This document shows positions 1 through 64,000 of a stretch of 64,000 nucleotides of DNA, piece by piece (positions within the stretch are counted from its first letter, which is position 1; each line of letters opens with the position of its first letter). Source of the stretch: Roseivirga sp. (GTDB taxonomy: Bacteria; Bacteroidota; Bacteroidia; Cytophagales; Cyclobacteriaceae). The stretch covers positions 1 to 64,000 of the forward strand of contig JAJCYM010000025.1 in assembly GCA_029262895.1 (NCBI GenBank), written 5' to 3'. The notes under the pieces were generated by a model. The model was not told where the DNA came from, made no database searches, and saw only the letters and a program-made list of their open reading frames with translations. A program made the position numbers and the translations under genes.

Positions 1-135
1 GATTACCTGGACGCTCCAATAAGAAGAGTGAATAGCATGGACCTACCACTCCCCTATGCTCCAACTTTAATTGAAGCGATTCTCCCAAATGTAAAGAGAA
101 CTCTGGAAGCGGTTGATTCTGTGATGTATCGCTAG
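1..135 (+). CDS. pdhB: pyruvate dehydrogenase E1 component, beta subunit (C-terminal fragment)
   Basis: An open frame runs from the first base of the window to a TAG at 133-135, giving the last 44 residues of a protein whose start lies outside. The fragment begins DYLDAPIRRV and continues through PLPYAPTLIEAILPNV, which matches the C-terminal end of E1-beta/transketolase-C subunits of pyruvate or branched-chain 2-oxoacid dehydrogenases (typical form YLDAPVxRV...PMPYAxxLE). E1-beta pairs with E1-alpha for thiamine-diphosphate-dependent oxidative decarboxylation feeding the lipoyl E2. Which 2-oxoacid is used cannot be told from this tail; the pyruvate assignment is the most likely one. Confidence 0.8.
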   Translation, partial: DYLDAPIRRVNSMDLPLPYAPTLIEAILPNVKRTLEAVDSVMYR

Positions 136-211
136 TCACGAATTAATAATCTGCAAGCTCTATTTGTACATTCCCAATTCCATATCTGCGAGGTTAACTT
201 AATTTAGCAGG

Positions 212-712
212 ATGGGTAAGTTAATTGGCATTGGTGGAGTAAGTCGGGCCGGAAAAACCAGCCTTGCCGATTTCTTTGCGGCCCAACTCCACAATAGTTT
301 GGTTCTTCATCAGGATGAATACATTCTGCCCGAAATACAAATTCCAAAAATCAAAGACCGCATTGACTGGGAGCATCCGGATTCCATAGATTGGCAAAAA
401 TGGAAAACGGCAATCTTAGCGAATCAACCCAATTACGATTTCATAATACTTGACGGGCTTTTTGCCTTCCATGATGGTGAACTAGAACAAGACATGGATT
501 GGAAAATATATCTTTCGATAGACAAAGACAGGTTTGTTCAAAACAAAAAGGACGACCAACGTTGGGGAGAAGAACCGGAATGGTTTATACAACATATTTG
601 GGATAGCCACCTCAAGTACGGACAACCTCGCCACTCCAGAGGGCTGACCAGGATTCACAACATCACCAATTCTGATTGTCAGAAGGCCCTCACAAAAATT
701 CAAAGCTTATAG
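212..712 (+). CDS. nicotinamide riboside kinase-like P-loop kinase
   Basis: 166-residue soluble protein with a Walker A loop at residues 9-16 (GVSRAGKT), a HQDEY substrate-loop segment at 33-37, the DWEHPDSIDW segment near 52-61 and a LDGLFAF strand at 80-86. This order, including the Asp-rich 'QD' after strand 2 and the DG strand before the lid, is that of nicotinamide riboside kinase (NRK1-type) and the uridine kinase superfamily. The likely reaction is ATP-dependent phosphorylation of a nucleoside such as nicotinamide riboside, for NAD salvage. The ATG at 212 places the P-loop at the usual distance from the N-terminus. It stands alone, downstream of the E1-beta gene. The family is secure; the substrate is inferred from resemblance. 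Confidence 0.72.
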   Translation: MGKLIGIGGVSRAGKTSLADFFAAQLHNSLVLHQDEYILPEIQIPKIKDRIDWEHPDSIDWQKWKTAILANQPNYDFIILDGLFAFHDGELEQDMDWKIYLSIDKDRFVQNKKDDQRWGEEPEWFIQHIWDSHLKYGQPRHSRGLTRIHNITNSDCQKALTKIQSL

Positions 713-771
713 CCACAAGGATTGTCAGATTAAACAAAAAACACTAGCTTAACGAAACAATTAGTTCTCAA

Positions 772-1506
772 GTGAAAAAAGCCGCACTACTCATTTTGGT
801 CACCCTGCCTGCCCTTTTGCTCTCATGTATTGAGAACAAGCCTTTGGAGGAACCAGTAGGATCTCCAGAACCAGTTGTCGAAAAGCAGGCGCCTAAAACC
901 ATCATTTCCGTTAGTATTCCTGATTTCACCTTCAGCCTATCAGACCTTACAATCAATAAGCATTTGGACAGCATGGATTTAAGGGCATTTACTCATTTTG
1001 GTGAGTTCTACACAGAGGATTTTACGATATACCGATTGGATAGAATTGATTTTTTGGCTGAGGCTTACTTCATCGATGATATTAACCTCTTCTTTATAGA
1101 TAGTGTGCTGGTCAAGATTCAGGCATTTTTGAGGGAGGATAGGTCAAACGAGTTTATGAGAAGCTACGGTAAAGCTTCAATTTCCATAAATGACTATCAC
1201 AACAAAAAATTACTAGAACAGGAAGACTTGTTAGTCAAAGTTGATGGTCGAACAAGGATCAATCAAAAGCTGGACAACTTCACACTTCGCTGGGATCGTG
1301 AAGAGCTGGATATCAGCTATCATGTCAACAAAAAGAACGATAGCACACAAGTAGAAAATAAGACAAGGTTGAAGAGCCTTGGTGAAGATAATTATCGTTA
1401 CAAGCTTAATTTTCAGGCGAAAGATTTCGACAATCAATTGGCCTGGATAAAATGGGAAGGCTACAAGCAAGCCAGAGGTCTCGAATACTCAGAAGATATC
1501 AATTAA
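772..1506 (+). CDS. hypothetical lipoprotein
   Basis: 244 residues starting at GTG 772. The N-terminus has two lysines, a hydrophobic stretch and a lipobox LLLSC, so the mature protein should begin at Cys19 and be anchored in the membrane. The following residues are Pro/Glu-rich linker (about 24-40). The rest is a mixed charged domain with no motif I recognise. The TAA overlaps the end of the convergent ankyrin gene by a few bases. GTG is chosen because the frame is closed shortly upstream and this codon gives a complete lipoprotein leader. Function unknown. Confidence 0.7.
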   Translation: MKKAALLILVTLPALLLSCIENKPLEEPVGSPEPVVEKQAPKTIISVSIPDFTFSLSDLTINKHLDSMDLRAFTHFGEFYTEDFTIYRLDRIDFLAEAYFIDDINLFFIDSVLVKIQAFLREDRSNEFMRSYGKASISINDYHNKKLLEQEDLLVKVDGRTRINQKLDNFTLRWDREELDISYHVNKKNDSTQVENKTRLKSLGEDNYRYKLNFQAKDFDNQLAWIKWEGYKQARGLEYSEDIN

Positions 1507-2299
1507 GGCTCTTAAGGTAGTCAACCACTTCCTGCTGATTGTTCCTTACGGCAAGGTCTAAGGCCGAATCGCCATTCTTATCCTGAACGGCCACGTCAGC
1601 ACCAGACAGGACCAGGAATTTTGTCAACTCCAAATAACCATCTTTTGCTGCAAACATGATTGCCGTTTGCCCCGCCCCTTCTATTTTATTTACATCAGCT
1701 CCAGCCAACAAAAGTGATGCAACGATGGTCTGTTGATTAAACATGGAGGCAATACAGATTAACGGGCGATTGTCAAACTCTTGGTCGGGGTCCAAACCAC
1801 TATCCAATAAAGCCTGCACAACATCCTGACTATCTTGAAAAATGGCGTAGACGATTGGTGGAATCCCCTCAACGCTCTCCCTATGGTAGGAAGTGCCTGC
1901 GACTATAAATGCTTCAACAATTTTGTCAGAATCATTGTCCAAAGCGCGGTAGAATTCATCAACAGTCAATGCATTCCCCAACTCCTTCCAACGGCTGAGC
2001 TCAAATGATTTTATATAGTTAATGACGTCCAAATGACCATTGGTTCTGGCAATGGTTAACGCTGTTAATTTGGAGTCATTGGCCGGGTTAATATTGCTCA
2101 AAAAAGTGGCACAGGTCTCAAAAACAGCAAGTTCACCAGTTTCCGAAGCAGTGAGTAATTTATCCGAATCACAGGCCTCTTTTCCTTTTGAACGACTTGT
2201 GTCACAGGCTTGACATAAGATCGCAATTAATATGTATAAACTTATTCTCGATACGTATACCTGAACCGAGTGGCCTGATTTTCGGGCTGCTGAACTCAT
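1499..2299 (-). CDS. ankyrin-repeat protein, probably exported
   Basis: 266 residues from the ATG at 2299. A hydrophobic segment (ISLYILIAILCQAC, about residues 17-30) could be a signal anchor or a weak lipoprotein leader ending in Cys. The C-terminal half has at least four ankyrin-type repeats, recognisable by PPIVYAIFQDSQDVVQALL, TAIMFAAKDGYLELTKFLV and SALDLAVRNNQQEVVDYL. Ankyrin repeats bind other proteins; the partner is unknown. The frame stays open to 2371, but that start would lie inside the divergent cytochrome gene, so 2299 is preferred. It ends convergently with the lipoprotein gene, overlapping it by 8 bases. Confidence 0.8.
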   Translation of the reverse strand: MSSAARKSGHSVQVYVSRISLYILIAILCQACDTSRSKGKEACDSDKLLTASETGELAVFETCATFLSNINPANDSKLTALTIARTNGHLDVINYIKSFELSRWKELGNALTVDEFYRALDNDSDKIVEAFIVAGTSYHRESVEGIPPIVYAIFQDSQDVVQALLDSGLDPDQEFDNRPLICIASMFNQQTIVASLLLAGADVNKIEGAGQTAIMFAAKDGYLELTKFLVLSGADVAVQDKNGDSALDLAVRNNQQEVVDYLKSLN

Positions 2300-2321
2300 A
2301 GAAACCAAATTATCAAAAGAA

Positions 2322-2723
2322 GTGAGAAAATTACAAATTATACTTTCCCTCGTATCGATAGCAGCCCTCATGAGTTTTACGGTTCTTCAGGATGATGCCT
2401 GGAAAGCTCCGCCAGAGGCAAAAGAGCTAAAAAATCCTAAACCAGGAGACAAGAAATCCATTAAAGCTGGAGCAAAAGTCTACAAGCAATTCTGTGTGGC
2501 CTGTCATGGTTCTTCGGGTAAAGGTGATGGCCCAGGTTCAAAAGCCCTGAATCCAAAGCCCGCAGACCATACTTCTGAAAGAGTACAAGCCCAAACAGAT
2601 GGTGAACTATTCTGGAAAATAACTAATGGCAAGGGAATGATGACGGCCTGGGGCCCAATGATCAAAGAGGATCAAAGATGGGATCTTGTGAACTACGTCA
2701 GAACACTCGCTGGCTCCAAATAA
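2322..2723 (+). CDS. small periplasmic cytochrome c
   Basis: 133 residues with a GTG start. A signal peptide (about residues 1-22) is followed by a class I cytochrome c fold. The haem site is CVACH at residues 58-62, followed by the GSSGKGDG loop typical of the family, and Met106, Met107 or Met113 are candidates for the distal ligand. It would carry single electrons in the periplasm. It is divergent from the ankyrin gene (22 bases between starts) and 31 bases upstream of the cytochrome P460 gene. It is therefore a natural electron acceptor for that enzyme, though this pairing is inferred from position only. Confidence 0.88.
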   Translation: MRKLQIILSLVSIAALMSFTVLQDDAWKAPPEAKELKNPKPGDKKSIKAGAKVYKQFCVACHGSSGKGDGPGSKALNPKPADHTSERVQAQTDGELFWKITNGKGMMTAWGPMIKEDQRWDLVNYVRTLAGSK

Positions 2724-2754
2724 CTCATAACACGCTGAATCAAAATTTGTTTAT

Positions 2755-3327
2755 ATGAAAAACTTACTCTCAACTCTAAAACAAAAAACTGCCATATTTT
2801 TATTGGCTATTGCAGGTATCGCATACCTCTCGGCTTTTACAATGTCGACCGCGAAAGACGATGACTCCGAAATCGCTAAAGAAGTCAGACTTGCTGACCC
2901 TTCAGATTGGGCCGATTACAAGGACTGGCACAAAATAACTAAAGAACCTAACACTGGTGACCCTACAGGTTTCCTAGATAAAAAGCATGGTGGAAACGGT
3001 GCCTTTAGGGATGTTTATGTGAATGCAGCTGGAAAAGACGCTTATCTGGCTAAGAAATTCCCCCTTCCCGAAGGAACGGTGATTGTAAAAGAAGCCTTCA
3101 AAAACAAAAAGGCATATGATGCCCAAAAGAAACCTGAACTCACCATTATGGTGAAACTTTCAGCATCCGAAGGCTCAGCCGACTCAGGTAACTGGCAGTG
3201 GGTAATGGGTGCTAGTGGCAAACAGACAGGAATAGGCATGGATACAAAATGGGGCAAATTCTGTGCAAGCTGTCATGCATTTGGAGCCGGTGCAGATTAT
3301 ACGTTTATGAGCACATTTGGCAACTAG
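2755..3327 (+). CDS. cytochrome P460 family protein
   Basis: 190 residues with an N-terminal signal peptide (hydrophobic core about 13-28). The single haem motif CASCH lies at residues 170-174, close to the C-terminus, as in cytochrome P460. The body contains the family's DW...DYKDWHKIT start, a GGNGAFRDVYVN strand and GTVIVKEAF. Characterised P460 enzymes oxidise hydroxylamine in the periplasm and carry a lysine-haem cross-link. Several Lys residues around 98-118 could supply it, but this cannot be decided by reading. Many Bacteroidota members of the family have no known substrate. It forms an apparent operon with the upstream cytochrome c. Confidence 0.85.
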   Translation: MKNLLSTLKQKTAIFLLAIAGIAYLSAFTMSTAKDDDSEIAKEVRLADPSDWADYKDWHKITKEPNTGDPTGFLDKKHGGNGAFRDVYVNAAGKDAYLAKKFPLPEGTVIVKEAFKNKKAYDAQKKPELTIMVKLSASEGSADSGNWQWVMGASGKQTGIGMDTKWGKFCASCHAFGAGADYTFMSTFGN

Positions 3328-3337
3328 TCCATACTTC

Positions 3338-4213
3338 TTGAAAAAATACTCAAAGCCAATCAAGCTAATCTTGGTTGGCTTTTTTGTTTTACCTCCACTC
3401 CTATTCAATGGTTGCAATTCCGACAGGCAAGTCTCAAGCAAACCAAAATACATTTATGCTGTCAATGTCGAGCTCAATGAAATTGTCAAGTATGATCTGA
3501 AAAAAGCAACCAAGACAATTTTGATTGATGATAGACTTGGGTTTCCATGGAGAATTGTGATTGATTCACAGAGTCAACGCATGTTTTGGTCCAATGTGGA
3601 CAAAAACCTGGTACAGTCGGCCAATATTGACGGCACAGATATTCGAAACTTGGGTGTTGTCAGCTATCCCCAAGGCATAGCATTGGACTCCAAACACAAT
3701 ACCCTATTTATTGCCGAATCCGGCACTCCACAGCTGCTCGGCATGCACACTGATGGATCCGCCCTTGATACATTAATGGATACTGGATTATCTGATCCCG
3801 ACAATCTAATTTTCGATATAAATACAAAACGCCTCTACTGGATTGACTTTGGGGAACATGCTATCTTGAGTAGTGACATTGATGGATTAGAGGTCACAGC
3901 GATTATAGCAGCCGAGAATCAAGATCCAGTGGCTATGGATATTGACTTCAACAATAAACACATTTATTGGGCCGATGGAGCGAGCCGAACCATCCAACGT
4001 TCAAACCTTGATGGATCAGGTAGTGTAGAAATTGTTTTCCAGATTCAGAAAGTGACAAGCCTCAAAGTCCAACCGGATGTCAACAGGATCTATTGGGTTG
4101 ATGTGCAAAAACAGAAAATATTCTCAGCGGATGGTAATGGAAAACAAATCAGCCAGTTGGTTCACGACCCTGATCTGGGCTTTCATTGTGATATCTTTTT
4201 AACCTCTCAATAA
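3338..4213 (+). CDS. YWTD/LDL-receptor-type beta-propeller lipoprotein
   Basis: 291 residues from TTG 3338; the frame is open from TTG 3317, which would overlap the P460 stop. The 3338 start gives a clean leader: Lys-Lys n-region, hydrophobic core and lipobox LFNGC at about residues 22-26. The rest is a string of YWTD-type repeats, each with a pattern like RLYWIDFGEHAILSSDIDG or HIYWADGASRTIQRSNLDG, which should close into a six-bladed propeller. No enzymatic residues are evident, so a binding or scaffolding role in the envelope is likely. An intrinsic terminator hairpin lies inside the leader codons (see that entry). Confidence 0.78.
   Translation: MKKYSKPIKLILVGFFVLPPLLFNGCNSDRQVSSKPKYIYAVNVELNEIVKYDLKKATKTILIDDRLGFPWRIVIDSQSQRMFWSNVDKNLVQSANIDGTDIRNLGVVSYPQGIALDSKHNTLFIAESGTPQLLGMHTDGSALDTLMDTGLSDPDNLIFDINTKRLYWIDFGEHAILSSDIDGLEVTAIIAAENQDPVAMDIDFNNKHIYWADGASRTIQRSNLDGSGSVEIVFQIQKVTSLKVQPDVNRIYWVDVQKQKIFSADGNGKQISQLVHDPDLGFHCDIFLTSQ
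3354..3390 (+). terminator. intrinsic terminator overlapping a signal-peptide coding region
   Basis: Left arm 3354-3364 (AGCCAATCAAG), loop 3365-3369 and right arm 3370-3380 (CTTGGTTGGCT) form an 11-bp stem with one G-U pair. It is followed by TTTTTGTTTT. It lies 27 bases after the P460 stop and reads as a normal terminator for the cytochrome pair. However, it also falls within codons 6-18 of the next lipoprotein gene. Confidence 0.75.
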
Positions 4214-4265
4214 GTTTTCTTGGCCTTCCCCGTAAAAGCTAGGTTCCACAGGAAATAGGCGGATC

Positions 4266-5600
4266 TTAGTTCTTGCCCATAGGATTGAGTGCAGACATGG
4301 CTCTTTTTCCACCACCCATTTTGTTCATGGTCTTCATCATCTTACGCATATCAGAAAATTGCTTCATCAAGTTATTCACCTGCTGAATAGATGTTCCGCT
4401 ACCCGCTGCCAATCTTTTTCTTCGACTACCATTGATTAGATCAGGATTCTCGCGTTCGAGTTTGGTCATAGACCGAATAATAGCCTCAACAGGCTTAAAA
4501 GAATCATCATCGATATCCAGACCTTTCATAGCCTTGCCCATTCCCGGAATCATACCCATCAAATCTTTAATGTTACCCATTTTCTTAATCTGCTGTAGTT
4601 GGGAAAGGAAATCCTCAAAGTCGAATTTGTTTTGACGTATCTTCTTATTCAGTTCTCTGGCTTCGTCCTCATCAAAGGTTTGTTGAGCCTTTTCAACCAG
4701 AGAAATGACATCACCCATTCCAAGGATTCGGCTTGCCATACGATCAGGGTGGAAGACATCAATGGCTTCCATCTTTTCACCAGTAGAAATAAATTTAATG
4801 GGCTTTTCAACAACAGTTCGAATAGACAAGGCAGCTCCACCTCTAGAATCACCATCCAGTTTTGTGAGTACAACGCCATCAAAATTGAGCCTTTCATTAA
4901 AGGTCTTGGCCGTGTTAACAGCATCCTGACCAGTCATGGAATCTACAACAAACAAAGTCTCGGAAGGTTTGAGCGCATCCTTCAAACCTTCAATTTCCTG
5001 CATCATTTGCTCATCAACCGCTAAACGACCGGCAGTATCAACAATGACAATCTTCTTACCTATTGACTTGGCATGCTTGATGGCATTCTTGGCAATTTCA
5101 ATGGCATTCTTGTTTTCAGGTTCGGCATAAACCTCTACGTCTACTTGCTCTCCCAAAACCTTCAGCTGATCAATGGCTGCAGGACGATAAATATCACAGG
5201 CAGTCAATAGCACCTGCCTACCCTGGCTCTTCAGCATATTGGCCAGTTTACCCGAAAAAGTGGTTTTACCTGAGCCCTGAAGTCCGGAAATCAAGATCAC
5301 AGCCGGGTCACCAACAATATTGATATCGGCCTTCTCCTCTCCCATCATCACCGTAAGCTCCTCGCTCACAATCTTGGTCAGTAATTGACCGGGGGAAACG
5401 GAGATCAAAACGTCACGCCCTAGTGCCTCTGTCCTGATTTTATCGGTAACCTCTTTGGCTACCTTGTAGTTTACATCGGCATCAATCAGCGCCTTTCTGA
5501 TCTCCTTTACGGTAGAAGCAACATTGATTTCTGTAATTGTACCTTGCCCTTTTAAAGTCTTAAAGGCCCTGTCTAACTTTCCACTTAAATTCTCGAACAT
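4266..5600 (-). CDS. ffh: signal recognition particle protein Ffh (SRP54 GTPase)
   Basis: 444 residues, usual length. The N-domain four-helix bundle (1-95) is followed by the G-domain with P-loop GLQGSGKTT at 106-114, DTAGR at 188-192 and a TKLDGDSRGG segment near 247. The C-terminal M-domain (about 300-444) is methionine-rich (GMIPGMGKAMKG, MKTMNKMGGG) and binds 4.5S RNA and signal sequences. Ffh delivers nascent membrane proteins to FtsY at the Sec translocon. It is monocistronic on this strand, convergent with the propeller lipoprotein. A candidate promoter element lies 21 bases upstream of the ATG. Confidence 0.98.
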   Translation of the reverse strand: MFENLSGKLDRAFKTLKGQGTITEINVASTVKEIRKALIDADVNYKVAKEVTDKIRTEALGRDVLISVSPGQLLTKIVSEELTVMMGEEKADINIVGDPAVILISGLQGSGKTTFSGKLANMLKSQGRQVLLTACDIYRPAAIDQLKVLGEQVDVEVYAEPENKNAIEIAKNAIKHAKSIGKKIVIVDTAGRLAVDEQMMQEIEGLKDALKPSETLFVVDSMTGQDAVNTAKTFNERLNFDGVVLTKLDGDSRGGAALSIRTVVEKPIKFISTGEKMEAIDVFHPDRMASRILGMGDVISLVEKAQQTFDEDEARELNKKIRQNKFDFEDFLSQLQQIKKMGNIKDLMGMIPGMGKAMKGLDIDDDSFKPVEAIIRSMTKLERENPDLINGSRRKRLAAGSGTSIQQVNNLMKQFSDMRKMMKTMNKMGGGKRAMSALNPMGKN

Positions 5601-5620
5601 ATCTTGCCAATATTAGGATG

Positions 5621-5628
5621 CAAAAATA
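5621..5628 (-). promoter_or_regulatory. candidate -7 promoter element of ffh
   Basis: On the minus strand this reads TATTTTTG, a full match to the Bacteroidota -7 consensus TAnnTTTG, and it ends 20 bases before the ffh ATG. No convincing TTTG was seen 19-21 bases further upstream, so only half the promoter is supported. Confidence 0.5.
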
Positions 5629-5747
5629 GCAAAAATCCGGTCAATGAAAGACCATTCAGGTAGCCTTATTGCGTTAAAAACCGGTTTCTTTCTTTCTAAA
5701 TACAAAGGTTATGGAGATATTGGAAATTCTTTTAAGCTGAGCCCCAC

Positions 5748-8120
5748 ATGAAGAAAATCAACTTCCAGAAAGACGTATTACCACATTTGGTGGCTATTGC
5801 CATTTTTCTCATTCTCACCGCTATCTTTTTTAAGCCCGAATTCTTCGACAACAAGACACTAAGTCAGGGTGACATCTTGCAATGGGGGGCGAGTGCTACC
5901 GAAATTATTGACTACAGGAACACTACAGGGGAAGAAGGCCTTTGGACCAATTCCGTATTTGGAGGGATGCCGGCTTATATGATCAATATGCGGTGGGGCA
6001 ACCAACTTATCGAAATGGCGCATAGGGTTTTCAGTCTTGGTCTTTCACACCCTTCAAAAATCCTGTTCACAGCCATGCTGAGTTTTTATATCATGCTGCT
6101 GTGTTTTAAGGTGCGTCCCTACATAGCCATAATTGGAGCCATCGCCTTTGGTTGCTCTTCTTATAACCTAATAGGCTTTACTGCGGGGCACAATGCCAGA
6201 ATTTCGGCCCTATCGCTTATCCCTTTGGTAATTGGGGGTATACATCTATGCTTTACCAGCAATAAATGGCTCGGGGCCAGTTTGACAGCATTAGCTCTGG
6301 CTATGCACTTAAGGGTCAATCACCTTCAAATCACGTATTACCTAATCTTCATTGTTGGTATTTACGGTCTGGTGCAACTGATCTCTGCTTATCGCGAGGG
6401 CAGCTTAAAAATATTCTTTCAACGTCTGGGTTTGCTGGTAACTGCTGCCCTACTGGCCGTTGGCACCTACTTTGGTGAAATCTATGCTACTTATGAGTAC
6501 GGCCAATATTCGAATAGAGGAAAGTCAGAATTGAGGCAGCAAAACGATCCTGAAAAAAACCAAGACGGACTTCCCCAAACCTATGCCTTCCAATATAGCA
6601 ATGGTATCTGGGACCCAATGACACTTTTTATTCCAAACGTTCTAGGAGGTAATACGTCATACTGGGGCTCTGAAACACCGACAACCTACTATGCTGGAGC
6701 CATCATGGTTTTTCTGTTTGCCGTAGGGATCGCTTTTCTGGAACGGAAGTATGTCATTTGGCTGGTCGCGGTGGCAATACTGGGTATACTCTTAAGTTAT
6801 GGAAGAAACTTTGCAAGCCTCAACTATTTCCTCTTTGATTATTTTCCAGGCTATAACAAATTTCGATCCGTCACCTTCATAATTTTTCTACCCATTTTTG
6901 CCATTACCCTGCTCGGATCACTTGGCTTGGAAAAGCTACTATCTACAAAACTCGATAAGGCTAAACGAAAAAAACTGTGGATCGCACTTGGTGCCACAGC
7001 CGGAGTAGCGTTGCTCCTTGCAATTTTTTCAGGAATATTCAGCTATAGAGGAGCGTTTGATGATCCACAATGGCAAGACTCAGTAAGGGATGCCGTAGTA
7101 GGTGATCGTCAATCATTATTAAGGGCTGATGCGTTCAGGTCATTTTTGTTTATCGCGCTCTTTGTTGCTATTTATTACCTGCAGAGCATTGAGAAACTCT
7201 CTAAGACCTTGGCCTACAGTCTCTTTATTCTTTTGGTCGGACTGGATATGGGGATTGTCGGCAAGCGATTTTTGAATGCCGATAGATTTCAAAGGGGCGT
7301 TACCCAGCAGTATGTTTCAAAATTACCAGGGGATCAGTTCATTGAACAAAACGAGTTTTTGGGTGACCGGGTGCTCGACCTAGGCCCAAGGATCTTCTAT
7401 GACGCAAGAGCTTCGGCTCATCACCATTCCATCAACGGGTATCACGGAGCGAGAATCAGGAGAGTCCAGGAGTTGCTAGACGCAAGACTAATAAACGAGC
7501 GAGAACAAATGAGACTTGCAGTACAAAATGGGGACTACAGCATCAGAGGCTTTGAAATGGTCAATATGCTCAATGGTCGCTTTATAATAGCTAATCCGAG
7601 TGACGCCCGAGGCATCCTGACTAACAACAATGTAAATGGGTCAGCCTGGTTTGTGAGTCAGGTAAGCCAAGTGAATTCCCCGGACGAAGAACTGGCACAA
7701 ATCCAGCAAGTCAATACTAAAACCACGGCCGTGATTGACCAATCCAAATTCAACATTGCTGGCAGTGGTTATGGTGTCGGTGACATCAGGCTCACGGACT
7801 ATCATCCGGGTTACTGGAAATATGAATCGAATAACTCAACTAATGGCCTGGCCGTCTTCTCCGAAATCCACTATCCTAAAGGTTTTGAAGTAACCATAGA
7901 TGGGCAACCAGTCGAAATGCTTAGAGCCAACTACATTCTCAGAGCTCTGGAGGTACCTCAAGGACAGCACGTGATTGAGTTTAAGTTTGTGCCATGGATA
8001 TATAAAACCGGCAATGTCATAATGAGTATTTGTTCTGTGCTTACACTACTGCTTTTATTTGGAGCAGTTTATATCAGTTTGAAGGATTTTCCATCCCCAA
8101 CTCCTGGTGATTCCAAATGA
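5748..8120 (+). CDS. YfhO family membrane protein
   Basis: 790 residues with about 12 transmembrane segments, beginning just after residue 10 and continuing to about residue 490. A large extracytoplasmic domain follows, and a final membrane helix lies near the C-terminus (about 750-775). A glycosyltransferase-C-like topology, an early acidic segment and the SxxNxxGFTAGH region near 138-147 fit the YfhO family, which is linked in Firmicutes to glycosylation of teichoic acids. In Bacteroidota it is a common gene next to glycan genes, with a presumed lipid-linked sugar donor. The next gene, a glycosyltransferase, starts 4 bases before its stop (ATGA overlap), which supports a joint role. Confidence 0.85.
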   Translation: MKKINFQKDVLPHLVAIAIFLILTAIFFKPEFFDNKTLSQGDILQWGASATEIIDYRNTTGEEGLWTNSVFGGMPAYMINMRWGNQLIEMAHRVFSLGLSHPSKILFTAMLSFYIMLLCFKVRPYIAIIGAIAFGCSSYNLIGFTAGHNARISALSLIPLVIGGIHLCFTSNKWLGASLTALALAMHLRVNHLQITYYLIFIVGIYGLVQLISAYREGSLKIFFQRLGLLVTAALLAVGTYFGEIYATYEYGQYSNRGKSELRQQNDPEKNQDGLPQTYAFQYSNGIWDPMTLFIPNVLGGNTSYWGSETPTTYYAGAIMVFLFAVGIAFLERKYVIWLVAVAILGILLSYGRNFASLNYFLFDYFPGYNKFRSVTFIIFLPIFAITLLGSLGLEKLLSTKLDKAKRKKLWIALGATAGVALLLAIFSGIFSYRGAFDDPQWQDSVRDAVVGDRQSLLRADAFRSFLFIALFVAIYYLQSIEKLSKTLAYSLFILLVGLDMGIVGKRFLNADRFQRGVTQQYVSKLPGDQFIEQNEFLGDRVLDLGPRIFYDARASAHHHSINGYHGARIRRVQELLDARLINEREQMRLAVQNGDYSIRGFEMVNMLNGRFIIANPSDARGILTNNNVNGSAWFVSQVSQVNSPDEELAQIQQVNTKTTAVIDQSKFNIAGSGYGVGDIRLTDYHPGYWKYESNNSTNGLAVFSEIHYPKGFEVTIDGQPVEMLRANYILRALEVPQGQHVIEFKFVPWIYKTGNVIMSICSVLTLLLLFGAVYISLKDFPSPTPGDSK

Positions 8121-9259
8121 GCAAAGTCTTAGTTCTCGCTTTTTCCAACCTCCCCCACGATGCTAGGATCACACGTCAGATCAATTGGCTATCTGAAGAT
8201 CATATGGTTACAGTGGTGTGCTTCCAAGGCCTTCGAGAAATCAAGAATGTCAGTTTTTTAGAAATTGAACAATCCGGATTAAGTCTTGTTAAAAAGGCCT
8301 TTTTAGCTTTTGCCTTAGGCTTCAAACTCTTTGACTTGGCTTATAGAATACAGCACCCCTATGTAAAGCGAATTAAGTCCAAATTAAAATCAGAGTTTGA
8401 TATTATAGTCGCTAATGATATAGAAACTCTGCCACTTGCCTTTAAGTTAAAAACGACTGCGAAAGTTCTATTTGATGCGCATGAGTATGCACCAAGGCAT
8501 TTTGAAGACAAAAAGTGGTGGAAACTCCTTTTCGGCCCACTCAATTTTCACTTATGTAAAAAATATATTCCAAAAACGGCAATGATGACAACTGTCTGTG
8601 ATGGTCTGATGTTGGAGTACAAAAAGAATTTTGGAGTCAAAGCTCATATTATCACAAACGCTACGAAATACCACCCAATTCAGCCAAAGAAAGTAGCTGG
8701 TGATAAAATTCGTCTGGTTCATCATGGCATCATCAATAGGTCAAGAAAAGTGGAGAAGATGGTTGAAGTCATGAAGATTCTGGGTGATGACTATGAACTT
8801 GACTTCTATTTTCTAATACCAGAATACGCATCCAGTAATACCTCCGACTACTTTGATAACCTTAAGCTTGAAATTGACGGCTTACCAAACGTGAGGGTAC
8901 TTCCTGCAATCCCTAATGAGTTGATTGCGCCAACACTCAATAATTATGACCTTGGTCTATTTCTACTCGAACCAATCAATTTTAACTATACACATGCCTT
9001 ACCAAACAAGCTATTCGATTTTGTTCAAGCCAGGTTGGCCATTGCTATAGGGCCATCAATTGAGATGAAGAAGATTGTTAATGCTCATAACATTGGGGTA
9101 GTAAGCGCTGATTTTGACCCTCAGTCTTTAGCCAATTCAATTAAAAATTTAAACAGGGACGATATCTTTGAAATGAAGCTGAATTCTGAAAAGGCAGCCT
9201 ACAACTTGTCAGAGGAAGGCAATAAGAAGCTCTTTTTGCAATTAGTAAATCAATCATAG
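8117..9259 (+). CDS. glycosyltransferase, GT4-like
   Basis: 380 residues. The N-terminal Rossmann half starts with KVLVLAFSNLPHDARITRQ, typical of GT-B enzymes that act on surface glycans. The C-terminal half has the strand RLVHHGIINRSRKVEKMVEVM and a YDLGLFLLEPINFNYTHALPNKLFDF segment, the usual donor-binding region with its conserved Glu and 'LPNK.F.Y' motif. It probably transfers a sugar from a nucleotide donor to a polysaccharide or lipid acceptor at the inner face of the membrane. It overlaps the YfhO stop by 4 bases and is probably co-translated. Donor and acceptor cannot be inferred. Confidence 0.85.
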   Translation: MSKVLVLAFSNLPHDARITRQINWLSEDHMVTVVCFQGLREIKNVSFLEIEQSGLSLVKKAFLAFALGFKLFDLAYRIQHPYVKRIKSKLKSEFDIIVANDIETLPLAFKLKTTAKVLFDAHEYAPRHFEDKKWWKLLFGPLNFHLCKKYIPKTAMMTTVCDGLMLEYKKNFGVKAHIITNATKYHPIQPKKVAGDKIRLVHHGIINRSRKVEKMVEVMKILGDDYELDFYFLIPEYASSNTSDYFDNLKLEIDGLPNVRVLPAIPNELIAPTLNNYDLGLFLLEPINFNYTHALPNKLFDFVQARLAIAIGPSIEMKKIVNAHNIGVVSADFDPQSLANSIKNLNRDDIFEMKLNSEKAAYNLSEEGNKKLFLQLVNQS

Positions 9260-9288
9260 TCTTCTCTAAGACTAAATGGATGCCCAGC

Positions 9289-10710
9289 CTACCTGATAAT
9301 TTTAACCCAGTTCTTAATTGGGTTCTCCATACAAGGGTTTTTAATTACGTAATAATATGTGCCAGCAGGAAAATCCTCACCTTCCCAGCTATTTTGATAA
9401 TCTTGAGATTCAAATATCTTGGTGCCCCACCGATTAAACACCTCAAGGCTGCTGCCCCTTAAGGCCTCCGGAATCTCAAAAAAGTCATTAGTGCCATCAC
9501 GATTAGGCGAAAAAGCATTCGACTGTATCATGTTCTCATCAAATACTGAGATTATTACAACATCTTCGGATATTAAGTCACCACATAAATTACTCGCCCG
9601 AACTGAGTAAGTTCCTGGTGTTGTAACTCTTAATATTCTGTCTGTTTCACCGTTGGACCAAACGTAGTTATTAAAACCCTCCGATGCTTCGATCACAATC
9701 TCATCATTACAACCAAGCGTTGTTCTATCAAAAGTCAAGTTCAGTTCTGGTGTATCAATCAACGTTACTATTAAATGATCCGTAAATGAGCATGCCAAAA
9801 ACGTGGTCGTAACATTATAGTTACCAGAGGACGAAACCTGGATTGTCTGAGTTGTTTCCCCTGTGTTCCACAAATAGCTATCAAAATCAGGACCTGCATC
9901 CAAAATCACTTCGCTCTCACAAGCAGATATATCAGCACCAAGATCCAAACTGGGATAACTCACAAACTCATCAACATTTCCAAGTGCACTGACCTCATCT
10001 GCAGGTAACTCACGATTGTAAATTCTGACATCATCCAAGTTACCTACCCACTGTTGGTTTGGATCCCAACAACCACCTACACAGTCTTGATCATTCCCCA
10101 AGTAAAGACCATTGGGATCTATTTGCAGGGGTTCAGTGGGTAGTTTGTTGCCTGCAACAACTTCGTTTGTACTAATGTCAAGCTTATTATCCACAAAAAT
10201 AGACATAGTGCCATCAGTTGAGCTTCGGGTCACTACAATGTGATGCCACTCATTATCAGATACTACCATTGTCCCTTGAATAGCCTGGCCTCCTCGATTC
10301 GGATCAGCGCGACTTGTAGTGATTATTCCACCAGAAGAAGGGACTTGTATGAAAAATTCATTATTCCGGTCGGTATTGGCCGCTGTAAATGCAACACCTT
10401 GACGATCCGTCTTTATCCACATTGAAACCGAAAAGGCAGTTAAACCATCCATGACCGAATAAGGGATACTTATTAAATCAGGCGATTGGGAAAATGAATA
10501 CGCGTAATCGCAATTTCCAAAACGATCTTCCGCCAGCATGGGACCAACAACAATGCCATCATTTCCATTACCACTTTTGTCATCAGGATCAGTATTAAAG
10601 TCATAGTGGACCAAAAGACCATCATCCAAATTAACCTGTCCTCGTAACTCTGATAAAAGAAGGCAATTAAATATCAACAACGGAGCAAGTATCCAAAAAA
10701 TGGTTTTCAT
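9289..10710 (-). CDS. secreted LamG-domain protein with T9SS type-B sorting domain
   Basis: 473 residues. A signal peptide (1-25) is followed by a LamG/concanavalin-like jellyroll at about 30-235 (HYDFNTDPDDKSGNGNDG near its start, DDVRIYNRELPADEV at its end). Two Ig/PKD-like repeats (about 250-395) each contain a YxWxxGETxxxIxV core. The last 80 residues match the gliding-motility-associated C-terminal domain: NAFSPNRDGTNDFF, LEVFNRWGTKIFES and G-YYYVI. That domain directs secretion by the type IX system and surface attachment. LamG domains bind glycans, so adhesion or polysaccharide capture is likely. It sits inside the surface-glycan region. Confidence 0.88.
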   Translation of the reverse strand: MKTIFWILAPLLIFNCLLLSELRGQVNLDDGLLVHYDFNTDPDDKSGNGNDGIVVGPMLAEDRFGNCDYAYSFSQSPDLISIPYSVMDGLTAFSVSMWIKTDRQGVAFTAANTDRNNEFFIQVPSSGGIITTSRADPNRGGQAIQGTMVVSDNEWHHIVVTRSSTDGTMSIFVDNKLDISTNEVVAGNKLPTEPLQIDPNGLYLGNDQDCVGGCWDPNQQWVGNLDDVRIYNRELPADEVSALGNVDEFVSYPSLDLGADISACESEVILDAGPDFDSYLWNTGETTQTIQVSSSGNYNVTTTFLACSFTDHLIVTLIDTPELNLTFDRTTLGCNDEIVIEASEGFNNYVWSNGETDRILRVTTPGTYSVRASNLCGDLISEDVVIISVFDENMIQSNAFSPNRDGTNDFFEIPEALRGSSLEVFNRWGTKIFESQDYQNSWEGEDFPAGTYYYVIKNPCMENPIKNWVKIIR

Positions 10711-10776
10711 CTATAGAATAACATTTATCACAAAGTGTTAACTAAGTTAATTCTTATTTTCGTCTAAAATATTGTA

Positions 10777-12267
10777 TTGGGCATAGTCATCAAACAAAGT
10801 ATCCGTTCCTCCTTCCTCGCCTATATCGGTGTTGCTCTAGGTGCAGTGAATATCTTGTTTATTTTTCCCAGATTTCTGAGTGCGGATCAAATCGGACTTG
10901 TTCGAGTTATTCCCAGTGCGGCATTTTTGATGGCAACCTTCGCCCAACTAGGCCTGGCACAAGGCATTCTCAAGTTTTTACCGTCCTTTTCTCCTGGCAC
11001 CAGGAAAAGAAAGGAATATCTCGGTTTCACCTTATTAACAGCGCTTTTAGGCTATATCACACTGCTTGGAATTACTTATTTGTTTAAGGACCAACTGGAG
11101 CAATACTATAATCAAAAGTCTCCTTTGTTTATGGAGTACTTTCAGGTATCACTAATAGTCACTCTTTTTCTCCTCTATATTCAGCTTGCCGAAGCGTACA
11201 GCCGGAGCTTATTAAAGAGCATTCCTCCTGTGGCGATAAGAGATGTGTTGCTGAGGGTCATGACTACAGCCTCTGTCTTGCTCTATGCATCGGAAATTAT
11301 TGATTTCGACCTTTTTGTCCAGCTCTTTATCGTGCTATATGGCATTGCACTTTTATCACATGTCATTTACTTTATTTCCATTAAGGCGCTTGCCGTCTCT
11401 TTGCGATTTAAGGAATTCAATAAAAAGGACGTTGTCAAAATTCTTAAATATGGCGCTTTCACAGTGATTGGTGCAGGTGGCTCACAAATTGTTTTGCAGA
11501 TTGACAGCCTCATGCTTGCTGGTCTTGAGGGGCTTAAAGAAGCTGGAATTTACTCTATTGCCTTTTTTATAGGCACTATAATCGAAATCCCTAGAAGGTC
11601 TATAGGCCAGATTACAACACCATTGATTTCACAAGCTTTTGAAAAGGGAGATATGAAAAAAGTTGCCCAACTCTATAAGCAAACTTCAATTAATCAATTG
11701 ATTATTGGTGCTCTGCTCATGATCGGTGTTTGGGCAAATCTGGAAGCCATCTATCAGTTGATGCCAAATGGCGAAATATACAGCGCTGGATTAAACGTAG
11801 TTCTACTTATCGGTGTGGGAAAGCTGATTGCCATGATGTCTGGGGTGAATGGAGAAATCATTGTCATGTCAAAGTATTATAAATTCAATGTTCTCACAAT
11901 AGCCATCTTGGCGATTGCCATGATTGTAGGAAACTCACTTCTTATTCCTGAGTACGGAATTGAAGGTGCTGCCTTTGCCTCCCTTGTGGCAATGGTACTT
12001 TATAATTTAACGAAATTCGGTTTTGTCTATTGGAAGTTTGGAATTCAGCCTTTTTCCTCAAAGACAATCATATTTATAGCTGTTATCGGAGTAGTGGTGC
12101 TACTGAATCTATTGATCCCGGAGTTGCAGAATGTCTATCTGGATATCGTTGTAAGATCAGCAGCGCTGGGAATCACGTTGGTAAGCCTTAGCTACTTCCT
12201 TAAAATTTCACCGGAAATCAATGGCATACTCAATCGTCTGATAGGTAGATTTTTAAAATCTGTTTAA
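10777..12267 (+). CDS. polysaccharide flippase (Wzx/MATE-like membrane protein)
   Basis: 496 residues from TTG 10777, with about 14 predicted transmembrane helices and little outside them. The start region (GIVIKQSIRSSFLAYIGVALGAVN) and the RxxIGQITTPLISQAF segment near 270 are typical of the polysaccharide-biosynthesis export family of the MOP superfamily. These proteins flip undecaprenyl-linked oligosaccharides across the inner membrane. The TTG is chosen because this N-terminus matches family members and no ATG lies nearby. Its neighbours (glycosyltransferases, sugar-modifying enzymes, YfhO) support a role in O-antigen, capsule or exopolysaccharide assembly. Confidence 0.87.
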   Translation: MGIVIKQSIRSSFLAYIGVALGAVNILFIFPRFLSADQIGLVRVIPSAAFLMATFAQLGLAQGILKFLPSFSPGTRKRKEYLGFTLLTALLGYITLLGITYLFKDQLEQYYNQKSPLFMEYFQVSLIVTLFLLYIQLAEAYSRSLLKSIPPVAIRDVLLRVMTTASVLLYASEIIDFDLFVQLFIVLYGIALLSHVIYFISIKALAVSLRFKEFNKKDVVKILKYGAFTVIGAGGSQIVLQIDSLMLAGLEGLKEAGIYSIAFFIGTIIEIPRRSIGQITTPLISQAFEKGDMKKVAQLYKQTSINQLIIGALLMIGVWANLEAIYQLMPNGEIYSAGLNVVLLIGVGKLIAMMSGVNGEIIVMSKYYKFNVLTIAILAIAMIVGNSLLIPEYGIEGAAFASLVAMVLYNLTKFGFVYWKFGIQPFSSKTIIFIAVIGVVVLLNLLIPELQNVYLDIVVRSAALGITLVSLSYFLKISPEINGILNRLIGRFLKSV

Positions 12268-12293
12268 TTTAAAATCCAAAGCTTCAAGAAGAA

Positions 12294-12755
12294 ATGGCCA
12301 AATTCAATTATACAAAACTTAATTCGATTGCTATACTCATCATAGCTCTGTCTGCTGTGGCAGTTTCAGTCTGGCAAGTCAATCTGACCAGAGCGCACAA
12401 TAGATTAACAGTACAGCCGTACCTGGATACGGATATAAAAATTGATGAGGGAGCCATCTTAACAATTAAGAACAAAGGACAGGGTGCTGCCCAGGTCACT
12501 TATTTTCGTTTGGAATTAAACGGCCAAGAATTTGAGGATTGGAGTGTTTTGTTCAAAGCTATTGACGAAAACGTAACTGTGAATCTTGGCCGAACATTTG
12601 AGAAAGATGATGTAATCGGAGCAAATGAGGAGCTCGTCCTCTGTACATTGCCATCCGGAACATCTGGACCCGCTAAGATCACAATCATAATTGGATATCA
12701 ATCAATTTATGATGAGCCTTTCGAATTCAAAACTTCTTTCAGCTGGGGTGGTTAA
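12294..12755 (+). CDS. hypothetical membrane-anchored protein
   Basis: 153 residues with one transmembrane helix near the N-terminus (about 10-28, IAILIIALSAVAVSVWQV). A predicted beta-rich soluble domain follows, with a segment ILTIKNKGQGAAQVTYFRLELNG resembling bacterial Ig-like or DUF-type domains. It starts 26 bases after the flippase stop and is probably co-transcribed with it. No catalytic motif is visible. The link to glycan export is positional only. Confidence 0.65.
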   Translation: MAKFNYTKLNSIAILIIALSAVAVSVWQVNLTRAHNRLTVQPYLDTDIKIDEGAILTIKNKGQGAAQVTYFRLELNGQEFEDWSVLFKAIDENVTVNLGRTFEKDDVIGANEELVLCTLPSGTSGPAKITIIIGYQSIYDEPFEFKTSFSWGG

Positions 12756-12782
12756 CTCAAATAAGAAGATACAAAATCACGT

Positions 12783-13877
12783 TTATCCCCTTGCGTAGAA
12801 CTCTCGGATAGATGTCGCAACATACCGCACCTGTTCCCTTGTGAGTTCTGCATACATAGGTAAAGAAAGCAACCCACCCGACATGGCATCAGATACTGGA
12901 AATGCTCCTTGCGGATCAAACAAACCCAATTGATTGAGGGATTTGGGGTAATGAATTTGAGTGGCAATTTCTTTAGAAGTTAAATATTTCTGAAGGCTAT
13001 CCCTATCCTTCACCTGTACCACATACAAATGATAGACATGCTCAAAACCCTCTGGAACCTCAGGCAATTTCAATGAGGTACTTGCCAACTCATCATTGTA
13101 CCATTTTGCAACCTGTTGTCTGCCTTGAGTCCATTCTTTTAAATACTTCAGCTTGATAGAGAGAATCGCAGCTTGCATGCTGTCCAATCTACTGTTCCTT
13201 CCAATTACCACATGATTATGCTTTTCGCGTTGACCTAAACGTGCAATTACACGCACCTTATCGGATAACTCTGGATTATTAGTAGCAATAGCTCCACCAT
13301 CGCCATAGGCCCCTAGGTTCTTTCCCGGATAGAAGCTAAATGTGGAGATGTCACCAAAGGTTCCTACATTTTGCCCAAATACTGAGGCTCCATGAGCTTG
13401 TGCACAATCTTCAAGCACCTTGAGGTCATGCTTATTTGCAATCTTCATAATTGGTCTCATATCGGCCGGAAGCCCATAAAAGTGCACTGGTAAAATTGCC
13501 TTGGTGCGGCCTGTAATTTTTTCTTCAACCTTATCCGGATCAAGTGTGTAGAAATCGGGATGAACATCCGCCCATATAGGTTTTGCACCAACACGACAGA
13601 CCGCACTTGCGGTTGACACCCAGGTAAAGGCGGGAACTATTACCTCATCTCCATTTCCAACTCCCAGGGCTTCTAAGGCAATCTCAAGGGCATCAGTCCC
13701 ATTGGCACAGCTCACACATTCATTGACACCTACATATTCAGCAAACTGCTGCTCAAATTGTGAAACAGTGGTTCCTCCTACAAAGGAAGTATTACTTATC
13801 ACCTTTAGAACTGCCGAATCAATTTCTTCCTTGATACTGGTATACTGAACTCCCAGGTCAACAAAAGGTACTTTCAT
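12783..13877 (-). CDS. DegT/DnrJ/EryC1-family sugar aminotransferase
   Basis: 364 residues, full length. Pyridoxal-phosphate enzyme with the SCANGTDAL phosphate-binding segment at 56-64, the EDCAQAHGA motif near 156-164 and the Schiff-base lysine K186 in SFYPGKNLGAYGDGG. It transfers an amino group from glutamate to a keto-sugar nucleotide. It is the last gene of a four-gene minus-strand operon, one base after the acetyltransferase. With the dehydrogenase and acetyltransferase it reproduces the WbpB-WbpE-WbpD set that makes the 3-acetamido group of UDP-2,3-diacetamido sugars. A dTDP-linked 3-amino sugar is an alternative. Confidence 0.9.
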   Translation of the reverse strand: MKVPFVDLGVQYTSIKEEIDSAVLKVISNTSFVGGTTVSQFEQQFAEYVGVNECVSCANGTDALEIALEALGVGNGDEVIVPAFTWVSTASAVCRVGAKPIWADVHPDFYTLDPDKVEEKITGRTKAILPVHFYGLPADMRPIMKIANKHDLKVLEDCAQAHGASVFGQNVGTFGDISTFSFYPGKNLGAYGDGGAIATNNPELSDKVRVIARLGQREKHNHVVIGRNSRLDSMQAAILSIKLKYLKEWTQGRQQVAKWYNDELASTSLKLPEVPEGFEHVYHLYVVQVKDRDSLQKYLTSKEIATQIHYPKSLNQLGLFDPQGAFPVSDAMSGGLLSLPMYAELTREQVRYVATSIREFYARG

Positions 13878-13878
13878 G

Positions 13879-14337
13879 TCAGTTTAATTTTCTAGCCGGG
13901 TTGCCTGCATATGTTCCGGGGATCGAAATGTCTTTGGTGACTACAGCTCCGGCTCCAATAACCACATTATCGCAAATAGAAACAGGCAAAATGGTAGCAT
14001 TTGAGCCAATTGAAACACTGTTCCCTATTCGAGTGGATTTCCAAAGCGTCCTGTCACCACTCGCAGGCTGGCCAGTGCTGAAAGTGTCATTGATAAACAT
14101 CACGCCATGTCCGATAAAGCAGTCTTTACCTACCTCAACCAGTTCGCAAATAAAACTATGAGATTGGACTTTGGTACGATCACCTACAATTACCCCTTTC
14201 TGTATTTCAACAAATGGGCCAATAAAACATCCTTCTCCAATTTTGCACTCATAAAGATTGACAGGCTCAACAATCTTGACATCTCGACCAAAATCAACAT
14301 CCCTTATACTGCTCGAGAATATCTTAGGTTTATGCAT
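13879..14337 (-). CDS. hexapeptide-repeat sugar N-acetyltransferase (WbpD/WlbB-like)
   Basis: 152 residues from the ATG at 14337, which overlaps the stop of the upstream dehydrogenase; the frame is open to 14370. It has many left-handed beta-helix hexapeptides: IGEGCFIGPFVEIQKGVIVG, VGKDCFIGHGVMF, IGNSVSIGSNATI and VVIGAGAVVTKDI, ending in the usual GNPARKL. It should transfer acetyl from acetyl-CoA to an amino sugar nucleotide in the cytoplasm. Its place between the dehydrogenase and the aminotransferase makes the 3-amino product of the latter the likely substrate. Confidence 0.88.
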   Translation of the reverse strand: MHKPKIFSSSIRDVDFGRDVKIVEPVNLYECKIGEGCFIGPFVEIQKGVIVGDRTKVQSHSFICELVEVGKDCFIGHGVMFINDTFSTGQPASGDRTLWKSTRIGNSVSIGSNATILPVSICDNVVIGAGAVVTKDISIPGTYAGNPARKLN

Positions 14338-15340
14338 CGACCCCATTATAAATAGTCTCGATACCAGCAATAGACAGTTCTCCCTCCTGACCCTCTACAA
14401 TGTCGGACCGCAAACCTGACAAATCTTTGACCACCTCCTCTATCACTCGATGGTGATTTGAGCTCGAGCCCTGGTATTTTCCATAGTTATTGGGTAGATC
14501 AACAAAGGAAATGTTCTCCGGCAGCGGATGCGAACGAACATCCCAGAACTCAATTTTATTCAAATAGGCGCCACCAATCTTGATAGTGCCGTGCTCTCCG
14601 ATAATCGTGATACTACCTTCATAGTTTTTGTTGTAGACATTCGTGGTCCAGGAAATTGAACCAACGGTCTCGGACTCAAAAACTACAGATGACTGTCCGC
14701 AATCCTCAATATCAATGTCATGGGCTTGTGTTGCCATGACTGTCTTTGCAGTCACAATCTTTCCAAACCACCAAACCAGAATATCTATGAAATGGCTTGC
14801 CTGAGTAAAAAGTGCCCCTCCTTCATTCTCCTTTTTACCACGCCAATCTGACTGTTCGTAGTATTCCTGATGTCTGTTCCACAGCACATTACATTGAACC
14901 ATGTAAACCTTGCCTAGTCGGTTGTTTTTGATGGCTTCATCGGCAAGCTGTACTGGCACGTTGAATCTGTTTTGCTTCACAACATATAGACCTAAGCCTG
15001 CCTTCTTCGCTGCTGCCGTCATCTCCGCGGCATCCTTTGCAGAAAGCGTCATAGGTTTCTCAACCACGACATGCTTGCCTGCCTTGAGGGCAGCCAGGGT
15101 CATTGGTTTGTGCAAATGATGGGGGGTGCAAATACAGACAATGTCAATCGGCTCTTCAAGAAAGTCCTGATAGTGCCGATGAACAGAAATATCACCGTAT
15201 GATTTTGACAAATCTGCAGCACGCTCCTCCTTAATATCGCATAAGGCTGATAGCTCGGCATATTCATAATGATCCAATACAGCCGCATGCCTTTTACCAA
15301 TATGACCACAACCTGCAACGCCAAATATCTTCTTCTTCAT
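14330..15340 (-). CDS. Gfo/Idh/MocA-family sugar-nucleotide dehydrogenase
   Basis: 336 residues from the ATG at 15340. The N-terminal Rossmann fold begins FGVAGCGHIGKRH. The family hallmark EKP is at 94-96 (VVEKPMTLS), and the C-terminal alpha/beta domain has a GGALFTQASHFIDILVWW segment with the conserved HxxD. It is NAD(P)-dependent and likely oxidises C3 of a UDP-N-acetyl sugar or its uronic acid before amination by the adjacent DegT enzyme. Its start is 30 bases after the glycosyltransferase stop. The exact substrate is inferred from operon content; the sequence is not close to the classical WlbA by eye. Confidence 0.85.
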   Translation of the reverse strand: MKKKIFGVAGCGHIGKRHAAVLDHYEYAELSALCDIKEERAADLSKSYGDISVHRHYQDFLEEPIDIVCICTPHHLHKPMTLAALKAGKHVVVEKPMTLSAKDAAEMTAAAKKAGLGLYVVKQNRFNVPVQLADEAIKNNRLGKVYMVQCNVLWNRHQEYYEQSDWRGKKENEGGALFTQASHFIDILVWWFGKIVTAKTVMATQAHDIDIEDCGQSSVVFESETVGSISWTTNVYNKNYEGSITIIGEHGTIKIGGAYLNKIEFWDVRSHPLPENISFVDLPNNYGKYQGSSSNHHRVIEEVVKDLSGLRSDIVEGQEGELSIAGIETIYNGVDA

Positions 15341-15369
15341 AGTCTTGACCGCCAAATATAGGACTTAGG

Positions 15370-16671
15370 TTAATGAAGAACTATATTTTCCAGCAATACG
15401 GCCAGTTCTCCCGTCAGATTTTTTCTTTCATATTTTTCAATGCCCAGTGGAGAAAATTTATGAGTACCAGACTGATATAATTCAAACATTTCATCAACCA
15501 ATTGCTTTATACGCGCCTTATCATGGTACTGACTAAACCCTTGACACCCACATTCTTTGAGCATATCAAAAACGTCACTTTCCTGTTGACCAAGGGCCAA
15601 GATGGGCTTATTGGCAGAAAAATATTCATATACTTTGCCAGGAAGAATCCAGGATGAATTGGAGGTTTGGTTTACCAGGAGCAGCAAGACTGCGGCTTTT
15701 GAGTAAATCTCGAGTGCCTCTTGATGTGGTACATAATCAAGAATGGTGACTTTTGAAGAAAGATGCTTGAACGAGGCTATGCTGGCCTTAACTGACATCT
15801 CTATTGTACCTGCCAATACCACTTCAAGGCAATCATTGAAATGAGCATCTTGAGCACAACGCTTGTCCAATACATTCCACAAATGTTTTGGATTTCTACC
15901 TTCATTGAGCAAACCCATATGGACTATTCTAAACTTATCCACCTGCTCATTTTCCGATTCTTGAAAGTCGGCAGCATCGTATCCATTAGTAACTACATTT
16001 ACACAAGGAATACCAGATAGCGCATCCAACCTGGCAGCCAACCTTTTGGAGACGGTCACCACTGCATCGGCCATATTAAGCACCTCAAACTCCAGTCTCT
16101 TGTGCTTCTCCCAGGATCTTTTATTAAGATTAAGCTGCTTCAAGACATCCCATTCCGTCCAGGGGTCTCTGAAATCAGCCAACCAGGGTATCCCCAAACT
16201 TCTTTTGATCGCATTTCCAATCAAATGCATACTATGTGGTGGACCGGTGGTTACGATCACATCAACCGGGTTTTCCTTTAAGTATGTCTTTAAGTGTTTT
16301 ATAGCAGGCTTTACCCAAAAAACACGGGCATCTGGTATAAACCAATTACCTCGGATCCATAAAGCCAATTTTCCGAGTATTGAGCTACCTCCCTTATCCA
16401 CCACTCCCTGCTTCTGAACCGCGCCTTTTCCAAGAATTTTGCGATAAAGTGAAAATGGCTCCACAATTGGAATTTTGATCACTTCTAACTCATTGATACC
16501 CTGATCTTGAAAGCTGTCATCCTTTAACTCGAAGTCAGGATTTTCAGGGGTGAAAATCACGGGCTCCCACCCAAACTCTGGTAAGTACTTGGCAAACTTC
16601 AACCAGCGTTGTACACCACCACCACCGCTAGGAGGCCAATAGTAAGTTACTATAAGTACTTTCTTCACCAT
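15370..16671 (-). CDS. glycosyltransferase, GT4-like
   Basis: 433 residues from the ATG at 16671 (a TTG lies one codon upstream). It begins KKVLIVTYYWPPSGGGGVQRWLKF, the glycine-rich acceptor loop common in Bacteroidota GT4 enzymes. A TTGPPHSMHLIG segment and a LADFRDPWTEWD motif follow, then a C-terminal donor domain with KVYEYFSANKPILALG. It is first in the minus-strand amino-sugar operon, so it probably adds the modified sugar, or a neighbouring residue, to a growing surface oligosaccharide. Confidence 0.88.
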   Translation of the reverse strand: MVKKVLIVTYYWPPSGGGGVQRWLKFAKYLPEFGWEPVIFTPENPDFELKDDSFQDQGINELEVIKIPIVEPFSLYRKILGKGAVQKQGVVDKGGSSILGKLALWIRGNWFIPDARVFWVKPAIKHLKTYLKENPVDVIVTTGPPHSMHLIGNAIKRSLGIPWLADFRDPWTEWDVLKQLNLNKRSWEKHKRLEFEVLNMADAVVTVSKRLAARLDALSGIPCVNVVTNGYDAADFQESENEQVDKFRIVHMGLLNEGRNPKHLWNVLDKRCAQDAHFNDCLEVVLAGTIEMSVKASIASFKHLSSKVTILDYVPHQEALEIYSKAAVLLLLVNQTSNSSWILPGKVYEYFSANKPILALGQQESDVFDMLKECGCQGFSQYHDKARIKQLVDEMFELYQSGTHKFSPLGIEKYERKNLTGELAVLLENIVLH

Positions 16672-16813
16672 CAAATTTAAATATGCAACAATTTATGATT
16701 TACCTCACGTATGCGATTTAGTAAGAATACACAAAACGGAGTTGTTTCTTTTTCCAAAATCCTCTTAATTCAGGCACATTTTGGTCAAAATTATAAATAC
16801 TCAAATTTGAACT

Positions 16814-17266
16814 ATGGGTTTCCTTCCAATTTTCATCGCTCTTTTCGGTCTAATACTTCTTTACTCTCTTTTCACTTACAATCAAATCAAGCCCAAAAAA
16901 GCGGCTTGGAATCTTGTAATTGATGAAATGGCCAAGTTAAGTCGAAACAGAAAAGATATTATTCTTAATCACGATCGCCAACATGAAAACTCTCCTTTGA
17001 GTGAAGTGGCCAAAGAGTTAATGAAAACATCGACAGATCGTTTTCAAAGTTTTAGAAAAGAAAACGAGCTTATCGCAAAAACAAATGAAGCCGCAACCTC
17101 ACTTGGAACTGAACACCAAGGCCTAAAAGATGAAATTATGTCCTTGAATAAAAGTCAAGAGGCCAATCTTCAAAAATTAGAGAGTAAGACGGGTCAATAC
17201 AATGCCTTTATCCAGAAGTCCCCGACAAAAGTGATTGCCTCAGTCTTTGGATTCAGACCTTTTTAG
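16814..17266 (+). CDS. divergent LemA-family protein
   Basis: 150 residues: a transmembrane helix (about 3-22), then a long helical region. The C-terminus YNAFIQKSPTKVIASVFGFRPF has the LemA signature (YN..I...P..ii...fgf.p). The middle is shorter and more polar than standard LemA, and the usual NLVxxVKGY segment is not recognisable; DIILNHDRQHEN stands there instead. LemA proteins are membrane-anchored helical bundles of unsettled function. It ends convergently with miaA and overlaps it by 27 bases, so the two C-termini share DNA. Confidence 0.72.
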   Translation: MGFLPIFIALFGLILLYSLFTYNQIKPKKAAWNLVIDEMAKLSRNRKDIILNHDRQHENSPLSEVAKELMKTSTDRFQSFRKENELIAKTNEAATSLGTEHQGLKDEIMSLNKSQEANLQKLESKTGQYNAFIQKSPTKVIASVFGFRPF

Positions 17267-18166
17267 CATTTCCGTTTCGATAAATTCTTTAATCCCTTCA
17301 AGTTGAGTTGGTGCAAACCAAGTAATTTCCTTGTCTTTTTTAAACCAGGTGAGCTGACGTTTGGCATATCTTCGGGAGTTTCTTTTGAGTAGACGAACAG
17401 CCTCCTCTCGATCATACGCTCCATTCAGGAAACCAAATATCTCTTTGTAACCGACAGTTTGTAGTGCATTCAAGTGTTGAAGATGATTGAGCTGTTCGGC
17501 TTCCTCAAAAAGGCCAAGTTCGATCATTTGATCCATGCGCTGGTCTATTCGCTCATATAACTGAGACCTATCCATATCCAACCCAATTTTAATTATTTCA
17601 AATTCTCGGTGGGCTGGTTTTGCTTTTCTGTAAGTCGAAAAAGGTTTTCCTGTAGAAAGAAAAACCTCCAATGCCCGAATGATTCTTTGTGGATTATTTT
17701 GATCGACTATTTTGAAATAATCTAGGTCATGCAGTTTTAGCCTGGCAAGCATTGGCTCAAGGCCTTCCTCATTAAGTTGGATATTCAAGCGCTCCCTGAT
17801 GTCTAAATTAACTTCTGGGAAATCATCCAAGCCATTGCACACAGCATCCACATATAATCCTGAGCCTCCCACAAGAAACATGACATCCAAACTCAAAAAT
17901 CTATTGCTGATAAGCGATATGGCATCTCGTTCATATTGGCCAACATCGTAGAATTCTTCTACCGAGAGATTATTGATAAAATGATGCCTCACTTGCTTTA
18001 GTTCCGAGTCATTTGGCTTGGCGGTTCCTATTTTTAATTCTCTGAAAAATTGGCGAGAATCTGCGGAAACAATTTCCGACTTATATACCTTGGCCAACTT
18101 AATAGACAATGAAGTTTTTCCAACTGCCGTGGGACCGACTATCACTATTAAAAACTTCTTATCCAT
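17240..18166 (-). CDS. miaA: tRNA dimethylallyltransferase MiaA
   Basis: 308 residues, usual length. P-loop GPTAVGKTSLS at about 10-20, the SADSRQFFRELKIGTAKP motif (about 34-51), the VGGSGLYVDAV segment, and NNPQRIIRALEV in the insertion domain. It transfers dimethylallyl from DMAPP to A37 of tRNAs reading UNN codons. It is monocistronic and convergent with the LemA-like gene. Confidence 0.97.
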   Translation of the reverse strand: MDKKFLIVIVGPTAVGKTSLSIKLAKVYKSEIVSADSRQFFRELKIGTAKPNDSELKQVRHHFINNLSVEEFYDVGQYERDAISLISNRFLSLDVMFLVGGSGLYVDAVCNGLDDFPEVNLDIRERLNIQLNEEGLEPMLARLKLHDLDYFKIVDQNNPQRIIRALEVFLSTGKPFSTYRKAKPAHREFEIIKIGLDMDRSQLYERIDQRMDQMIELGLFEEAEQLNHLQHLNALQTVGYKEIFGFLNGAYDREEAVRLLKRNSRRYAKRQLTWFKKDKEITWFAPTQLEGIKEFIETEMLKRSESKD

Positions 18167-18239
18167 TTATAATTTTATTACAATCATTCAGGTTAATAAT
18201 ATAATTTTATAATTCGTTCAATTAGAAACCCGACCAAAG

Positions 18240-18983
18240 TTGAGCAAAAAGATATTAATAGTTGACGATAATAGTATCAATCGGAAGTATGCCAAAAGCG
18301 TTCTGTCCAAAGCTGGGATTGAGGTTACCGTAGTTTCTAGCGGTCTGGAGGCCCTGACTACACTGGAAACAGAGGAATTTCAACTGATTTTATTAGATAT
18401 TCAAATGCCTCAAATTGATGGCTTTGAAACACTTAGAAGAATCAAACAACAATTACCAGCCGTAACTTGTCCAATACTGGCCATCACTGCTTTTTATGGA
18501 GATGATGGTAAGACCACTTTCATAAATGCCGGATTCAATGATTTTTTGCGTAAGCCAATTAAACCCGACTCTCTGATAGAGGTTGCCGAAAACTGGCTTG
18601 AAGGAAAGGATGCCAAAATGGTTGAAATGGGGAGTAAATCAGGGGCAATTATCGACATGGACATTTACAATGAAATAAAAAAGTACGCCCATAACGCTGA
18701 CATTAATGACTTATATACTGAATTCGAAAACGAGACTTCAGAATTTTTCGATAAGCTCAAATTTTTAATTCCAGCAAAAAATTATCCTGAAATTTTAAGT
18801 ACCTTGCATACCATCAAAGGAAATTCCGGCTCTCTAGGCATTAATGAATTAGCCTTAAAGTCGGAAAAACTTGAGACGGATATTCGAACCAATCAAGACT
18901 TGGACTTAGCCTATCGAATAGGTGAATTAAAGGATATCTTCAACAACTTTAAGAATGAGTACAAGCAACTTTTAAAGATATGA
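18240..18983 (+). CDS. response regulator with C-terminal Hpt domain
   Basis: 247 residues from TTG 18240. The receiver domain (1-122) has acidic pocket D9-D10, phospho-acceptor D53 (LLDIQMPQIDG), T83 and K105. After a linker, a histidine phosphotransfer domain (about 135-245) carries HTIKGNSGSLG with H190 as the phosphorylation site. Such proteins act in the middle of multi-step phosphorelays. The next gene, a lone receiver, overlaps its stop (ATGA), so phosphate could pass from H190 to D59 of that protein. No histidine kinase is in the window. Confidence 0.9.
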   Translation: MSKKILIVDDNSINRKYAKSVLSKAGIEVTVVSSGLEALTTLETEEFQLILLDIQMPQIDGFETLRRIKQQLPAVTCPILAITAFYGDDGKTTFINAGFNDFLRKPIKPDSLIEVAENWLEGKDAKMVEMGSKSGAIIDMDIYNEIKKYAHNADINDLYTEFENETSEFFDKLKFLIPAKNYPEILSTLHTIKGNSGSLGINELALKSEKLETDIRTNQDLDLAYRIGELKDIFNNFKNEYKQLLKI

Positions 18984-19369
18984 TAATGACGGAGGTAGTT
19001 TATAAAAAGGTTTTAGTTGCGGAAGACAGCTCAGTAATTCAAAATCTATTAAAAAAGATTCTTCTTTTTGAGAATTGCAAAATCACTTCTGCTAAAGACG
19101 GACAATTGGCCCTCGACAAGTTCAATGGCGAGGATTTCGATCTCGTGATTATGGACATTAACCTTCCAAGTGTTGATGGCTTAGAAGCAACAAAAAAGAT
19201 ACGCTCGATCAAGAACAAAAAAGGAAAAGTTCCGATAATTGGTATTTCGGGCAATGCCAAAAACCACCCTGTCGAAACCTTTATGAAGGCGGGCATGAAT
19301 GAGTACTTGCAAAAACCGTTAGATTATGACGAGCTCATCGAACTTGTAAAAAGATATACGGCAGAGTAA
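18980..19369 (+). CDS. single-domain response regulator (CheY-like)
   Basis: 129 residues: a receiver domain only, with E15-D16, phospho-acceptor D59 (VIMDINLPSVDG) and K112 in LQKPL. There is no output domain, so it works by protein contact or as a phosphate shuttle. It overlaps the Hpt-receiver gene by 4 bases (ATGA) and is followed 5 bases later by a small gene, all in one probable operon. Confidence 0.9.
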   Translation: MIMTEVVYKKVLVAEDSSVIQNLLKKILLFENCKITSAKDGQLALDKFNGEDFDLVIMDINLPSVDGLEATKKIRSIKNKKGKVPIIGISGNAKNHPVETFMKAGMNEYLQKPLDYDELIELVKRYTAE

Positions 19370-19374
19370 GCCAA

Positions 19375-19650
19375 ATGAATATCCGATATACGAAACAGTT
19401 TTTAAGCAAATTAGAAGACATATTTGCTGAATCGGATTACATCCTCAGATACGAAAAGGGCAATTTCAAATCCGGATATTGCCTTCTCAACGAAACCAAA
19501 ATAGCTATTGTCAACAAGTATTATCCTGTTGAAGGGAAAGTGAACTGCTTGATCGATATTCTAAAAGAAATTGATATTGACCCCAATGGTCTTAACGACA
19601 AAAATCAAAAGCTATACTCAGAGCTTTCACAAATCGAATTGGATCTTTGA
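19375..19650 (+). CDS. conserved small hypothetical protein
   Basis: 91 residues, acidic, predicted alpha/beta, no signal peptide. It contains ILRYEKGNFKSGYCLL followed by IAIVNKYYPVEGKVNCLIDIL. The pattern looks conserved and I believe similar short proteins occur beside the PhnP-like hydrolase in other Cytophagales, but I cannot name a family. Tight packing (5 bases after the receiver gene, 4-base overlap with the hydrolase) shows it is a real operon member. Confidence 0.75.
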   Translation: MNIRYTKQFLSKLEDIFAESDYILRYEKGNFKSGYCLLNETKIAIVNKYYPVEGKVNCLIDILKEIDIDPNGLNDKNQKLYSELSQIELDL

Positions 19651-20408
19651 AAATAACCCTCCTAGGAACTGGCACTTCTCAAGGCGTCCCTGTAATCGGT
19701 TGCTGCTGCGAGGTTTGTTCCTCTCTTGATTATCGAGATAAAAGACTGCGCTCTTCTGTCCACCTTGAAGTAGATGATCTTAGCCTTGTCATAGATACTG
19801 GCCCTGATTTCAGACAACAAATGCTAAGAACGGGCATCACTAAGTTGGATGCCCTGCTTTATACGCATGAGCACAAAGATCACACAGCTGGAATGGATGA
19901 CATCCGATCATTCAATTTTCTTCAGAAAAAGGATATGCCAATTTATGCTGATCCAAGAGTAATTAATCAGCTAAAGCGGGAGTTTGCTTACGTTTTCGCA
20001 GAAAATAAATACCCTGGGGTTCCCAGTGTTGATGTTCATGAGCTGCATAATAAGGCCTTTAAAATTGCTGGAGTTTCAATCACTCCAATTGAAGTCATGC
20101 ACCATGAATTACCTGTATTTGGTTTCAGGATCGGTGATTTCACTTATATCACTGATGCTAAGACCATATCTGAAAAGGAAAAAAAGAAAATAATGGGTTC
20201 AAAGGTGATGATTATTAACGCCCTGCAACAGACAGAGCACATATCACACCTTACCCTGGAGGAGGCAATCCATCTTTCACAAGAACTAGAAATAGAACAA
20301 ACCTACCTCACTCATATTAGCCATAAACTTGGGGTTCATAAATCCGTATCAGCAGGGTTACCAGAAAACGTTAAATTGGCGTTTGATGGTCTGACAATCG
20401 AGCTCTAA
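19647..20408 (+). CDS. PhnP-like MBL-fold metallohydrolase
   Basis: 253 residues from TTG 19647, overlapping the upstream stop (TTGA). It begins ITLLGTGTSQGVPVIGC, with a Cys-rich GCCCEVC loop at 18-24 as in PhnP-type phosphodiesterases. The metal-binding motif THEHKDH is at 73-79. Further His ligands lie in VMHHELPVFGF and the final THISHKLG. Relatives hydrolyse cyclic phosphates or other phosphodiesters. It is co-transcribed between the small protein and rqcH. The substrate is not predictable. Confidence 0.9.
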   Translation: MKITLLGTGTSQGVPVIGCCCEVCSSLDYRDKRLRSSVHLEVDDLSLVIDTGPDFRQQMLRTGITKLDALLYTHEHKDHTAGMDDIRSFNFLQKKDMPIYADPRVINQLKREFAYVFAENKYPGVPSVDVHELHNKAFKIAGVSITPIEVMHHELPVFGFRIGDFTYITDAKTISEKEKKKIMGSKVMIINALQQTEHISHLTLEEAIHLSQELEIEQTYLTHISHKLGVHKSVSAGLPENVKLAFDGLTIEL

Positions 20409-21967
20409 TGCACCTTAATTTTCATTTTTTACAGCACCTTTCACAAAGGCTCAACCACCTTTTAACAGGTTCGCAGTTTGTTGAAGCATTCAGTCAGGAA
20501 AAAGATGAGCTGGTGTTAATACTAAAATTAAAAAATGGAGCTCCGTTTTATATAAAAGCCTCATTAACTAGCTCCTTCTCTTGCCTTTCCTTCCCTAACG
20601 ATTTTAGGAGAAGTAGAAAGAACAGTGTTAATCTCTTTCAACAGCTCGAGGATAATTCCATAACTGAAGTTTATCAATTTCAGAATGAAAGGGCTTTTGT
20701 GTTCAGATTCAAGGCTCACTTTTCATTGCTGTTCAAACTACATGGCAACAGGTCCAACATTATTCTATTCGAGGACGACCAAGCAACTTCTCTTTTCAAA
20801 AACAAACTTGTCAAGGATAAGGAAATCCACTTGTCGAATCTGGACAGAAAGCTAGACCACTCTTTCGACCTTTTCAGAGAAAACCCTGATGTCTCAGTCC
20901 ATTTTCCGACCTATGGAAAAGCAGTCAAACCTTGGCTCGAACATAGAGGCTTCTCTGGCATGAAATCGAAAGAACAATGGCAACTTCTATTAACTGCTGA
21001 TGAAGAAATGAAAAAAGGTTTGTTTTATATCTGCTTAAGGGATTCAAAACCGCAGTTCACCTTACTGAAGAACAAAGAATGCGAAGAAATTGGAAATGAT
21101 CCTATAAAAGCCATCAATGAGTTCTTTTACCGATTCAGCAAAACATATTTTTTTGAAAACAAGAAGGCACAAGCAATCAAAGAACTATCGAAAAGAAAAA
21201 AACAGCTAAACAACTACATTCAAAAATCAGAACTCTCTTTAAAATCTCTCCTTGAAGGCCCACAGCCAAAAGAATTAGGAGACATTCTAATGGCCAACCT
21301 GCATTCTATCAATACGGGGCAAACAAAAGTTGTCTTGCACAATTTTTATACTGATGCTGAGGTTACAATTAAGCTCAACAATAAGTTAAGCCCTCAAAAG
21401 AATGCCGAAAACTATTATCGTAAAAGCAAGAATAGGAAGATTGAGGAAAATCAGATCAAGGTTAGCATAAAAGCCAAAGAGACATCACTTATTAAAATAG
21501 ATGCTCTTATTGAAGCCGTGAATAACTGCGCCACCAGCAAAGACATTGACAACATAATCAAAGGACACGGCCAGGGACAACTGGAATCAAAGCCTCAGGT
21601 AAGTCTACCCTATAAAGAATTTGCGGTTGCAGGGTTTAGAGTTTGGGTGGGCAAAAATGCCAAAGCCAATGATCAGCTTACTCTGAAGCATACTTATAAG
21701 GAAGACCTTTGGTTTCATGCCAAGGACGTGCCAGGCTCACATGTGGTGATAAAACATGAGTCTAATCGTCCATTCGATATACGGGTCATTGAAAGAGTAG
21801 CAGAAATTGCGGCTTACTATTCTAAAAGAAAAACTGATTCGCTTGCCCCTGTGATTTACACCCCGGCAAAATTCGTTAGAAAGCGCAAAGGCAGCCCGGC
21901 CGGAGCAGTGATTGTTGAAAAAGAGAAAGTGCTGATTGTTCCTCCCAGGGGTCCGGAAGCTTCCTAA
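20408..21967 (+). CDS. rqcH: NFACT-family ribosome quality-control protein RqcH
   Basis: 519 residues. The N-terminal NFACT-N domain (about 1-190) is followed by a helical/coiled-coil arm (about 255-365) and the NFACT-R (DUF814) domain at about 405-515, with the conserved DLWFHAKDVPGSHVVIK and PAGAVIVEKEK. Bacterial RqcH binds stalled 50S-peptidyl-tRNA complexes and adds C-terminal alanine tails to mark the peptide for degradation. The ATG overlaps the stop of the hydrolase gene. It ends convergently with pyk, overlapping it by 4 bases. Confidence 0.88.
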   Translation: MHLNFHFLQHLSQRLNHLLTGSQFVEAFSQEKDELVLILKLKNGAPFYIKASLTSSFSCLSFPNDFRRSRKNSVNLFQQLEDNSITEVYQFQNERAFVFRFKAHFSLLFKLHGNRSNIILFEDDQATSLFKNKLVKDKEIHLSNLDRKLDHSFDLFRENPDVSVHFPTYGKAVKPWLEHRGFSGMKSKEQWQLLLTADEEMKKGLFYICLRDSKPQFTLLKNKECEEIGNDPIKAINEFFYRFSKTYFFENKKAQAIKELSKRKKQLNNYIQKSELSLKSLLEGPQPKELGDILMANLHSINTGQTKVVLHNFYTDAEVTIKLNNKLSPQKNAENYYRKSKNRKIEENQIKVSIKAKETSLIKIDALIEAVNNCATSKDIDNIIKGHGQGQLESKPQVSLPYKEFAVAGFRVWVGKNAKANDQLTLKHTYKEDLWFHAKDVPGSHVVIKHESNRPFDIRVIERVAEIAAYYSKRKTDSLAPVIYTPAKFVRKRKGSPAGAVIVEKEKVLIVPPRGPEAS

Positions 21968-23394
21968 TCCGCAATATTTAGTTTAAGCATATTTGTTCTT
22001 GCCCTACTCCTCATTGGCATGCTTGCTGTAGTAATGAAAATATCACCAGTCACCACATGACCATTGGCTTTTAGTATATTTTCATGGTCCCTAAAAGTCT
22101 GATCCGTAGAAACCTCACTATCGTAGAAATAGGCTCTTACACCCCACAGAAGGCTCAACTTCGAAAGTAGCTTCTTATTCGATGTAAAAATAAAGATAGA
22201 CGCTTCAGGACGATGAGATGACAGCTTAAAGGCGGTATATCCGGAAACCGTGTTTCCCACAATTGCTTTAGCGTTCACCTGAAAACTTAATTCAGTCGCG
22301 GTGAGCACCACATTATCATTGTAGTAGGTGTCACTTGAGGGAAGCGGATCATAGAAGTTGTTATAAATGTCTGCCGTCATTTCAACAGACAGAATGGTAT
22401 TCCTCATGCTGGTCACTACTTCCAGAGGGAAAGCACCTACAGCCGTTTCTGCAGAAAGCATCAACGCATCAGCACCATCCATTACGGCATTAGCTACATC
22501 ATTGGTTTCGGCTCTGGTGGGTCGCGGATTCTTAATCATACTTTCCATCATCTGCGTAGCTATAATTACGGGCTTGGCGGCATTGTTACACTTCTCCACA
22601 ATCATCTTTTGTGCCATAGGCACTTCTTCCATCACTATTTCTACCCCAAGATCTCCCCTGGCCACCATCAAGGCATCAGATACCTCGATAATTTCATCAA
22701 TATTCTTTAATGCTTCAGGCTTCTCAATCTTGGCAACTACACGTAAATCCTTACCTGAGGCGGCAATCAAGTCCTTCAAGTCTTGAACATCCTGGGCAGT
22801 TCTCACAAATGATAGTGCCACCCAATCGACCTCATGTTCAATACCAAACGCCAAATCTTCCTTATCCTTTTTTGTCAAGGAAGGAGCCGACACTTTAGTG
22901 AATGGCAGGTTGATACCTTTGCGTGACTTTAGCAGCTCGCCATATTTAACCAGGCAGGTGACATCATCTCCATCAATCGATTGGACTGACAGCTCAATGT
23001 TTCCATCATCTACCAAAATCATATCCCCAACCTTAACATCATTAGCCAGGTTTTTATAGGTTGTACTGACTTTGGAGGCATTACCAACTACCTCCTCTGT
23101 GGTAATCACAATTTCACTACCGGGAGAAATGGGCACCTCCCCATTCTCAATCTCACCAATTCTAATTTTAGGCCCCTGAAGGTCTTGTAAAATGGACACA
23201 TGCGCACCGGTTTCCTTATTGAGTTCCCTGATTCGCTCCACGACCTTCGCCTTATTGGCATGATCTCCATGTGAAAAATTGAGTCTGAATACATTGACTC
23301 CAGCAACCATAAGCGCCTTAAGCATCTCCCGTGAATCAGACCCCGGACCAACCGTGGCTACAATTTTGGTTTTGCTGAACATACTATCTATCAT
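21964..23394 (-). CDS. pyk: pyruvate kinase
   Basis: 476 residues from the ATG at 23394; ATG 23382 is an equally plausible start (MFSKTKIVATVGPGS). It has NFSHGDH near the start, the active-site motif VAKIEKPEALKNIDEI, then MVARGDLGVE and TQMMESMIKNPRPTRAETNDVANAV. It converts phosphoenolpyruvate and ADP to pyruvate and ATP. It follows the IPExxxVDY gene by a few bases on the same strand, a pairing that is common in Bacteroidota. Confidence 0.97.
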   Translation of the reverse strand: MIDSMFSKTKIVATVGPGSDSREMLKALMVAGVNVFRLNFSHGDHANKAKVVERIRELNKETGAHVSILQDLQGPKIRIGEIENGEVPISPGSEIVITTEEVVGNASKVSTTYKNLANDVKVGDMILVDDGNIELSVQSIDGDDVTCLVKYGELLKSRKGINLPFTKVSAPSLTKKDKEDLAFGIEHEVDWVALSFVRTAQDVQDLKDLIAASGKDLRVVAKIEKPEALKNIDEIIEVSDALMVARGDLGVEIVMEEVPMAQKMIVEKCNNAAKPVIIATQMMESMIKNPRPTRAETNDVANAVMDGADALMLSAETAVGAFPLEVVTSMRNTILSVEMTADIYNNFYDPLPSSDTYYNDNVVLTATELSFQVNAKAIVGNTVSGYTAFKLSSHRPEASIFIFTSNKKLLSKLSLLWGVRAYFYDSEVSTDQTFRDHENILKANGHVVTGDIFITTASMPMRSRARTNMLKLNIAD

Positions 23395-23402
23395 AATCAA
23401 TT

Positions 23403-23831
23403 TTAGAATATAAGGTTGTCCTTAGACTTTAGTGTAGTCGGGTCAACGGATACTGCGAATTGCACGAAAGGTATTTGTTTAATTCTCGAGATAAAAGCGT
23501 TAAGATCAAAAGTATCAGACTCATCATTGATTGCAATGAAGTAGTCAAAATTCTTCAATTCAGGAATTAAGAAAGCATTAAAAGTCTCTTCAAGATTCTC
23601 TGCCTTGTTGCTCAATAGCCTGAATAATTGATGTTCGGTGCGGCAAATAAAATTTGAAATACTTATTAATTTATCATTGACAAATACAATTTCTATATTA
23701 TCTGTTTTGATAAAATCAAGCTCCAAATTGCGATTCAATATCCAAGCCAATTTATACTCTTTAACCGAAGCATTTACGGCCACTAGCTGAAATCCAAAAT
23801 CATATTTGATCGTTAACTTGTTCTTGCCCAT
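23403..23831 (-). CDS. IPExxxVDY family protein
   Basis: 142 residues, no signal peptide. The C-terminal block IPFVQFAVSVDPTTLKSKDNLIF corresponds to the motif that names this Bacteroidota family (IPExxxVDYE...LKSKENLIF), here with F in place of E. The function is not known. It lies directly upstream of pyk on the same strand, a conserved arrangement that hints at a link to central metabolism. The ATG at 23831 is the only sensible start. Confidence 0.85.
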   Translation of the reverse strand: MGKNKLTIKYDFGFQLVAVNASVKEYKLAWILNRNLELDFIKTDNIEIVFVNDKLISISNFICRTEHQLFRLLSNKAENLEETFNAFLIPELKNFDYFIAINDESDTFDLNAFISRIKQIPFVQFAVSVDPTTLKSKDNLIF

Positions 23832-23893
23832 AACACCTTAAAAAATCTGCCTATATGGCTCAAATAGCCCGATTCACAAGATTAAAAAATTTG

Positions 23894-23924
23894 TTTGACA
23901 TTATAGTTAAATTGCATTTCTTTG
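23894..23924 (+). promoter_or_regulatory. promoter of the acpP-fabF-rnc-nadE operon
   Basis: TTTG at 23894-23897 and TTTCTTTG at 23917-23924 are separated by 19 bases. This fits the Bacteroidota sigma-A pattern TTTG-N19-21-TAnnTTTG with one mismatch. The expected start site is near 23930, leaving a leader of about 24 bases before the acpP ATG. Confidence 0.65.
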
Positions 23925-23953
23925 CACTGAGTTTTAACTAAATTTTATCAGAA

Positions 23954-24187
23954 ATGTCTGAAATCGCACAAAAAGTCAAGAGTATCATAATTGACAAATT
24001 AGGAGTAGAAGAATCTGAAGTTACCACCGAGGCTAGCTTCACAAATGATTTGGGAGCTGATTCTCTTGATACCGTTGAATTAATCATGGAATTCGAAAAG
24101 GAATTCAACATTTCTATTCCAGATGACCAAGCCGAGAATATCGGAACCGTTGGCCAGGCTATCTCTTATTTAGAAGCCAACGCTTAA
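23954..24187 (+). CDS. acpP: acyl carrier protein
   Basis: 77 residues, highly acidic. The phosphopantetheine site is S37 in [12 protein letters not shown]. It carries growing acyl chains in type II fatty acid synthesis. It is directly upstream of fabF (32 bases), the standard order, and is preceded by a good consensus promoter. Confidence 0.98.
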
Positions 24188-24219
24188 TTAAGTAGCGACC
24201 CTTATTTACCCAACTTTCT

Positions 24220-25470
24220 ATGCAACTAAAAAGAGTTGTAGTTACTGGTTTAGGCGCAATCACACCACTCGGAAATGATGTAGAGTCTTATTGGAACGGG
24301 CTAGTGAATGGTGTCAGCGGAGCTGGACCCATTACTCGTTTCGATGCTGAAAAGTTCAAGACTCGATTTGCCTGTGAGGTGAAAGACTATGACCCTTTAA
24401 ATTACTTCGATAGAAAAGAAGTAAGAAAAATGGACCTCTTCACTCAATACGCCATGGTGGCTAGTACCCAGGCCGTTGAGGACGCAGGGTTTGATCTGGA
24501 TAAGATCAATCGCCAGCGCGCAGGTGTCATTTGGGGATCTGGTATTGGCGGCTTGAAGACCTTTCAAGATGAAGTGGTCGGATTTGCCGCTGGAGATGGA
24601 ACACCAAGGTTTAACCCCTTCTTTATCCCAAAGATGATTGCTGACATATCAGCAGGTCTGATATCTATTAAATACGGCTTTAACGGGCCGAATTTTGTCA
24701 CGGTATCTGCCTGTGCTTCGGCAACCAACGCAATGATTGACGCAATGACCTATATAAAATTAGGCAAAGCTGACATTTTTGTGTCAGGAGGATCAGAGGC
24801 AGCAGTCACCGAGGCTGGTATTGGCGGATTTAATGCCATGAAAGCGCTCTCTGAAAGTAATGATCACCCGGAAACCGCATCAAGACCGTTCGACAAGGAT
24901 CGCAATGGGTTTGTGTTAGGAGAGGGATCCGGAGCATTGGTTTTAGAGGAGTACGAGCATGCCAAGGCCAGAGGAGCAAAGATTTATGCTGAACTCATTG
25001 GAGGTGGAATGTCAGCCGATGCATATCACATTACCGCACCACACCCTGAAGGTTTGGGCGCTTACAATGTGATGATCAATGCTTTGGATGATGCGCAAAT
25101 CAAGCCAGAAGAAGTTGATTATATAAACGTTCATGGAACTTCAACTCCATTGGGCGATATCAGTGAGGCGGCAGCCATCGAGCGGGTTTTTGGTGATCAC
25201 GCTTACGACATAAATATCAGCTCAACTAAGTCTATGACAGGACATTTGTTAGGAGCTGCGGGAGCGATTGAAGCGATTGCCTGTGTAAAGGCCTTGCAAA
25301 ATCAGGTGGTGCCACCTACCATCAATCATTTCACTGATGATGAGCGATTTGATCCCAGATTGAACTTCACTTTTAATGAGGCACAATCACGGGAAATGAA
25401 TATTGCCATGAGCAACACCTTCGGCTTCGGAGGGCACAACACATCAGTGATTTTTAGAAAAATCGATTGA
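24220..25470 (+). CDS. fabF: beta-ketoacyl-ACP synthase II
   Basis: 416 residues. The catalytic Cys165 is in TVSACASATN. The two catalytic histidines are in NVHGTSTPLGD (about 303) and GHLLGAAGAIE (about 340), and GFGGHN is near the C-terminus. It condenses malonyl-ACP with acyl-ACP. The next gene, rnc, begins inside its stop codon (TTGA). Confidence 0.98.
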   Translation: MQLKRVVVTGLGAITPLGNDVESYWNGLVNGVSGAGPITRFDAEKFKTRFACEVKDYDPLNYFDRKEVRKMDLFTQYAMVASTQAVEDAGFDLDKINRQRAGVIWGSGIGGLKTFQDEVVGFAAGDGTPRFNPFFIPKMIADISAGLISIKYGFNGPNFVTVSACASATNAMIDAMTYIKLGKADIFVSGGSEAAVTEAGIGGFNAMKALSESNDHPETASRPFDKDRNGFVLGEGSGALVLEEYEHAKARGAKIYAELIGGGMSADAYHITAPHPEGLGAYNVMINALDDAQIKPEEVDYINVHGTSTPLGDISEAAAIERVFGDHAYDINISSTKSMTGHLLGAAGAIEAIACVKALQNQVVPPTINHFTDDERFDPRLNFTFNEAQSREMNIAMSNTFGFGGHNTSVIFRKID

Positions 25471-26216
25471 AAGTGCTGCTGATCATAAAACGAATCAGCT
25501 CGTTCTTCAAAATATATTCTGAATCAGATAGAAGGCTTATCTCCAAGATCAAAATGATCGTTGGGGGTAAGCCTTTTAACCTACACCCCTACAAAGTCGC
25601 AACCCAGCATAGTTCTGTTGCTAAAAAGGTCAAACAAGGCTTTAGGGAATCTAATGAGCGCCTTGAGTATCTTGGGGATGCAGTTTTAGGCTTAGTGGTA
25701 GCCGACTTCATCTTTAAAAAGTACCCTTTCAAAGATGAAGGGTTTCTAACAGAGGTCAGATCCAGAATTGTGAGTAGAGAGTCACTAAATCAAGTGGCCC
25801 GAAAAATCGGAATCTCTCAAATAGTGAAGTTTGATGTTAAACGTAAAACACCAAATTCACACAAGTCATTGTACGGCAATGCCTTGGAGGCATTAGTCGG
25901 TGCTATTTACGTAGACCGTGGGTTTAAGTACTCCGAGCGATTTATCGTTGAAAAACTGCTTATGCCGCACTATGATATAGATGAAATAATTTCTACCACT
26001 AAAAACTACAAAAGCAAGCTAATTGAGTGGACCCAAAAACAATCGAAAGAGATATCTTTTGACCATGTGGATACGATTGACAAAGGCCATTTCAAAGAAT
26101 TCGTAGTAGAGGTCAAGGTTGATTCAGAACCAATTACCCAAGGACACGGTTTAAGCAAGAAGAAGGCAGAACAAGATGCCTCCAGACAAGCTTGTGAAAA
26201 GTTATCCATCGAATAA
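25467..26216 (+). CDS. rnc: ribonuclease III
   Basis: 249 residues from TTG 25467, which overlaps the fabF TGA. The catalytic signature NERLEYLGDAVLG is at 63-75, with a second acidic patch at LYGNALEALVGAIYVD. The C-terminal double-stranded-RNA-binding domain (about 180-247) ends with GLSKKKAEQDASRQA. It cleaves double-stranded RNA in rRNA processing. No in-frame ATG lies before residue 30, so TTG is preferred; expression is probably by translational coupling to fabF. Confidence 0.96.
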   Translation: MKVLLIIKRISSFFKIYSESDRRLISKIKMIVGGKPFNLHPYKVATQHSSVAKKVKQGFRESNERLEYLGDAVLGLVVADFIFKKYPFKDEGFLTEVRSRIVSRESLNQVARKIGISQIVKFDVKRKTPNSHKSLYGNALEALVGAIYVDRGFKYSERFIVEKLLMPHYDIDEIISTTKNYKSKLIEWTQKQSKEISFDHVDTIDKGHFKEFVVEVKVDSEPITQGHGLSKKKAEQDASRQACEKLSIE

Positions 26217-26217
26217 T

Positions 26218-28062
26218 ATGGCAACCTATAGCATTGGCGGTGCGACATTGAATCAAACTCCACTCGATTGGAATCATAACATTTCCAATATCAAGCATGC
26301 ACTGAGGCAAGCACGAGAACAAGGTGTAGAAATCCTGTGCCTACCAGAACTGTGCATTACAGCCTATGGTTGTGAAGATCTTTTCCTGAGCCAATGGCTC
26401 CCACAAAAAGCCAAAAGCTACATACCAGAATTAGTTGCCGAAACCAAGGGACTTTTCACTACCCTCAACCTACCCCTCTACCATAACGATCTCCTTTATA
26501 ACTGCGCAGTTGTGGTTTGTGACCAAAAAATTCTGGGCGTCTATGCCAAGCAATACATGGCCTTGGATGGAGTACACTATGAGCCAAGGTGGTTCAACCC
26601 ATGGCCGATTGGAGAAACATCACACATGGACATTGATGGCAGTTCCTACGAAATTGGCGATCTCACTTTTGATTATAAAGAATGGAAGATAGGGTTCGAA
26701 ATCTGCGAAGATGCCTGGCGCGGCAAGGATCGACCAGCTTGCAGGCTTTACGAAAAAGGAGTTAATCTTATCCTTAATCCAAGTGCCAGTCATTTCGCCA
26801 TGTTAAAAACGCATGACAGAATTGACCTGGTCACCGAAGCTTCAAAGTCATTTGACTGCACCTATGTATTTGTAAACCTTCTGGGAAATGAAGCTGGAAG
26901 AATGATCTACGATGGGGAGATTATAATTGCCCAAAAAGGAGCCCTTTTATTAAGAAATGACCTGCTGTCTTTTGAACACAATCAAGTAAGGCATACGGAA
27001 ATTGAAGTAAGCGGAAATACTTCCAAAGACCAGAGTGAGGTTACAATACCGGCTTCAAAAGAAGAAGAATTTCCAAGAGCAGCAGCGTTGGGTTTATATG
27101 ACTATCTCAGAAAGAGCAGAAGCAACGGTTTCGTGCTTTCACTCAGTGGAGGTGCGGATTCCGGAACCTGTGCAGTGCTGGTAGCGGAGATGGTTAGAAG
27201 AGGTATAGATCAATTGGGCAAGGAAGCTTTCCTGGACAGAATAGGAAAAGGAGATTTAAATGGCAAAACGCTGAAAGATATTGTTGGCGCTCTACTATCT
27301 ACCGCTTACCAAGCCACCGAAAATTCGTCCCCAACTACTTTCAACGCGGCAAAAACATTATCAGAATCCATTGGCGCTACATTTTATAATTGGAATGTTG
27401 ATGATGCAGTTAAGGGTTACTCTGAATCAATTGAACATGCCTTGGGCGAAAAATTACATTGGGAAACCCATGATATACCCATGCAAAACATTCAAGCCAG
27501 GGCCAGAAGCCCTATCATCTGGATGCTGGCGAACATCAAAAATGCTGTTTTGCTCACTACCTCTAACAGAAGTGAAGGAGACCTTGGGTACGCCACTATG
27601 GATGGTGATACCAGCGGAAGCCTCGCCCCCATTTCAAGCGTGGACAAGGCATTTATCATTCAATGGTTAAAATATGCACAGCATGAGCTTGGCTATTCCG
27701 GCCTCGAACAAATCAATCAGTTAAAACCCACGGCTGAGCTTCGACCTGCGCATCAGGAACAAACTGATGAAAATGACTTGATGCCCTATTCCCTGATGGT
27801 AGAAATTGAAAAACTAGCCATAAGAGACCATCGCTCTCCATTGGAAGTTTTTGAAAAACTAAAAACAAAGGAATTAGAGCCAGAAGTGGACTTGAAACTT
27901 CATATCAAAAAATTCTACAGACTTTGGAGTCAAAATCAGTGGAAACGAGAACGGCTTGCCCCCGCCTTTCATCTAGACGAGTTTAATGTAGACCCACGCA
28001 CCTGGTGCAGATTCCCTATCCTCTCCAACGCTTTTGCTGAAGAATTAAAGGAGTTGGACTAG
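26218..28062 (+). CDS. nadE: glutamine-dependent NAD+ synthetase
   Basis: 614 residues. The frame is open from 26176, but the ATG at 26218, one base after the rnc stop, gives the usual N-terminus. The N-terminal nitrilase domain has catalytic E44 (LPELC), K111 and C163 (EICEDAW). The C-terminal synthetase domain has the PP-loop LSGGADSG at 309-316. It amidates nicotinic-acid adenine dinucleotide using ammonia from glutamine, the last step of NAD synthesis. Together with the NRK-like gene at 212 the window holds two NAD-related enzymes, but they are far apart. Confidence 0.97.
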   Translation: MATYSIGGATLNQTPLDWNHNISNIKHALRQAREQGVEILCLPELCITAYGCEDLFLSQWLPQKAKSYIPELVAETKGLFTTLNLPLYHNDLLYNCAVVVCDQKILGVYAKQYMALDGVHYEPRWFNPWPIGETSHMDIDGSSYEIGDLTFDYKEWKIGFEICEDAWRGKDRPACRLYEKGVNLILNPSASHFAMLKTHDRIDLVTEASKSFDCTYVFVNLLGNEAGRMIYDGEIIIAQKGALLLRNDLLSFEHNQVRHTEIEVSGNTSKDQSEVTIPASKEEEFPRAAALGLYDYLRKSRSNGFVLSLSGGADSGTCAVLVAEMVRRGIDQLGKEAFLDRIGKGDLNGKTLKDIVGALLSTAYQATENSSPTTFNAAKTLSESIGATFYNWNVDDAVKGYSESIEHALGEKLHWETHDIPMQNIQARARSPIIWMLANIKNAVLLTTSNRSEGDLGYATMDGDTSGSLAPISSVDKAFIIQWLKYAQHELGYSGLEQINQLKPTAELRPAHQEQTDENDLMPYSLMVEIEKLAIRDHRSPLEVFEKLKTKELEPEVDLKLHIKKFYRLWSQNQWKRERLAPAFHLDEFNVDPRTWCRFPILSNAFAEELKELD

Positions 28063-28087
28063 ATTTCTTTAAATTGATAGTATAGTT

Positions 28088-28101
28088 TTTTGCCGGCAAA
28101 A
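28088..28101. other. 14-bp perfect palindrome
   Basis: TTTTGCCGGCAAAA lies 25 bases after the nadE stop, in the 181-base gap before the next gene. It could be an operator or a weak terminator stem. It has no loop and is not followed by a run of T, so neither role is established. Confidence 0.35.
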
Positions 28102-28243
28102 TATTTCAATGGTCTTTGATTCACAGTTTGAAGCTTGTTATGCTGTCAATCACCTGACAGAATGAGAGAATAGAATGTCGTTGAACTTGCCTCATCGCCA
28201 ACAAGACAATGTCAAATAGTGTTAGTTGATATAAATTGCAACC

Positions 28244-28900
28244 ATGTTCACAATGACGCCATTGATTTTTTTGAAAAAGACCTTCCTTCTACTCATTGTA
28301 TTCCTCCAGACTTCTCCTCTCTGGAGTCAGCAAGACAAGAATGTCACCTTTCAGATACAGTTGGATTCGCGGAATACATTTGTTAGTAATGAAGCCGTTG
28401 GAGTTTTCGGCATTCGCGGAGGACTGCTTTTCAATAATAAGTTTGAACTGGGTGTGGGAGTATATGGCTCTCGCCTATTCAACAGATTAGGCACAGAAAT
28501 CAGAAAAAACTATGTAGACAACTCAGTGACACCTGCCCAAACTTTACCCGCCAGAATTGGATTTGATTACCTGTCCATTTATGGGGAATTAACCGTTTTG
28601 GAGAGTAACCGCTGGATGGTCACTGCCAATAGTCAGGTAGGAGCAGGTCGAGTCAATATTCGAACCACCGACATCAATCAAAATGAACAATTGAAGAGAG
28701 AAGGAAAAAGTTTGATAGAACATTCTGTAAAGGTCAAGTATGGTGTTTTGCCCTGGTTGGATCTGATAGGCGGATTTGGCTATCGCTACTTGCTCGGAGG
28801 AGAAAAACAGATTAAAAAAGCTTTCAATGCACCTATATACATCGTCAGCACGGAGATTGATTTCAAAGAATTGATGAAAGTATTTAAAAAGAAGAAATGA
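28244..28900 (+). CDS. outer-membrane beta-barrel-like hypothetical protein
   Basis: 218 residues. The signal peptide (about 1-28) ends near PLWSQQ, and a pattern of alternating hydrophobic strands follows (for example KFELGVGVYGSRLF and LIGGFGYRYLLGG). This is typical of small OmpW- or OmpA-type barrels and Bacteroidota outer-membrane proteins of unknown role. A short lysine-rich tail ends the protein. It stands alone between nadE and lgt. Confidence 0.7.
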   Translation: MFTMTPLIFLKKTFLLLIVFLQTSPLWSQQDKNVTFQIQLDSRNTFVSNEAVGVFGIRGGLLFNNKFELGVGVYGSRLFNRLGTEIRKNYVDNSVTPAQTLPARIGFDYLSIYGELTVLESNRWMVTANSQVGAGRVNIRTTDINQNEQLKREGKSLIEHSVKVKYGVLPWLDLIGGFGYRYLLGGEKQIKKAFNAPIYIVSTEIDFKELMKVFKKKK

Positions 28901-29057
28901 TCAATTCTTTGTAGAATCAGGTCTCATCGCCTTCCTAAGGCCGAGCATTCTTCTTTACAACACTTGCAAGTAGAGTTCATTATAATATTAGAAGAAGAAT
29001 TAACCGAAACAGTGAATTTTAAGGGCATTCAGCCAATTTAGATTGCATGAATTCGTT

Positions 29058-29065
29058 TATATTTG
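29058..29065 (+). promoter_or_regulatory. candidate -7 promoter element of lgt
   Basis: TATATTTG matches TAnnTTTG fully and lies 21 bases before the lgt ATG at 29087. The upstream element is weak (TTTA at 29037-29040). The presence of this element argues for the 29087 start over the in-frame TTG at 29063. Confidence 0.5.
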
Positions 29066-29086
29066 TCGAACTCTGAAACATTAACT

Positions 29087-30226
29087 ATGCTCTTATATAT
29101 AGTTTGGGACCCGATGAAAGAGATTATTCGGGGAATCCAACCTCCTGTCTGGTACAGTGTTCTTTTCGCACTCGGATTTATCATAAGCTACCAACTCGTC
29201 ACACACTTCTTTAAGTCAGAAGGAAAAAAGGTCGAAAACGTAGATACCCTAACCGTATACATGGTTTTGGCTACTATTATCGGTGCCAGGCTGGGTCATT
29301 TGGTGTTTTACGAACCACAGCGATTTCTGGAAGACCCCTTGATGTTCTTTAGAACCTGGGAGGGTGGCCTAGCCAGTCATGGCGGTGCTCTTGGTATTTT
29401 AGTTGCGCTCTTTCTTTACAGAACCTTTGAGGTAGAAGCAAGTTTGAAGCCCTTTCGATTCAAATTCAGAAAGCATAAAAGAGCAGGTCAGAGCTACCTT
29501 TGGATAGTAGACAGAATAGTAATTGCTACTGCACTTACGGTTGCATTGATAAGGGTTGGCAATTTTGTGAACTCCGAGATTATTGGAAAACCTACAGAGT
29601 CATCTTACGGTGTAGTATTCGGCCGAGTGGCAGAAGTTGCCCTGGAAGACAATAGTTTTCTCAGAATAGAGCGTGCAGAAGCCTCTGAGGGTGAGAGAAC
29701 GGAAACTACCGAGCCTGGAATAGTGCCCGTTGATATTAAAATAACATTTGCAGAGACCAACCTTACCGAGGAGGAAGTTAAAAACCGTATAGAATCTAGC
29801 GTTAAAGATGTGCTTACCGGTTCATATGTTAGGGAGCACTATGCAGAACCCGCTGGTTTACCCATTAGATATGAACTTACCCCAAACGGACGAAAATGGA
29901 TGGCGGTCGTGCATACTTATGGCATATCCAGGCATCCAGCACAATTATATGAAGCTGCCACATTGCTTATTCTTTTTATAATTCTACTTGGGGTTTGGTA
30001 TAAATACAAAGAAAGAACCCCTGAAGGCTTGCTCTTTGGAATTTTTCTGGTTTGGAGCTTCGGGCTACGGTGGTTCCACGAAACCTTAAAGGAACCCCAA
30101 GTTGCCTTTGAAGAAACAATGACCTACAATATGGGTCAGCTCTTGAGTATTCCTATGTTCCTATTGGGTGTGTTCATTTTGATTCGCACGTTTATGGTTC
30201 ACAAGAAATCGAAAAATAATACCTAA
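29087..30226 (+). CDS. lgt: prolipoprotein diacylglyceryl transferase with a large insertion
   Basis: 379 residues from the ATG at 29087, about 90-100 longer than typical Lgt. The catalytic features are present: GARLGHLVFYEP (about 66-77), the GGLASHGG motif at 93-100, RVGNFVNSE at 156-164 and RHPAQLYE at 282-289. Lgt attaches diacylglycerol from phosphatidylglycerol to the lipobox Cys of prelipoproteins at the inner membrane. Residues about 182-276, in the periplasmic part between RVGNF and RHPAQLYE, form an additional charged domain absent from the enterobacterial enzyme. Several predicted lipoproteins in this window would be its substrates. Confidence 0.94.
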   Translation: MLLYIVWDPMKEIIRGIQPPVWYSVLFALGFIISYQLVTHFFKSEGKKVENVDTLTVYMVLATIIGARLGHLVFYEPQRFLEDPLMFFRTWEGGLASHGGALGILVALFLYRTFEVEASLKPFRFKFRKHKRAGQSYLWIVDRIVIATALTVALIRVGNFVNSEIIGKPTESSYGVVFGRVAEVALEDNSFLRIERAEASEGERTETTEPGIVPVDIKITFAETNLTEEEVKNRIESSVKDVLTGSYVREHYAEPAGLPIRYELTPNGRKWMAVVHTYGISRHPAQLYEAATLLILFIILLGVWYKYKERTPEGLLFGIFLVWSFGLRWFHETLKEPQVAFEETMTYNMGQLLSIPMFLLGVFILIRTFMVHKKSKNNT

Positions 30227-30232
30227 GCATTT

Positions 30233-31654
30233 GTGGATTTGGGACTGAGGGGGATTGTCTTATTGTTGAGTTTAATACTGCCTGTAGCCACCTTGGCCCA
30301 AAGCCCTGTACAAACATCTTCCCAAGACACCATTGTTACAATCGGTAAAATTTACATCACTGGGAATAGGAAGACCAAGATTGAAATTGTACAGCGAGAG
30401 CTTGATCTTGTAGAAGGACAGCAATTGACAAAACAGGAGCTTGCCGCAATTATTTTGCTTGACAAGCAGAAATTAATCAATACCCGACTGTTTGTATTTG
30501 CTGATATTGTGCCGCTGATGATGTCGGATACCGAGGCTGATATTTTGGTGAATCTTCAAGAGCGCTGGTACATTTTTCCGGCACCAATATTCAAAATTGC
30601 TGATAGAAACTTTACGGAATGGCTTGTGAATCAGAATGCCGATTTCTCAAGGGTAAACTACGGCTTACAGCTCTATCATTTCAATCTTACCGGGAGGAAT
30701 GACCGCCTTGCAGCCATTGCTCAATTTGGATTTACCAACCGCTACCAGCTACAATATCAAATACCGTACATCAACAAAAAACAGACCCTGGGTTTTTTGC
30801 TCTCTACTGGCTTTAACAATAACAAGACGGTCAGTTACAACACCGAGAATCATAGGCTCCGGTTTGTACAGGCCGATAACTTTATAAGAAGAAGTTTTTT
30901 TGTAAGTAGTTCACTTACCCACAGGCCCTCCTTCTATAGTCGACACAGCATCAATGTAGCCTATAGTAGAGCCTCTGTGGCTGACACAATCAGAACCCTG
31001 AATCCGGATTATTTGGCCACAGGAGACAATCTCCAAAGGTACTTCCGCATCAGTTATATTTATTCCTGGGACAAACGAGACTACTTTGCCTATCCCCTAT
31101 CTGGTAAAATATATCGGCTTGAGTTGAGCAAGTATGGTCTGGGGGTTTTCAATGATCTTAACATGCTCATTGCACGCGGCAGTTATGGTCAGTTCTTCGA
31201 TTTGGGCAAAAACCTATATCTGGCCAATAGCATTTCAGCCCAATATAATTTCAGTGATGACATCCCCTATTTCAACAGGTCTGGCTTCGGCTATCGACCG
31301 GATTTTATTCGAGGCTATGAAAGGAATGTGGTCGAAGGCAAGTACTTTGTTTTGAATAGATCATCATTCAAATGGAAGTTCTTTTCTGGCGTAAGAGAGC
31401 TTTATAGAAACAGCAGAATCGAACAATTCCGAACAATGCCCTATGCATTCTATCTTAAGGCTTTTGTAGACCTGGGCTACGTTGGAGACCCCATTAGTTC
31501 TGTTCAGGGAGAGTTTTTTAACAACCGATTGCTTGCGAGTGCTGGCATAGGGCTTGATATTCAAACCTATTATGACTTCGTAGTTCGTTTTGAGTTTTCC
31601 GTTAATAGAGAAGGCCAATCTGGCTTCTTTATCAACTTTAGATCTGCCTTATAA
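30233..31654 (+). CDS. BamA/TamA-like outer-membrane protein with a POTRA domain
   Basis: 473 residues from GTG 30233. After a signal peptide (about 1-22), one POTRA-like domain (about 33-110) reads IGKIYITGNRKTKIEIVQREL and ends in ADILVNLQERW. A 16-strand-type barrel then extends to the C-terminus, which ends in the alternating pattern FFINFRSAL. It is shorter than BamA (one POTRA rather than five), so it is more like the surface-antigen or patatin-linked Omp85 group. It could insert or export outer-membrane proteins. It follows lgt by 6 bases. Confidence 0.83.
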   Translation: MDLGLRGIVLLLSLILPVATLAQSPVQTSSQDTIVTIGKIYITGNRKTKIEIVQRELDLVEGQQLTKQELAAIILLDKQKLINTRLFVFADIVPLMMSDTEADILVNLQERWYIFPAPIFKIADRNFTEWLVNQNADFSRVNYGLQLYHFNLTGRNDRLAAIAQFGFTNRYQLQYQIPYINKKQTLGFLLSTGFNNNKTVSYNTENHRLRFVQADNFIRRSFFVSSSLTHRPSFYSRHSINVAYSRASVADTIRTLNPDYLATGDNLQRYFRISYIYSWDKRDYFAYPLSGKIYRLELSKYGLGVFNDLNMLIARGSYGQFFDLGKNLYLANSISAQYNFSDDIPYFNRSGFGYRPDFIRGYERNVVEGKYFVLNRSSFKWKFFSGVRELYRNSRIEQFRTMPYAFYLKAFVDLGYVGDPISSVQGEFFNNRLLASAGIGLDIQTYYDFVVRFEFSVNREGQSGFFINFRSAL

Positions 31655-31708
31655 ATAATTCTTTCCTAAAAGGCACCTTAGAATTTTCGTTTTCTATAAA
31701 TTGAAGCT

Positions 31709-32527
31709 GTGAGGTCAGTCGCTCTTATTTTACTATGCTCTTTATTCACCCTGAACCTACAGGCCCAACTGGCCAGCACTCCGCCATTGGGGCCGCGAGG
31801 GTTAGGAATGGGAAGTATCACGGTAACACAACAAGACCAATGGTCTGTCTTCAATAATCCAGCCGGACTTACCGACCTCAAAGAAACTTCTGCGCTTTTC
31901 GGCTACCGGAGCATATTGGATTTCGCTCCATTCAATACAGTATCTGCGGGTGTTGTCTTGCCAGCACAATTCGGCACAGCTGGGGTTTCGGTCTATCGCT
32001 TTGGTGATGAACTTTTCAATAGTCAGATGCTCAGCGGGGTCATCAGTAAAAAATTAGGTATCGTTGGACTTGGAATAAAGGCCAGTTATCTCCAATTTAA
32101 TGTAGAGGGATTTGGAAGAAGAGCAGTTTTCATCGCAGATATTGGTGCAGTTGCTCAGCTGAGTCCGGAAATTACTTTCGGAGCTCACATTTCCAATTTC
32201 ACGCAGTCATCCATTTCAAATGAAACGAATGAGCGTGTTCCTACAACAATAAGATTAGGGCTTAAATATAGCCCCATAAGTAGCCTGTCCCTTCTTGTGG
32301 AAGGGGAAAAAGATGTAGACCTCACCACTGATTTAAAATTTGGTATAGAATATCAAATCATAGAAAAAGTGAAAATGAGAACAGGCTTTACAACAGAAAC
32401 CAACACCCATTCATTTGGCGCGGGAATCAAACTCAATCGATTTGAGATTGATTACGGTATCCGTATCAATCGATTCTTAGGCAACAATCATAACCTCGGA
32501 CTAGTTTACACATTCCCTCCGAAGTGA
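31709..32527 (+). CDS. PorV/PorQ-like outer-membrane barrel protein
   Basis: 272 residues from GTG 31709. The signal peptide (about 1-20) ends in LQAQ. The mature start GPRGLGMGSITVTQQDQWSVFNNPAGL matches the ARGLGMG...N.AGLA signature of the PorV/PorQ/FadL-type barrels. PorV and PorQ belong to the type IX secretion system, but many relatives have other roles. The T9SS cargo gene at 9289 makes a link possible, not shown. Its stop overlaps the GTG of the next gene (GTGA). Confidence 0.75.
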   Translation: MRSVALILLCSLFTLNLQAQLASTPPLGPRGLGMGSITVTQQDQWSVFNNPAGLTDLKETSALFGYRSILDFAPFNTVSAGVVLPAQFGTAGVSVYRFGDELFNSQMLSGVISKKLGIVGLGIKASYLQFNVEGFGRRAVFIADIGAVAQLSPEITFGAHISNFTQSSISNETNERVPTTIRLGLKYSPISSLSLLVEGEKDVDLTTDLKFGIEYQIIEKVKMRTGFTTETNTHSFGAGIKLNRFEIDYGIRINRFLGNNHNLGLVYTFPPK

Positions 32528-34605
32528 GAAGGCATGCCGTCTTAGTGCTGCTAGCCATGACAATGGCTATGCAGAAGCCCTGCATTGCGCAGGCCGATGA
32601 TGACTTTGATTTAGAGCGTTTTGTCGAAGACCTCTTCAGTCTGCAAGAGGCGGACATTAATTATGCGGACTTCTATGAATCGCTATTGCTCTTATATCAA
32701 AATCCACTAAATATCAATGCTGCCTCTTCTATCGAACTCAAGAATACTTATGTGCTATCCGATCAGCAAATTAATAATTTACAGACCTATATTGAAGAAA
32801 GGGGAAAGTTGGTTACCCTCTACGAACTTCAGGTGATCGATGGGTTCAACTTCGAGACAATTCAAAAATTGTTGCCATTCATAATGGTTGATTCCAGAGA
32901 AGCTACGACTGACACCAGGCCATTAATTCAACGCGTGCTCTCGGAAAGAAATAACTATTTCATCAGCCGTTTTGAAAGTATTTTAGAACAGAAGCGCGGT
33001 TTTTCTGCTCCACGAGAACCGGATGACACGCGTTACGCTGGCTCACCTTCAAAGCTCTATTTCAGATACCGGGTGTCAAAATCGAATGATTTCAGCTTCG
33101 GATTCACTGCCGAAAAAGACCCAGGTGAGGCCCTTGTTTGGGACGGAAAAAGCAAGCGGTACGGAATGGATTTTTGGTCAGCCCATGCCCTTGTTGAAAA
33201 TCAAGGAAAATTCAGAAAACTCATGCTTGGTGATTATCAAATGCAATTCGGTCAGGGATTGCTCTTTGGTGCAGGGTTTAGCGTGGGCAAGGGATCGGAG
33301 ACTGTAAACACCACCCAGCGCATTTCCTTGGGCATAAGGCCCTATACCTCCGTGCTTGAATCCGGGTTTTTGAGGGGAATAGCTGCTACCTATGGGCTTT
33401 CTCCGAAAATAGACCTTACCGCCTTCTTAAGTGGCCTGAAGCAAGATGCGACCATTCGAGAATCCGAAGGTGATGAAGGCCCGGAGACATTCTTTTCAAC
33501 AGTCCGAACCTCCGGTTTCCATCGTACAGCAGCAGAACTTAGTAATCGAAGAAATATAACTGAGAGAGTATATGGTCTGAATATCACTGCCAACCCACAC
33601 CGCCAGATCTCCTTCGGAACAACGGTCGTTTGGAGTCAATTTGACGTACCCGTGCAGCCAAGCCAACAGCTTTACCGGAATTTTGAGTTTAGGGGCAAAT
33701 CAAATCTTAATGCTAGCATATATTTGAGTTATTACTGGCAAGGCTTTTCATTATTCACAGAAGGAGCTATTTCCAAAAGTGGGGGATTCGGGGGAGTTGC
33801 GGGTTTTACAAAAAACCTGACCTCAAGGTTGGCGCTCTCTATGGTGCTTAGAAATTACGGCATCAACTTTCACACTTTCAGAGGAACAGCCTTTGGTGAA
33901 AACAGCAGAAACATTAATGAGAAAGGAGTCTATTGGGGAATAAAGTACGTGCTAAGCGACAAGTTATGGCTGTCTGCCTACTATGATACTTTTTCATTCC
34001 CTTTTTTGAAATTTAGAGTAAATGCACCCTCCACCGGCTACGACTATCTTATAAGAATCAATTATAACCCGAGAAGGCAGGCAAGAATTTATGCACAACT
34101 CAGAAGTGAAACAAAGGAAACCAACGCCATCAATCCCGACACTGGAAAGACTATCGTCTTACCGGGCACAAAGAATCAGTATATAATTAATGTCGAATTT
34201 AATGCAGGGTTCGATGTTCGGCTGAAGTCAAGGGTGCAATGGAGTAATTATATGCTGAACAATGAAACAACACAGGGTGCTGCATTTATTCAGGATGCCA
34301 GTTATAAATTCAAGAGCTGGAGCTTCAGTGGACGCATGGCTTTCTTTGACACCAAAGGAAGTCAAAACAGGCAATACGCCTACGAAAGAGATGTGCTATA
34401 TGCTTTCTCCATTCCCGCTTATAGCGGAAGAGGTGTCCGCAACTACCTGCTCATCCAATATAAGGCAGCTCGAAAACTGGAGCTTTGGGCGCGCATTGCA
34501 AGAACCACCTTCTACGATCGTCAGGAAATTGGCACGGGATTGGAGAGGATTGAGGGAGATAAACGGACTGAAGTTAAATTTCAAGTACGGTACAAACTGA
34601 AATAA
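32524..34605 (+). CDS. outer-membrane protein with helix-hairpin-helix domain
   Basis: 693 residues from GTG 32524, which overlaps the previous stop. After a signal peptide (about 1-23) there is a ComEA-like helix-hairpin-helix segment (about 55-125) containing NINAASSIELK and LVTLYELQVIDGF. The rest is strand-rich with many aromatic residues, and the last residues VKFQVRYKLK look like a closing barrel strand. Proteins of this layout are common in Bacteroidota; ComEA modules bind DNA in competence, and a DNA-uptake role has been suggested only by analogy. It forms a pair with the upstream PorV-like barrel. Confidence 0.8.
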   Translation: MRRHAVLVLLAMTMAMQKPCIAQADDDFDLERFVEDLFSLQEADINYADFYESLLLLYQNPLNINAASSIELKNTYVLSDQQINNLQTYIEERGKLVTLYELQVIDGFNFETIQKLLPFIMVDSREATTDTRPLIQRVLSERNNYFISRFESILEQKRGFSAPREPDDTRYAGSPSKLYFRYRVSKSNDFSFGFTAEKDPGEALVWDGKSKRYGMDFWSAHALVENQGKFRKLMLGDYQMQFGQGLLFGAGFSVGKGSETVNTTQRISLGIRPYTSVLESGFLRGIAATYGLSPKIDLTAFLSGLKQDATIRESEGDEGPETFFSTVRTSGFHRTAAELSNRRNITERVYGLNITANPHRQISFGTTVVWSQFDVPVQPSQQLYRNFEFRGKSNLNASIYLSYYWQGFSLFTEGAISKSGGFGGVAGFTKNLTSRLALSMVLRNYGINFHTFRGTAFGENSRNINEKGVYWGIKYVLSDKLWLSAYYDTFSFPFLKFRVNAPSTGYDYLIRINYNPRRQARIYAQLRSETKETNAINPDTGKTIVLPGTKNQYIINVEFNAGFDVRLKSRVQWSNYMLNNETTQGAAFIQDASYKFKSWSFSGRMAFFDTKGSQNRQYAYERDVLYAFSIPAYSGRGVRNYLLIQYKAARKLELWARIARTTFYDRQEIGTGLERIEGDKRTEVKFQVRYKLK

Positions 34606-34658
34606 ACATGGTTAACCTGGGTTTGACCATTCGAAAATAAGCGGTTGCAGCCCCCATT

Positions 34659-34666
34659 TATCTTTG
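34659..34666 (+). promoter_or_regulatory. candidate -7 promoter element of the M1 peptidase gene
   Basis: TATCTTTG is a full match to TAnnTTTG and lies 37 bases upstream of the ATG at 34704. A matching -33 TTTG at the usual spacing was not found. Confidence 0.5.
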
Positions 34667-34703
34667 ATATTTTAAGCGAATAATTGAAAAGCACATATCC
34701 AAC

Positions 34704-36593
34704 ATGAGAAAATTAAGCATAATTCTAACCGCCCTTCTTGTTTGTGGTTTAGGCTCAAACGTCTTTGGCCAGGGAAAAGCCAGCAGGCAAGACAATGAGC
34801 GCTGGCAACAACGTGTTAATTACACTATGGAGATTGACATGGATGTCAATACTAATAAATATCAGGGCAAACAAAAGCTTGAATACACCAACAATTCTCC
34901 TGACGTATTAGACAGGGTCTATTATCACCTTTACTTCAATGCTTTCCAGCCAGGTTCTATGATGGATGTGCGTTCCAGAACAATTACTGATCCCGATGGA
35001 CGAGTCAAGGATAGAATATCCAAATTAAACGAGGATGAAATAGGCTACCAAAAAATCCAATCTCTCAAACAAAATGGACGAGATGTAAAATTCTCTACCG
35101 AGGGAACCATTCTAGAAGTAATGCTCAATATACCAATCAAATCAGGTGAAACTACCACTTTTGACATGGTATGGGAGGCACAGGTGCCTGTGCAGATCAG
35201 AAGAACCGGAAGAGATAATGCTGAAGGAATTAGATATTCCATGGCCCAATGGTTCCCAAAACTCAGCGAGTATGATTATCAAGGCTGGCATGCCAATCCG
35301 TACATCGGAAGAGAATTTTATGGGGTTTGGGGAGACTTTGATGTCAAAATCTCGATTGATAAAGACTATGTCTTAGGTGGCACAGGCTATTTGCAAAATC
35401 CGCAAGAAATCGGCCATGGTTACGAAAGGCCTGGACAACAGTTGAATCAAAAAGTTCAGAATGGAAAACTAACATGGCACTTCAAAGCACCTAATGTGCA
35501 TGACTTTATGTGGGCAGCGGACCCGGATTATGTACATGAAACAAGAACCATGGCAAATGGTACTGTCTTGCATTTCTTTCATCAGGATGGACAAAATGAT
35601 GAAAACTGGAAAATGTTACCAGACCTTACCGTAAGAGCCTTCGAATATGCCAATGCTAATTTCGGTCAGTATCCCTATGATCAGTTTACTGTGATTCAGG
35701 GAGGTGACGGAGGTATGGAATACCCCATGTCGACTTTGATTAACGGATCAAGGGGTAATCCATTAGGTGTAACCATTCATGAATTTATGCATGACTGGTA
35801 CCATGGTGTCCTCGGAAGCAATGAAAGCTTACACCCTTGGATGGATGAAGGTTTTACTTCTTACGCTTCAGGGAGAATCGGAGCCCACCTAAGAGGAACT
35901 ATTCCTGACCAAACCGATTTATCAAAACTGGGTTCACCTTTCAGTCAGGGAAGTTACTTAAGGTCAGCTCAAAGTGGTTTCGAAGAAGCACTAAGCACGC
36001 ACTCCGATCATTACGATCGGAACGGAATTTACGGTGCTGCTGCATATGGTAAAGGAGCCGTGTGGATGTCCCAGATGGGCTACGTAATGGGCGAAGAGAA
36101 CCGTGATAAAGCTTTATTACAATACTTCGAAGACTGGAAATTCAAACATCCAAATCCTAATGACCTGATCAGATCATTCGAAAAAGTATCTAATCTGGAG
36201 CTTGATTGGTACAATGAGTACTTTGTGTTTACCACTAAACAAATTGACTACGGAGTAAAGAATGTCACGAAAGAAGGCGATAAAACTAAGGTCTCACTTG
36301 AGAAAGTTAAGCAGATGCCTATGCCAGTGGACATGGTGGTGACATATAAAGATGGAACCAAGGAAGTCCATTATATGGCCTTAAGAATTATGCGTGGTGA
36401 AAAACCTGCAGAAACAACAGATAAGAGAATTGTGCACCCTGATTGGCCTTGGACTAACCCAACCTATGAATTGACTATAGATAGACCTATAGAAGACATC
36501 GTCTCTATTGAAATTGACCCTTCTGGAAGAATGGCAGATGTCAATAGAGAAAACAACAAATGGGAAGCTCCTGAGGTGAAAATTAAGAAATAG
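34704..36593 (+). CDS. M1-family metallopeptidase (aminopeptidase N-like)
   Basis: 629 residues with a signal peptide (about 1-22). The exopeptidase motif appears as GGMEYPMS at 336-343. The zinc site HEFMH at 359-363 is followed 19 residues later by Glu382 (WMDEGFTSY), the full HExxH-x18-E pattern. M1 enzymes remove N-terminal residues from peptides; this one should act in the periplasm or outside the cell. The next ORF begins 5 bases after its stop with no separate promoter visible. Confidence 0.93.
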   Translation: MRKLSIILTALLVCGLGSNVFGQGKASRQDNERWQQRVNYTMEIDMDVNTNKYQGKQKLEYTNNSPDVLDRVYYHLYFNAFQPGSMMDVRSRTITDPDGRVKDRISKLNEDEIGYQKIQSLKQNGRDVKFSTEGTILEVMLNIPIKSGETTTFDMVWEAQVPVQIRRTGRDNAEGIRYSMAQWFPKLSEYDYQGWHANPYIGREFYGVWGDFDVKISIDKDYVLGGTGYLQNPQEIGHGYERPGQQLNQKVQNGKLTWHFKAPNVHDFMWAADPDYVHETRTMANGTVLHFFHQDGQNDENWKMLPDLTVRAFEYANANFGQYPYDQFTVIQGGDGGMEYPMSTLINGSRGNPLGVTIHEFMHDWYHGVLGSNESLHPWMDEGFTSYASGRIGAHLRGTIPDQTDLSKLGSPFSQGSYLRSAQSGFEEALSTHSDHYDRNGIYGAAAYGKGAVWMSQMGYVMGEENRDKALLQYFEDWKFKHPNPNDLIRSFEKVSNLELDWYNEYFVFTTKQIDYGVKNVTKEGDKTKVSLEKVKQMPMPVDMVVTYKDGTKEVHYMALRIMRGEKPAETTDKRIVHPDWPWTNPTYELTIDRPIEDIVSIEIDPSGRMADVNRENNKWEAPEVKIKK

Positions 36594-36597
36594 CAGC

Positions 36598-37512
36598 TTG
36601 TCTTTTCCACAAACATTCATAAAAAAGAGCTCGATTACCGGGCTCTTTTTCTTTTTGCTCTTTCCTGTTCTATGCTTCTCGCAAAACAGTGAATTCATCC
36701 TTACCAGCAGTAATGGAGATAGTCGACATCCTTATTGGTCTCCTAATGGTGAACAGATTGTTTTTGAATCCAACCGGGATGGTGATTGGGAGCTCTATGT
36801 GATCAATTCTGATGGCACAAATGAACAACAGCTAACCGATAACAGCTTTGACGACAGAAACCCAAGTTGGCATCCCACCCGAAGTCAGATCCTATTCGAA
36901 TCAAATCGGTCCGGAAAGTTTGAATTGTTCACCATAAACGTGAATTCCAAAAAAGTAAAAAAAATATCACTCCACAATTTTGAATTTGAACCCACTACTG
37001 CTCGGTTTTCTCCTAATGGTCGATTCATCATTTTTTCAGCTCAGATGAAAAAAGACGAACCCAATTTAAACCTGTTTCTGATCTCTAATAAGGGTGGCAG
37101 GGTAAAACAACTCACCTATGATAAGACCCGATCATTTTATGCGTCCTGGGCTCCTGATAGCAGGCAAGTTGTTTTCTTTTCTCGGAGAGATACAAACGGA
37201 GAAAATGACGAGCTGTATAGGATGTCCATTTTCAATCCAAATGCAGCCGTAAGATTAACCTACTTTGAGATGAATGACTTCTGCCCCAATTGGTCTCCAA
37301 ATGGCAAACGTATAGTTTTTTCCAGGTCAGTAAAAGATGCCCGTCCGGAGTTGCAAATGATCAATTCAGATGGTAGTGGATTAACGCAGCTCACCTTCAC
37401 TTTGAATGAGGGAGAAACACAGGCAGCTTGGTCTCCTGATAATAAGAGGATAGCCTATGCAGGGTACCGAAACGGGAGCTATCAGATCTGCATTTTGAAG
37501 GTTGACCAATGA
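36598..37512 (+). CDS. TolB-like PD40 beta-propeller protein
   Basis: 304 residues from TTG 36598. The leader has KK at 9-10 and a core GLFFFLLFPVLCFSQ (about 15-29). Six PD40/WD40-like repeats follow, each with the core HPYWSPNGEQIVFESNRDGD or its variants (NPSWHPTRSQILFESNRSG, CPNWSPNGKRIVFSR). This is the TolB/DPP-type propeller, a binding scaffold in the periplasm. No TonB- or Pal-interacting partner is nearby. A terminator hairpin lies in the leader codons. The only later TTG (36655) would leave too short a leader. Confidence 0.8.
   Translation: MSFPQTFIKKSSITGLFFFLLFPVLCFSQNSEFILTSSNGDSRHPYWSPNGEQIVFESNRDGDWELYVINSDGTNEQQLTDNSFDDRNPSWHPTRSQILFESNRSGKFELFTINVNSKKVKKISLHNFEFEPTTARFSPNGRFIIFSAQMKKDEPNLNLFLISNKGGRVKQLTYDKTRSFYASWAPDSRQVVFFSRRDTNGENDELYRMSIFNPNAAVRLTYFEMNDFCPNWSPNGKRIVFSRSVKDARPELQMINSDGSGLTQLTFTLNEGETQAAWSPDNKRIAYAGYRNGSYQICILKVDQ
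36622..36657 (+). terminator. intrinsic terminator overlapping a signal-peptide coding region
   Basis: Left arm AAAAAGAGC (36622-36630), an 11-base loop and right arm GCTCTTTTT (36642-36650) form a 9-bp stem, followed by CTTTTTG. It lies 28 bases after the M1 peptidase stop and would terminate that transcript. The same bases encode Lys-Lys-Ser through Leu-Phe-Phe-Phe in the leader of the downstream PD40 protein. Confidence 0.75.
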
Positions 37513-37678
37513 AAGCTTCGCAGCTGACTTAATTAATCCCATGTCAGCTTTCTGAATTGATCAAGGTCATTTAAATAATCTCAGTCCTTTTTATCTCATA
37601 AAATCAGACCTTATAAGAATTAGTCTTCATGGAAAAGATTTAAAATCTGTAACTTGATTAGAAACCATTACTCCTATC

Positions 37679-38152
37679 ATGGCAAATTACAAACTCAATA
37701 TCAACAATGAGCCCTATGAGGTCGAAGCTGAGCCTCAAACTCCCCTGCTTTGGGTAATCAGAGATGAAGTAGGGCTTACGGGCACAAAGTTTGGCTGCGG
37801 CATTGCGCAATGCGGGGCTTGCACCGTCCACCTCAATGGGACAGCCGTACGATCATGCAGTATCCCAGTATCCGCGGCTTCCGGACAGCAACTTACCACG
37901 ATTGAAGGCTTATCGGATGACAATAGCCATCCGGTTCAACAAGCATGGTTAGATGTACAAGCACCCCAATGTGGTTATTGCCAATCAGGTCAGATAATGT
38001 CGGCCGCAGCTTTATTGGAGAAAAATCCCAAGCCAACGGATGCTGATATAGACCAGGCCATGGCCGGCAATATTTGCCGTTGTGGCACTTACCATCGGAT
38101 CAGAAAAGCAATTCACACCGCCTCAAATAACATCAGCAATGGAAGCAAGTAA
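37679..38152 (+). CDS. [2Fe-2S] subunit of a xanthine-oxidase-family enzyme (isoquinoline 1-oxidoreductase alpha-like)
   Basis: 157 residues. The N-terminal plant-type ferredoxin cluster uses C40, C45, C48 and C60 ([14 protein letters not shown]). The C-terminal second cluster uses C98, C101, C133 and C135 ([19 protein letters not shown]). It passes electrons from the molybdenum subunit to an outside acceptor. It overlaps the large subunit gene by 14 bases. There is no FAD subunit nearby, as in the two-subunit IorAB type, where the electron acceptor is usually a cytochrome or quinone. Confidence 0.93.
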
Positions 38153-40307
38153 AATCAATCGTAGAAAATTTATGAAACTGGCCGGTATGTCCGGAGCAGT
38201 GCTCGCCATTGGATTTGATTCCTTCGCTTTTGGCAAACCCGGAACGCTTAAGAGGTTAATGGCTGAAGACTTTGTGACAGGCACACCTCTAAACCCTTTT
38301 GTGGTAATTGCTGAGGATGGAACCATCACCATTATGGCCACAGTACCCGAGCTTGGTCAAGGCATTTTTCAAGCCATCCCGGCCATAATTGCCGAAGAGC
38401 TCGAAGTGGATATGAACCAGGTCACCATAGTCAAATCCAGTGCCTCGAGAAAATATGGTAGACAATCCATCGGAGGCAGTCGCAGTGTAAGAAGTCTTTA
38501 TCAGCCTATGCGCCAATTGGGAGCAGCCACTAAGGAGGTATTATTAGAAGCAGCAGCTCAACAGTGGGGTGTTTCAAAAGATCAGTGCTATGCCAAATCT
38601 GGTTTAGTACATCGACAAGGCTCTGGAGAAACCCTGGCCTATCAAGATTTGGTGGCTAGTGCTGCAAATATTGAAGTACCCAAAAAGCCACGACTAAAGC
38701 CCAAAAAGGATTTTAAAATTATTGGCAAGGCCACCGAAAGAACAGACCTGCCGCACAAAGTGAATGGCAAAGCTGATTACGGTATTGATGCCCAACCTGA
38801 TGGGCTGCTTTATGCTACTATTGAAAGATGCCCTACCCTTCAAGGCAAGATATTGAGCTTTGATAAAGAAGCAGCCATGGCTGTTAAGGGCGTTAAAGAG
38901 GTGATGACAGTCACCAGAACAGTGTATGGTAAAAAGAACACTGGAGTAGCAGTGATTGCAGAAAATTTCTATGCTGCAATGCAAGGGCGCAAAAAGCTGA
39001 ACATCAAATGGGACAATGCTGAATTCAAGAAGGTTTCCAGCAAGAGTTATTTTGATGACATGAAGAAATTGGCAAAAGAAGACGGCTTGAGCCATAAAGA
39101 TCAAGGCGATTTTGATGTCAGCTTCGCCAGTGCAGCGGACAAACTGGATGTTGTCTATGAGCAACCTCATCAATCGCATTCCTGTATGGAACCGATGAAT
39201 GCCACCGTACACGTTCGTGAAAACAATACAGTCGAAGTTTGGGCCCCAAGCCAAAGCCCGCAAGTGCAACGTCAATTCGCAAGAAATTTGGGTATACCAG
39301 AAAACGAAGCTGAAGAAAAAATTAAGGTTCATCTACCCTTTTTGGGTGGTGGTTTTGGCAGGCGTTCAATGAATGATCCCCTGGAAGAGTGTTTTCAAAT
39401 ATCAAACACACTCAAAAAGCCAGTCAAACTTATCTGGTCTCGGGAGGACGATACAGCTCAGGGACCTTTCCGTCAAGGCACGGTACACGCCATGAAGGCT
39501 TCATTCGATAACAGTGGGAAAGCCACAGGAATACAGCATAAAATGGTCAGCCAGGCCATTACTACCCAATCCCGCTCATCTAACGGAAAAATCCCATTTG
39601 AGGTAATGGAGGGTATCAATACTCATTATGACTTCAAGAATTACTCCATTCAATACGGAGAATATAAAAGTCAAATTCCTATCCATTGGTGGCGTTCAGT
39701 TTTTGGCTCGACCAATGGATTTGCCCATGAAGCGTTTATTGATGAGGTGGCTGTTAAAGCCAAGGCAGACCCCTTGCAGTTCAGGAAGGAGAAATTAAAA
39801 TCTGAGCCTCGTCAGGTCAAAGTTCTGGAACGACTGGAAAAGGAGTCGAATTGGAGCAAAAAACTTGGCAATAATGAGGGCAAAGGATTGGCTATTGTGG
39901 AAAGCTTTGGCAGTATAGTGGCCCATGCGGTTTTCCTCAAAAGAGAAGGTGGTGGAGTGATTATTTCCAAAGTAGTCTCAGTCGTGGATTGCGGGGTTTT
40001 CGTCAACCCAGACCAAGCGAGGGCACAAACAGAGGGCAATATCATTTATGGATTGACCGCTGCACTCAAAGGCGCCATCACCTTTAAAGATGGTGCTGCC
40101 GAGCAGTCCAACTTTGACAATTATGGCATGCTGCGAATCAATGAGGCACCTCGTGATATTCAGGTTCACTTGATGGACAATGACGAAGCACCTGGCGGTA
40201 TGGGCGAGCCGGGCTTACCTCCTATCGCACCAGCGCTAGTTAATGCGGTGGCCAATTTAACCGGAAAACGGATAAGGAAATTACCATTTGATTTGCAGGA
40301 GGTTTAG
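38139..40307 (+). CDS. molybdopterin-binding subunit of a xanthine-oxidase-family oxidoreductase (isoquinoline 1-oxidoreductase beta-like)
   Basis: 722 residues from the ATG at 38139. The N-terminus [10 protein letters not shown] followed by a hydrophobic stretch is a Tat signal, so the enzyme should be exported folded with its cofactor. The body contains [10 protein letters not shown] (about 90), GGGFGRRSM (about 410) and the terminal [10 protein letters not shown], where Glu690 is the expected catalytic base of this family. It hydroxylates N-heterocycles or oxidises aldehydes; the substrate is not known. The IorAB-type pair is supported by the overlapping upstream gene. Confidence 0.9.
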
Positions 40308-40317
40308 CCCCCTCCAT

Positions 40318-40445
40318 GAGGCTGCCTCAAAAGTCCGTCTCGTCATTCTCGCGAAAGCGGGAATCCCCGAATCTGAACCGTGAAGCTACATTGAGATTCC
40401 CATTTTCATGGGAATGACGGTTTTTTTGACTTTTGAGACAGCCTC
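40318..40445. mobile_element. 128-bp MITE-like foldback element
   Basis: It is bounded by 18-bp terminal inverted repeats: GAGGCTGCCTCAAAAGTC at 40318-40335 and its near-perfect inverse at 40428-40445 (one mismatch). Inside are arms at 40341-40365 and 40395-40419 that also pair (CGTCATTCTCGCGAAAGCGGG against its inverse, with mismatches). The whole element can fold into a long hairpin. It has no ORF of its own and fills the gap between the molybdenum enzyme and the DoxX gene. Transposition would need an enzyme elsewhere in the genome. No clear target-site duplication is seen. Confidence 0.7.
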
Positions 40446-40477
40446 TCTAATTCACCAATTGAATCAGACCTCTTAAC

Positions 40478-40828
40478 ATGAACAACTCCTCCCTCTACTT
40501 TATGGGTGGCCTTTATATCCTGGCCGGCCTTGCGCACTTTTGGAAGCCCAGCGCATATCTCAAAATCATGCCTTCTTATCTTCCCTACCATTTGGAGTTG
40601 GTCTATCTCAGCGGTGCGCTTGAAGTTCTATTTGGCATTCTCTTGCTCCTCCCCCAAACCCAACAAATTGGAGCATGGGGCATCATTGCCGTATTGCTTG
40701 GCGTATTTCCTGCTAACATTAACATGTTGGTAAAGAACAAATCCAAAAAACTGTCCTGGATTATTGGACTGTGGGCCAGATTACCGACTCAAGGCCTACT
40801 CGTGTATTGGGCATGGATGTTCACCTAA
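40478..40828 (+). CDS. DoxX-like membrane protein
   Basis: 116 residues with four predicted transmembrane helices. It begins YFMGGLYILAGLAHFWKP and contains LVYLSGALEVLFGILLLLPQT, a pattern typical of the DoxX/DoxD-like family, whose members are mostly of unknown function in redox or sulfur metabolism. It starts 32 bases after the MITE-like element. Confidence 0.8.
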   Translation: MNNSSLYFMGGLYILAGLAHFWKPSAYLKIMPSYLPYHLELVYLSGALEVLFGILLLLPQTQQIGAWGIIAVLLGVFPANINMLVKNKSKKLSWIIGLWARLPTQGLLVYWAWMFT

Positions 40829-40942
40829 TCAACGACTGTGAATCACGGGCAAGGCCATATTTTCTTTATAAAACACTACCCTTTTATGCATTTAAACTCT
40901 AACTTATTCTCTGTAAAATTTAATTAACTTTTGTGCCTTTCT

Positions 40943-42889
40943 ATGAACAGTAATTCCAATCGTGTTTTCGACCATGTTCTTGTTATCATGTTTGAAAATC
41001 AATACCGCAGCTATGTAATGGAAAATCAATACTTCAACGGCCTCGCCCAACAGGGCATCGACATGGCCAATTATTTTGGAGTAATGCACCCCTCCCAAAC
41101 CAATTACATTTCCTCAATTGCTGCAGAGCTGTGCAATATGACGGATGATAACCCTCCGCCAAGCTTGTTGCCCCAGCAGACTATTATTGACCTGATTGAG
41201 GCATCACCTTACAACCTCGACTGGCGTGCGTATATGGATAGCTATATTCCACAAAATCAGCCCTGGTCGCCTACATTGGCACCGACTAACGACTACCCCT
41301 ACGATATCAAGCATAACCCCTTCTCTTCATTTGAGAACATTGTAAGGGATGAAAAGCGATGGAATAAAATTCAGAATGAAGCAACTTTATATTCAGATTT
41401 GCTCAATGGAACGCTGCCGGCCTACAGCTGGTTCACACCAAATATGTGGAATGATGGGCATTATTTAAACGGTACGACAGATAAGGATCCACAACCTGTG
41501 GAGCGTGCCCCTGTTCTGGTCGATCAGGCAGCGACATGGCTTGAAGGATTCTTTGCTTCATTGAAATTCCCAGGACCAGATTCACACCTGCCCCCCAATA
41601 CTTTGGTCGTGGTTACTTTTGACGAAGCAGACTTTGAGGCACTTTATGACCCGGCCTCCAAATTCAAGTACTTCTATGATGGTCCAAACCAAATCTATAC
41701 CGTGCTTCTTGGGGATATGATCCAGCCTGGCGGAGTGGCTTATGAGGGTTATAATCATTACAGCCTTATCAAAACAATTGAACAAAATTTTGGCCTTGGG
41801 TCTTTAGAAAAAAATGATAAACATGCCAATTGGTTCAGATTTCTCTGGGATGAAACCTTTGTTTGGGAAGCTCCGGAAGAAACACCTCTCAATGGACAAG
41901 CCAATGTAGCTTGTGCTACCTTCGCTGACGCGGTTTATGCCGTTTATGATTCAGAAGACGGGAATTTAACTTGCGCCACATTTGATGGTTATGATTGGAG
42001 TAGCCCTTCTGACTTGGGTATTCCCAGCCAGGGCGATTTGGCGATGGCCAGCACTAATAATAATCTCTCACTGGCCTTTGTCAATGATCAAGCTAAGCTC
42101 GCCTTGGTTAATTACAATTTAGAATCCGGATGGTCACCCACACCAAAAGTCATTGAGAAAGGAATCAGCAAAGTCAGTATGATTTCGTTCAATGACGATA
42201 GTCAGCTGATGATAGTTTACAGCACTCAGGAAGGTAAATTGATGTCATCAATAACAAACAGCGCAGGTGCGTGGCAGCCTCCAGTGAACGTTGGCTTCTC
42301 ATCAACTGGTGATATTCAATTGGGTTCGTTGGGCACTTCATTGTTCCTTATCTTTCAGGATATGACAAACAATCAAATGATGGTTTGTTCTTATAACCTC
42401 GCCCCGTTCAACGTGGTTACTTTGGAAAAATCACCCTATAATGGCCCTCAGAGTAATACCACCATCAATCAATGGTCACCGAATGTCTATCCGGTAGCTC
42501 ATTTTTCCACAGCAGCCTACGCTGGAACACCAAACGAAAACGAGCCCGTGACAGAACCCTATACAGGAGCCGGACCACTTGCTTGTGCTACCCTCGATGG
42601 CGTTATGCATTTGGTGCATCCCGGAGTGAGCAATTCGTTGATGCTCACTGAATCCTTTTCCATTCATGGTCTTATGACACCTGAAAAGCCTATCTCCTAT
42701 GATCCGGGGCAAGCTTCAACTACCAACTCCGGGTATGGAACGTTGGTACAGGCCGGTTGGTCAGAACAATCAGCCATTCACGGTGCTAACGTGAAAAACA
42801 CTGCAGCTATGTGCCAATTGGATGATGAGTTGATCATTCTCTTTGGCAGTTCGGGAGGTAACCTGAGCTTGATTAGAGGGGGTTATTAG
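40943..42889 (+). CDS. phosphoesterase-family protein (acid phosphatase-like) with C-terminal propeller-like region
   Basis: 648 residues from the ATG at 40943; the frame is open from 40931. The N-terminal half (about 1-305) matches the phosphoesterase family: FDHVLVIMFENQ, GVMHPSQTNYISS, VVTFDEAD and YNHYSLIKTIEQNFGL, the last being a strong family signature. The C-terminal half has tandem repeats such as VACATFADAVYAVYDSEDGN and LAMASTNNNLSLAFVND, which resemble a lectin-like propeller. No signal peptide is visible, although most relatives are secreted. It should hydrolyse a phosphoester, possibly of a lipid or nucleotide. Confidence 0.8.
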   Translation: MNSNSNRVFDHVLVIMFENQYRSYVMENQYFNGLAQQGIDMANYFGVMHPSQTNYISSIAAELCNMTDDNPPPSLLPQQTIIDLIEASPYNLDWRAYMDSYIPQNQPWSPTLAPTNDYPYDIKHNPFSSFENIVRDEKRWNKIQNEATLYSDLLNGTLPAYSWFTPNMWNDGHYLNGTTDKDPQPVERAPVLVDQAATWLEGFFASLKFPGPDSHLPPNTLVVVTFDEADFEALYDPASKFKYFYDGPNQIYTVLLGDMIQPGGVAYEGYNHYSLIKTIEQNFGLGSLEKNDKHANWFRFLWDETFVWEAPEETPLNGQANVACATFADAVYAVYDSEDGNLTCATFDGYDWSSPSDLGIPSQGDLAMASTNNNLSLAFVNDQAKLALVNYNLESGWSPTPKVIEKGISKVSMISFNDDSQLMIVYSTQEGKLMSSITNSAGAWQPPVNVGFSSTGDIQLGSLGTSLFLIFQDMTNNQMMVCSYNLAPFNVVTLEKSPYNGPQSNTTINQWSPNVYPVAHFSTAAYAGTPNENEPVTEPYTGAGPLACATLDGVMHLVHPGVSNSLMLTESFSIHGLMTPEKPISYDPGQASTTNSGYGTLVQAGWSEQSAIHGANVKNTAAMCQLDDELIILFGSSGGNLSLIRGGY

Positions 42890-42994
42890 GAAGAGACCTC
42901 AATTTATTTCATAAGTATCAATCTGGTTTTCAAATGATTAATCATTTGTTCTAAAAAAGTTGTGATTAATTTATCAATGTTGGAACTTCAATGT

Positions 42995-43010
42995 TATAAC
43001 TTTAGTTATA
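42995..43010. promoter_or_regulatory. perfect palindrome, candidate MarR-type operator
   Basis: TATAACT-TT-AGTTATA is a perfect 7-bp inverted repeat with a two-base centre, 38 bases upstream of the AhpD-like ATG. It contains TAACTTTA, close to the -7 consensus TAnnTTTG, so a bound repressor would cover the promoter. The AGTTA half-site recurs upstream of marR. Confidence 0.45.
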
Positions 43011-43048
43011 CATCCAAATTCTAAAACGAAAAGTAAAAACATAAAATC

Positions 43049-43603
43049 ATGAGAACATTTCAAGTACCAACCAGAGACCAAGTATCACCAGAAGCCCAGG
43101 GCATCTTCGACAACTTGCAAAAGAAAATAGGCATGGTGCCTAACCTCTATGCCACTATCGGCTATTCAGCAAACGCATTGAGTTCATACCTCACCTTCCA
43201 GGGAGAACAGGCAAAAGGAACATTTAAAGCCAAAGAAAGAGAAGCAATTTTCCTTGCGATCTCTGAAGTAAATGGCTGTGAATACTGCAAGGCAGCACAT
43301 ACTACAATAGGAAAAATGAACGGCTTTACCGAAGAAGAGACTATTGAATTGAGACAAGGTAGAAGTACAGATATCAGGTTGAATGCCATAGTAGCACTGG
43401 CAAAAGACATTACGATTAACAAAGGCCGTGCTTCTGAACCAAATGTGGAAGCCTTCTTTGCTCAAGGGTTTGACAATGGAGCCTTGGTTGATTTGGTGGC
43501 ATTGGTTGCTGACAAAACATTTATGAACTACCTGCATAACCTAACCGAAATTCCTGTTGACTTCCCTGCTGCAAAATCAATTGAGGAACCTGTGTTGGTC
43601 TAA
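43049..43603 (+). CDS. carboxymuconolactone decarboxylase / AhpD-like peroxidase-related protein
   Basis: 184 residues, no signal peptide. The catalytic CxxC is C77 and C80 in NGCEYCKAAHT, with H84 and an upstream Glu completing the AhpD-like proton relay. The fold is all-alpha and such proteins form oligomers. Relatives remove alkyl hydroperoxides or act as decarboxylases; the CxxC and His arrangement favours the peroxidase type. A palindromic candidate operator lies just upstream, and the marR-MFS pair follows after a repeat-rich gap. Confidence 0.88.
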   Translation: MRTFQVPTRDQVSPEAQGIFDNLQKKIGMVPNLYATIGYSANALSSYLTFQGEQAKGTFKAKEREAIFLAISEVNGCEYCKAAHTTIGKMNGFTEEETIELRQGRSTDIRLNAIVALAKDITINKGRASEPNVEAFFAQGFDNGALVDLVALVADKTFMNYLHNLTEIPVDFPAAKSIEEPVLV

Positions 43604-43608
43604 TAGAG

Positions 43609-43911
43609 CGTCATTCTGAAGGAAGCATGACTGAAGAATCTGTCTGTTGAGAAAGCTTTGAGCGGTCGTACCGATCCCGTCATTCTGAGTTTCGCTTTTC
43701 GCGAAACGAAGAATCTGTCTGTAAAAGATACCGGCCACTATAAAACTTCAGATGCCAAATCTGCCCATTCTTTGATTTAGTTAATTGTCGTCAACTAATA
43801 GAAGAATTATGAAAGAATCTCGATTAGATCAGATTTGGTTTGCCGGTTCATTGCTTAAGGCTCTCTAGACAGGCAGATTCTTCGCCATCGTGCCTCAGGC
43901 TCAGAATCACG
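43609..43911. repeat. cluster of three CGTCATTCTGA...GAAGAATCTGTCTG repeats
   Basis: Three related units lie in the 381-base gap after the AhpD-like gene. Copy A is at 43609-43646 (plus), copy B at 43678-43721 (plus, with inner palindrome GTTTCGC...GCGAAAC) and copy C at 43870-43911 (minus). Each starts CGT(C/G)ATTCTGA and ends GAAGAATCTG(T/C)CTG. Their middles differ. They look like short interspersed palindromic elements and share the CGTCATTCT start with the MITE-like element at 40318. Apart from these, a candidate operator at 43777 and a terminator, the gap holds nothing I recognise. Confidence 0.7.
43777..43798. promoter_or_regulatory. imperfect palindrome, candidate MarR operator
   Basis: TTAGTTAATTG followed by TCGTCAACTAA: the outer six bases of each side match exactly (TTAGTT/AACTAA). 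Its AGTTA core resembles the palindrome at 42995. It lies about 187 bases before the marR ATG. A regulatory role is inferred only. Confidence 0.3.
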
Positions 43912-43937
43912 TTGTGAAGTTGAGTGAGTGAGTTGTG

Positions 43938-43965
43938 AAACCGTCCCGAGTATTCGGGACGGTTT
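43938..43965 (+). terminator. strong intrinsic hairpin before marR
   Basis: AAACCGTCCCGA (43938-43949), loop GTAT and TCGGGACGGTTT (43954-43965) form a perfect 12-bp stem, followed by CTATTTT. It ends 19 bases before the marR ATG, so either the marR promoter overlaps it or the hairpin acts on a leader transcript. The T-run is interrupted. Confidence 0.6.
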
Positions 43966-43984
43966 CTATTTTAAATAGATTGAT

Positions 43985-44503
43985 ATGGAATTTGATAAAT
44001 CAGTGTTACAACACTATCTTTCATTAGGTTTTAGTAAAAACACGCCTATGCATGTCAAAGAATTAGTTGAAAAAGGGAAGTTCCAAAACGAGCACCACCG
44101 CCTGCGTGTAAACCTACTCTATAGCGCTAACTGGTTTGCGAATGGAATGGCTGACTTCCTAAAACCCTTTGGAGTTACCCAACAGCAGTTCAATGCGCTA
44201 AGAATATTACGAGGTCAATTTCCAGATCCAATCAGTACCAAAGAATTAAGAGATCGCATGATCATCAATAATTCCGATACCTCCCGCTTGGTTGATCGAC
44301 TTTGTGACAAGGGTCTGGTTTGGAAAAGGCCCTGCCCTCATGACGGACGCTTGATCCAGGCGTTCATTCATGAAAACGGGCAAAAATTACTTACCGAAAT
44401 CGATAAGGAAATTGCCAACTTGGATGGAATTATGAAAAACTTGACGCAAAATGAAGCTAAAACGCTGAATGATTTGTTGATCAAAATGAGAAACGAATCT
44501 TAA
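43985..44503 (+). CDS. MarR-family transcriptional regulator
   Basis: 172 residues. A helical dimerisation start (about 35-55) is followed by a winged helix-turn-helix with QFNALRILRGQFPDPISTKELRDRM, NNSDTSRLVDRLCDKGLV as the recognition helix region, and the wing DGRLIQAFI. MarR proteins repress neighbouring efflux or stress genes and are released by small ligands or oxidation. The adjoining MFS gene is its likely target. One Cys lies in the recognition region and one before the wing (PCPHDGR), so a redox switch is possible. Confidence 0.9.
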   Translation: MEFDKSVLQHYLSLGFSKNTPMHVKELVEKGKFQNEHHRLRVNLLYSANWFANGMADFLKPFGVTQQQFNALRILRGQFPDPISTKELRDRMIINNSDTSRLVDRLCDKGLVWKRPCPHDGRLIQAFIHENGQKLLTEIDKEIANLDGIMKNLTQNEAKTLNDLLIKMRNES

Positions 44504-44520
44504 AGCGCAAAGCGCCTCTA

Positions 44521-45687
44521 TTGAAGAATAACACTGCCGTAAAAATCACCCTTCTTTTCTGTAGCATGATGACTGTGATGGCAGGTGCCACCATTTCCCC
44601 CTCCCTACCGGAAATGAAAGCAGCTTTCCCAGATAACCCCTCCGCTGAAACTTTGGTAAAGCTAATTCTAACTATCCCAGGCCTATTTATTGCACTTAGT
44701 GCTCCTTTTTCAGGTTGGATCATTGATAGATTCGGAAGGATAAAGCTTCTGGTAGCTATGCTCATCTTATACGCAATAGCTGGTACATCAGGACTCTACC
44801 TCAATACCCTTCTCGAAATCATAGTTGGCCGTGCTTTCCTGGGAATAGCTGTGGGTGGAATAATGACCATTGCTGTTGCCTTAATCGGAGATTACTTTGA
44901 AGGTGCAGAACGACTAAAGACTTTAGGTCTGCAGGCCGGAGTGATGGCGCTATCAGGCACAGTGTTTATCAGTGCAGGCGGTGCTCTCGCGGATATTAGC
45001 TGGCGCTATCCATTCCTGATTTATGGCCTGGCACTTCTGGCAGTGCCGCTAGTGTTCATTTATTTGAAAGAACCCCAAAAAGCAAAACAGGAAGTTTCAC
45101 TTTCAAAAAAGCAGGCGACTATTCCTAAAACTGCCTGGATCGTCTACATACTGTCCTTTCTGGGCATGGCCGTTTTTTACATGATGCCTGTACAAATTCC
45201 ATTTTTTATCAAAAGTGTTGACAGTTCAGTATCCAACGGCCAAATCGGACTGTCCCTGGCACTTACCATGTTAGTAGCCGGAACTGCTTCGTTTAATTTT
45301 CAGCGCATCAAAGCACGACTCACGCATTTTCAAATCTACGGTGTATCCTTCCTCGTTATGGGTTTAGGATATTTCGCGGTTTCTTATGCTACGAGCTATC
45401 TATTGGTTTTTCCCGGTTTAATAATTGCCGGTGCTGGTGCCGGACTAATCATGCCAAACTCCAATCTTTGCCTTGTAACTTTGGCCAGCCCGGAAGCACG
45501 AGGTCGGGCGTTGGGAATGCTCACCACCTTTATCTTTCTCGGACAATTTCTATCTCCACTCATGTTCCAGCCTATTATTGATTTTACTTCTATCACCGAG
45601 GGGTTTTTCTTTCTCTCCACTGCCATGATTTTAATAGCGACTATCTCTTTGATACGCAACAGAAAACAAGGTTTGGCTAAAGTTTAG
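44521..45687 (+). CDS. MFS transporter, probably drug efflux
   Basis: 388 residues from TTG 44521, with 12 predicted transmembrane helices. The loop 2-3 motif is present (GWIIDRFGRIKLL), and the second half has a related loop (EARGRALGML). It starts 17 bases after the marR stop. The gene pair fits a ligand-controlled efflux system. The exported compound is unknown. Confidence 0.9.
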   Translation: MKNNTAVKITLLFCSMMTVMAGATISPSLPEMKAAFPDNPSAETLVKLILTIPGLFIALSAPFSGWIIDRFGRIKLLVAMLILYAIAGTSGLYLNTLLEIIVGRAFLGIAVGGIMTIAVALIGDYFEGAERLKTLGLQAGVMALSGTVFISAGGALADISWRYPFLIYGLALLAVPLVFIYLKEPQKAKQEVSLSKKQATIPKTAWIVYILSFLGMAVFYMMPVQIPFFIKSVDSSVSNGQIGLSLALTMLVAGTASFNFQRIKARLTHFQIYGVSFLVMGLGYFAVSYATSYLLVFPGLIIAGAGAGLIMPNSNLCLVTLASPEARGRALGMLTTFIFLGQFLSPLMFQPIIDFTSITEGFFFLSTAMILIATISLIRNRKQGLAKV

Positions 45688-45742
45688 TGCTATTTCAAAA
45701 TTTCATCTTCTTAATTATCAATTGCCTTGCTTAGATTAGGGC

Positions 45743-46624
45743 TTGAATAAAAAGGTTTTCATTTTAGGTAACCCAAAGTCAGGAAGAAAAAGACTTGCAC
45801 CAATTCTTTCTGATTTAAAGTCCTATCTCGATACCCAACAAATTGGCTATTCGTTTTGCGAGACCTCGAAAGATGGTCTTGATGAAATAAAAGAACTGCT
45901 CGATAACAGCTACACACACCTTACAGTCATAGGCGGTGACGGAACCATCAATCAAGCTGTTAATGCACTGAATCTTGATATTCCCATAGGCATTATCCCT
46001 GCAGGAACAGGAAATGACTTTGTGAAAAATGTAGACCTTGGCTCAAACCGGCTAGCACAGTTTGAAACGGCTATTCACGGAGATATTAAGCCTATCGATC
46101 TTGGCATATGTAACGGACAAAAGTTTGTCAATGGAGTGGGCATTGGCTTTGACGGGCAAATTGTAGAGGACATGGCCAGCAAAAGAGTACCACTGCTCAA
46201 AGGATTCGCTGCCTATTATTATCACGTGCTTAGAATCCTTGCTAGTTATCAGGATCGTCCTTTTGATTATTCAATCGATGGTCAATCATTTCAAAAAAAC
46301 CTCATTCTGCTGACTGTTGGTAATGGCACTACTTTCGGTGGTGGTTTTAAACTAACCCCATATGCCAAAATAGACGATGGTAAATTGGATGTTTGCGAAA
46401 TTGGCGAGTTCTCTGCTTTCAAGAGATTTGCCAATATTCATCGGCTATCCAATGGGTCTCACGACAAACTGGAGGCAGTCAGTCTGTATCAAAGTGAGAC
46501 GGTGAAGATAGATGCCAACCAAAGACTTTTTGCGCATATTGATGGAGAAAGAATGGGCCAACCTCCATTTGAAATAAAGATAATTCCAAAGGCAATGAAC
46601 TTAAGGATTGCACAGATCTTATGA
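45743..46624 (+). CDS. YegS/BmrU-type diacylglycerol or lipid kinase
   Basis: 293 residues from TTG 45743. The diacylglycerol-kinase catalytic domain begins NKKVFILGNPKSGRKR and has the nucleotide-binding motif GGDGT at 64-68, then IPAGTGNDFV. The C-terminal beta-sandwich includes GNGTTFGGGFKLTPYAKIDDGKLDV, as in YegS and DgkB. It phosphorylates diacylglycerol or a related lipid. No closely linked gene suggests a more specific substrate. Confidence 0.92.
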   Translation: MNKKVFILGNPKSGRKRLAPILSDLKSYLDTQQIGYSFCETSKDGLDEIKELLDNSYTHLTVIGGDGTINQAVNALNLDIPIGIIPAGTGNDFVKNVDLGSNRLAQFETAIHGDIKPIDLGICNGQKFVNGVGIGFDGQIVEDMASKRVPLLKGFAAYYYHVLRILASYQDRPFDYSIDGQSFQKNLILLTVGNGTTFGGGFKLTPYAKIDDGKLDVCEIGEFSAFKRFANIHRLSNGSHDKLEAVSLYQSETVKIDANQRLFAHIDGERMGQPPFEIKIIPKAMNLRIAQIL

Positions 46625-46758
46625 TTGCAGAGACTGATTCAATTAGTAGACGGAGGCTTTTGAGCTTCAACTATCCGAACTTATCGTAAATTGTTACGAT
46701 TTGATTTTTCAGACTTAAAAGGATCTGAAAAGACTGATCTTTGAGAAATCAACGAGCC

Positions 46759-47433
46759 ATGAAAAAATTCTTTACTCATATTAGGTCCGAGTGGTATCGC
46801 TACATCATTGAAATCCTTGTAGTGGTCATTGGCATTATGGCTGCCTTTAGTCTTGATAATTGGCAGGAGTCAATGAAAGAACGAAAAGAACAAAATGAGC
46901 TCTACAGCGATTTTATTCAAGAACTCCAAAAGGACCTAATCGAAATCCAGGGTAACACTAAGTTTAATCGTACCTACATAGCAAGCTATGAAAGAGCAAG
47001 TCAGATTATTCTTACGGACCATGACCGAAAGCTAGCAGATAGTCTGGGCATCATCTCTATCGGGCTTATGGAATTTTCAGATTTTCAGAAAAACGGATCG
47101 GCCTATGAGTTACTCGGTGCTAGCGGAAAGCTCGATATGATTGACAACAAGAAAATTCTTTATGGACTCCAGAGCTTAGGAATGCTCTACACCTATATCA
47201 ACCGATTGGAAAAGAATCAGGAGACCTTAATCTTTGAGGTAGTTCCTCAGCTTTTTGAATATCTCAGCCTCAAACCCTTTGAGGTAAAGCAAGTCGAAGC
47301 CCTTTACAGTTATCAGTTTCATAACATATTTCAAGTTTATTTGAGGCTTGGCAACGAGAAAGATGGTCTGTACCAACAGGCTGAAAGTGAGTTAAAACGA
47401 CTTATCAGCGACATGGAAAATGAGTTGAAATAA
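46759..47433 (+). CDS. DUF6090-family membrane protein
   Basis: 224 residues from the ATG at 46759 (an in-frame TTG lies at 46741). A helix-anchor start EWYRYIIEILVVVIGIMAAFSLDNWQE has the SLDNWxE ending that marks this Bacteroidota family. A helical, charged extracytoplasmic region follows. Function unknown. It stands alone upstream of prs. Confidence 0.82.
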   Translation: MKKFFTHIRSEWYRYIIEILVVVIGIMAAFSLDNWQESMKERKEQNELYSDFIQELQKDLIEIQGNTKFNRTYIASYERASQIILTDHDRKLADSLGIISIGLMEFSDFQKNGSAYELLGASGKLDMIDNKKILYGLQSLGMLYTYINRLEKNQETLIFEVVPQLFEYLSLKPFEVKQVEALYSYQFHNIFQVYLRLGNEKDGLYQQAESELKRLISDMENELK

Positions 47434-47494
47434 AACCAGAAATGGGTCACGTCAATTGCTCTCAGGAGTAAGAGGGTTTTATCAATTTTATACT

Positions 47495-47502
47495 TACTTT
47501 TG
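47495..47502 (+). promoter_or_regulatory. candidate -7 promoter element of prs
   Basis: TACTTTTG matches TAnnTTTG fully and is 32 bases before the prs ATG, followed by GCAGC as in many Bacteroidota promoters. TTTT at 47477-47480 is a weak upstream element. Confidence 0.55.
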
Positions 47503-47534
47503 CAGCTTCATTTAGCAACATCAATCAACGCATT

Positions 47535-48458
47535 ATGAACGTTCAATTATTTGCTGGAACAGAGTCAGCTTATCTTGGAGAGAAGATTGCCGAATTCTAT
47601 GGTAAGGAATTGGGTAAGATGGAAGTGAAGAAGTTCAGTGATGGAGAAATTGCCACTTACTACAATGAATCTGTCAGAGGAGCAACGGTCTTTATGATCC
47701 AATCCACCTTCCCCCCAGCAGACAATCTGATGGAACTTTGCTTAATGATAGATGCCGCTAAAAGAGCGAGTGCTTATAAATGTGTGGCTGTGCTGCCTTA
47801 TTTTGGGTACGCACGTCAGGATAGAAAAGACAAACCAAGAGTAGCCATTGGTGCTAAACTGGTGGCCAACATTCTTACCGCTGCAGGTGCTGATAGGGTT
47901 ATGACTTGCGACCTTCATGCTGGCCAAATTCAAGGGTTCTTTGACATCCCCGTGGATCATATGGATGGTTCAGTCATTTTTGTTCCTTATCTCAGAAGTC
48001 TGAATCTGGACAATTTACTTTTCGCTTCTCCAGACGTAGGTGGTGTGAAAAGAACAAGGCAATTTGCTCAGCACTTCAACGCTGAAATGGTGGTGATTGA
48101 CAAGCATCGTGAAAAAGCCAATGAAGTAGCTTCAATGCGAATTATTGGTAATGTGGAAGGCAAAAACGTAATTCTGGTAGATGATTTGGTAGATACTGGG
48201 GGAACCTTGTGCAAGGCCGCGGGAATTATAATGGAACAAGGTGCCAAATCGGTAAGAGCTTTATGCACGCATCCCGTTCTTTCCGGTAACGCATATAATA
48301 ACATTAACAGCTCAGCATTAGAGGAGTTGGTAGTCACAGACACCATTCCCCTAAAAGAGCAATCTGACAAAATTAAGGTATTGACGGTAGCTGAGTTATT
48401 CGCTCAGGCCATTACAAGCATCACGTCAAATCAATCGATAAGTAAACTATTTATTTAA
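47535..48458 (+). CDS. prs: ribose-phosphate pyrophosphokinase
   Basis: 307 residues. It contains the ATP loop YARQDRKDKPR and the PRPP signature VILVDDLVDTGGTL (about 216-229). It makes PRPP from ribose 5-phosphate and ATP for nucleotide, His and NAD synthesis. It is followed 12 bases later by rplY, in the usual prs-rplY-pth order. Confidence 0.98.
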   Translation: MNVQLFAGTESAYLGEKIAEFYGKELGKMEVKKFSDGEIATYYNESVRGATVFMIQSTFPPADNLMELCLMIDAAKRASAYKCVAVLPYFGYARQDRKDKPRVAIGAKLVANILTAAGADRVMTCDLHAGQIQGFFDIPVDHMDGSVIFVPYLRSLNLDNLLFASPDVGGVKRTRQFAQHFNAEMVVIDKHREKANEVASMRIIGNVEGKNVILVDDLVDTGGTLCKAAGIIMEQGAKSVRALCTHPVLSGNAYNNINSSALEELVVTDTIPLKEQSDKIKVLTVAELFAQAITSITSNQSISKLFI

Positions 48459-48470
48459 CAATTATATATT

Positions 48471-49121
48471 ATGAGAAGAGTAGAGGTTATAGGGTATAAA
48501 AGAGCAAATCTCGGAAAAACAGAGTCTAAGCGCTTAAGGGCTGAAGGCAATGTGCCATGCGTATTATACGGTGGAGAAAAGCAAATGCACTTTTATGTAC
48601 CAGCACTTCAGTTTAGAGAAGTTTTGTACACAGCACAGGCCTGTTTTGTTGACCTGAACATTGAAGGAGAAACTTTCCAGGCAATTGCTCAGGATGCACA
48701 GTTTCACCCGGTAAGTGAAATGATCTTGCATGTTGATTTCCTTGAATTGTTCAAAGGAAAATACATCAAAATGGAGATTCCAGTTGATTTGACTGGTACT
48801 GCTGTTGGGGTGAAAGGTGGTGGTTCTTTGGTATTGAAACGACCTAAGTTGGGAGTTTTAGCTTTGCCAAAGAATATGCCAGAAACCATCGTTGTTGATG
48901 TTTCAGATATGAACCTCGGAGACTCTGTCAAAGTGGCCAGTCTTGAAACAAAAGATTTTGAAATCCTAAATAGTCCGCTTGTTACGATTGCTTCTGTAGT
49001 TATACCTAGAGCACTCAAAGCAGCTGATTCTGAAGGACTTGAAGGTGAAGAGGGAGAAGAAGGAGAAGAAGGTGCTGAAGCATCTGCTGAAGGCGAAGGA
49101 GTAGAAGCTGCCGCTGAATAA
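48471..49121 (+). CDS. rplY: 50S ribosomal protein L25/general stress protein Ctc
   Basis: 216 residues of the longer TL5/Ctc type. The 5S rRNA-binding domain (about 1-95) includes RAEGNVPCVLYG. The C-terminal beta domain (about 96-190) is followed by an acidic tail (GLEGEEGEEGEEG) of about 28 residues. It binds 5S rRNA in the large subunit. A terminator follows 22 bases after the stop. Confidence 0.96.
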   Translation: MRRVEVIGYKRANLGKTESKRLRAEGNVPCVLYGGEKQMHFYVPALQFREVLYTAQACFVDLNIEGETFQAIAQDAQFHPVSEMILHVDFLELFKGKYIKMEIPVDLTGTAVGVKGGGSLVLKRPKLGVLALPKNMPETIVVDVSDMNLGDSVKVASLETKDFEILNSPLVTIASVVIPRALKAADSEGLEGEEGEEGEEGAEASAEGEGVEAAAE

Positions 49122-49143
49122 GTGTAGAAATAAATATTCCATA

Positions 49144-49175
49144 AAAAAATCCTGCTCGCAAGAGCGGGATTTTTT
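49144..49175 (+). terminator. intrinsic terminator between rplY and pth
   Basis: AAAAAATCCTGCTC (49144-49157), loop GCAA and GAGCGGGATTTTTT (49162-49175) form a 14-bp stem with one G-U pair. A GNRA-type loop is present. It sits 22 bases after rplY and 24 before pth, so pth should need its own promoter or read-through. Confidence 0.85.
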
Positions 49176-49199
49176 ATTATTGACCTTTGGTATAGGCAT

Positions 49200-49760
49200 A
49201 TGAAATATTTGATTGTCGGTTTAGGGAATATTGGTCCGGAGTATGAGCTTACCCGGCACAATATTGGATTTTTGACTTTAGACAGGCTGGCCGATAAAAA
49301 GGAGGTTTCTTTTGAAATGTCCAGGCTAGCCTATTACGCTGATTTTAAATTCAAAGGGCGACAGATTCACCTGATTAAACCCACCACCTACATGAACCTT
49401 AGTGGCAAGGCGGTGAATTTTTGGATGCAGGAACTCAAAATTCCAAAAGAAAACGTATTGGTTATCGTAGACGACATTGCCCTACCCTTTGGCAACTTAC
49501 GCATGCGAGCCAAAGGCTCCTCTGCCGGTCATAACGGATTGAAGAACATTGAAGAAATGACAGGTGGCCAAAATTATGCCCGCTTGAAATTCGGAGTGGG
49601 GGATGATTTCCCAAAAGGCAGACAAGTTGATTATGTATTAAGCCCTTTTTCTCAAAAGGAGTTTGACGAATTACCTTTTTCCATGGACAAAGCCATAGAT
49701 ATGATTACTGGTTTTTGCACTATTGGCATCACAAGAACAATGACTCAGTTTAACGATTAG
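49200..49760 (+). CDS. pth: peptidyl-tRNA hydrolase
   Basis: 186 residues. [20 protein letters not shown] has the catalytic His20. It also contains [13 protein letters not shown] and [11 protein letters not shown]. It releases tRNA from dropped-off peptidyl-tRNA. It ends convergently with the M20 amidohydrolase, overlapping it by 11 bases. Confidence 0.97.
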
Positions 49761-50976
49761 CCAATTCAAAACAGGCATTCAAAAGCACGTTTGCACCATT
49801 CTCCAAGTCTTCTTCTTTTGTGAATTCATTCACGTTATGACTGATGCCATTCACGCTAGGCACAAATACCATAGCTGTTGGACAAACGGATGCCATCATT
49901 TGAGCGTCATGCCCCGCACCACTTGGCATTCTCTTAACAGAAAGTCCCAATTCTCCTGCCTTGTCGGCAATCAATGAAACCACCCCATCATCAAACTGAA
50001 CCGGTGAAAACCTGACCATTTCGTCTCGTTCCAGGCTTAGACCAGAATTCTGAATGATATCGTTAGCAAAATTGTCGATTGCCTCCTGTCCATCTTTGAG
50101 AGTTTCCAGGTTCACACTCCTCAAATCAAGTGTAAAAGTGGCTTTATCAGGCACAATGTTGATTGCATTCGGCTCAAAGGATATGGTGCCAACGGTGCTT
50201 AGGATTTGGGTTGGTGAATTCCTGACATAATCCCCGGCAAACTTAATGATCTCACTAGCCGCATAGCCCGCATCTTTGCGGTATTGTAGAGGGGTTGTAC
50301 CCGCATGGTTGGCCTGACCCTGGATGGTGTAACGAGTCCAATAAATTCCTTGAACCATCTCCACAGCACCAATGTCCGTGCCTTCAAGTTCCAGAACAGG
50401 TCCTTGTTCAATATGCAATTCGATAAAACTGTCTAATGGAAAATCACCACATTTAAGATCACCCTTATAGCCAATTCTCTGAAGCTCAGAATCGACTGAT
50501 TTGGTTGGGTCATCATAAGATTGGCTCGCTAAAATTTTTCCTAAATCACCCAACTGGGCGAAGGCGTGACTGCCCATCATATCAGGAGCATAATTTACAC
50601 CCTCTTCGTTAGTGAAGTTGATCAGCGCAATGGGCTTCTCAGTTTCAATACCCTCATCATTAAGAGTTTGGATCGCTTCAAGTCCGGCCAAAACACCCAA
50701 TGCACCATCATAGCGTCCACCTTGATAAACTGTGTCCAAATGGGAACCCATGGCTACAGGAGGTACATCTTGCCTACCCCTTCTGAGGCCAATCATGTTG
50801 CCAATTTCATCAACGTAGATTTCAAGGCCAGCCGCTGTCATCTGAGATTTCAATAAATCCCGCGCCTGCTTATCCTCATCAGACAGTGTAATACGTTCAA
50901 CACCAATCTCACCCGTTTTGCCAATTTGGGCATAGCGTTCGATGTTTTGCATTAAGCGTTGAATGTTGATCTTCAT
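49750..50976 (-). CDS. M20-family amidohydrolase (N-carbamoyl-L-amino-acid hydrolase/allantoate amidohydrolase type)
   Basis: 408 residues. The metal-binding motif is [18 protein letters not shown] (about 78-95), with Asp and His ligands, followed by NFTNEEGV. Further on are [12 protein letters not shown] and the C-terminal [11 protein letters not shown], the signature of the hydantoinase/carbamoylase (AtzF/AllC-like) subgroup. It probably hydrolyses an N-carbamoyl or ureido amide. There are no pyrimidine- or purine-catabolism neighbours, so the substrate stays open. Confidence 0.9.
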
Positions 50977-51037
50977 TATTCAGTTTAATGTTGATAAGTT
51001 TCAAATTGAACCCATTAGACATGAAACATCAAACTCA

Positions 51038-53092
51038 TTAACTTATCACGGATCCCGGTTCCACGTCTTCGTTAGGTTGAAGTAATCTCAGATTACCCGC
51101 ATTATCTTCGGCCATAAGAATCATACCTTCAGATTCGGTACCCATCATTTTTCTCGGAGCCAAATTAGCGATAATGGTTACCTGCTTACCTATCATTTCT
51201 TCAGGACTATAATGCTTGGCAATCCCACTCAGGATTGTTCTTTTGTCCACACCTGTATCTACCAGAAACTGTAGAAGTTTGTTTGATTTTTCCACCTTTT
51301 TGGCCTCCAGAATAGTACCTATTCTTAAATCCAATTTCATAAAATCATCAAACTGGATAGTCTCCTTCAAAGGGGCTGCCTCCTTACTCTCTAATTCGTT
51401 TTGCATTTTTGTATTCTGTAATTTTTGCACTTGGGCTTCAATGGTCTTGTCCTCAATTTTCTCAAAAAGCAACTGTGTTTTTTCCAATGGATTTCCGCTA
51501 GTCAGCAAATCATCTCGACCAGCATCCGACCAATTCAATTGATCCATACCTAGAAATTTGCACAGCTTGGATGTGCTAAACGGAATAAACGGTTCGGCAA
51601 CAATAGAAATATTTGCCGCTATTTGAAGAGCAATATTCAAGATAGTTCCTACCCTTGCCTCATCGGTCTTTATTAGCTTCCATGGTTCTGTATCAGCGAG
51701 GTATTTATTGCCCATTCTGGCAAGCTCCATCATTTCAGTCAATGCCTCCCTAAATCTGTACCTTTCAATTGACTCGCCAATTTTGGCTGGTGCCTCTCTT
51801 AGAGCTAGGATTACTTCTTCATCGAGATCAAATAGCTCCCCACGCTCTGGTACTTTACCATCAAAGTATTTGTGTGTTAGGACCACGGCTCTGTTTACAA
51901 AGTTTCCGAGGATAGCAACCAGTTCGTTATTGTTTCTGGCCTGAAAATCCTTCCAGGTGAAATCGTTGTCCTTGCTTTCGGGAGCATTGGCACATAGGGC
52001 GTATCTTAAAACGTCTTGTTTTTCAGGAAAATCTTCCAGGTACTCATGCAGCCAGACCGCCCAGTTTCTTGAGGTTGAAATTTTGTCCCCCTCCAAATTC
52101 AAAAACTCATTGGCCGGTACGTTTTCAGGCAACACATAATCACCCATAGCCTTAAGAATTGCCGGGAAAATGATGCAGTGAAACACGATATTATCCTTCC
52201 CAATAAAGTGAACCAGATTAGTGTCTTGGTCTTTCCAGTAGGGTTCCCAATCTTTTTCCTTTTCCTGAGCCCATTCCTTGGTAGCCGATACATAACCTAT
52301 GGGAGCATCAAACCACACGTAAAGCACCTTGCCATCAGCACCTTCTACCGGCACCTTAATACCCCAATCAAGATCGCGAGTCATGGCACGTGGCTGTAAC
52401 CCTCCATCAATCCAGGATTTACATTGACCCCAAACATTGGGCTTCCAATCTTTTTTATGACCATCAACGATCCACTCTTTGAGCCACTCCTCATAGTTCT
52501 GAAGGGGTAAATACCAATGCTTGGTTTCCCTCTTTATTGGGGGGTTACCACTTAAAGTAGATTTGGGGTTGATCAGGTCTGTTGGATTTAAGGATGATCC
52601 ACAGTTTTCGCATTGATCACCATAAGCAGATTCATAGCTGCATCGTGGGCAGGTGCCCGTGATATAACGGTCAGCCAAAAACTGCTGAGCTTCTTCATCG
52701 TAATATTGTTGGCTCACCCGCTCTTCAAACAGACCTTTTTCATAAAGTTTTTTGAAGAATTCCTGCGCAGTCTCATGGTGAACCTGGTTCGAGGTTCTTG
52801 AGTAGATGTCAAAAGTAATGCCCAGGGCAGACATGGATTCTTTTATCATGCCATGATACTTGTCTACAATGGCCTTTGGCGTAGTACCCTCTTTTCGAGC
52901 CCTCATCGTAATGGCCATCCCATGCTCATCAGACGCGCAAATAAATGCTACGTCTTCACCCTTGGACCTTAAATACCTGGTATAAATGTCAGAAGGCACA
53001 TAAACACCAGCCAAATGACCTATGTGGATCGGTCCATTTGCATAAGGAAGTGCAGCTGTTACCGTGTGTCTTTTAAATTGCTTTTGACTCAT
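51038..53092 (-). CDS. metG: methionyl-tRNA synthetase
   Basis: 684 residues from the ATG at 53092; the frame opens at TTG 53101, one codon set earlier. HIGH motif at 23-26, zinc-finger cysteines in [20 protein letters not shown], and the KMSKS equivalent KISTS near 340. The C-terminal tRNA-binding OB domain (about 580-684) begins [17 protein letters not shown]. It charges tRNA-Met, including the initiator. The consensus promoter element at 53099-53106 touches the ATG, suggesting a leaderless message. Confidence 0.97.
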
Positions 53093-53098
53093 AGGCTG

Positions 53099-53106
53099 CA
53101 AAGATA
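53099..53106 (-). promoter_or_regulatory. candidate -7 promoter element of metG
   Basis: On the minus strand TATCTTTG, a full match to TAnnTTTG, ends 6 bases before the metG ATG at 53092. Transcription would start at or next to the ATG. Confidence 0.5.
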
Positions 53107-53258
53107 AGTTTTAGATGCAAGATTTTAGAGACTAGCATCCATAACTTCACCGCGGATGTCTTTGGGTAACTTCCTTTGCGGAAAATATAAAATCCAATAA
53201 ATTAGCCTCCTCAAAAAAAATCAATTTTTGTTCTGTCAATTTTAGACTCAAAAGAAAT

Positions 53259-53957
53259 ATGAAAAGGTCATTACTCCTACTAGCACTTATAGGTTATCTT
53301 GTTTTACCAAAACAAGCGCATAGTCAAATCGATGAGGACCAAACCGGTGCCTGGTACATGTATTTTTGGAACACCACTATCAAGGACGGTCCGTGGGGTT
53401 TTCAGGGAGATATTCAATACCGGAATTGGGACCTTATTGGTGACCTGGAACAATTGTTATTAAGGGGTGGGGTAACTTATCAACCTGAAAATCTCGGTGT
53501 CAAGTTTACTTTAGGGTACGGCAATATCAGCACTGGCCAATTTGGCGATAGTAAATCCAAGGTTTCAGAAAGCCGAATTTATCAGGAAGCCTTAATCCCG
53601 CATAAACTTGGAACCCGAATCTACCTCACCCATCGGTTTCGATATGAACAACGCTTTGTAGACAATCAGGATACCCGTACGCGCTTCAGGTACAACCTGT
53701 TTATCACCGTGCCCTTGAATAAGACTGATTTAAGCCCAGGTGCAATATACTTGGCACTCTATAACGAACTATTTGTCAATGGCCAACGTGGCATAGGCAA
53801 CGGGAACGAAGTACAACTTTTTGATAGAAATAGAGCTTACGGAGCATTAGGATATACCCTAAGCGAGGGATTACGAATTCAACTTGGACTAATGCGGCAA
53901 ACAACGAATAACTGGAAGAAGAGACAACTCCAATTAAGTCTACATCATAAATTCTAG
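53259..53957 (+). CDS. DUF2490 outer-membrane protein
   Basis: 232 residues with a signal peptide (about 1-22). The mature start is DQTGAWYMYFWNTTIKDGPWGFQGDIQYRNW, followed by alternating strands to a final LQLSLHHKF. This matches DUF2490, a family of predicted outer-membrane barrels of unknown role. A DUF1801 gene follows after 3 bases and is probably co-transcribed. Confidence 0.85.
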   Translation: MKRSLLLLALIGYLVLPKQAHSQIDEDQTGAWYMYFWNTTIKDGPWGFQGDIQYRNWDLIGDLEQLLLRGGVTYQPENLGVKFTLGYGNISTGQFGDSKSKVSESRIYQEALIPHKLGTRIYLTHRFRYEQRFVDNQDTRTRFRYNLFITVPLNKTDLSPGAIYLALYNELFVNGQRGIGNGNEVQLFDRNRAYGALGYTLSEGLRIQLGLMRQTTNNWKKRQLQLSLHHKF

Positions 53958-53960
53958 GCC

Positions 53961-54323
53961 ATGAACATTAATCCAGCGGTTAACGAATATTTGGATAAAA
54001 AGGCCCACCCTATGACAGATGAAATTCAGAGGGTACGTGAAATTATTTTGGCCACCGATCCAAAAATCGAAGAAACGATCAAATGGAGTAGCCCTACATT
54101 TATGTATAAAGGCAACATTGCCTCGTTTTTCATGAATGCCAAGAAATTTGTGAGCCTGATGTTTCATAAAGGTGCCACCATCAATGATGAACATGGCCTA
54201 TTGAGCGGAGATGGCAAGGAAGCCAGAGTGGCGCGATTTGAAAGTCTGGATGATATTCAAGAAAAAGAAGCTGAACTTCAAGCGGTAATAAAGGAATGGA
54301 TTCGAATGCAAGACAATGCTTAG
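53961..54323 (+). CDS. DUF1801 (YdhG-like) domain protein
   Basis: 120 residues, soluble. It has the DUF1801 layout: IQRVREIILATDPKIEETIKWSSPTFMYKGNIASFF, then KFVSLMFHKGA and a C-terminal helix. The function of these small proteins is not known (Bacillus YdhG was linked to iron). It starts 3 bases after the DUF2490 gene. Confidence 0.85.
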   Translation: MNINPAVNEYLDKKAHPMTDEIQRVREIILATDPKIEETIKWSSPTFMYKGNIASFFMNAKKFVSLMFHKGATINDEHGLLSGDGKEARVARFESLDDIQEKEAELQAVIKEWIRMQDNA

Positions 54324-54433
54324 CTAATCCCACAAATGTGGATATTGGTCTACTTACCTACAACCTCCTGAAAATTAAATACAGATTTGCTCCGCCAAGT
54401 TTTAATCAATGCTCTTAATTCATAATTAAACCC

Positions 54434-54441
54434 TACCTTTG
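54434..54441 (+). promoter_or_regulatory. candidate -7 promoter element of typA
   Basis: TACCTTTG is a full match to TAnnTTTG, followed by GCGGC, 20 bases before the typA ATG. No clear -33 element. Confidence 0.5.
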
Positions 54442-54461
54442 CGGCTTGATTTAGAGGCCTC

Positions 54462-56267
54462 ATGACGAGCATTAGAAATATCGCAATTATTGCACACGTA
54501 GACCACGGTAAAACAACCCTGGTTGACAAGATTATCCACGCATCAAAAATCTTCCGTGAAAATCAGCACACGGATGAATTAATTCTTGACAATAATGATC
54601 AGGAGCGAGAACGCGGGATTACCATTCTTTCCAAGAACGTTTCAATTCGTTATAAGGATGTTAAAATCAATATTATTGATACACCTGGTCACGCAGATTT
54701 TGGCGGTGAGGTAGAACGTGTATTGAAAATGGCCGATGGGGTTCTTTTGCTTGTTGATGCATTTGAAGGTCCAATGCCGCAAACGCGCTTTGTCCTCAGC
54801 AAAGCCTTAGGCTTAGGCTTAAAGCCTATATTGGTGGTCAACAAGGTGGACAAAGAGAATTGCAGACCGGATGAGGTTCACGAGCAGGTATTTGACCTGA
54901 TGTTTAACCTTGATGCCACTGAAGACCAACTTGACTTTGAAACTGTCTACGGTTCTTCAAAACATGGCTGGATGAGTGAAGATTGGAAAGAACCAACAGA
55001 TAATATCTTCCCGCTGCTCGATAAAATTTTGGCCGTAATACCAGAGTCTCCCTCTCCTGCCGGAATTGCAAGATTCCAAATTACGTCACTGGACTACTCC
55101 TCCTTTGTGGGAAGAATTGCCATTGGGAGAATGTACCAGGGAAGCCTGAAGGAAAATGCCTCTATGGGTCTGACCAAGCGTGACGGATCAGTAAAGAGAG
55201 TAAGAATAAAAGAATTGCAGGTTTTCGAAGGGCTCGGCAAACAAAAAGTGGAACAGGTAAATGCTGGTGAGCTCTGCGCCATTGTCGGGCTGGAAGATTT
55301 TGAAATTGGGGACACAATCACTGATTTCGATAATCCTCAGCCACTACCGAGGATAGCCATTGATGAGCCCACCATGAATATGCTCTTCACCATTAACAAT
55401 TCCCCTGGTTTTGGAAATGATGGCAAGTTTGTGACTTCACGCCATTTGAGAGAGCGATTGTTCAAGGAAGTGGAAAAAAACCTGGCTTTGAGAGTGGAAG
55501 AGACTGATACTGAGGACAAATTCGTTGTTTTCGGCCGAGGCATTCTCCATTTGTCCGTTTTAATCGAGACCATGCGAAGGGAAGGCTACGAACTTATGGT
55601 TGGCCAGCCGCAGGTAATTATCAAAGAGATTGACGGAAGGCGCTGTGAGCCGATTGAAACCTTGGTAGTAGATGTGCCCGAAAATGTATCTGGTAAGGTG
55701 ATTGAGCTGGTAACCCAAAGAAAAGGTGAGTTGAAGATAATGGAGCCCAAAGGGGACCAGCAGCATCTTGAGTTTGAGGTTCCTTCTCGTGGACTCATCG
55801 GACTAAGAAATAACGTCTTAACGGCTACAGCCGGTGAAGCAGTAATGAACCACCGCTTTAAAGCTTATGAGCCAATGAAAGGTGAAATCAAGGGCCGGCA
55901 AAATGGGTCATTGATTTCGATGGGCAACGGTCCGGGCACTCCTTTTTCTATAGATAAACTTCAGGACAGAGGTACTTTCTTTGTGCCTCCGGGTGAAGAT
56001 TTGTACACAGGTCAGGTAATTGGTGAACATACTCGTGAAAACGATTTGGTGATAAACATTCAAAAAGGTAAGCAGCTCACCAACATGCGAGCTTCTGGTT
56101 CTGACAGCAACTCAAAAATTGCACCGCACAGGGGCTTTTCGCTTGAGGAAGGAATGGAGTACATTCAGAAAGATGAGTATTTGGAAATAACTCCTAAGGC
56201 CATAAGAATGCGCAAGATCCATCTCGATGAACATTCACGTTTGAGAATGGCCAAACATGAAGCTTAA
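54462..56267 (+). CDS. typA: ribosome-associated GTPase TypA/BipA
   Basis: 601 residues. The G1 motif is [10 protein letters not shown] (about 11-20), with [15 protein letters not shown] and [10 protein letters not shown]. Domains III and V of the EF-G type and the BipA-specific C-terminal domain follow (about 490-601, with [19 protein letters not shown]). It aids 50S assembly and growth under stress. Monocistronic. Confidence 0.98.
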
Positions 56268-56305
56268 ACCAAGTTAAAAGCATATCCTTTGTATATTTCA
56301 GGAGT

Positions 56306-57421
56306 ATGAGGGATGTAGTATTTCTTATTCTTCTTATTGCCGGTGGGCAGGGCATTTTCCTTTCTCTCATTTTAGGGTTAGGTAGAGGAAAAAGATCTAG
56401 TCTCTTGCTGGGCTTGATGTTCTTGTCCTTTTCGCTTCAGCTTTTCGATTTGGTGCTTTTATATTCCGGAGAGGCACTAGTTTATCCCCACCTCGCTTTT
56501 TGGAGTACTCCGTTTAATCTTGCCTTAGGACCTTTGCTCTATTTATATGTGCGCAGTTCCAAAAGCAACCCCGACACTCTCGGCAAGGTGAATTGGCTTC
56601 ACTTTATCCCCTTTCTCCTTCATACTGTCTATATCAGCTACATTTTTCATTTTCAAAATGCAGGTTACAAAACAGCCTTCATTCAAGAGATATTGGCCAT
56701 TCAGGTTAGCGCAGATGGAGCCAATTTGAATTTAACCAACATTCTCTTTGCCATTGCAGTCTATGGGCAACTGGCCATTTATATTGGTTTGAGTAAGGTT
56801 CAAATCAGGAATAGGCAGGACTTTAAAGGCGAGATGAGTATTTGGCTAAACAAGCTTTGGATGGCCATTGTTGTCATTGCAGCTTTTGGCTTATTGCAAT
56901 TCGTATTGCTTGCCTTGAAAATCGATCAACAACCAATCACTGGTTACATTGCCGCTTTGTTGGCCGTGATCTACATCTACTATGGCGCCATGATCGTAAT
57001 GAGAAAGCCCGAGGTGATCTTCAATCCTCCTAAACCTCAGAAATATCAATATTCAACCCTCAGCTCAGCTCAAAGCCAACGTCTCTTGAGCCAATTGAGG
57101 AATTTCATGACAGAACAGACACCATTTAAGAACCCGAGTCTAACATTAAAGGATTTGGCACTGGCCAGTCGAATATCGGATCGGCATATTTCTCAGGTCA
57201 TCAATGAGCAATTGAACCAAAATTTTCATGACTTTCTGAATGAGTATCGGGTTAATGAATTTAAAACTCAGCTCACCGATCCGGACAATGGTCACCTAAG
57301 CATGCTGGGCATTGCAATGGAGTGCGGCTTCAATTCCAAATCAACGTTCAATACTACTTTTAAACGGTTCACAGGCTTAACCCCTTCCGAATTCAAGAAA
57401 AAACAATCCTCATATTTTTAG
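56306..57421 (+). CDS. membrane-bound AraC-family transcriptional regulator
   Basis: 371 residues. The N-terminal part has seven predicted transmembrane helices (about 1-230). The C-terminal part (about 255-368) has two helix-turn-helix units: LTLKDLALASRISDRHISQVIN and LGIAMECGFNSKSTFNTTFKRFTGLTPSEFKK. The membrane domain may sense an envelope or lipid signal. The next gene, an exported hydrolase, starts 61 bases later and could be its target. Confidence 0.9.
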   Translation: MRDVVFLILLIAGGQGIFLSLILGLGRGKRSSLLLGLMFLSFSLQLFDLVLLYSGEALVYPHLAFWSTPFNLALGPLLYLYVRSSKSNPDTLGKVNWLHFIPFLLHTVYISYIFHFQNAGYKTAFIQEILAIQVSADGANLNLTNILFAIAVYGQLAIYIGLSKVQIRNRQDFKGEMSIWLNKLWMAIVVIAAFGLLQFVLLALKIDQQPITGYIAALLAVIYIYYGAMIVMRKPEVIFNPPKPQKYQYSTLSSAQSQRLLSQLRNFMTEQTPFKNPSLTLKDLALASRISDRHISQVINEQLNQNFHDFLNEYRVNEFKTQLTDPDNGHLSMLGIAMECGFNSKSTFNTTFKRFTGLTPSEFKKKQSSYF

Positions 57422-57482
57422 GTTCGAATACATGTTTTAGGGCGTTCCCCAGCTTGAATTGCTGGTGATTTGAGGAAAAAAC

Positions 57483-58895
57483 ATGAAACGAATATTCTTG
57501 CTTTTCTTATTTATGTCTACACAGGCGCTGTTCAGTCAGCAATTGAGTATCAATGGTCCATGGAAAGGTTTTATGGAAGCTGCCGGCCGAAAAATGGACA
57601 TTATCGTCCTTTTTGAAAAAAGCGAGGGTGAATGGAAAGGTAAGCTCAGTAGTGAAACACAACAACTGAAAGATATTGCTATCAGCAACATAGTAGTAGA
57701 AAATCTAACGGTAACCTTTGACGTTCCATTGGCTGGTGGGCAATGGGCAGGACAGCTTTCAAAAGAGGGTGATAAGCTTGCAGGCGATTGGATTCAAGGA
57801 GCTTTTAAAGCCACGTTGAACTTTGCAAAGCAAAAAGAGGCGCCTGAATTCAAAATAAAAGTAAGGGAGCAAACGCCTGTGGGGCCCTTTCCCTATAAGG
57901 TACAAGAAGTCAGTTATAAAAACGAACGGGATGGAACGACCCTTGCCGCTACCCTGACCACTCCCAATGGCGAGGGCCCTTTCCCGGCAGCCATCTTATT
58001 GACAGTAGCCGGAGAAAATGACAGAGATCAAAGCCACGGTGCTCCGCAACATAAGCCTTATCTCGTTCTTGCAGATTATCTAACCAGACAGGGGGTTGCA
58101 GTACTACGTGCAGACGATCGTGGCGTTGGGGGTTCCTCAGGGAACATTTTTGATTCAACCATAGAGGATTTTGCTTATGATGCTCTGGCGGGTTTCAATT
58201 TTCTTAAAGGCCTTTCACAAATTGACAACAGCAAAATTGGTTTTATTGGAAATAGTGAGGGCACCCTGGTTGGGCCTTTGGCAGCAAGTATCAACAACGA
58301 AACGGCCTTTATCATTACACTTGGGGGTATCGGGATTACCGGAGCCGAGGTTATACTAGATCAGGTTGATGCCATGGGCCAACTAAGTCAATTAAATGAA
58401 ACCACCATAGCTCAAATGAAGGACAGAACGCAGAAGATGTTTGATATTCTCCTTTCGGAGCCAGACAGGGCAAAAGCTGCTGCAAAACTCAGGGCATTTT
58501 TAGAAGACAGTAAAGTGCCAGGTGCAGACTCCAGTCTTTTTCTGATTCCGGCATCAATAGACGCGCAAGCCAAAATGTTCTCCTCCCCTTGGTATCGGTA
58601 TCAAACAGAACTTGACCCAGCACCTGTACTTCAGAAAATTAAATGCCCTTTTTTGGCACTCCATGGAAATGTCGATCCCTTTGTGTCGCCAGATAAGAAC
58701 CTGGCAGCCATTGCAGAAAATCTGAGGATTGGAGGCAATCAGCACTATGGTGTAATTAAACTCAAGGGCATAAACCATGTCTTTCAAGATGCTCAAACCG
58801 GTTCGCCTGCCGACTATACAAAGAATGAAGTTTCATTCTCTCCAAGAGCACTTGAGCTAATCGGAAGCTGGCTCAAAAGCACACTAATGTTTTAA
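57483..58895 (+). CDS. exported alpha/beta hydrolase
   Basis: 470 residues with a signal peptide (about 1-20). An N-terminal beta-rich domain (about 21-120) is followed by the hydrolase domain. Nucleophile S258 is in GFIGNSEGTL. The acid is D398 (HGNVDPF) and the histidine is H432 (GINHVF). The same two-domain layout is common in Bacteroidota serine esterases and peptidases of the YitV/DLH type. Substrate unknown. It probably works in the periplasm. Confidence 0.88.
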   Translation: MKRIFLLFLFMSTQALFSQQLSINGPWKGFMEAAGRKMDIIVLFEKSEGEWKGKLSSETQQLKDIAISNIVVENLTVTFDVPLAGGQWAGQLSKEGDKLAGDWIQGAFKATLNFAKQKEAPEFKIKVREQTPVGPFPYKVQEVSYKNERDGTTLAATLTTPNGEGPFPAAILLTVAGENDRDQSHGAPQHKPYLVLADYLTRQGVAVLRADDRGVGGSSGNIFDSTIEDFAYDALAGFNFLKGLSQIDNSKIGFIGNSEGTLVGPLAASINNETAFIITLGGIGITGAEVILDQVDAMGQLSQLNETTIAQMKDRTQKMFDILLSEPDRAKAAAKLRAFLEDSKVPGADSSLFLIPASIDAQAKMFSSPWYRYQTELDPAPVLQKIKCPFLALHGNVDPFVSPDKNLAAIAENLRIGGNQHYGVIKLKGINHVFQDAQTGSPADYTKNEVSFSPRALELIGSWLKSTLMF

Positions 58896-58982
58896 CATGA
58901 ATAAGCCCTTATAGGCTGATTCTGCAAAAGGTTAACGCAAGTTAAATGCGTAATCACTTACGATTCATTCCAAACTTTCGAT

Positions 58983-58990
58983 TAATTTTG
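58983..58990 (+). promoter_or_regulatory. candidate -7 promoter element of the 59005 gene
   Basis: TAATTTTG is a full match to TAnnTTTG and ends 14 bases before the ATG at 59005. The upstream element is not clear. Confidence 0.45.
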
Positions 58991-59004
58991 TACCCATTCA
59001 ATTA

Positions 59005-59619
59005 ATGAATAAGGGAATTATGAAGAAGATTTGGACAGGTTTATTAATTTTTGTCATTGCTTTGATTAGTTGTTCTTCGGGCAGTGAAGAAGATGTTATG
59101 AAGGCAAAAGTCGCTGCCTATTTTAACGCCTGGAACAATCAGGAATTTACCAGCGAGGCCTTCCGAGGTTTTACACTAGATACAAGCTATACCTGGCATT
59201 CCGAGAAAATAGGTGAAGGAAGTCGATCTATTTTCAATCCAAATTCGGGTTGGAAACAATGGGACAAGGCCTATAATGGTACTTACACCTTTGACTCCGT
59301 TGTAGTAAACACCAAAGAAAGAACGATCACCGGGAAATTTACTGAGACCACAGATTTCTTGAAGGATATTGGAATGCCAGAGGGCTTTGCGGCCATAATT
59401 ACCTATTGGTATAATGAAGACCTAAAAGTAACCGGAAAGCTCTATGGTTGGAATCCAAATAACAGAAGCATGCATGATATGGTTAAGCCAATCGTAGAAT
59501 GGGCCAAAACCTATGATTCAGCTGCTATTGCACAGGTCTATCTCACGAATGGTTTTAAACCAAGCACTGAAAATGCTGCAATTTGGAAAAGACTAATCAC
59601 TGCATACAAGGAGAAATAG
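59005..59619 (+). CDS. lipoprotein with NTF2/SnoaL-like domain
   Basis: 204 residues. The leader ends in lipobox ALISC at about 19-23. The mature part begins KAKVAAYFNAWNNQEF, which resembles the SnoaL/NTF2-like fold opening (xxxxYFxAWNxxD), and it has a FDSVVVNTKERTITGKFTETT strand pair. Such domains bind small hydrophobic ligands. An internal ATG at 59020 is an alternative start that keeps the same leader. Confidence 0.72.
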   Translation: MNKGIMKKIWTGLLIFVIALISCSSGSEEDVMKAKVAAYFNAWNNQEFTSEAFRGFTLDTSYTWHSEKIGEGSRSIFNPNSGWKQWDKAYNGTYTFDSVVVNTKERTITGKFTETTDFLKDIGMPEGFAAIITYWYNEDLKVTGKLYGWNPNNRSMHDMVKPIVEWAKTYDSAAIAQVYLTNGFKPSTENAAIWKRLITAYKEK

Positions 59620-59620
59620 A

Positions 59621-60943
59621 CTACTCCTGATCAGCCTTTCTGTTTTTCATATAAACGTTGAGCAACAAGAACAAGACGATTAAAATGGCTGGTAGAATTG
59701 CCATGTTCTCCAACGTCTTTGAGGGCCCGGAATTTTCTATTGAACTCCCCATAATAGGTAAAATCAGGGAAGTGGCCACCATGCCTGCCCCGCCTAGAAT
59801 AGACAATCCCAGAGCTCCACTTTTCGGCACATACTCAGCCACGAAACCCAACATTGTTGGCCAGAAATAACAAACCCCGATGGCAAATACAATGGCAGCT
59901 GCCAAGGTCATAGCCGCGCCATCGGCTAGGCTAAGCCAATAAATACCCGCGGTAGCCATAACTGCAGATCCGAGCAATACACCTGCCGGATTCCAGCGAT
60001 GTACCAGAGGCCCGGCAAAAAAGCGTCCCACCGCCATAATACCAGTGACAAGTACTAAAATCAAAATAGGATTCACACCATTATCCGTAAGCAAAGCATT
60101 AATCCATTGGGTAGTGCCCAATTCGGAGGTGGAAGTGAGAAACATACACAGCAGAATAAAAGGGAAAAGCAAACTCACCTTATTGACTCCCTTGGCCTCC
60201 GCTATCATAATCGCAACTACGACAACCAAGCCTATATAGGTAGTGGTTGACGTGAAATCAATCGTAATAGAAGACATAGATGCCGCGAGAATCATAAAGA
60301 AGACCAGAGCAATGATGGTATAAGGCGCACCTACATTTTTCAGCATATCTTTGTATGAAACTCCGCTGGTCACTCGCTCTGACTCTGGGATTTTTTGTCC
60401 TAAGAATAAATAGCCATATATAATCAAAGGGATAAAAAGAAGCCCTGCCAATATTTGCCAACTAAGTCCCATCGTATCCATTAGAAGATAGGCCAGCAAG
60501 CCTCCTATCACAATGCCACCAGGAAACCAAACGTGAAAACGGTTAAGCATTTTCGTCTTTTGCTCAGGATAAATTGAAGCTATTAAGGGGTTGCAAGCGG
60601 CCTCTACGCTACCATTGCCAAAACCAATAAAGACATTGGCTACAAAGAGCATGGTCATGTCTTTGGCCATCAATAACACAATTATCCCTATGGCGTGCAT
60701 CAGAAAGGCAGTCCAAACCACAGTCTTGGTTTTTACTATATCAACGACAAGACCGCCTGCAAACATAGCGATAGTAAAGCCCCAAAAAGCAGGACCAAAT
60801 GCCCAGCCAATTTCCTCCTTGGTCAAACCATATTCTACATCAAAAACTCCTTCAATTTTAGCTCGAATGGCAAAAGTGAGTGAGGTAACAAGAAGGGCCA
60901 GACAGCTGCCTATAAAAAGTCTGTTGCGATTGACGTTTTCCAT
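59621..60943 (-). CDS. MFS transporter
   Basis: 440 residues with about 12 transmembrane helices. It has a loop 2-3 GGLVVDIVKTKTVV and an unusual NVFIGFGNGSVEAACNPLIASIYPEQKTKMLNRFH segment. That segment, with the conserved N-P and F/H residues in helices 4-5, is like the FucP and sugar-proton symporter subgroup. Substrate undetermined. It converges with the lipoprotein gene with a 1-base gap. Confidence 0.85.
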   Translation of the reverse strand: MENVNRNRLFIGSCLALLVTSLTFAIRAKIEGVFDVEYGLTKEEIGWAFGPAFWGFTIAMFAGGLVVDIVKTKTVVWTAFLMHAIGIIVLLMAKDMTMLFVANVFIGFGNGSVEAACNPLIASIYPEQKTKMLNRFHVWFPGGIVIGGLLAYLLMDTMGLSWQILAGLLFIPLIIYGYLFLGQKIPESERVTSGVSYKDMLKNVGAPYTIIALVFFMILAASMSSITIDFTSTTTYIGLVVVVAIMIAEAKGVNKVSLLFPFILLCMFLTSTSELGTTQWINALLTDNGVNPILILVLVTGIMAVGRFFAGPLVHRWNPAGVLLGSAVMATAGIYWLSLADGAAMTLAAAIVFAIGVCYFWPTMLGFVAEYVPKSGALGLSILGGAGMVATSLILPIMGSSIENSGPSKTLENMAILPAILIVLFLLLNVYMKNRKADQE

Positions 60944-61090
60944 TTTGAGGTCTTAAGGTTGATTTAAAGTTTCTGAAGATATCTGTAATCTTTTAATTAT
61001 TCAAAAGTACTTGTTCCGGAAACACAATACATAGGAATTGGGCTTCAGTTGAAGTATCTTAAACGCGCAATCCATTGATGTCAACCAGCC

Positions 61091-62518
61091 ATGAAAAATC
61101 ACCTGCTCTTCCTCTTATCAATCATAATATTCTCCTGTTCAGGGCCAGCAGATACTTCTCAAAAAGACCTTGAAGCGAGAATAACTCGAATTGAAAATGG
61201 ATTATTGCCCTCTCTTCAAATTGAAGGAGAACCTGTTGAAACTTATAATATCAATGAAAGGCTCCAAGAGTTGGGGATTCCGGGCATAAGCATCGCCTTA
61301 GTGAGTAATGGAGAAATAGAATGGGCACGTGCCTATGGCATGGCAGATAGCAGTCAAAACAGACCTATGACCACCCAAACCATGTTATTGGCGGGTTCAA
61401 TTAGTAAACCAGTTGCCGCACTTCGAGCACATCAATTGGTAGAAGGTGGAAAACTGAGTTTAAATGAAAATGTAAATGACTACCTCACTTCATGGAAGTT
61501 GCCGGATAATGAATTCACTAAAAATGAAAAAGTGACCCTGAGAAGAATTCTAAATCACACCGCGGGGCTCACAGTTTGGGGTTTCCCAGGCTATGACAAG
61601 GGTGATGAGATTCCCAGTGTTCCAGATGTGCTTGATGGAAAAGGAAATACCGGAGAAGTAAGAGTTTATAAGGAACCCGGTGAGAGTTGGCAGTACTCAG
61701 GAGGTGGATATACAATCATGCAGCTAATGGTCACAGATATTGAAGGAACTTCCTTTCCTGAAACTATGCAACAAAACGTATTGAACCCGTTGGGCATGGA
61801 AAAAAGCACCTTTGAAAACCCTTTGCCACCAAAATATCACCCCCTTGCAGCAACAGGATATCGCGGCAACGGAACTGAAGTAGAAGGCAAATGGCCTGTT
61901 TACCCGGAAATGGCTGCTGCAGGGCTCTGGACCACCCCTTCTCAATTAATTCAATACGCCATAGAGGTTCAGAAAATATACCAAACCAAAGAAGATGGTT
62001 TGCTCAAATCTGCCACAGTACAGGAAATGCTTGTGGCTGGCATGAATGGTCATGGCCTTGGGCCAGCCATTCAGGATAATACTTTTGGCCATGGTGGTGC
62101 TGATGAAGGTTTTCGGGCACAACTCACCGCTTGGAAAGATCAACCCCACGCGGTGGTCATCATGGTAAACTCTGATAATGGCAGAATTATTCAAGAAGTA
62201 ATGCGGGCCATAGCCAATGAATATGATTTACCAGGGATTCAGGCTAACCTAAAAAAGGTAATCAGCATATCCACAGACCAGCTACAGAAATACACCGGGA
62301 AATTTCAAGTGGGTGATATGGGTGTTTTAGAAATAAAGCTGGTGGATGATCATCTAACTTTTGAGGCAGGGTTTATTCAAGAGACCATACATTTAGCAGC
62401 TGAGAGTGAAACTCAATTTTTTGATAGAAATGATGGCACACCTGTCAACTTCCAAATTCAAAATGGTCAGGTAAACAGTTTCCTCGTTCAAGGAATCACG
62501 GCCACCAGAGTGAATTAA
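61091..62518 (+). CDS. class C beta-lactamase-like serine hydrolase (lipoprotein)
   Basis: 475 residues. The leader ends FSC at residue 16, so a lipid anchor is likely. Serine S103 and K106 form SISK (the SxxK motif), Y202 is in QYSGGGY and the third motif is HGG at 334-336. These are the three active-site elements of the esterase/beta-lactamase C family. The last 80 residues are a small beta domain (about 385-470, YTGKFQVGDMGVLEIK). It could be a D-amino-peptidase or an esterase rather than a true beta-lactamase, since HGG replaces KTG. Confidence 0.9.
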   Translation: MKNHLLFLLSIIIFSCSGPADTSQKDLEARITRIENGLLPSLQIEGEPVETYNINERLQELGIPGISIALVSNGEIEWARAYGMADSSQNRPMTTQTMLLAGSISKPVAALRAHQLVEGGKLSLNENVNDYLTSWKLPDNEFTKNEKVTLRRILNHTAGLTVWGFPGYDKGDEIPSVPDVLDGKGNTGEVRVYKEPGESWQYSGGGYTIMQLMVTDIEGTSFPETMQQNVLNPLGMEKSTFENPLPPKYHPLAATGYRGNGTEVEGKWPVYPEMAAAGLWTTPSQLIQYAIEVQKIYQTKEDGLLKSATVQEMLVAGMNGHGLGPAIQDNTFGHGGADEGFRAQLTAWKDQPHAVVIMVNSDNGRIIQEVMRAIANEYDLPGIQANLKKVISISTDQLQKYTGKFQVGDMGVLEIKLVDDHLTFEAGFIQETIHLAAESETQFFDRNDGTPVNFQIQNGQVNSFLVQGITATRVN

Positions 62519-62547
62519 TTTGTATTAAGTGTCCTGGGCAAAGACCA

Positions 62548-62697
62548 TCAAGTAACCGTGTCCTCCTTCAAGAAAACCAAAGCAATTACCACGAACCCAA
62601 CTCCGGTAATGGCTGGAGGTAAGCCTCCTATTTGATAGGCAAGATAAAACATTACAAGGGCCAGAAGAATAAGTATGATAGAGGCAATCTTTTTCAT
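62548..62697 (-). CDS. 49-residue hydrophobic membrane protein
   Basis: A short frame on the minus strand from ATG 62697 to TGA 62548: MKKIASIILILLALVMFYLA at residues 1-20, then YQIGGLPPAITGVGFVVIAL. It has two membrane segments with a GGLPP turn between them and a charged tail KEDTVT. The codons are ordinary for this genome and the leading MKK is typical. It fills an otherwise empty gap between the hydrolase and MBL-fold genes. I do not recognise its family. Confidence 0.6.
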   Translation of the reverse strand: MKKIASIILILLALVMFYLAYQIGGLPPAITGVGFVVIALVFLKEDTVT

Positions 62698-62760
62698 AAT
62701 TCAATTTAATTAACTTAAGGTCTTAGAATATTGGCTAGTCAAAATTAATTCAGTTTAAAC

Positions 62761-63735
62761 ATGGAAGTGACGCATAAGGTGGACAATCACGGAAGTCAAA
62801 ATTCTCATTTCAGGATGGGGCTTTTCATTCTTCTGACAATTTCCTTTTCAATACTCACCGGTTTTGATCTTCAGGCTCAGGAGAGTGGTCTACAACTAAG
62901 ATATTTTGGCACAGCTGGTTGGGAAATCACTGATGGAAAGGTGACCGTCCTTGTTGATCCGTATATCTCCAGATTGAAGCTTGGTACAGGCCCTTCAACT
63001 TCAAGTGAGGACACTCGTAGAAGCTTTGCTAGAAATGATTTCTTTGAATCAGACACGGCCCTAATTGACCAATTAATTACAAAAGCGGACTTTATCCTTG
63101 TACATCATTCCCACTTCGACCATTTATCGGATGTGCCCTATATCGCTAAAAAGACTGGTGCCAAGGTGATTGGTACGGAGAGTACAATGAATGTGTTACG
63201 CGCCTATGGCATTCCGAGAGATCAATTGTATACCGTAAAGGGTGGAGAGGATTATCAGTTTGAGAACTTCTCTGTGCGCATAATTCCTTCTGTACACTCC
63301 GCATTGAACAAAAAACACTACTTCGATTCCCGTACCATTCCAGCAGATGTGAAAGCACCGATGAAAATTTCTGAATTTGTTGAAGGTGGTTCCCTGATGT
63401 TCCTGGCACGATTTGAAAACCATAAGGTGGCTACCATGGGTTCAATGAATTTCGTTGAGCGCGAATTGCTAGGAGTTACGGCTGATGTTCTTCTTCCTGG
63501 GGTAAACTTTTCGAGGCTCGAAATATATAAATACACGGAACGACTAATGAAGCTGACGGGCTATCCGAAAACTGTAATTCCGAGTCACTGGGATAATTTC
63601 AGAGTACCTTATGGCCTCTCTCAGGAAAAAGCTATTAACGAAAAGATCAAGCCCTTTATTCAGGAAGTGAAAGCCGCCTCACCGAGTTCCAAAGTCATAG
63701 TGCCGGTGCATTTGAAGACAATCGTTGTCAAATAG
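62761..63735 (+). CDS. secreted MBL-fold metal-dependent hydrolase
   Basis: 324 residues from the ATG at 62761; an internal ATG at 62815 would give a tighter signal peptide (MGLFILLTISFSILTGF). The zinc motif HHSHFDH is at 115-121, with further ligands near SVHSALN and SHWDNF. The fold is of the UlaG/L-ascorbate-6-phosphate lactonase type by its strand RYFGTAGWEIT. It probably acts in the periplasm. Substrate unknown. A terminator follows the gene. Confidence 0.87.
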   Translation: MEVTHKVDNHGSQNSHFRMGLFILLTISFSILTGFDLQAQESGLQLRYFGTAGWEITDGKVTVLVDPYISRLKLGTGPSTSSEDTRRSFARNDFFESDTALIDQLITKADFILVHHSHFDHLSDVPYIAKKTGAKVIGTESTMNVLRAYGIPRDQLYTVKGGEDYQFENFSVRIIPSVHSALNKKHYFDSRTIPADVKAPMKISEFVEGGSLMFLARFENHKVATMGSMNFVERELLGVTADVLLPGVNFSRLEIYKYTERLMKLTGYPKTVIPSHWDNFRVPYGLSQEKAINEKIKPFIQEVKAASPSSKVIVPVHLKTIVVK

Positions 63736-63802
63736 CTCAATGGGCTAATTTGAATGAACTAGCTAAAGTCTATGTTTTTAATTTCTCGTTTGGCTTTCCA
63801 AT

Positions 63803-63837
63803 AGCCCCAAAGTAGCTTGGGGCTTAGGCTTTTTTTG
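63803..63837 (+). terminator. intrinsic terminator after the MBL-fold gene
   Basis: AGCCCCAA (63803-63810), loop AGTAGC and TTGGGGCT (63817-63824) form an 8-bp stem, with a run of seven T about six bases further on. It stops the MBL transcript. The end of the converging SDR gene overlaps its last bases. Confidence 0.6.
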
Positions 63838-64000
63838 ACCTTGAAGCCTCTAGCATATCCCACATTTCTTGAGGTATCTTCTCCAAATGACTGAATTCAC
63901 CTGCGCCCTGAAGCCATTCTCCACCATCAATTGTCATTACCTCACCATTCACATAGGCTGAATAGTCAGACATAAGATAGGCCGCTAAATTGGCCAATTC
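63824..64000 (-). CDS. SDR-family oxidoreductase (C-terminal fragment)
   Basis: The minus-strand frame is open from the window edge to TAA at 63824 and gives the last 58 residues. It contains ELANLAAYLMSDYSAYVNG, then VMTIDGGEWLQGAGEF and LEKIPQEMWDML. The first part is the typical SDR end (AxxxxFLxSDxSxxxxGxxxxxDGG). The tail after DGGEWL resembles 2,4-dienoyl-CoA reductase-type members. The start and catalytic residues are outside the window, so the substrate stays uncertain. Confidence 0.8.
   Translation of the reverse strand, partial: ELANLAAYLMSDYSAYVNGEVMTIDGGEWLQGAGEFSHLEKIPQEMWDMLEASRSKKA

Follow-up and report, generated by a model that had tools for sequence, protein, structure and literature searches.

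A terminator-like hairpin behind an M1 peptidase gene of Roseivirga that probably doubles as signal-peptide code of a PD40 gene

The hairpin that lies behind an M1-family peptidase gene in a Roseivirga genome of 5.79 Mb is situated inside the reading frame of the next gene, where it encodes residues 9-18 of the signal peptide of a PD40 beta-propeller protein. The comparisons described below suggest that the M1 terminator probably doubles as code for this signal peptide, and that the PD40 protein would be made by read-through. The locus is part of a stretch of 64,000 nucleotides (positions 1 to 64,000 of contig JAJCYM010000025.1, forward strand), which is called the window here and to which coordinates refer.

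In this natural case, one stretch of DNA has apparently been selected for two duties, terminating transcription and encoding protein. Sixteen relatives, in which the terminator of the same gene has no PD40 coding duty, provide a set for comparison. The locus also leads to a testable idea, namely that terminators, by composition alone, might supply signal peptides to the genes behind them and gate these genes as well. If this were general, gene and terminator finders that treat the two kinds of element as exclusive would miss such starts.

Architecture of the locus

The M1-family peptidase gene (34704..36593, + strand; Pfam PF01433, Peptidase_M1, E 4.3e-13), whose 3' end would be served by the terminator, has a match in all 19 genus genomes, that of the window (G000) included, with 71-80% identity in the other 18. 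It is followed by the PD40 beta-propeller gene with its signal peptide (ORF 36598..37512, + strand; Pfam PD40, E 1.4e-44). The PD40 frame opens within the last M1 codons, and the TTG at 36598, 4 nt behind the M1 stop (36593), is the first standard start there. A [2Fe-2S] subunit gene (37679..38152, + strand; Pfam Fer2_2) lies further downstream.

The signal-peptide coding region (MSFPQTFIKKSSITGLFFFLLFPVLCFSQ, 36598..36684, + strand) was delimited by translation and alignment, with the cleavage placed by eye near S28/Q29. Its predicted translation has the positive n-region, the hydrophobic core and the small residue before the cleavage site of a Sec signal peptide, according to visual inspection of the conceptual translation and a simple hydropathy rule.

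The hairpin (36622..36650, + strand) has a stem of 12 bp, AAAAAGAGCUCG / CGGGCUCUUUUU, and a 5-nt loop, AUUAC, followed by CUUUUU; its dG is -15.6 kcal/mol. A stable, G+C-containing hairpin with a U-tract directly behind it is the structure of an intrinsic terminator. The U-tract CTTTTT (36651..36656, + strand) supplies some of the codons for the hydrophobic core of this peptide, and the PD40 orthologues of two relatives, G014 and G007, carry CTTTTTTT at this position. The first-pass annotation of this DNA had described a hairpin with 28 nt between the M1 stop and the start of the stem (36622), which reads K-K-S-S-I-T-G-L-F-F(-F) in the PD40 frame, and both statements are confirmed by the sequence and its translation.

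Between 36000 and 37000, no Rfam leader or attenuator family matched above its gathering score; the three matches at E<=1 had scores of 22.7, 19.1 and 18.5 against gathering scores of 99, 55 and 50. The -7 element of Bacteroidota promoters is TAnnTTTG. This motif is absent from 36301-36700 of the window and, in G014 and G007, from the interval between 300 nt before and 60 nt behind the M1 stop, which argues weakly against a promoter close by.

Elsewhere in the window, a very stable 13-bp hairpin, GAAACCGTCCCGAGTATTCGGGACGGTTTC, is found at 43937-43966, 18 nt before an ORF at 43985; its T tail is weak.

Comparison of the hairpin with chance

In 16 kb searched on both strands, 25 terminator-like sites were listed, this hairpin second, and shuffles gave a mean of 15.8 such sites of any strength (sd 3.7). 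The hairpin is no by-product of the PD40 protein sequence. When the first 37 PD40 codons were recoded synonymously according to the codon usage of the genome, 0/300 and 0/1000 recodings matched the hairpin energy; the corresponding figures for the observed hairpins of G014 and G007 are 0/300 and 1/300. In a sample of 303 signal-peptide-like genes from the genome of the window, recoding produced 0.00 hairpins of -12 or lower per set (20 sets) versus two observed.

The annotation had drawn attention to a similar arrangement elsewhere in the 64 kb, and it is present. An ORF (3317-4213, + strand) with a further possible start at TTG 3338 encodes an LDL-receptor class B propeller with a lipoprotein-like signal (3338..4213), and a terminator-like hairpin lies in the signal-peptide codons (3352..3382, + strand), 24 nt behind a cytochrome P460 gene; 0/300 recodings reached its energy. 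No orthologue of this protein was found in the other 18 genus genomes at E<=1e-30, and the signal region of the one family-level homologue (G172, 39%) holds no terminator-like hairpin.

Conservation within the genus

At E<=1e-50, a PD40 orthologue is present in 3 of the 19 genus genomes, namely G000, G014 and G007, and the arrangement is known here from these three genomes only. The protein of the window is 58% and 57% identical to those of G014 and G007, respectively. All 19 genomes have a U-tailed hairpin that begins 16-60 nt after the M1 stop, its place behind this gene being conserved throughout, and in each of the three genomes with PD40 it falls within the signal peptide, at corresponding codons. 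The hairpin of the window is of the same kind and in the same place as those of G014 and G007, with 58-60% identity in the region.

G014 and G007 are 71% identical over 1.7 kb comprising the end of the M1 gene and the PD40 gene. Over these 1.7 kb, hairpin and U-tract together make up their longest identical run (33 nt); the second-longest, 30 nt, is in ordinary PD40 coding sequence, so that run length alone is not exceptional. Of the fourfold sites, 6/6 are identical in codons 10-21 versus 37/103 elsewhere in PD40 (about p 0.003, hypergeometric, by hand). At the protein level, 3/9 residues are identical in positions 1-9, 12/12 in 10-21 and 4/13 in 22-34 (229/304 overall). The simplest reading of this pattern would be selection on DNA or RNA, as well as on protein, at the hairpin codons.

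Across the 19 genomes, the stem sequences of the M1 terminators vary widely while place and T-tail are kept, as if the stems turned over by compensating changes. Terminators with PD40 behind them are not significantly weaker (-14.9, -17.3 and -17.7) than those of the other 16 genomes (median -20.7; one-sided Mann-Whitney p 0.08), and the weakest two belong to G015 and G010, both without PD40. Stem arms resembling AGAGC occur in the M1 terminators of G016 and G011 as well. These arms were dropped as proof of common descent of the M1 terminators, because 5 of 89 sampled terminators, that of the window included, share them.

History and distribution of the arrangement

In the M1 tree, G000, G015, G014 and G007 form one clade (99/99), in which G000 adjoins G015 (93/91); the three genomes with PD40 are alone together in just 8% of the bootstrap trees. 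The three PD40 genes form one clade in their own tree (100/99). In G015 the M1 gene is followed by a different terminator and then by the counterpart of the [2Fe-2S] gene as the next + strand gene, a succession that is also found in G003, G008, G010 and G011, all of them without PD40; of the 16 genomes that lack PD40, the remaining 11 show a different + strand neighbour, or none, directly behind M1. It is likely, from the trees and the gene order, that the M1 gene and its terminator came first, and that PD40 was gained in the ancestor of the four genomes and then lost in G015. Either the arriving PD40 gene adopted the M1 terminator as code, or its signal peptide later became the terminator. 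As G015 has no PD40 gene behind M1, the arrangement is dispensable.

Outside the genus, nine PD40 orthologues were subjected to recoding, and eight have no comparable hairpin. The ninth, from G034 of another genus, carries a weaker hairpin of its own in the signal peptide (7 bp, -9, 0/300 recodings), with ACTTTTTTG behind it, at about 1516-1545 of locus L012, reverse complement. This gene follows a cytochrome-c-like gene and not M1. With G034 as the single genome searched in its genus, the hairpin is possibly a second independent instance. A Winogradskyella homologue (38%) has no significant hairpin in its signal region. A scan of genome contigs with the single protein gave no match, and an alignment-based scan gave 27 loci, comprising the two known Roseivirga loci, the Winogradskyella locus and 24 others. 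In a search of the order, 1 of 390 reached E<=1e-66, and this was the window itself.

A proposed mechanism and its alternatives

By combining these observations, it is possible to propose how the locus may work. The hairpin would serve the M1 peptidase gene as its intrinsic terminator. Within one clade of Roseivirga, the PD40 gene lies directly behind this putative terminator and would use the same DNA as signal-peptide code, the lysines coming from the A-rich 5' side and the start of the hydrophobic core from the 3' arm and the U-tract. As the hairpin is inside the PD40 frame, it stands ahead of the gene body, as an attenuator does, and every PD40 mRNA must cross it, whichever promoter is used. 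To this extent, the suggestion of the first-pass annotation that such an overlap is a means of control can be retained. Most RNA polymerases probably stop at the hairpin, which would give the M1 mRNA its 3' end. PD40 would then be made from the minority of transcripts that read through, at a low level set by the leakiness of the terminator. Read-through is possibly modulated by a ribosome that re-initiates at the TTG just behind the M1 stop. Transcripts terminated with a ribosome on this TTG would be non-stop mRNAs and would presumably be cleared by ribosome rescue.

The proposal depends on PD40 starting before the hairpin, as the annotation had it. An in-frame TTG does exist behind the hairpin, at 36655, and would make the overlap an annotation artefact if it were the true start. 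However, it would leave MLFPVLCFSQ, which contains no usable signal peptide, and no later start preserves one. G007 has TTA at this position; both G014 and G007 have an ATG before the hairpin, 33 nt behind the M1 stop (G007 has an earlier in-frame TTG besides), and the identity of their residues 10-21 also speaks for translation of this part. An artefact of this kind is hardly credible. Another candidate start, the ATA at 36619, which would give MKK, was rejected, since a standard start is available in TTG 36598 and the relatives have their ATGs about equally far upstream. It is very unlikely, too, that the hairpin is a structure of the PD40 mRNA with another role, in translation rate or stability, and no terminator: although it falls no further than 20 codons into the ORF, a U-tailed hairpin also lies behind M1 in the 16 genomes that have no PD40 there, and the forward U-tract is preserved in the three that do.

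The hairpin might, beyond its duty to M1, be kept as a regulated switch for PD40, with read-through that is coupled to translation or depends on conditions. Its retention at the DNA level, while the surrounding signal peptide diverged, is consistent with this, as are the nearness of the TTG to the M1 stop (4 nt), which would permit re-initiation in the genome of the window, and the hairpin with T-run in the G034 orthologue, which stands behind a different gene. The distance from the M1 stop to the PD40 start nevertheless varies, from 4 nt here to 33 nt in the relatives, and in E. coli, at a similar distance from the start, translation lowered termination by only about 10% (PMC4824070). The G034 hairpin, moreover, is weak and comes from one genome, and the other eight extra-genus orthologues and the Winogradskyella homologue have none of this kind. 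We consider regulated attenuation a rather doubtful addition to the proposal that the M1 terminator serves as PD40 signal-peptide code.

Terminators as a source of signal peptides

The annotation had gone further and suggested a route by which exported genes arise or are controlled; as a general route, this was not supported. For a strict scan, 863 kb were taken from G000 and 400 kb from each of G003, G006 and G016. The G006 stretch, with 7,500 N and a coding fraction of 0.45, does not enter the counts, its M1 locus being kept; none of its 22 behind-gene terminators falls in the 5' portion of an ORF. With its runs of N and unusually low ORF content, this stretch (G006:C1:1-400000) looks as if it had many assembly frameshifts. 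Three G003 behind-gene terminators that are antisense within a called gene were also left out. There remained 31 strict behind-gene terminators in G000 (three of them in the window), 29 in G003 and 29 in G016. Six of these 89 lie no further than 120 nt into a called ORF; four were rejected and two kept. The kept cases are 2 of the 31 gene-end terminators of G000, both in the window, versus 0/58 in the two relatives. The closeness of the two is no evidence, since the window was chosen because of both.

The cases rejected by eye were two coding stretches, presumably MobA-like and glycosyltransferase-like, a transmembrane stretch in which the tail is weak, and an ORF of G016 that probably starts only after the hairpin. 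A further candidate (C45), which is not behind a gene, was also set aside. With the criteria relaxed to 6 bp and -8, and with antisense hits excluded, the uninspected counts of behind-gene terminators falling in the 5' part of an ORF were 4/45 in G000, 4/36 in G003 and 2/35 in G016. In the stretches counted, signal-peptide genes showed no significant excess over others, either in G000 (2/303 vs 1/414, p 0.58) or for genuine cases in G000, G003 and G016 together (2/543 vs 0/825, p 0.16).

It is not unusual in itself for an ORF to run across a terminator: among 267 terminator frames, 41 are open and have a start no more than 90 nt upstream, and 15 of these have a hydrophobic stretch. The compositional argument, that a terminator in the right frame resembles a signal peptide, holds. 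With a rule that requires K or R in the first half and a hydrophobic 7-mer in the second, 42/138 open frames of the 89 strict terminators are signal-peptide-like versus 169/2460 in dinucleotide shuffles, where the frames of one terminator are not independent. An earlier version with mononucleotide shuffles gave 40/134 vs 223/3287. Reversed terminators gave 1/162, and non-terminator DNA behind genes, in 42-nt pieces that differ in length from the terminators, 28/631. Counted by terminator, 32/89 have at least one such frame versus 159/1780 shuffles. Terminators might be ready-made proto-signal-peptides, in which A-tract, stem and U-tract read in frame as lysines followed by a core rich in Phe and Leu; a gene body landing in frame would be exported at once, its expression held low by the same terminator, and M1-PD40 would be a fixed, conserved example. 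We put this forward as a speculation that is rather unlikely to prove correct.

Comparison with known systems

In a literature search by titles and the beginnings of abstracts, with subscription papers mostly outside its scope, no natural terminator that encodes a signal peptide was found. Thymine-rich non-coding DNA reportedly yields membrane-type segments when translated, in a yeast study of de novo membrane proteins (PMC7005711); in bacterial terminators, by comparison, the order of A and then T adds a positive n-region.

In E. coli, the terminator of the frd operon lies in the leader of the downstream ampC gene and throttles it as an attenuator. Here, too, the terminator of the upstream gene sits ahead of the body of the downstream gene. 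The ampC gene, however, has its own promoter inside frdD and its terminator is in an untranslated leader, whereas the M1-PD40 terminator is in coding sequence and encodes a signal peptide, and no promoter was recognised. In pyrBI, a reading frame crosses the terminator and translation can affect termination, as may be the case for PD40; the pyrBI leader peptide is disposable, whereas the PD40 frame is that of the exported protein itself. Leader-peptide attenuation of pyrBI is named in PMC4824070.

In E. coli and Borrelia, many 3' ends are reported to lie ahead of or inside ORFs (PMC7815308, PMC10319736). In Vibrio, transcription of vtrB comes about by read-through of an intrinsic terminator, that of the operon upstream (PMC10971746), which resembles what is proposed for PD40. 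The vtrB gene also has its own promoter and is a regulator in a feedback loop, whereas in PD40 the terminator falls within the frame of an exported protein. Nearly the same geometry is that of Li et al. (PMC4824070; also summarised in PMC7858274), who dealt with terminators placed up to 100 bp into coding regions: a terminator 30 bp behind the AUG, compared with 24 nt behind the TTG here, kept most of its efficiency despite the small loss through translation cited above, and the authors attributed the reduced expression of the reporter upstream to non-stop mRNAs. Their system is a plasmid construct in E. coli, whereas M1-PD40 is natural and conserved.
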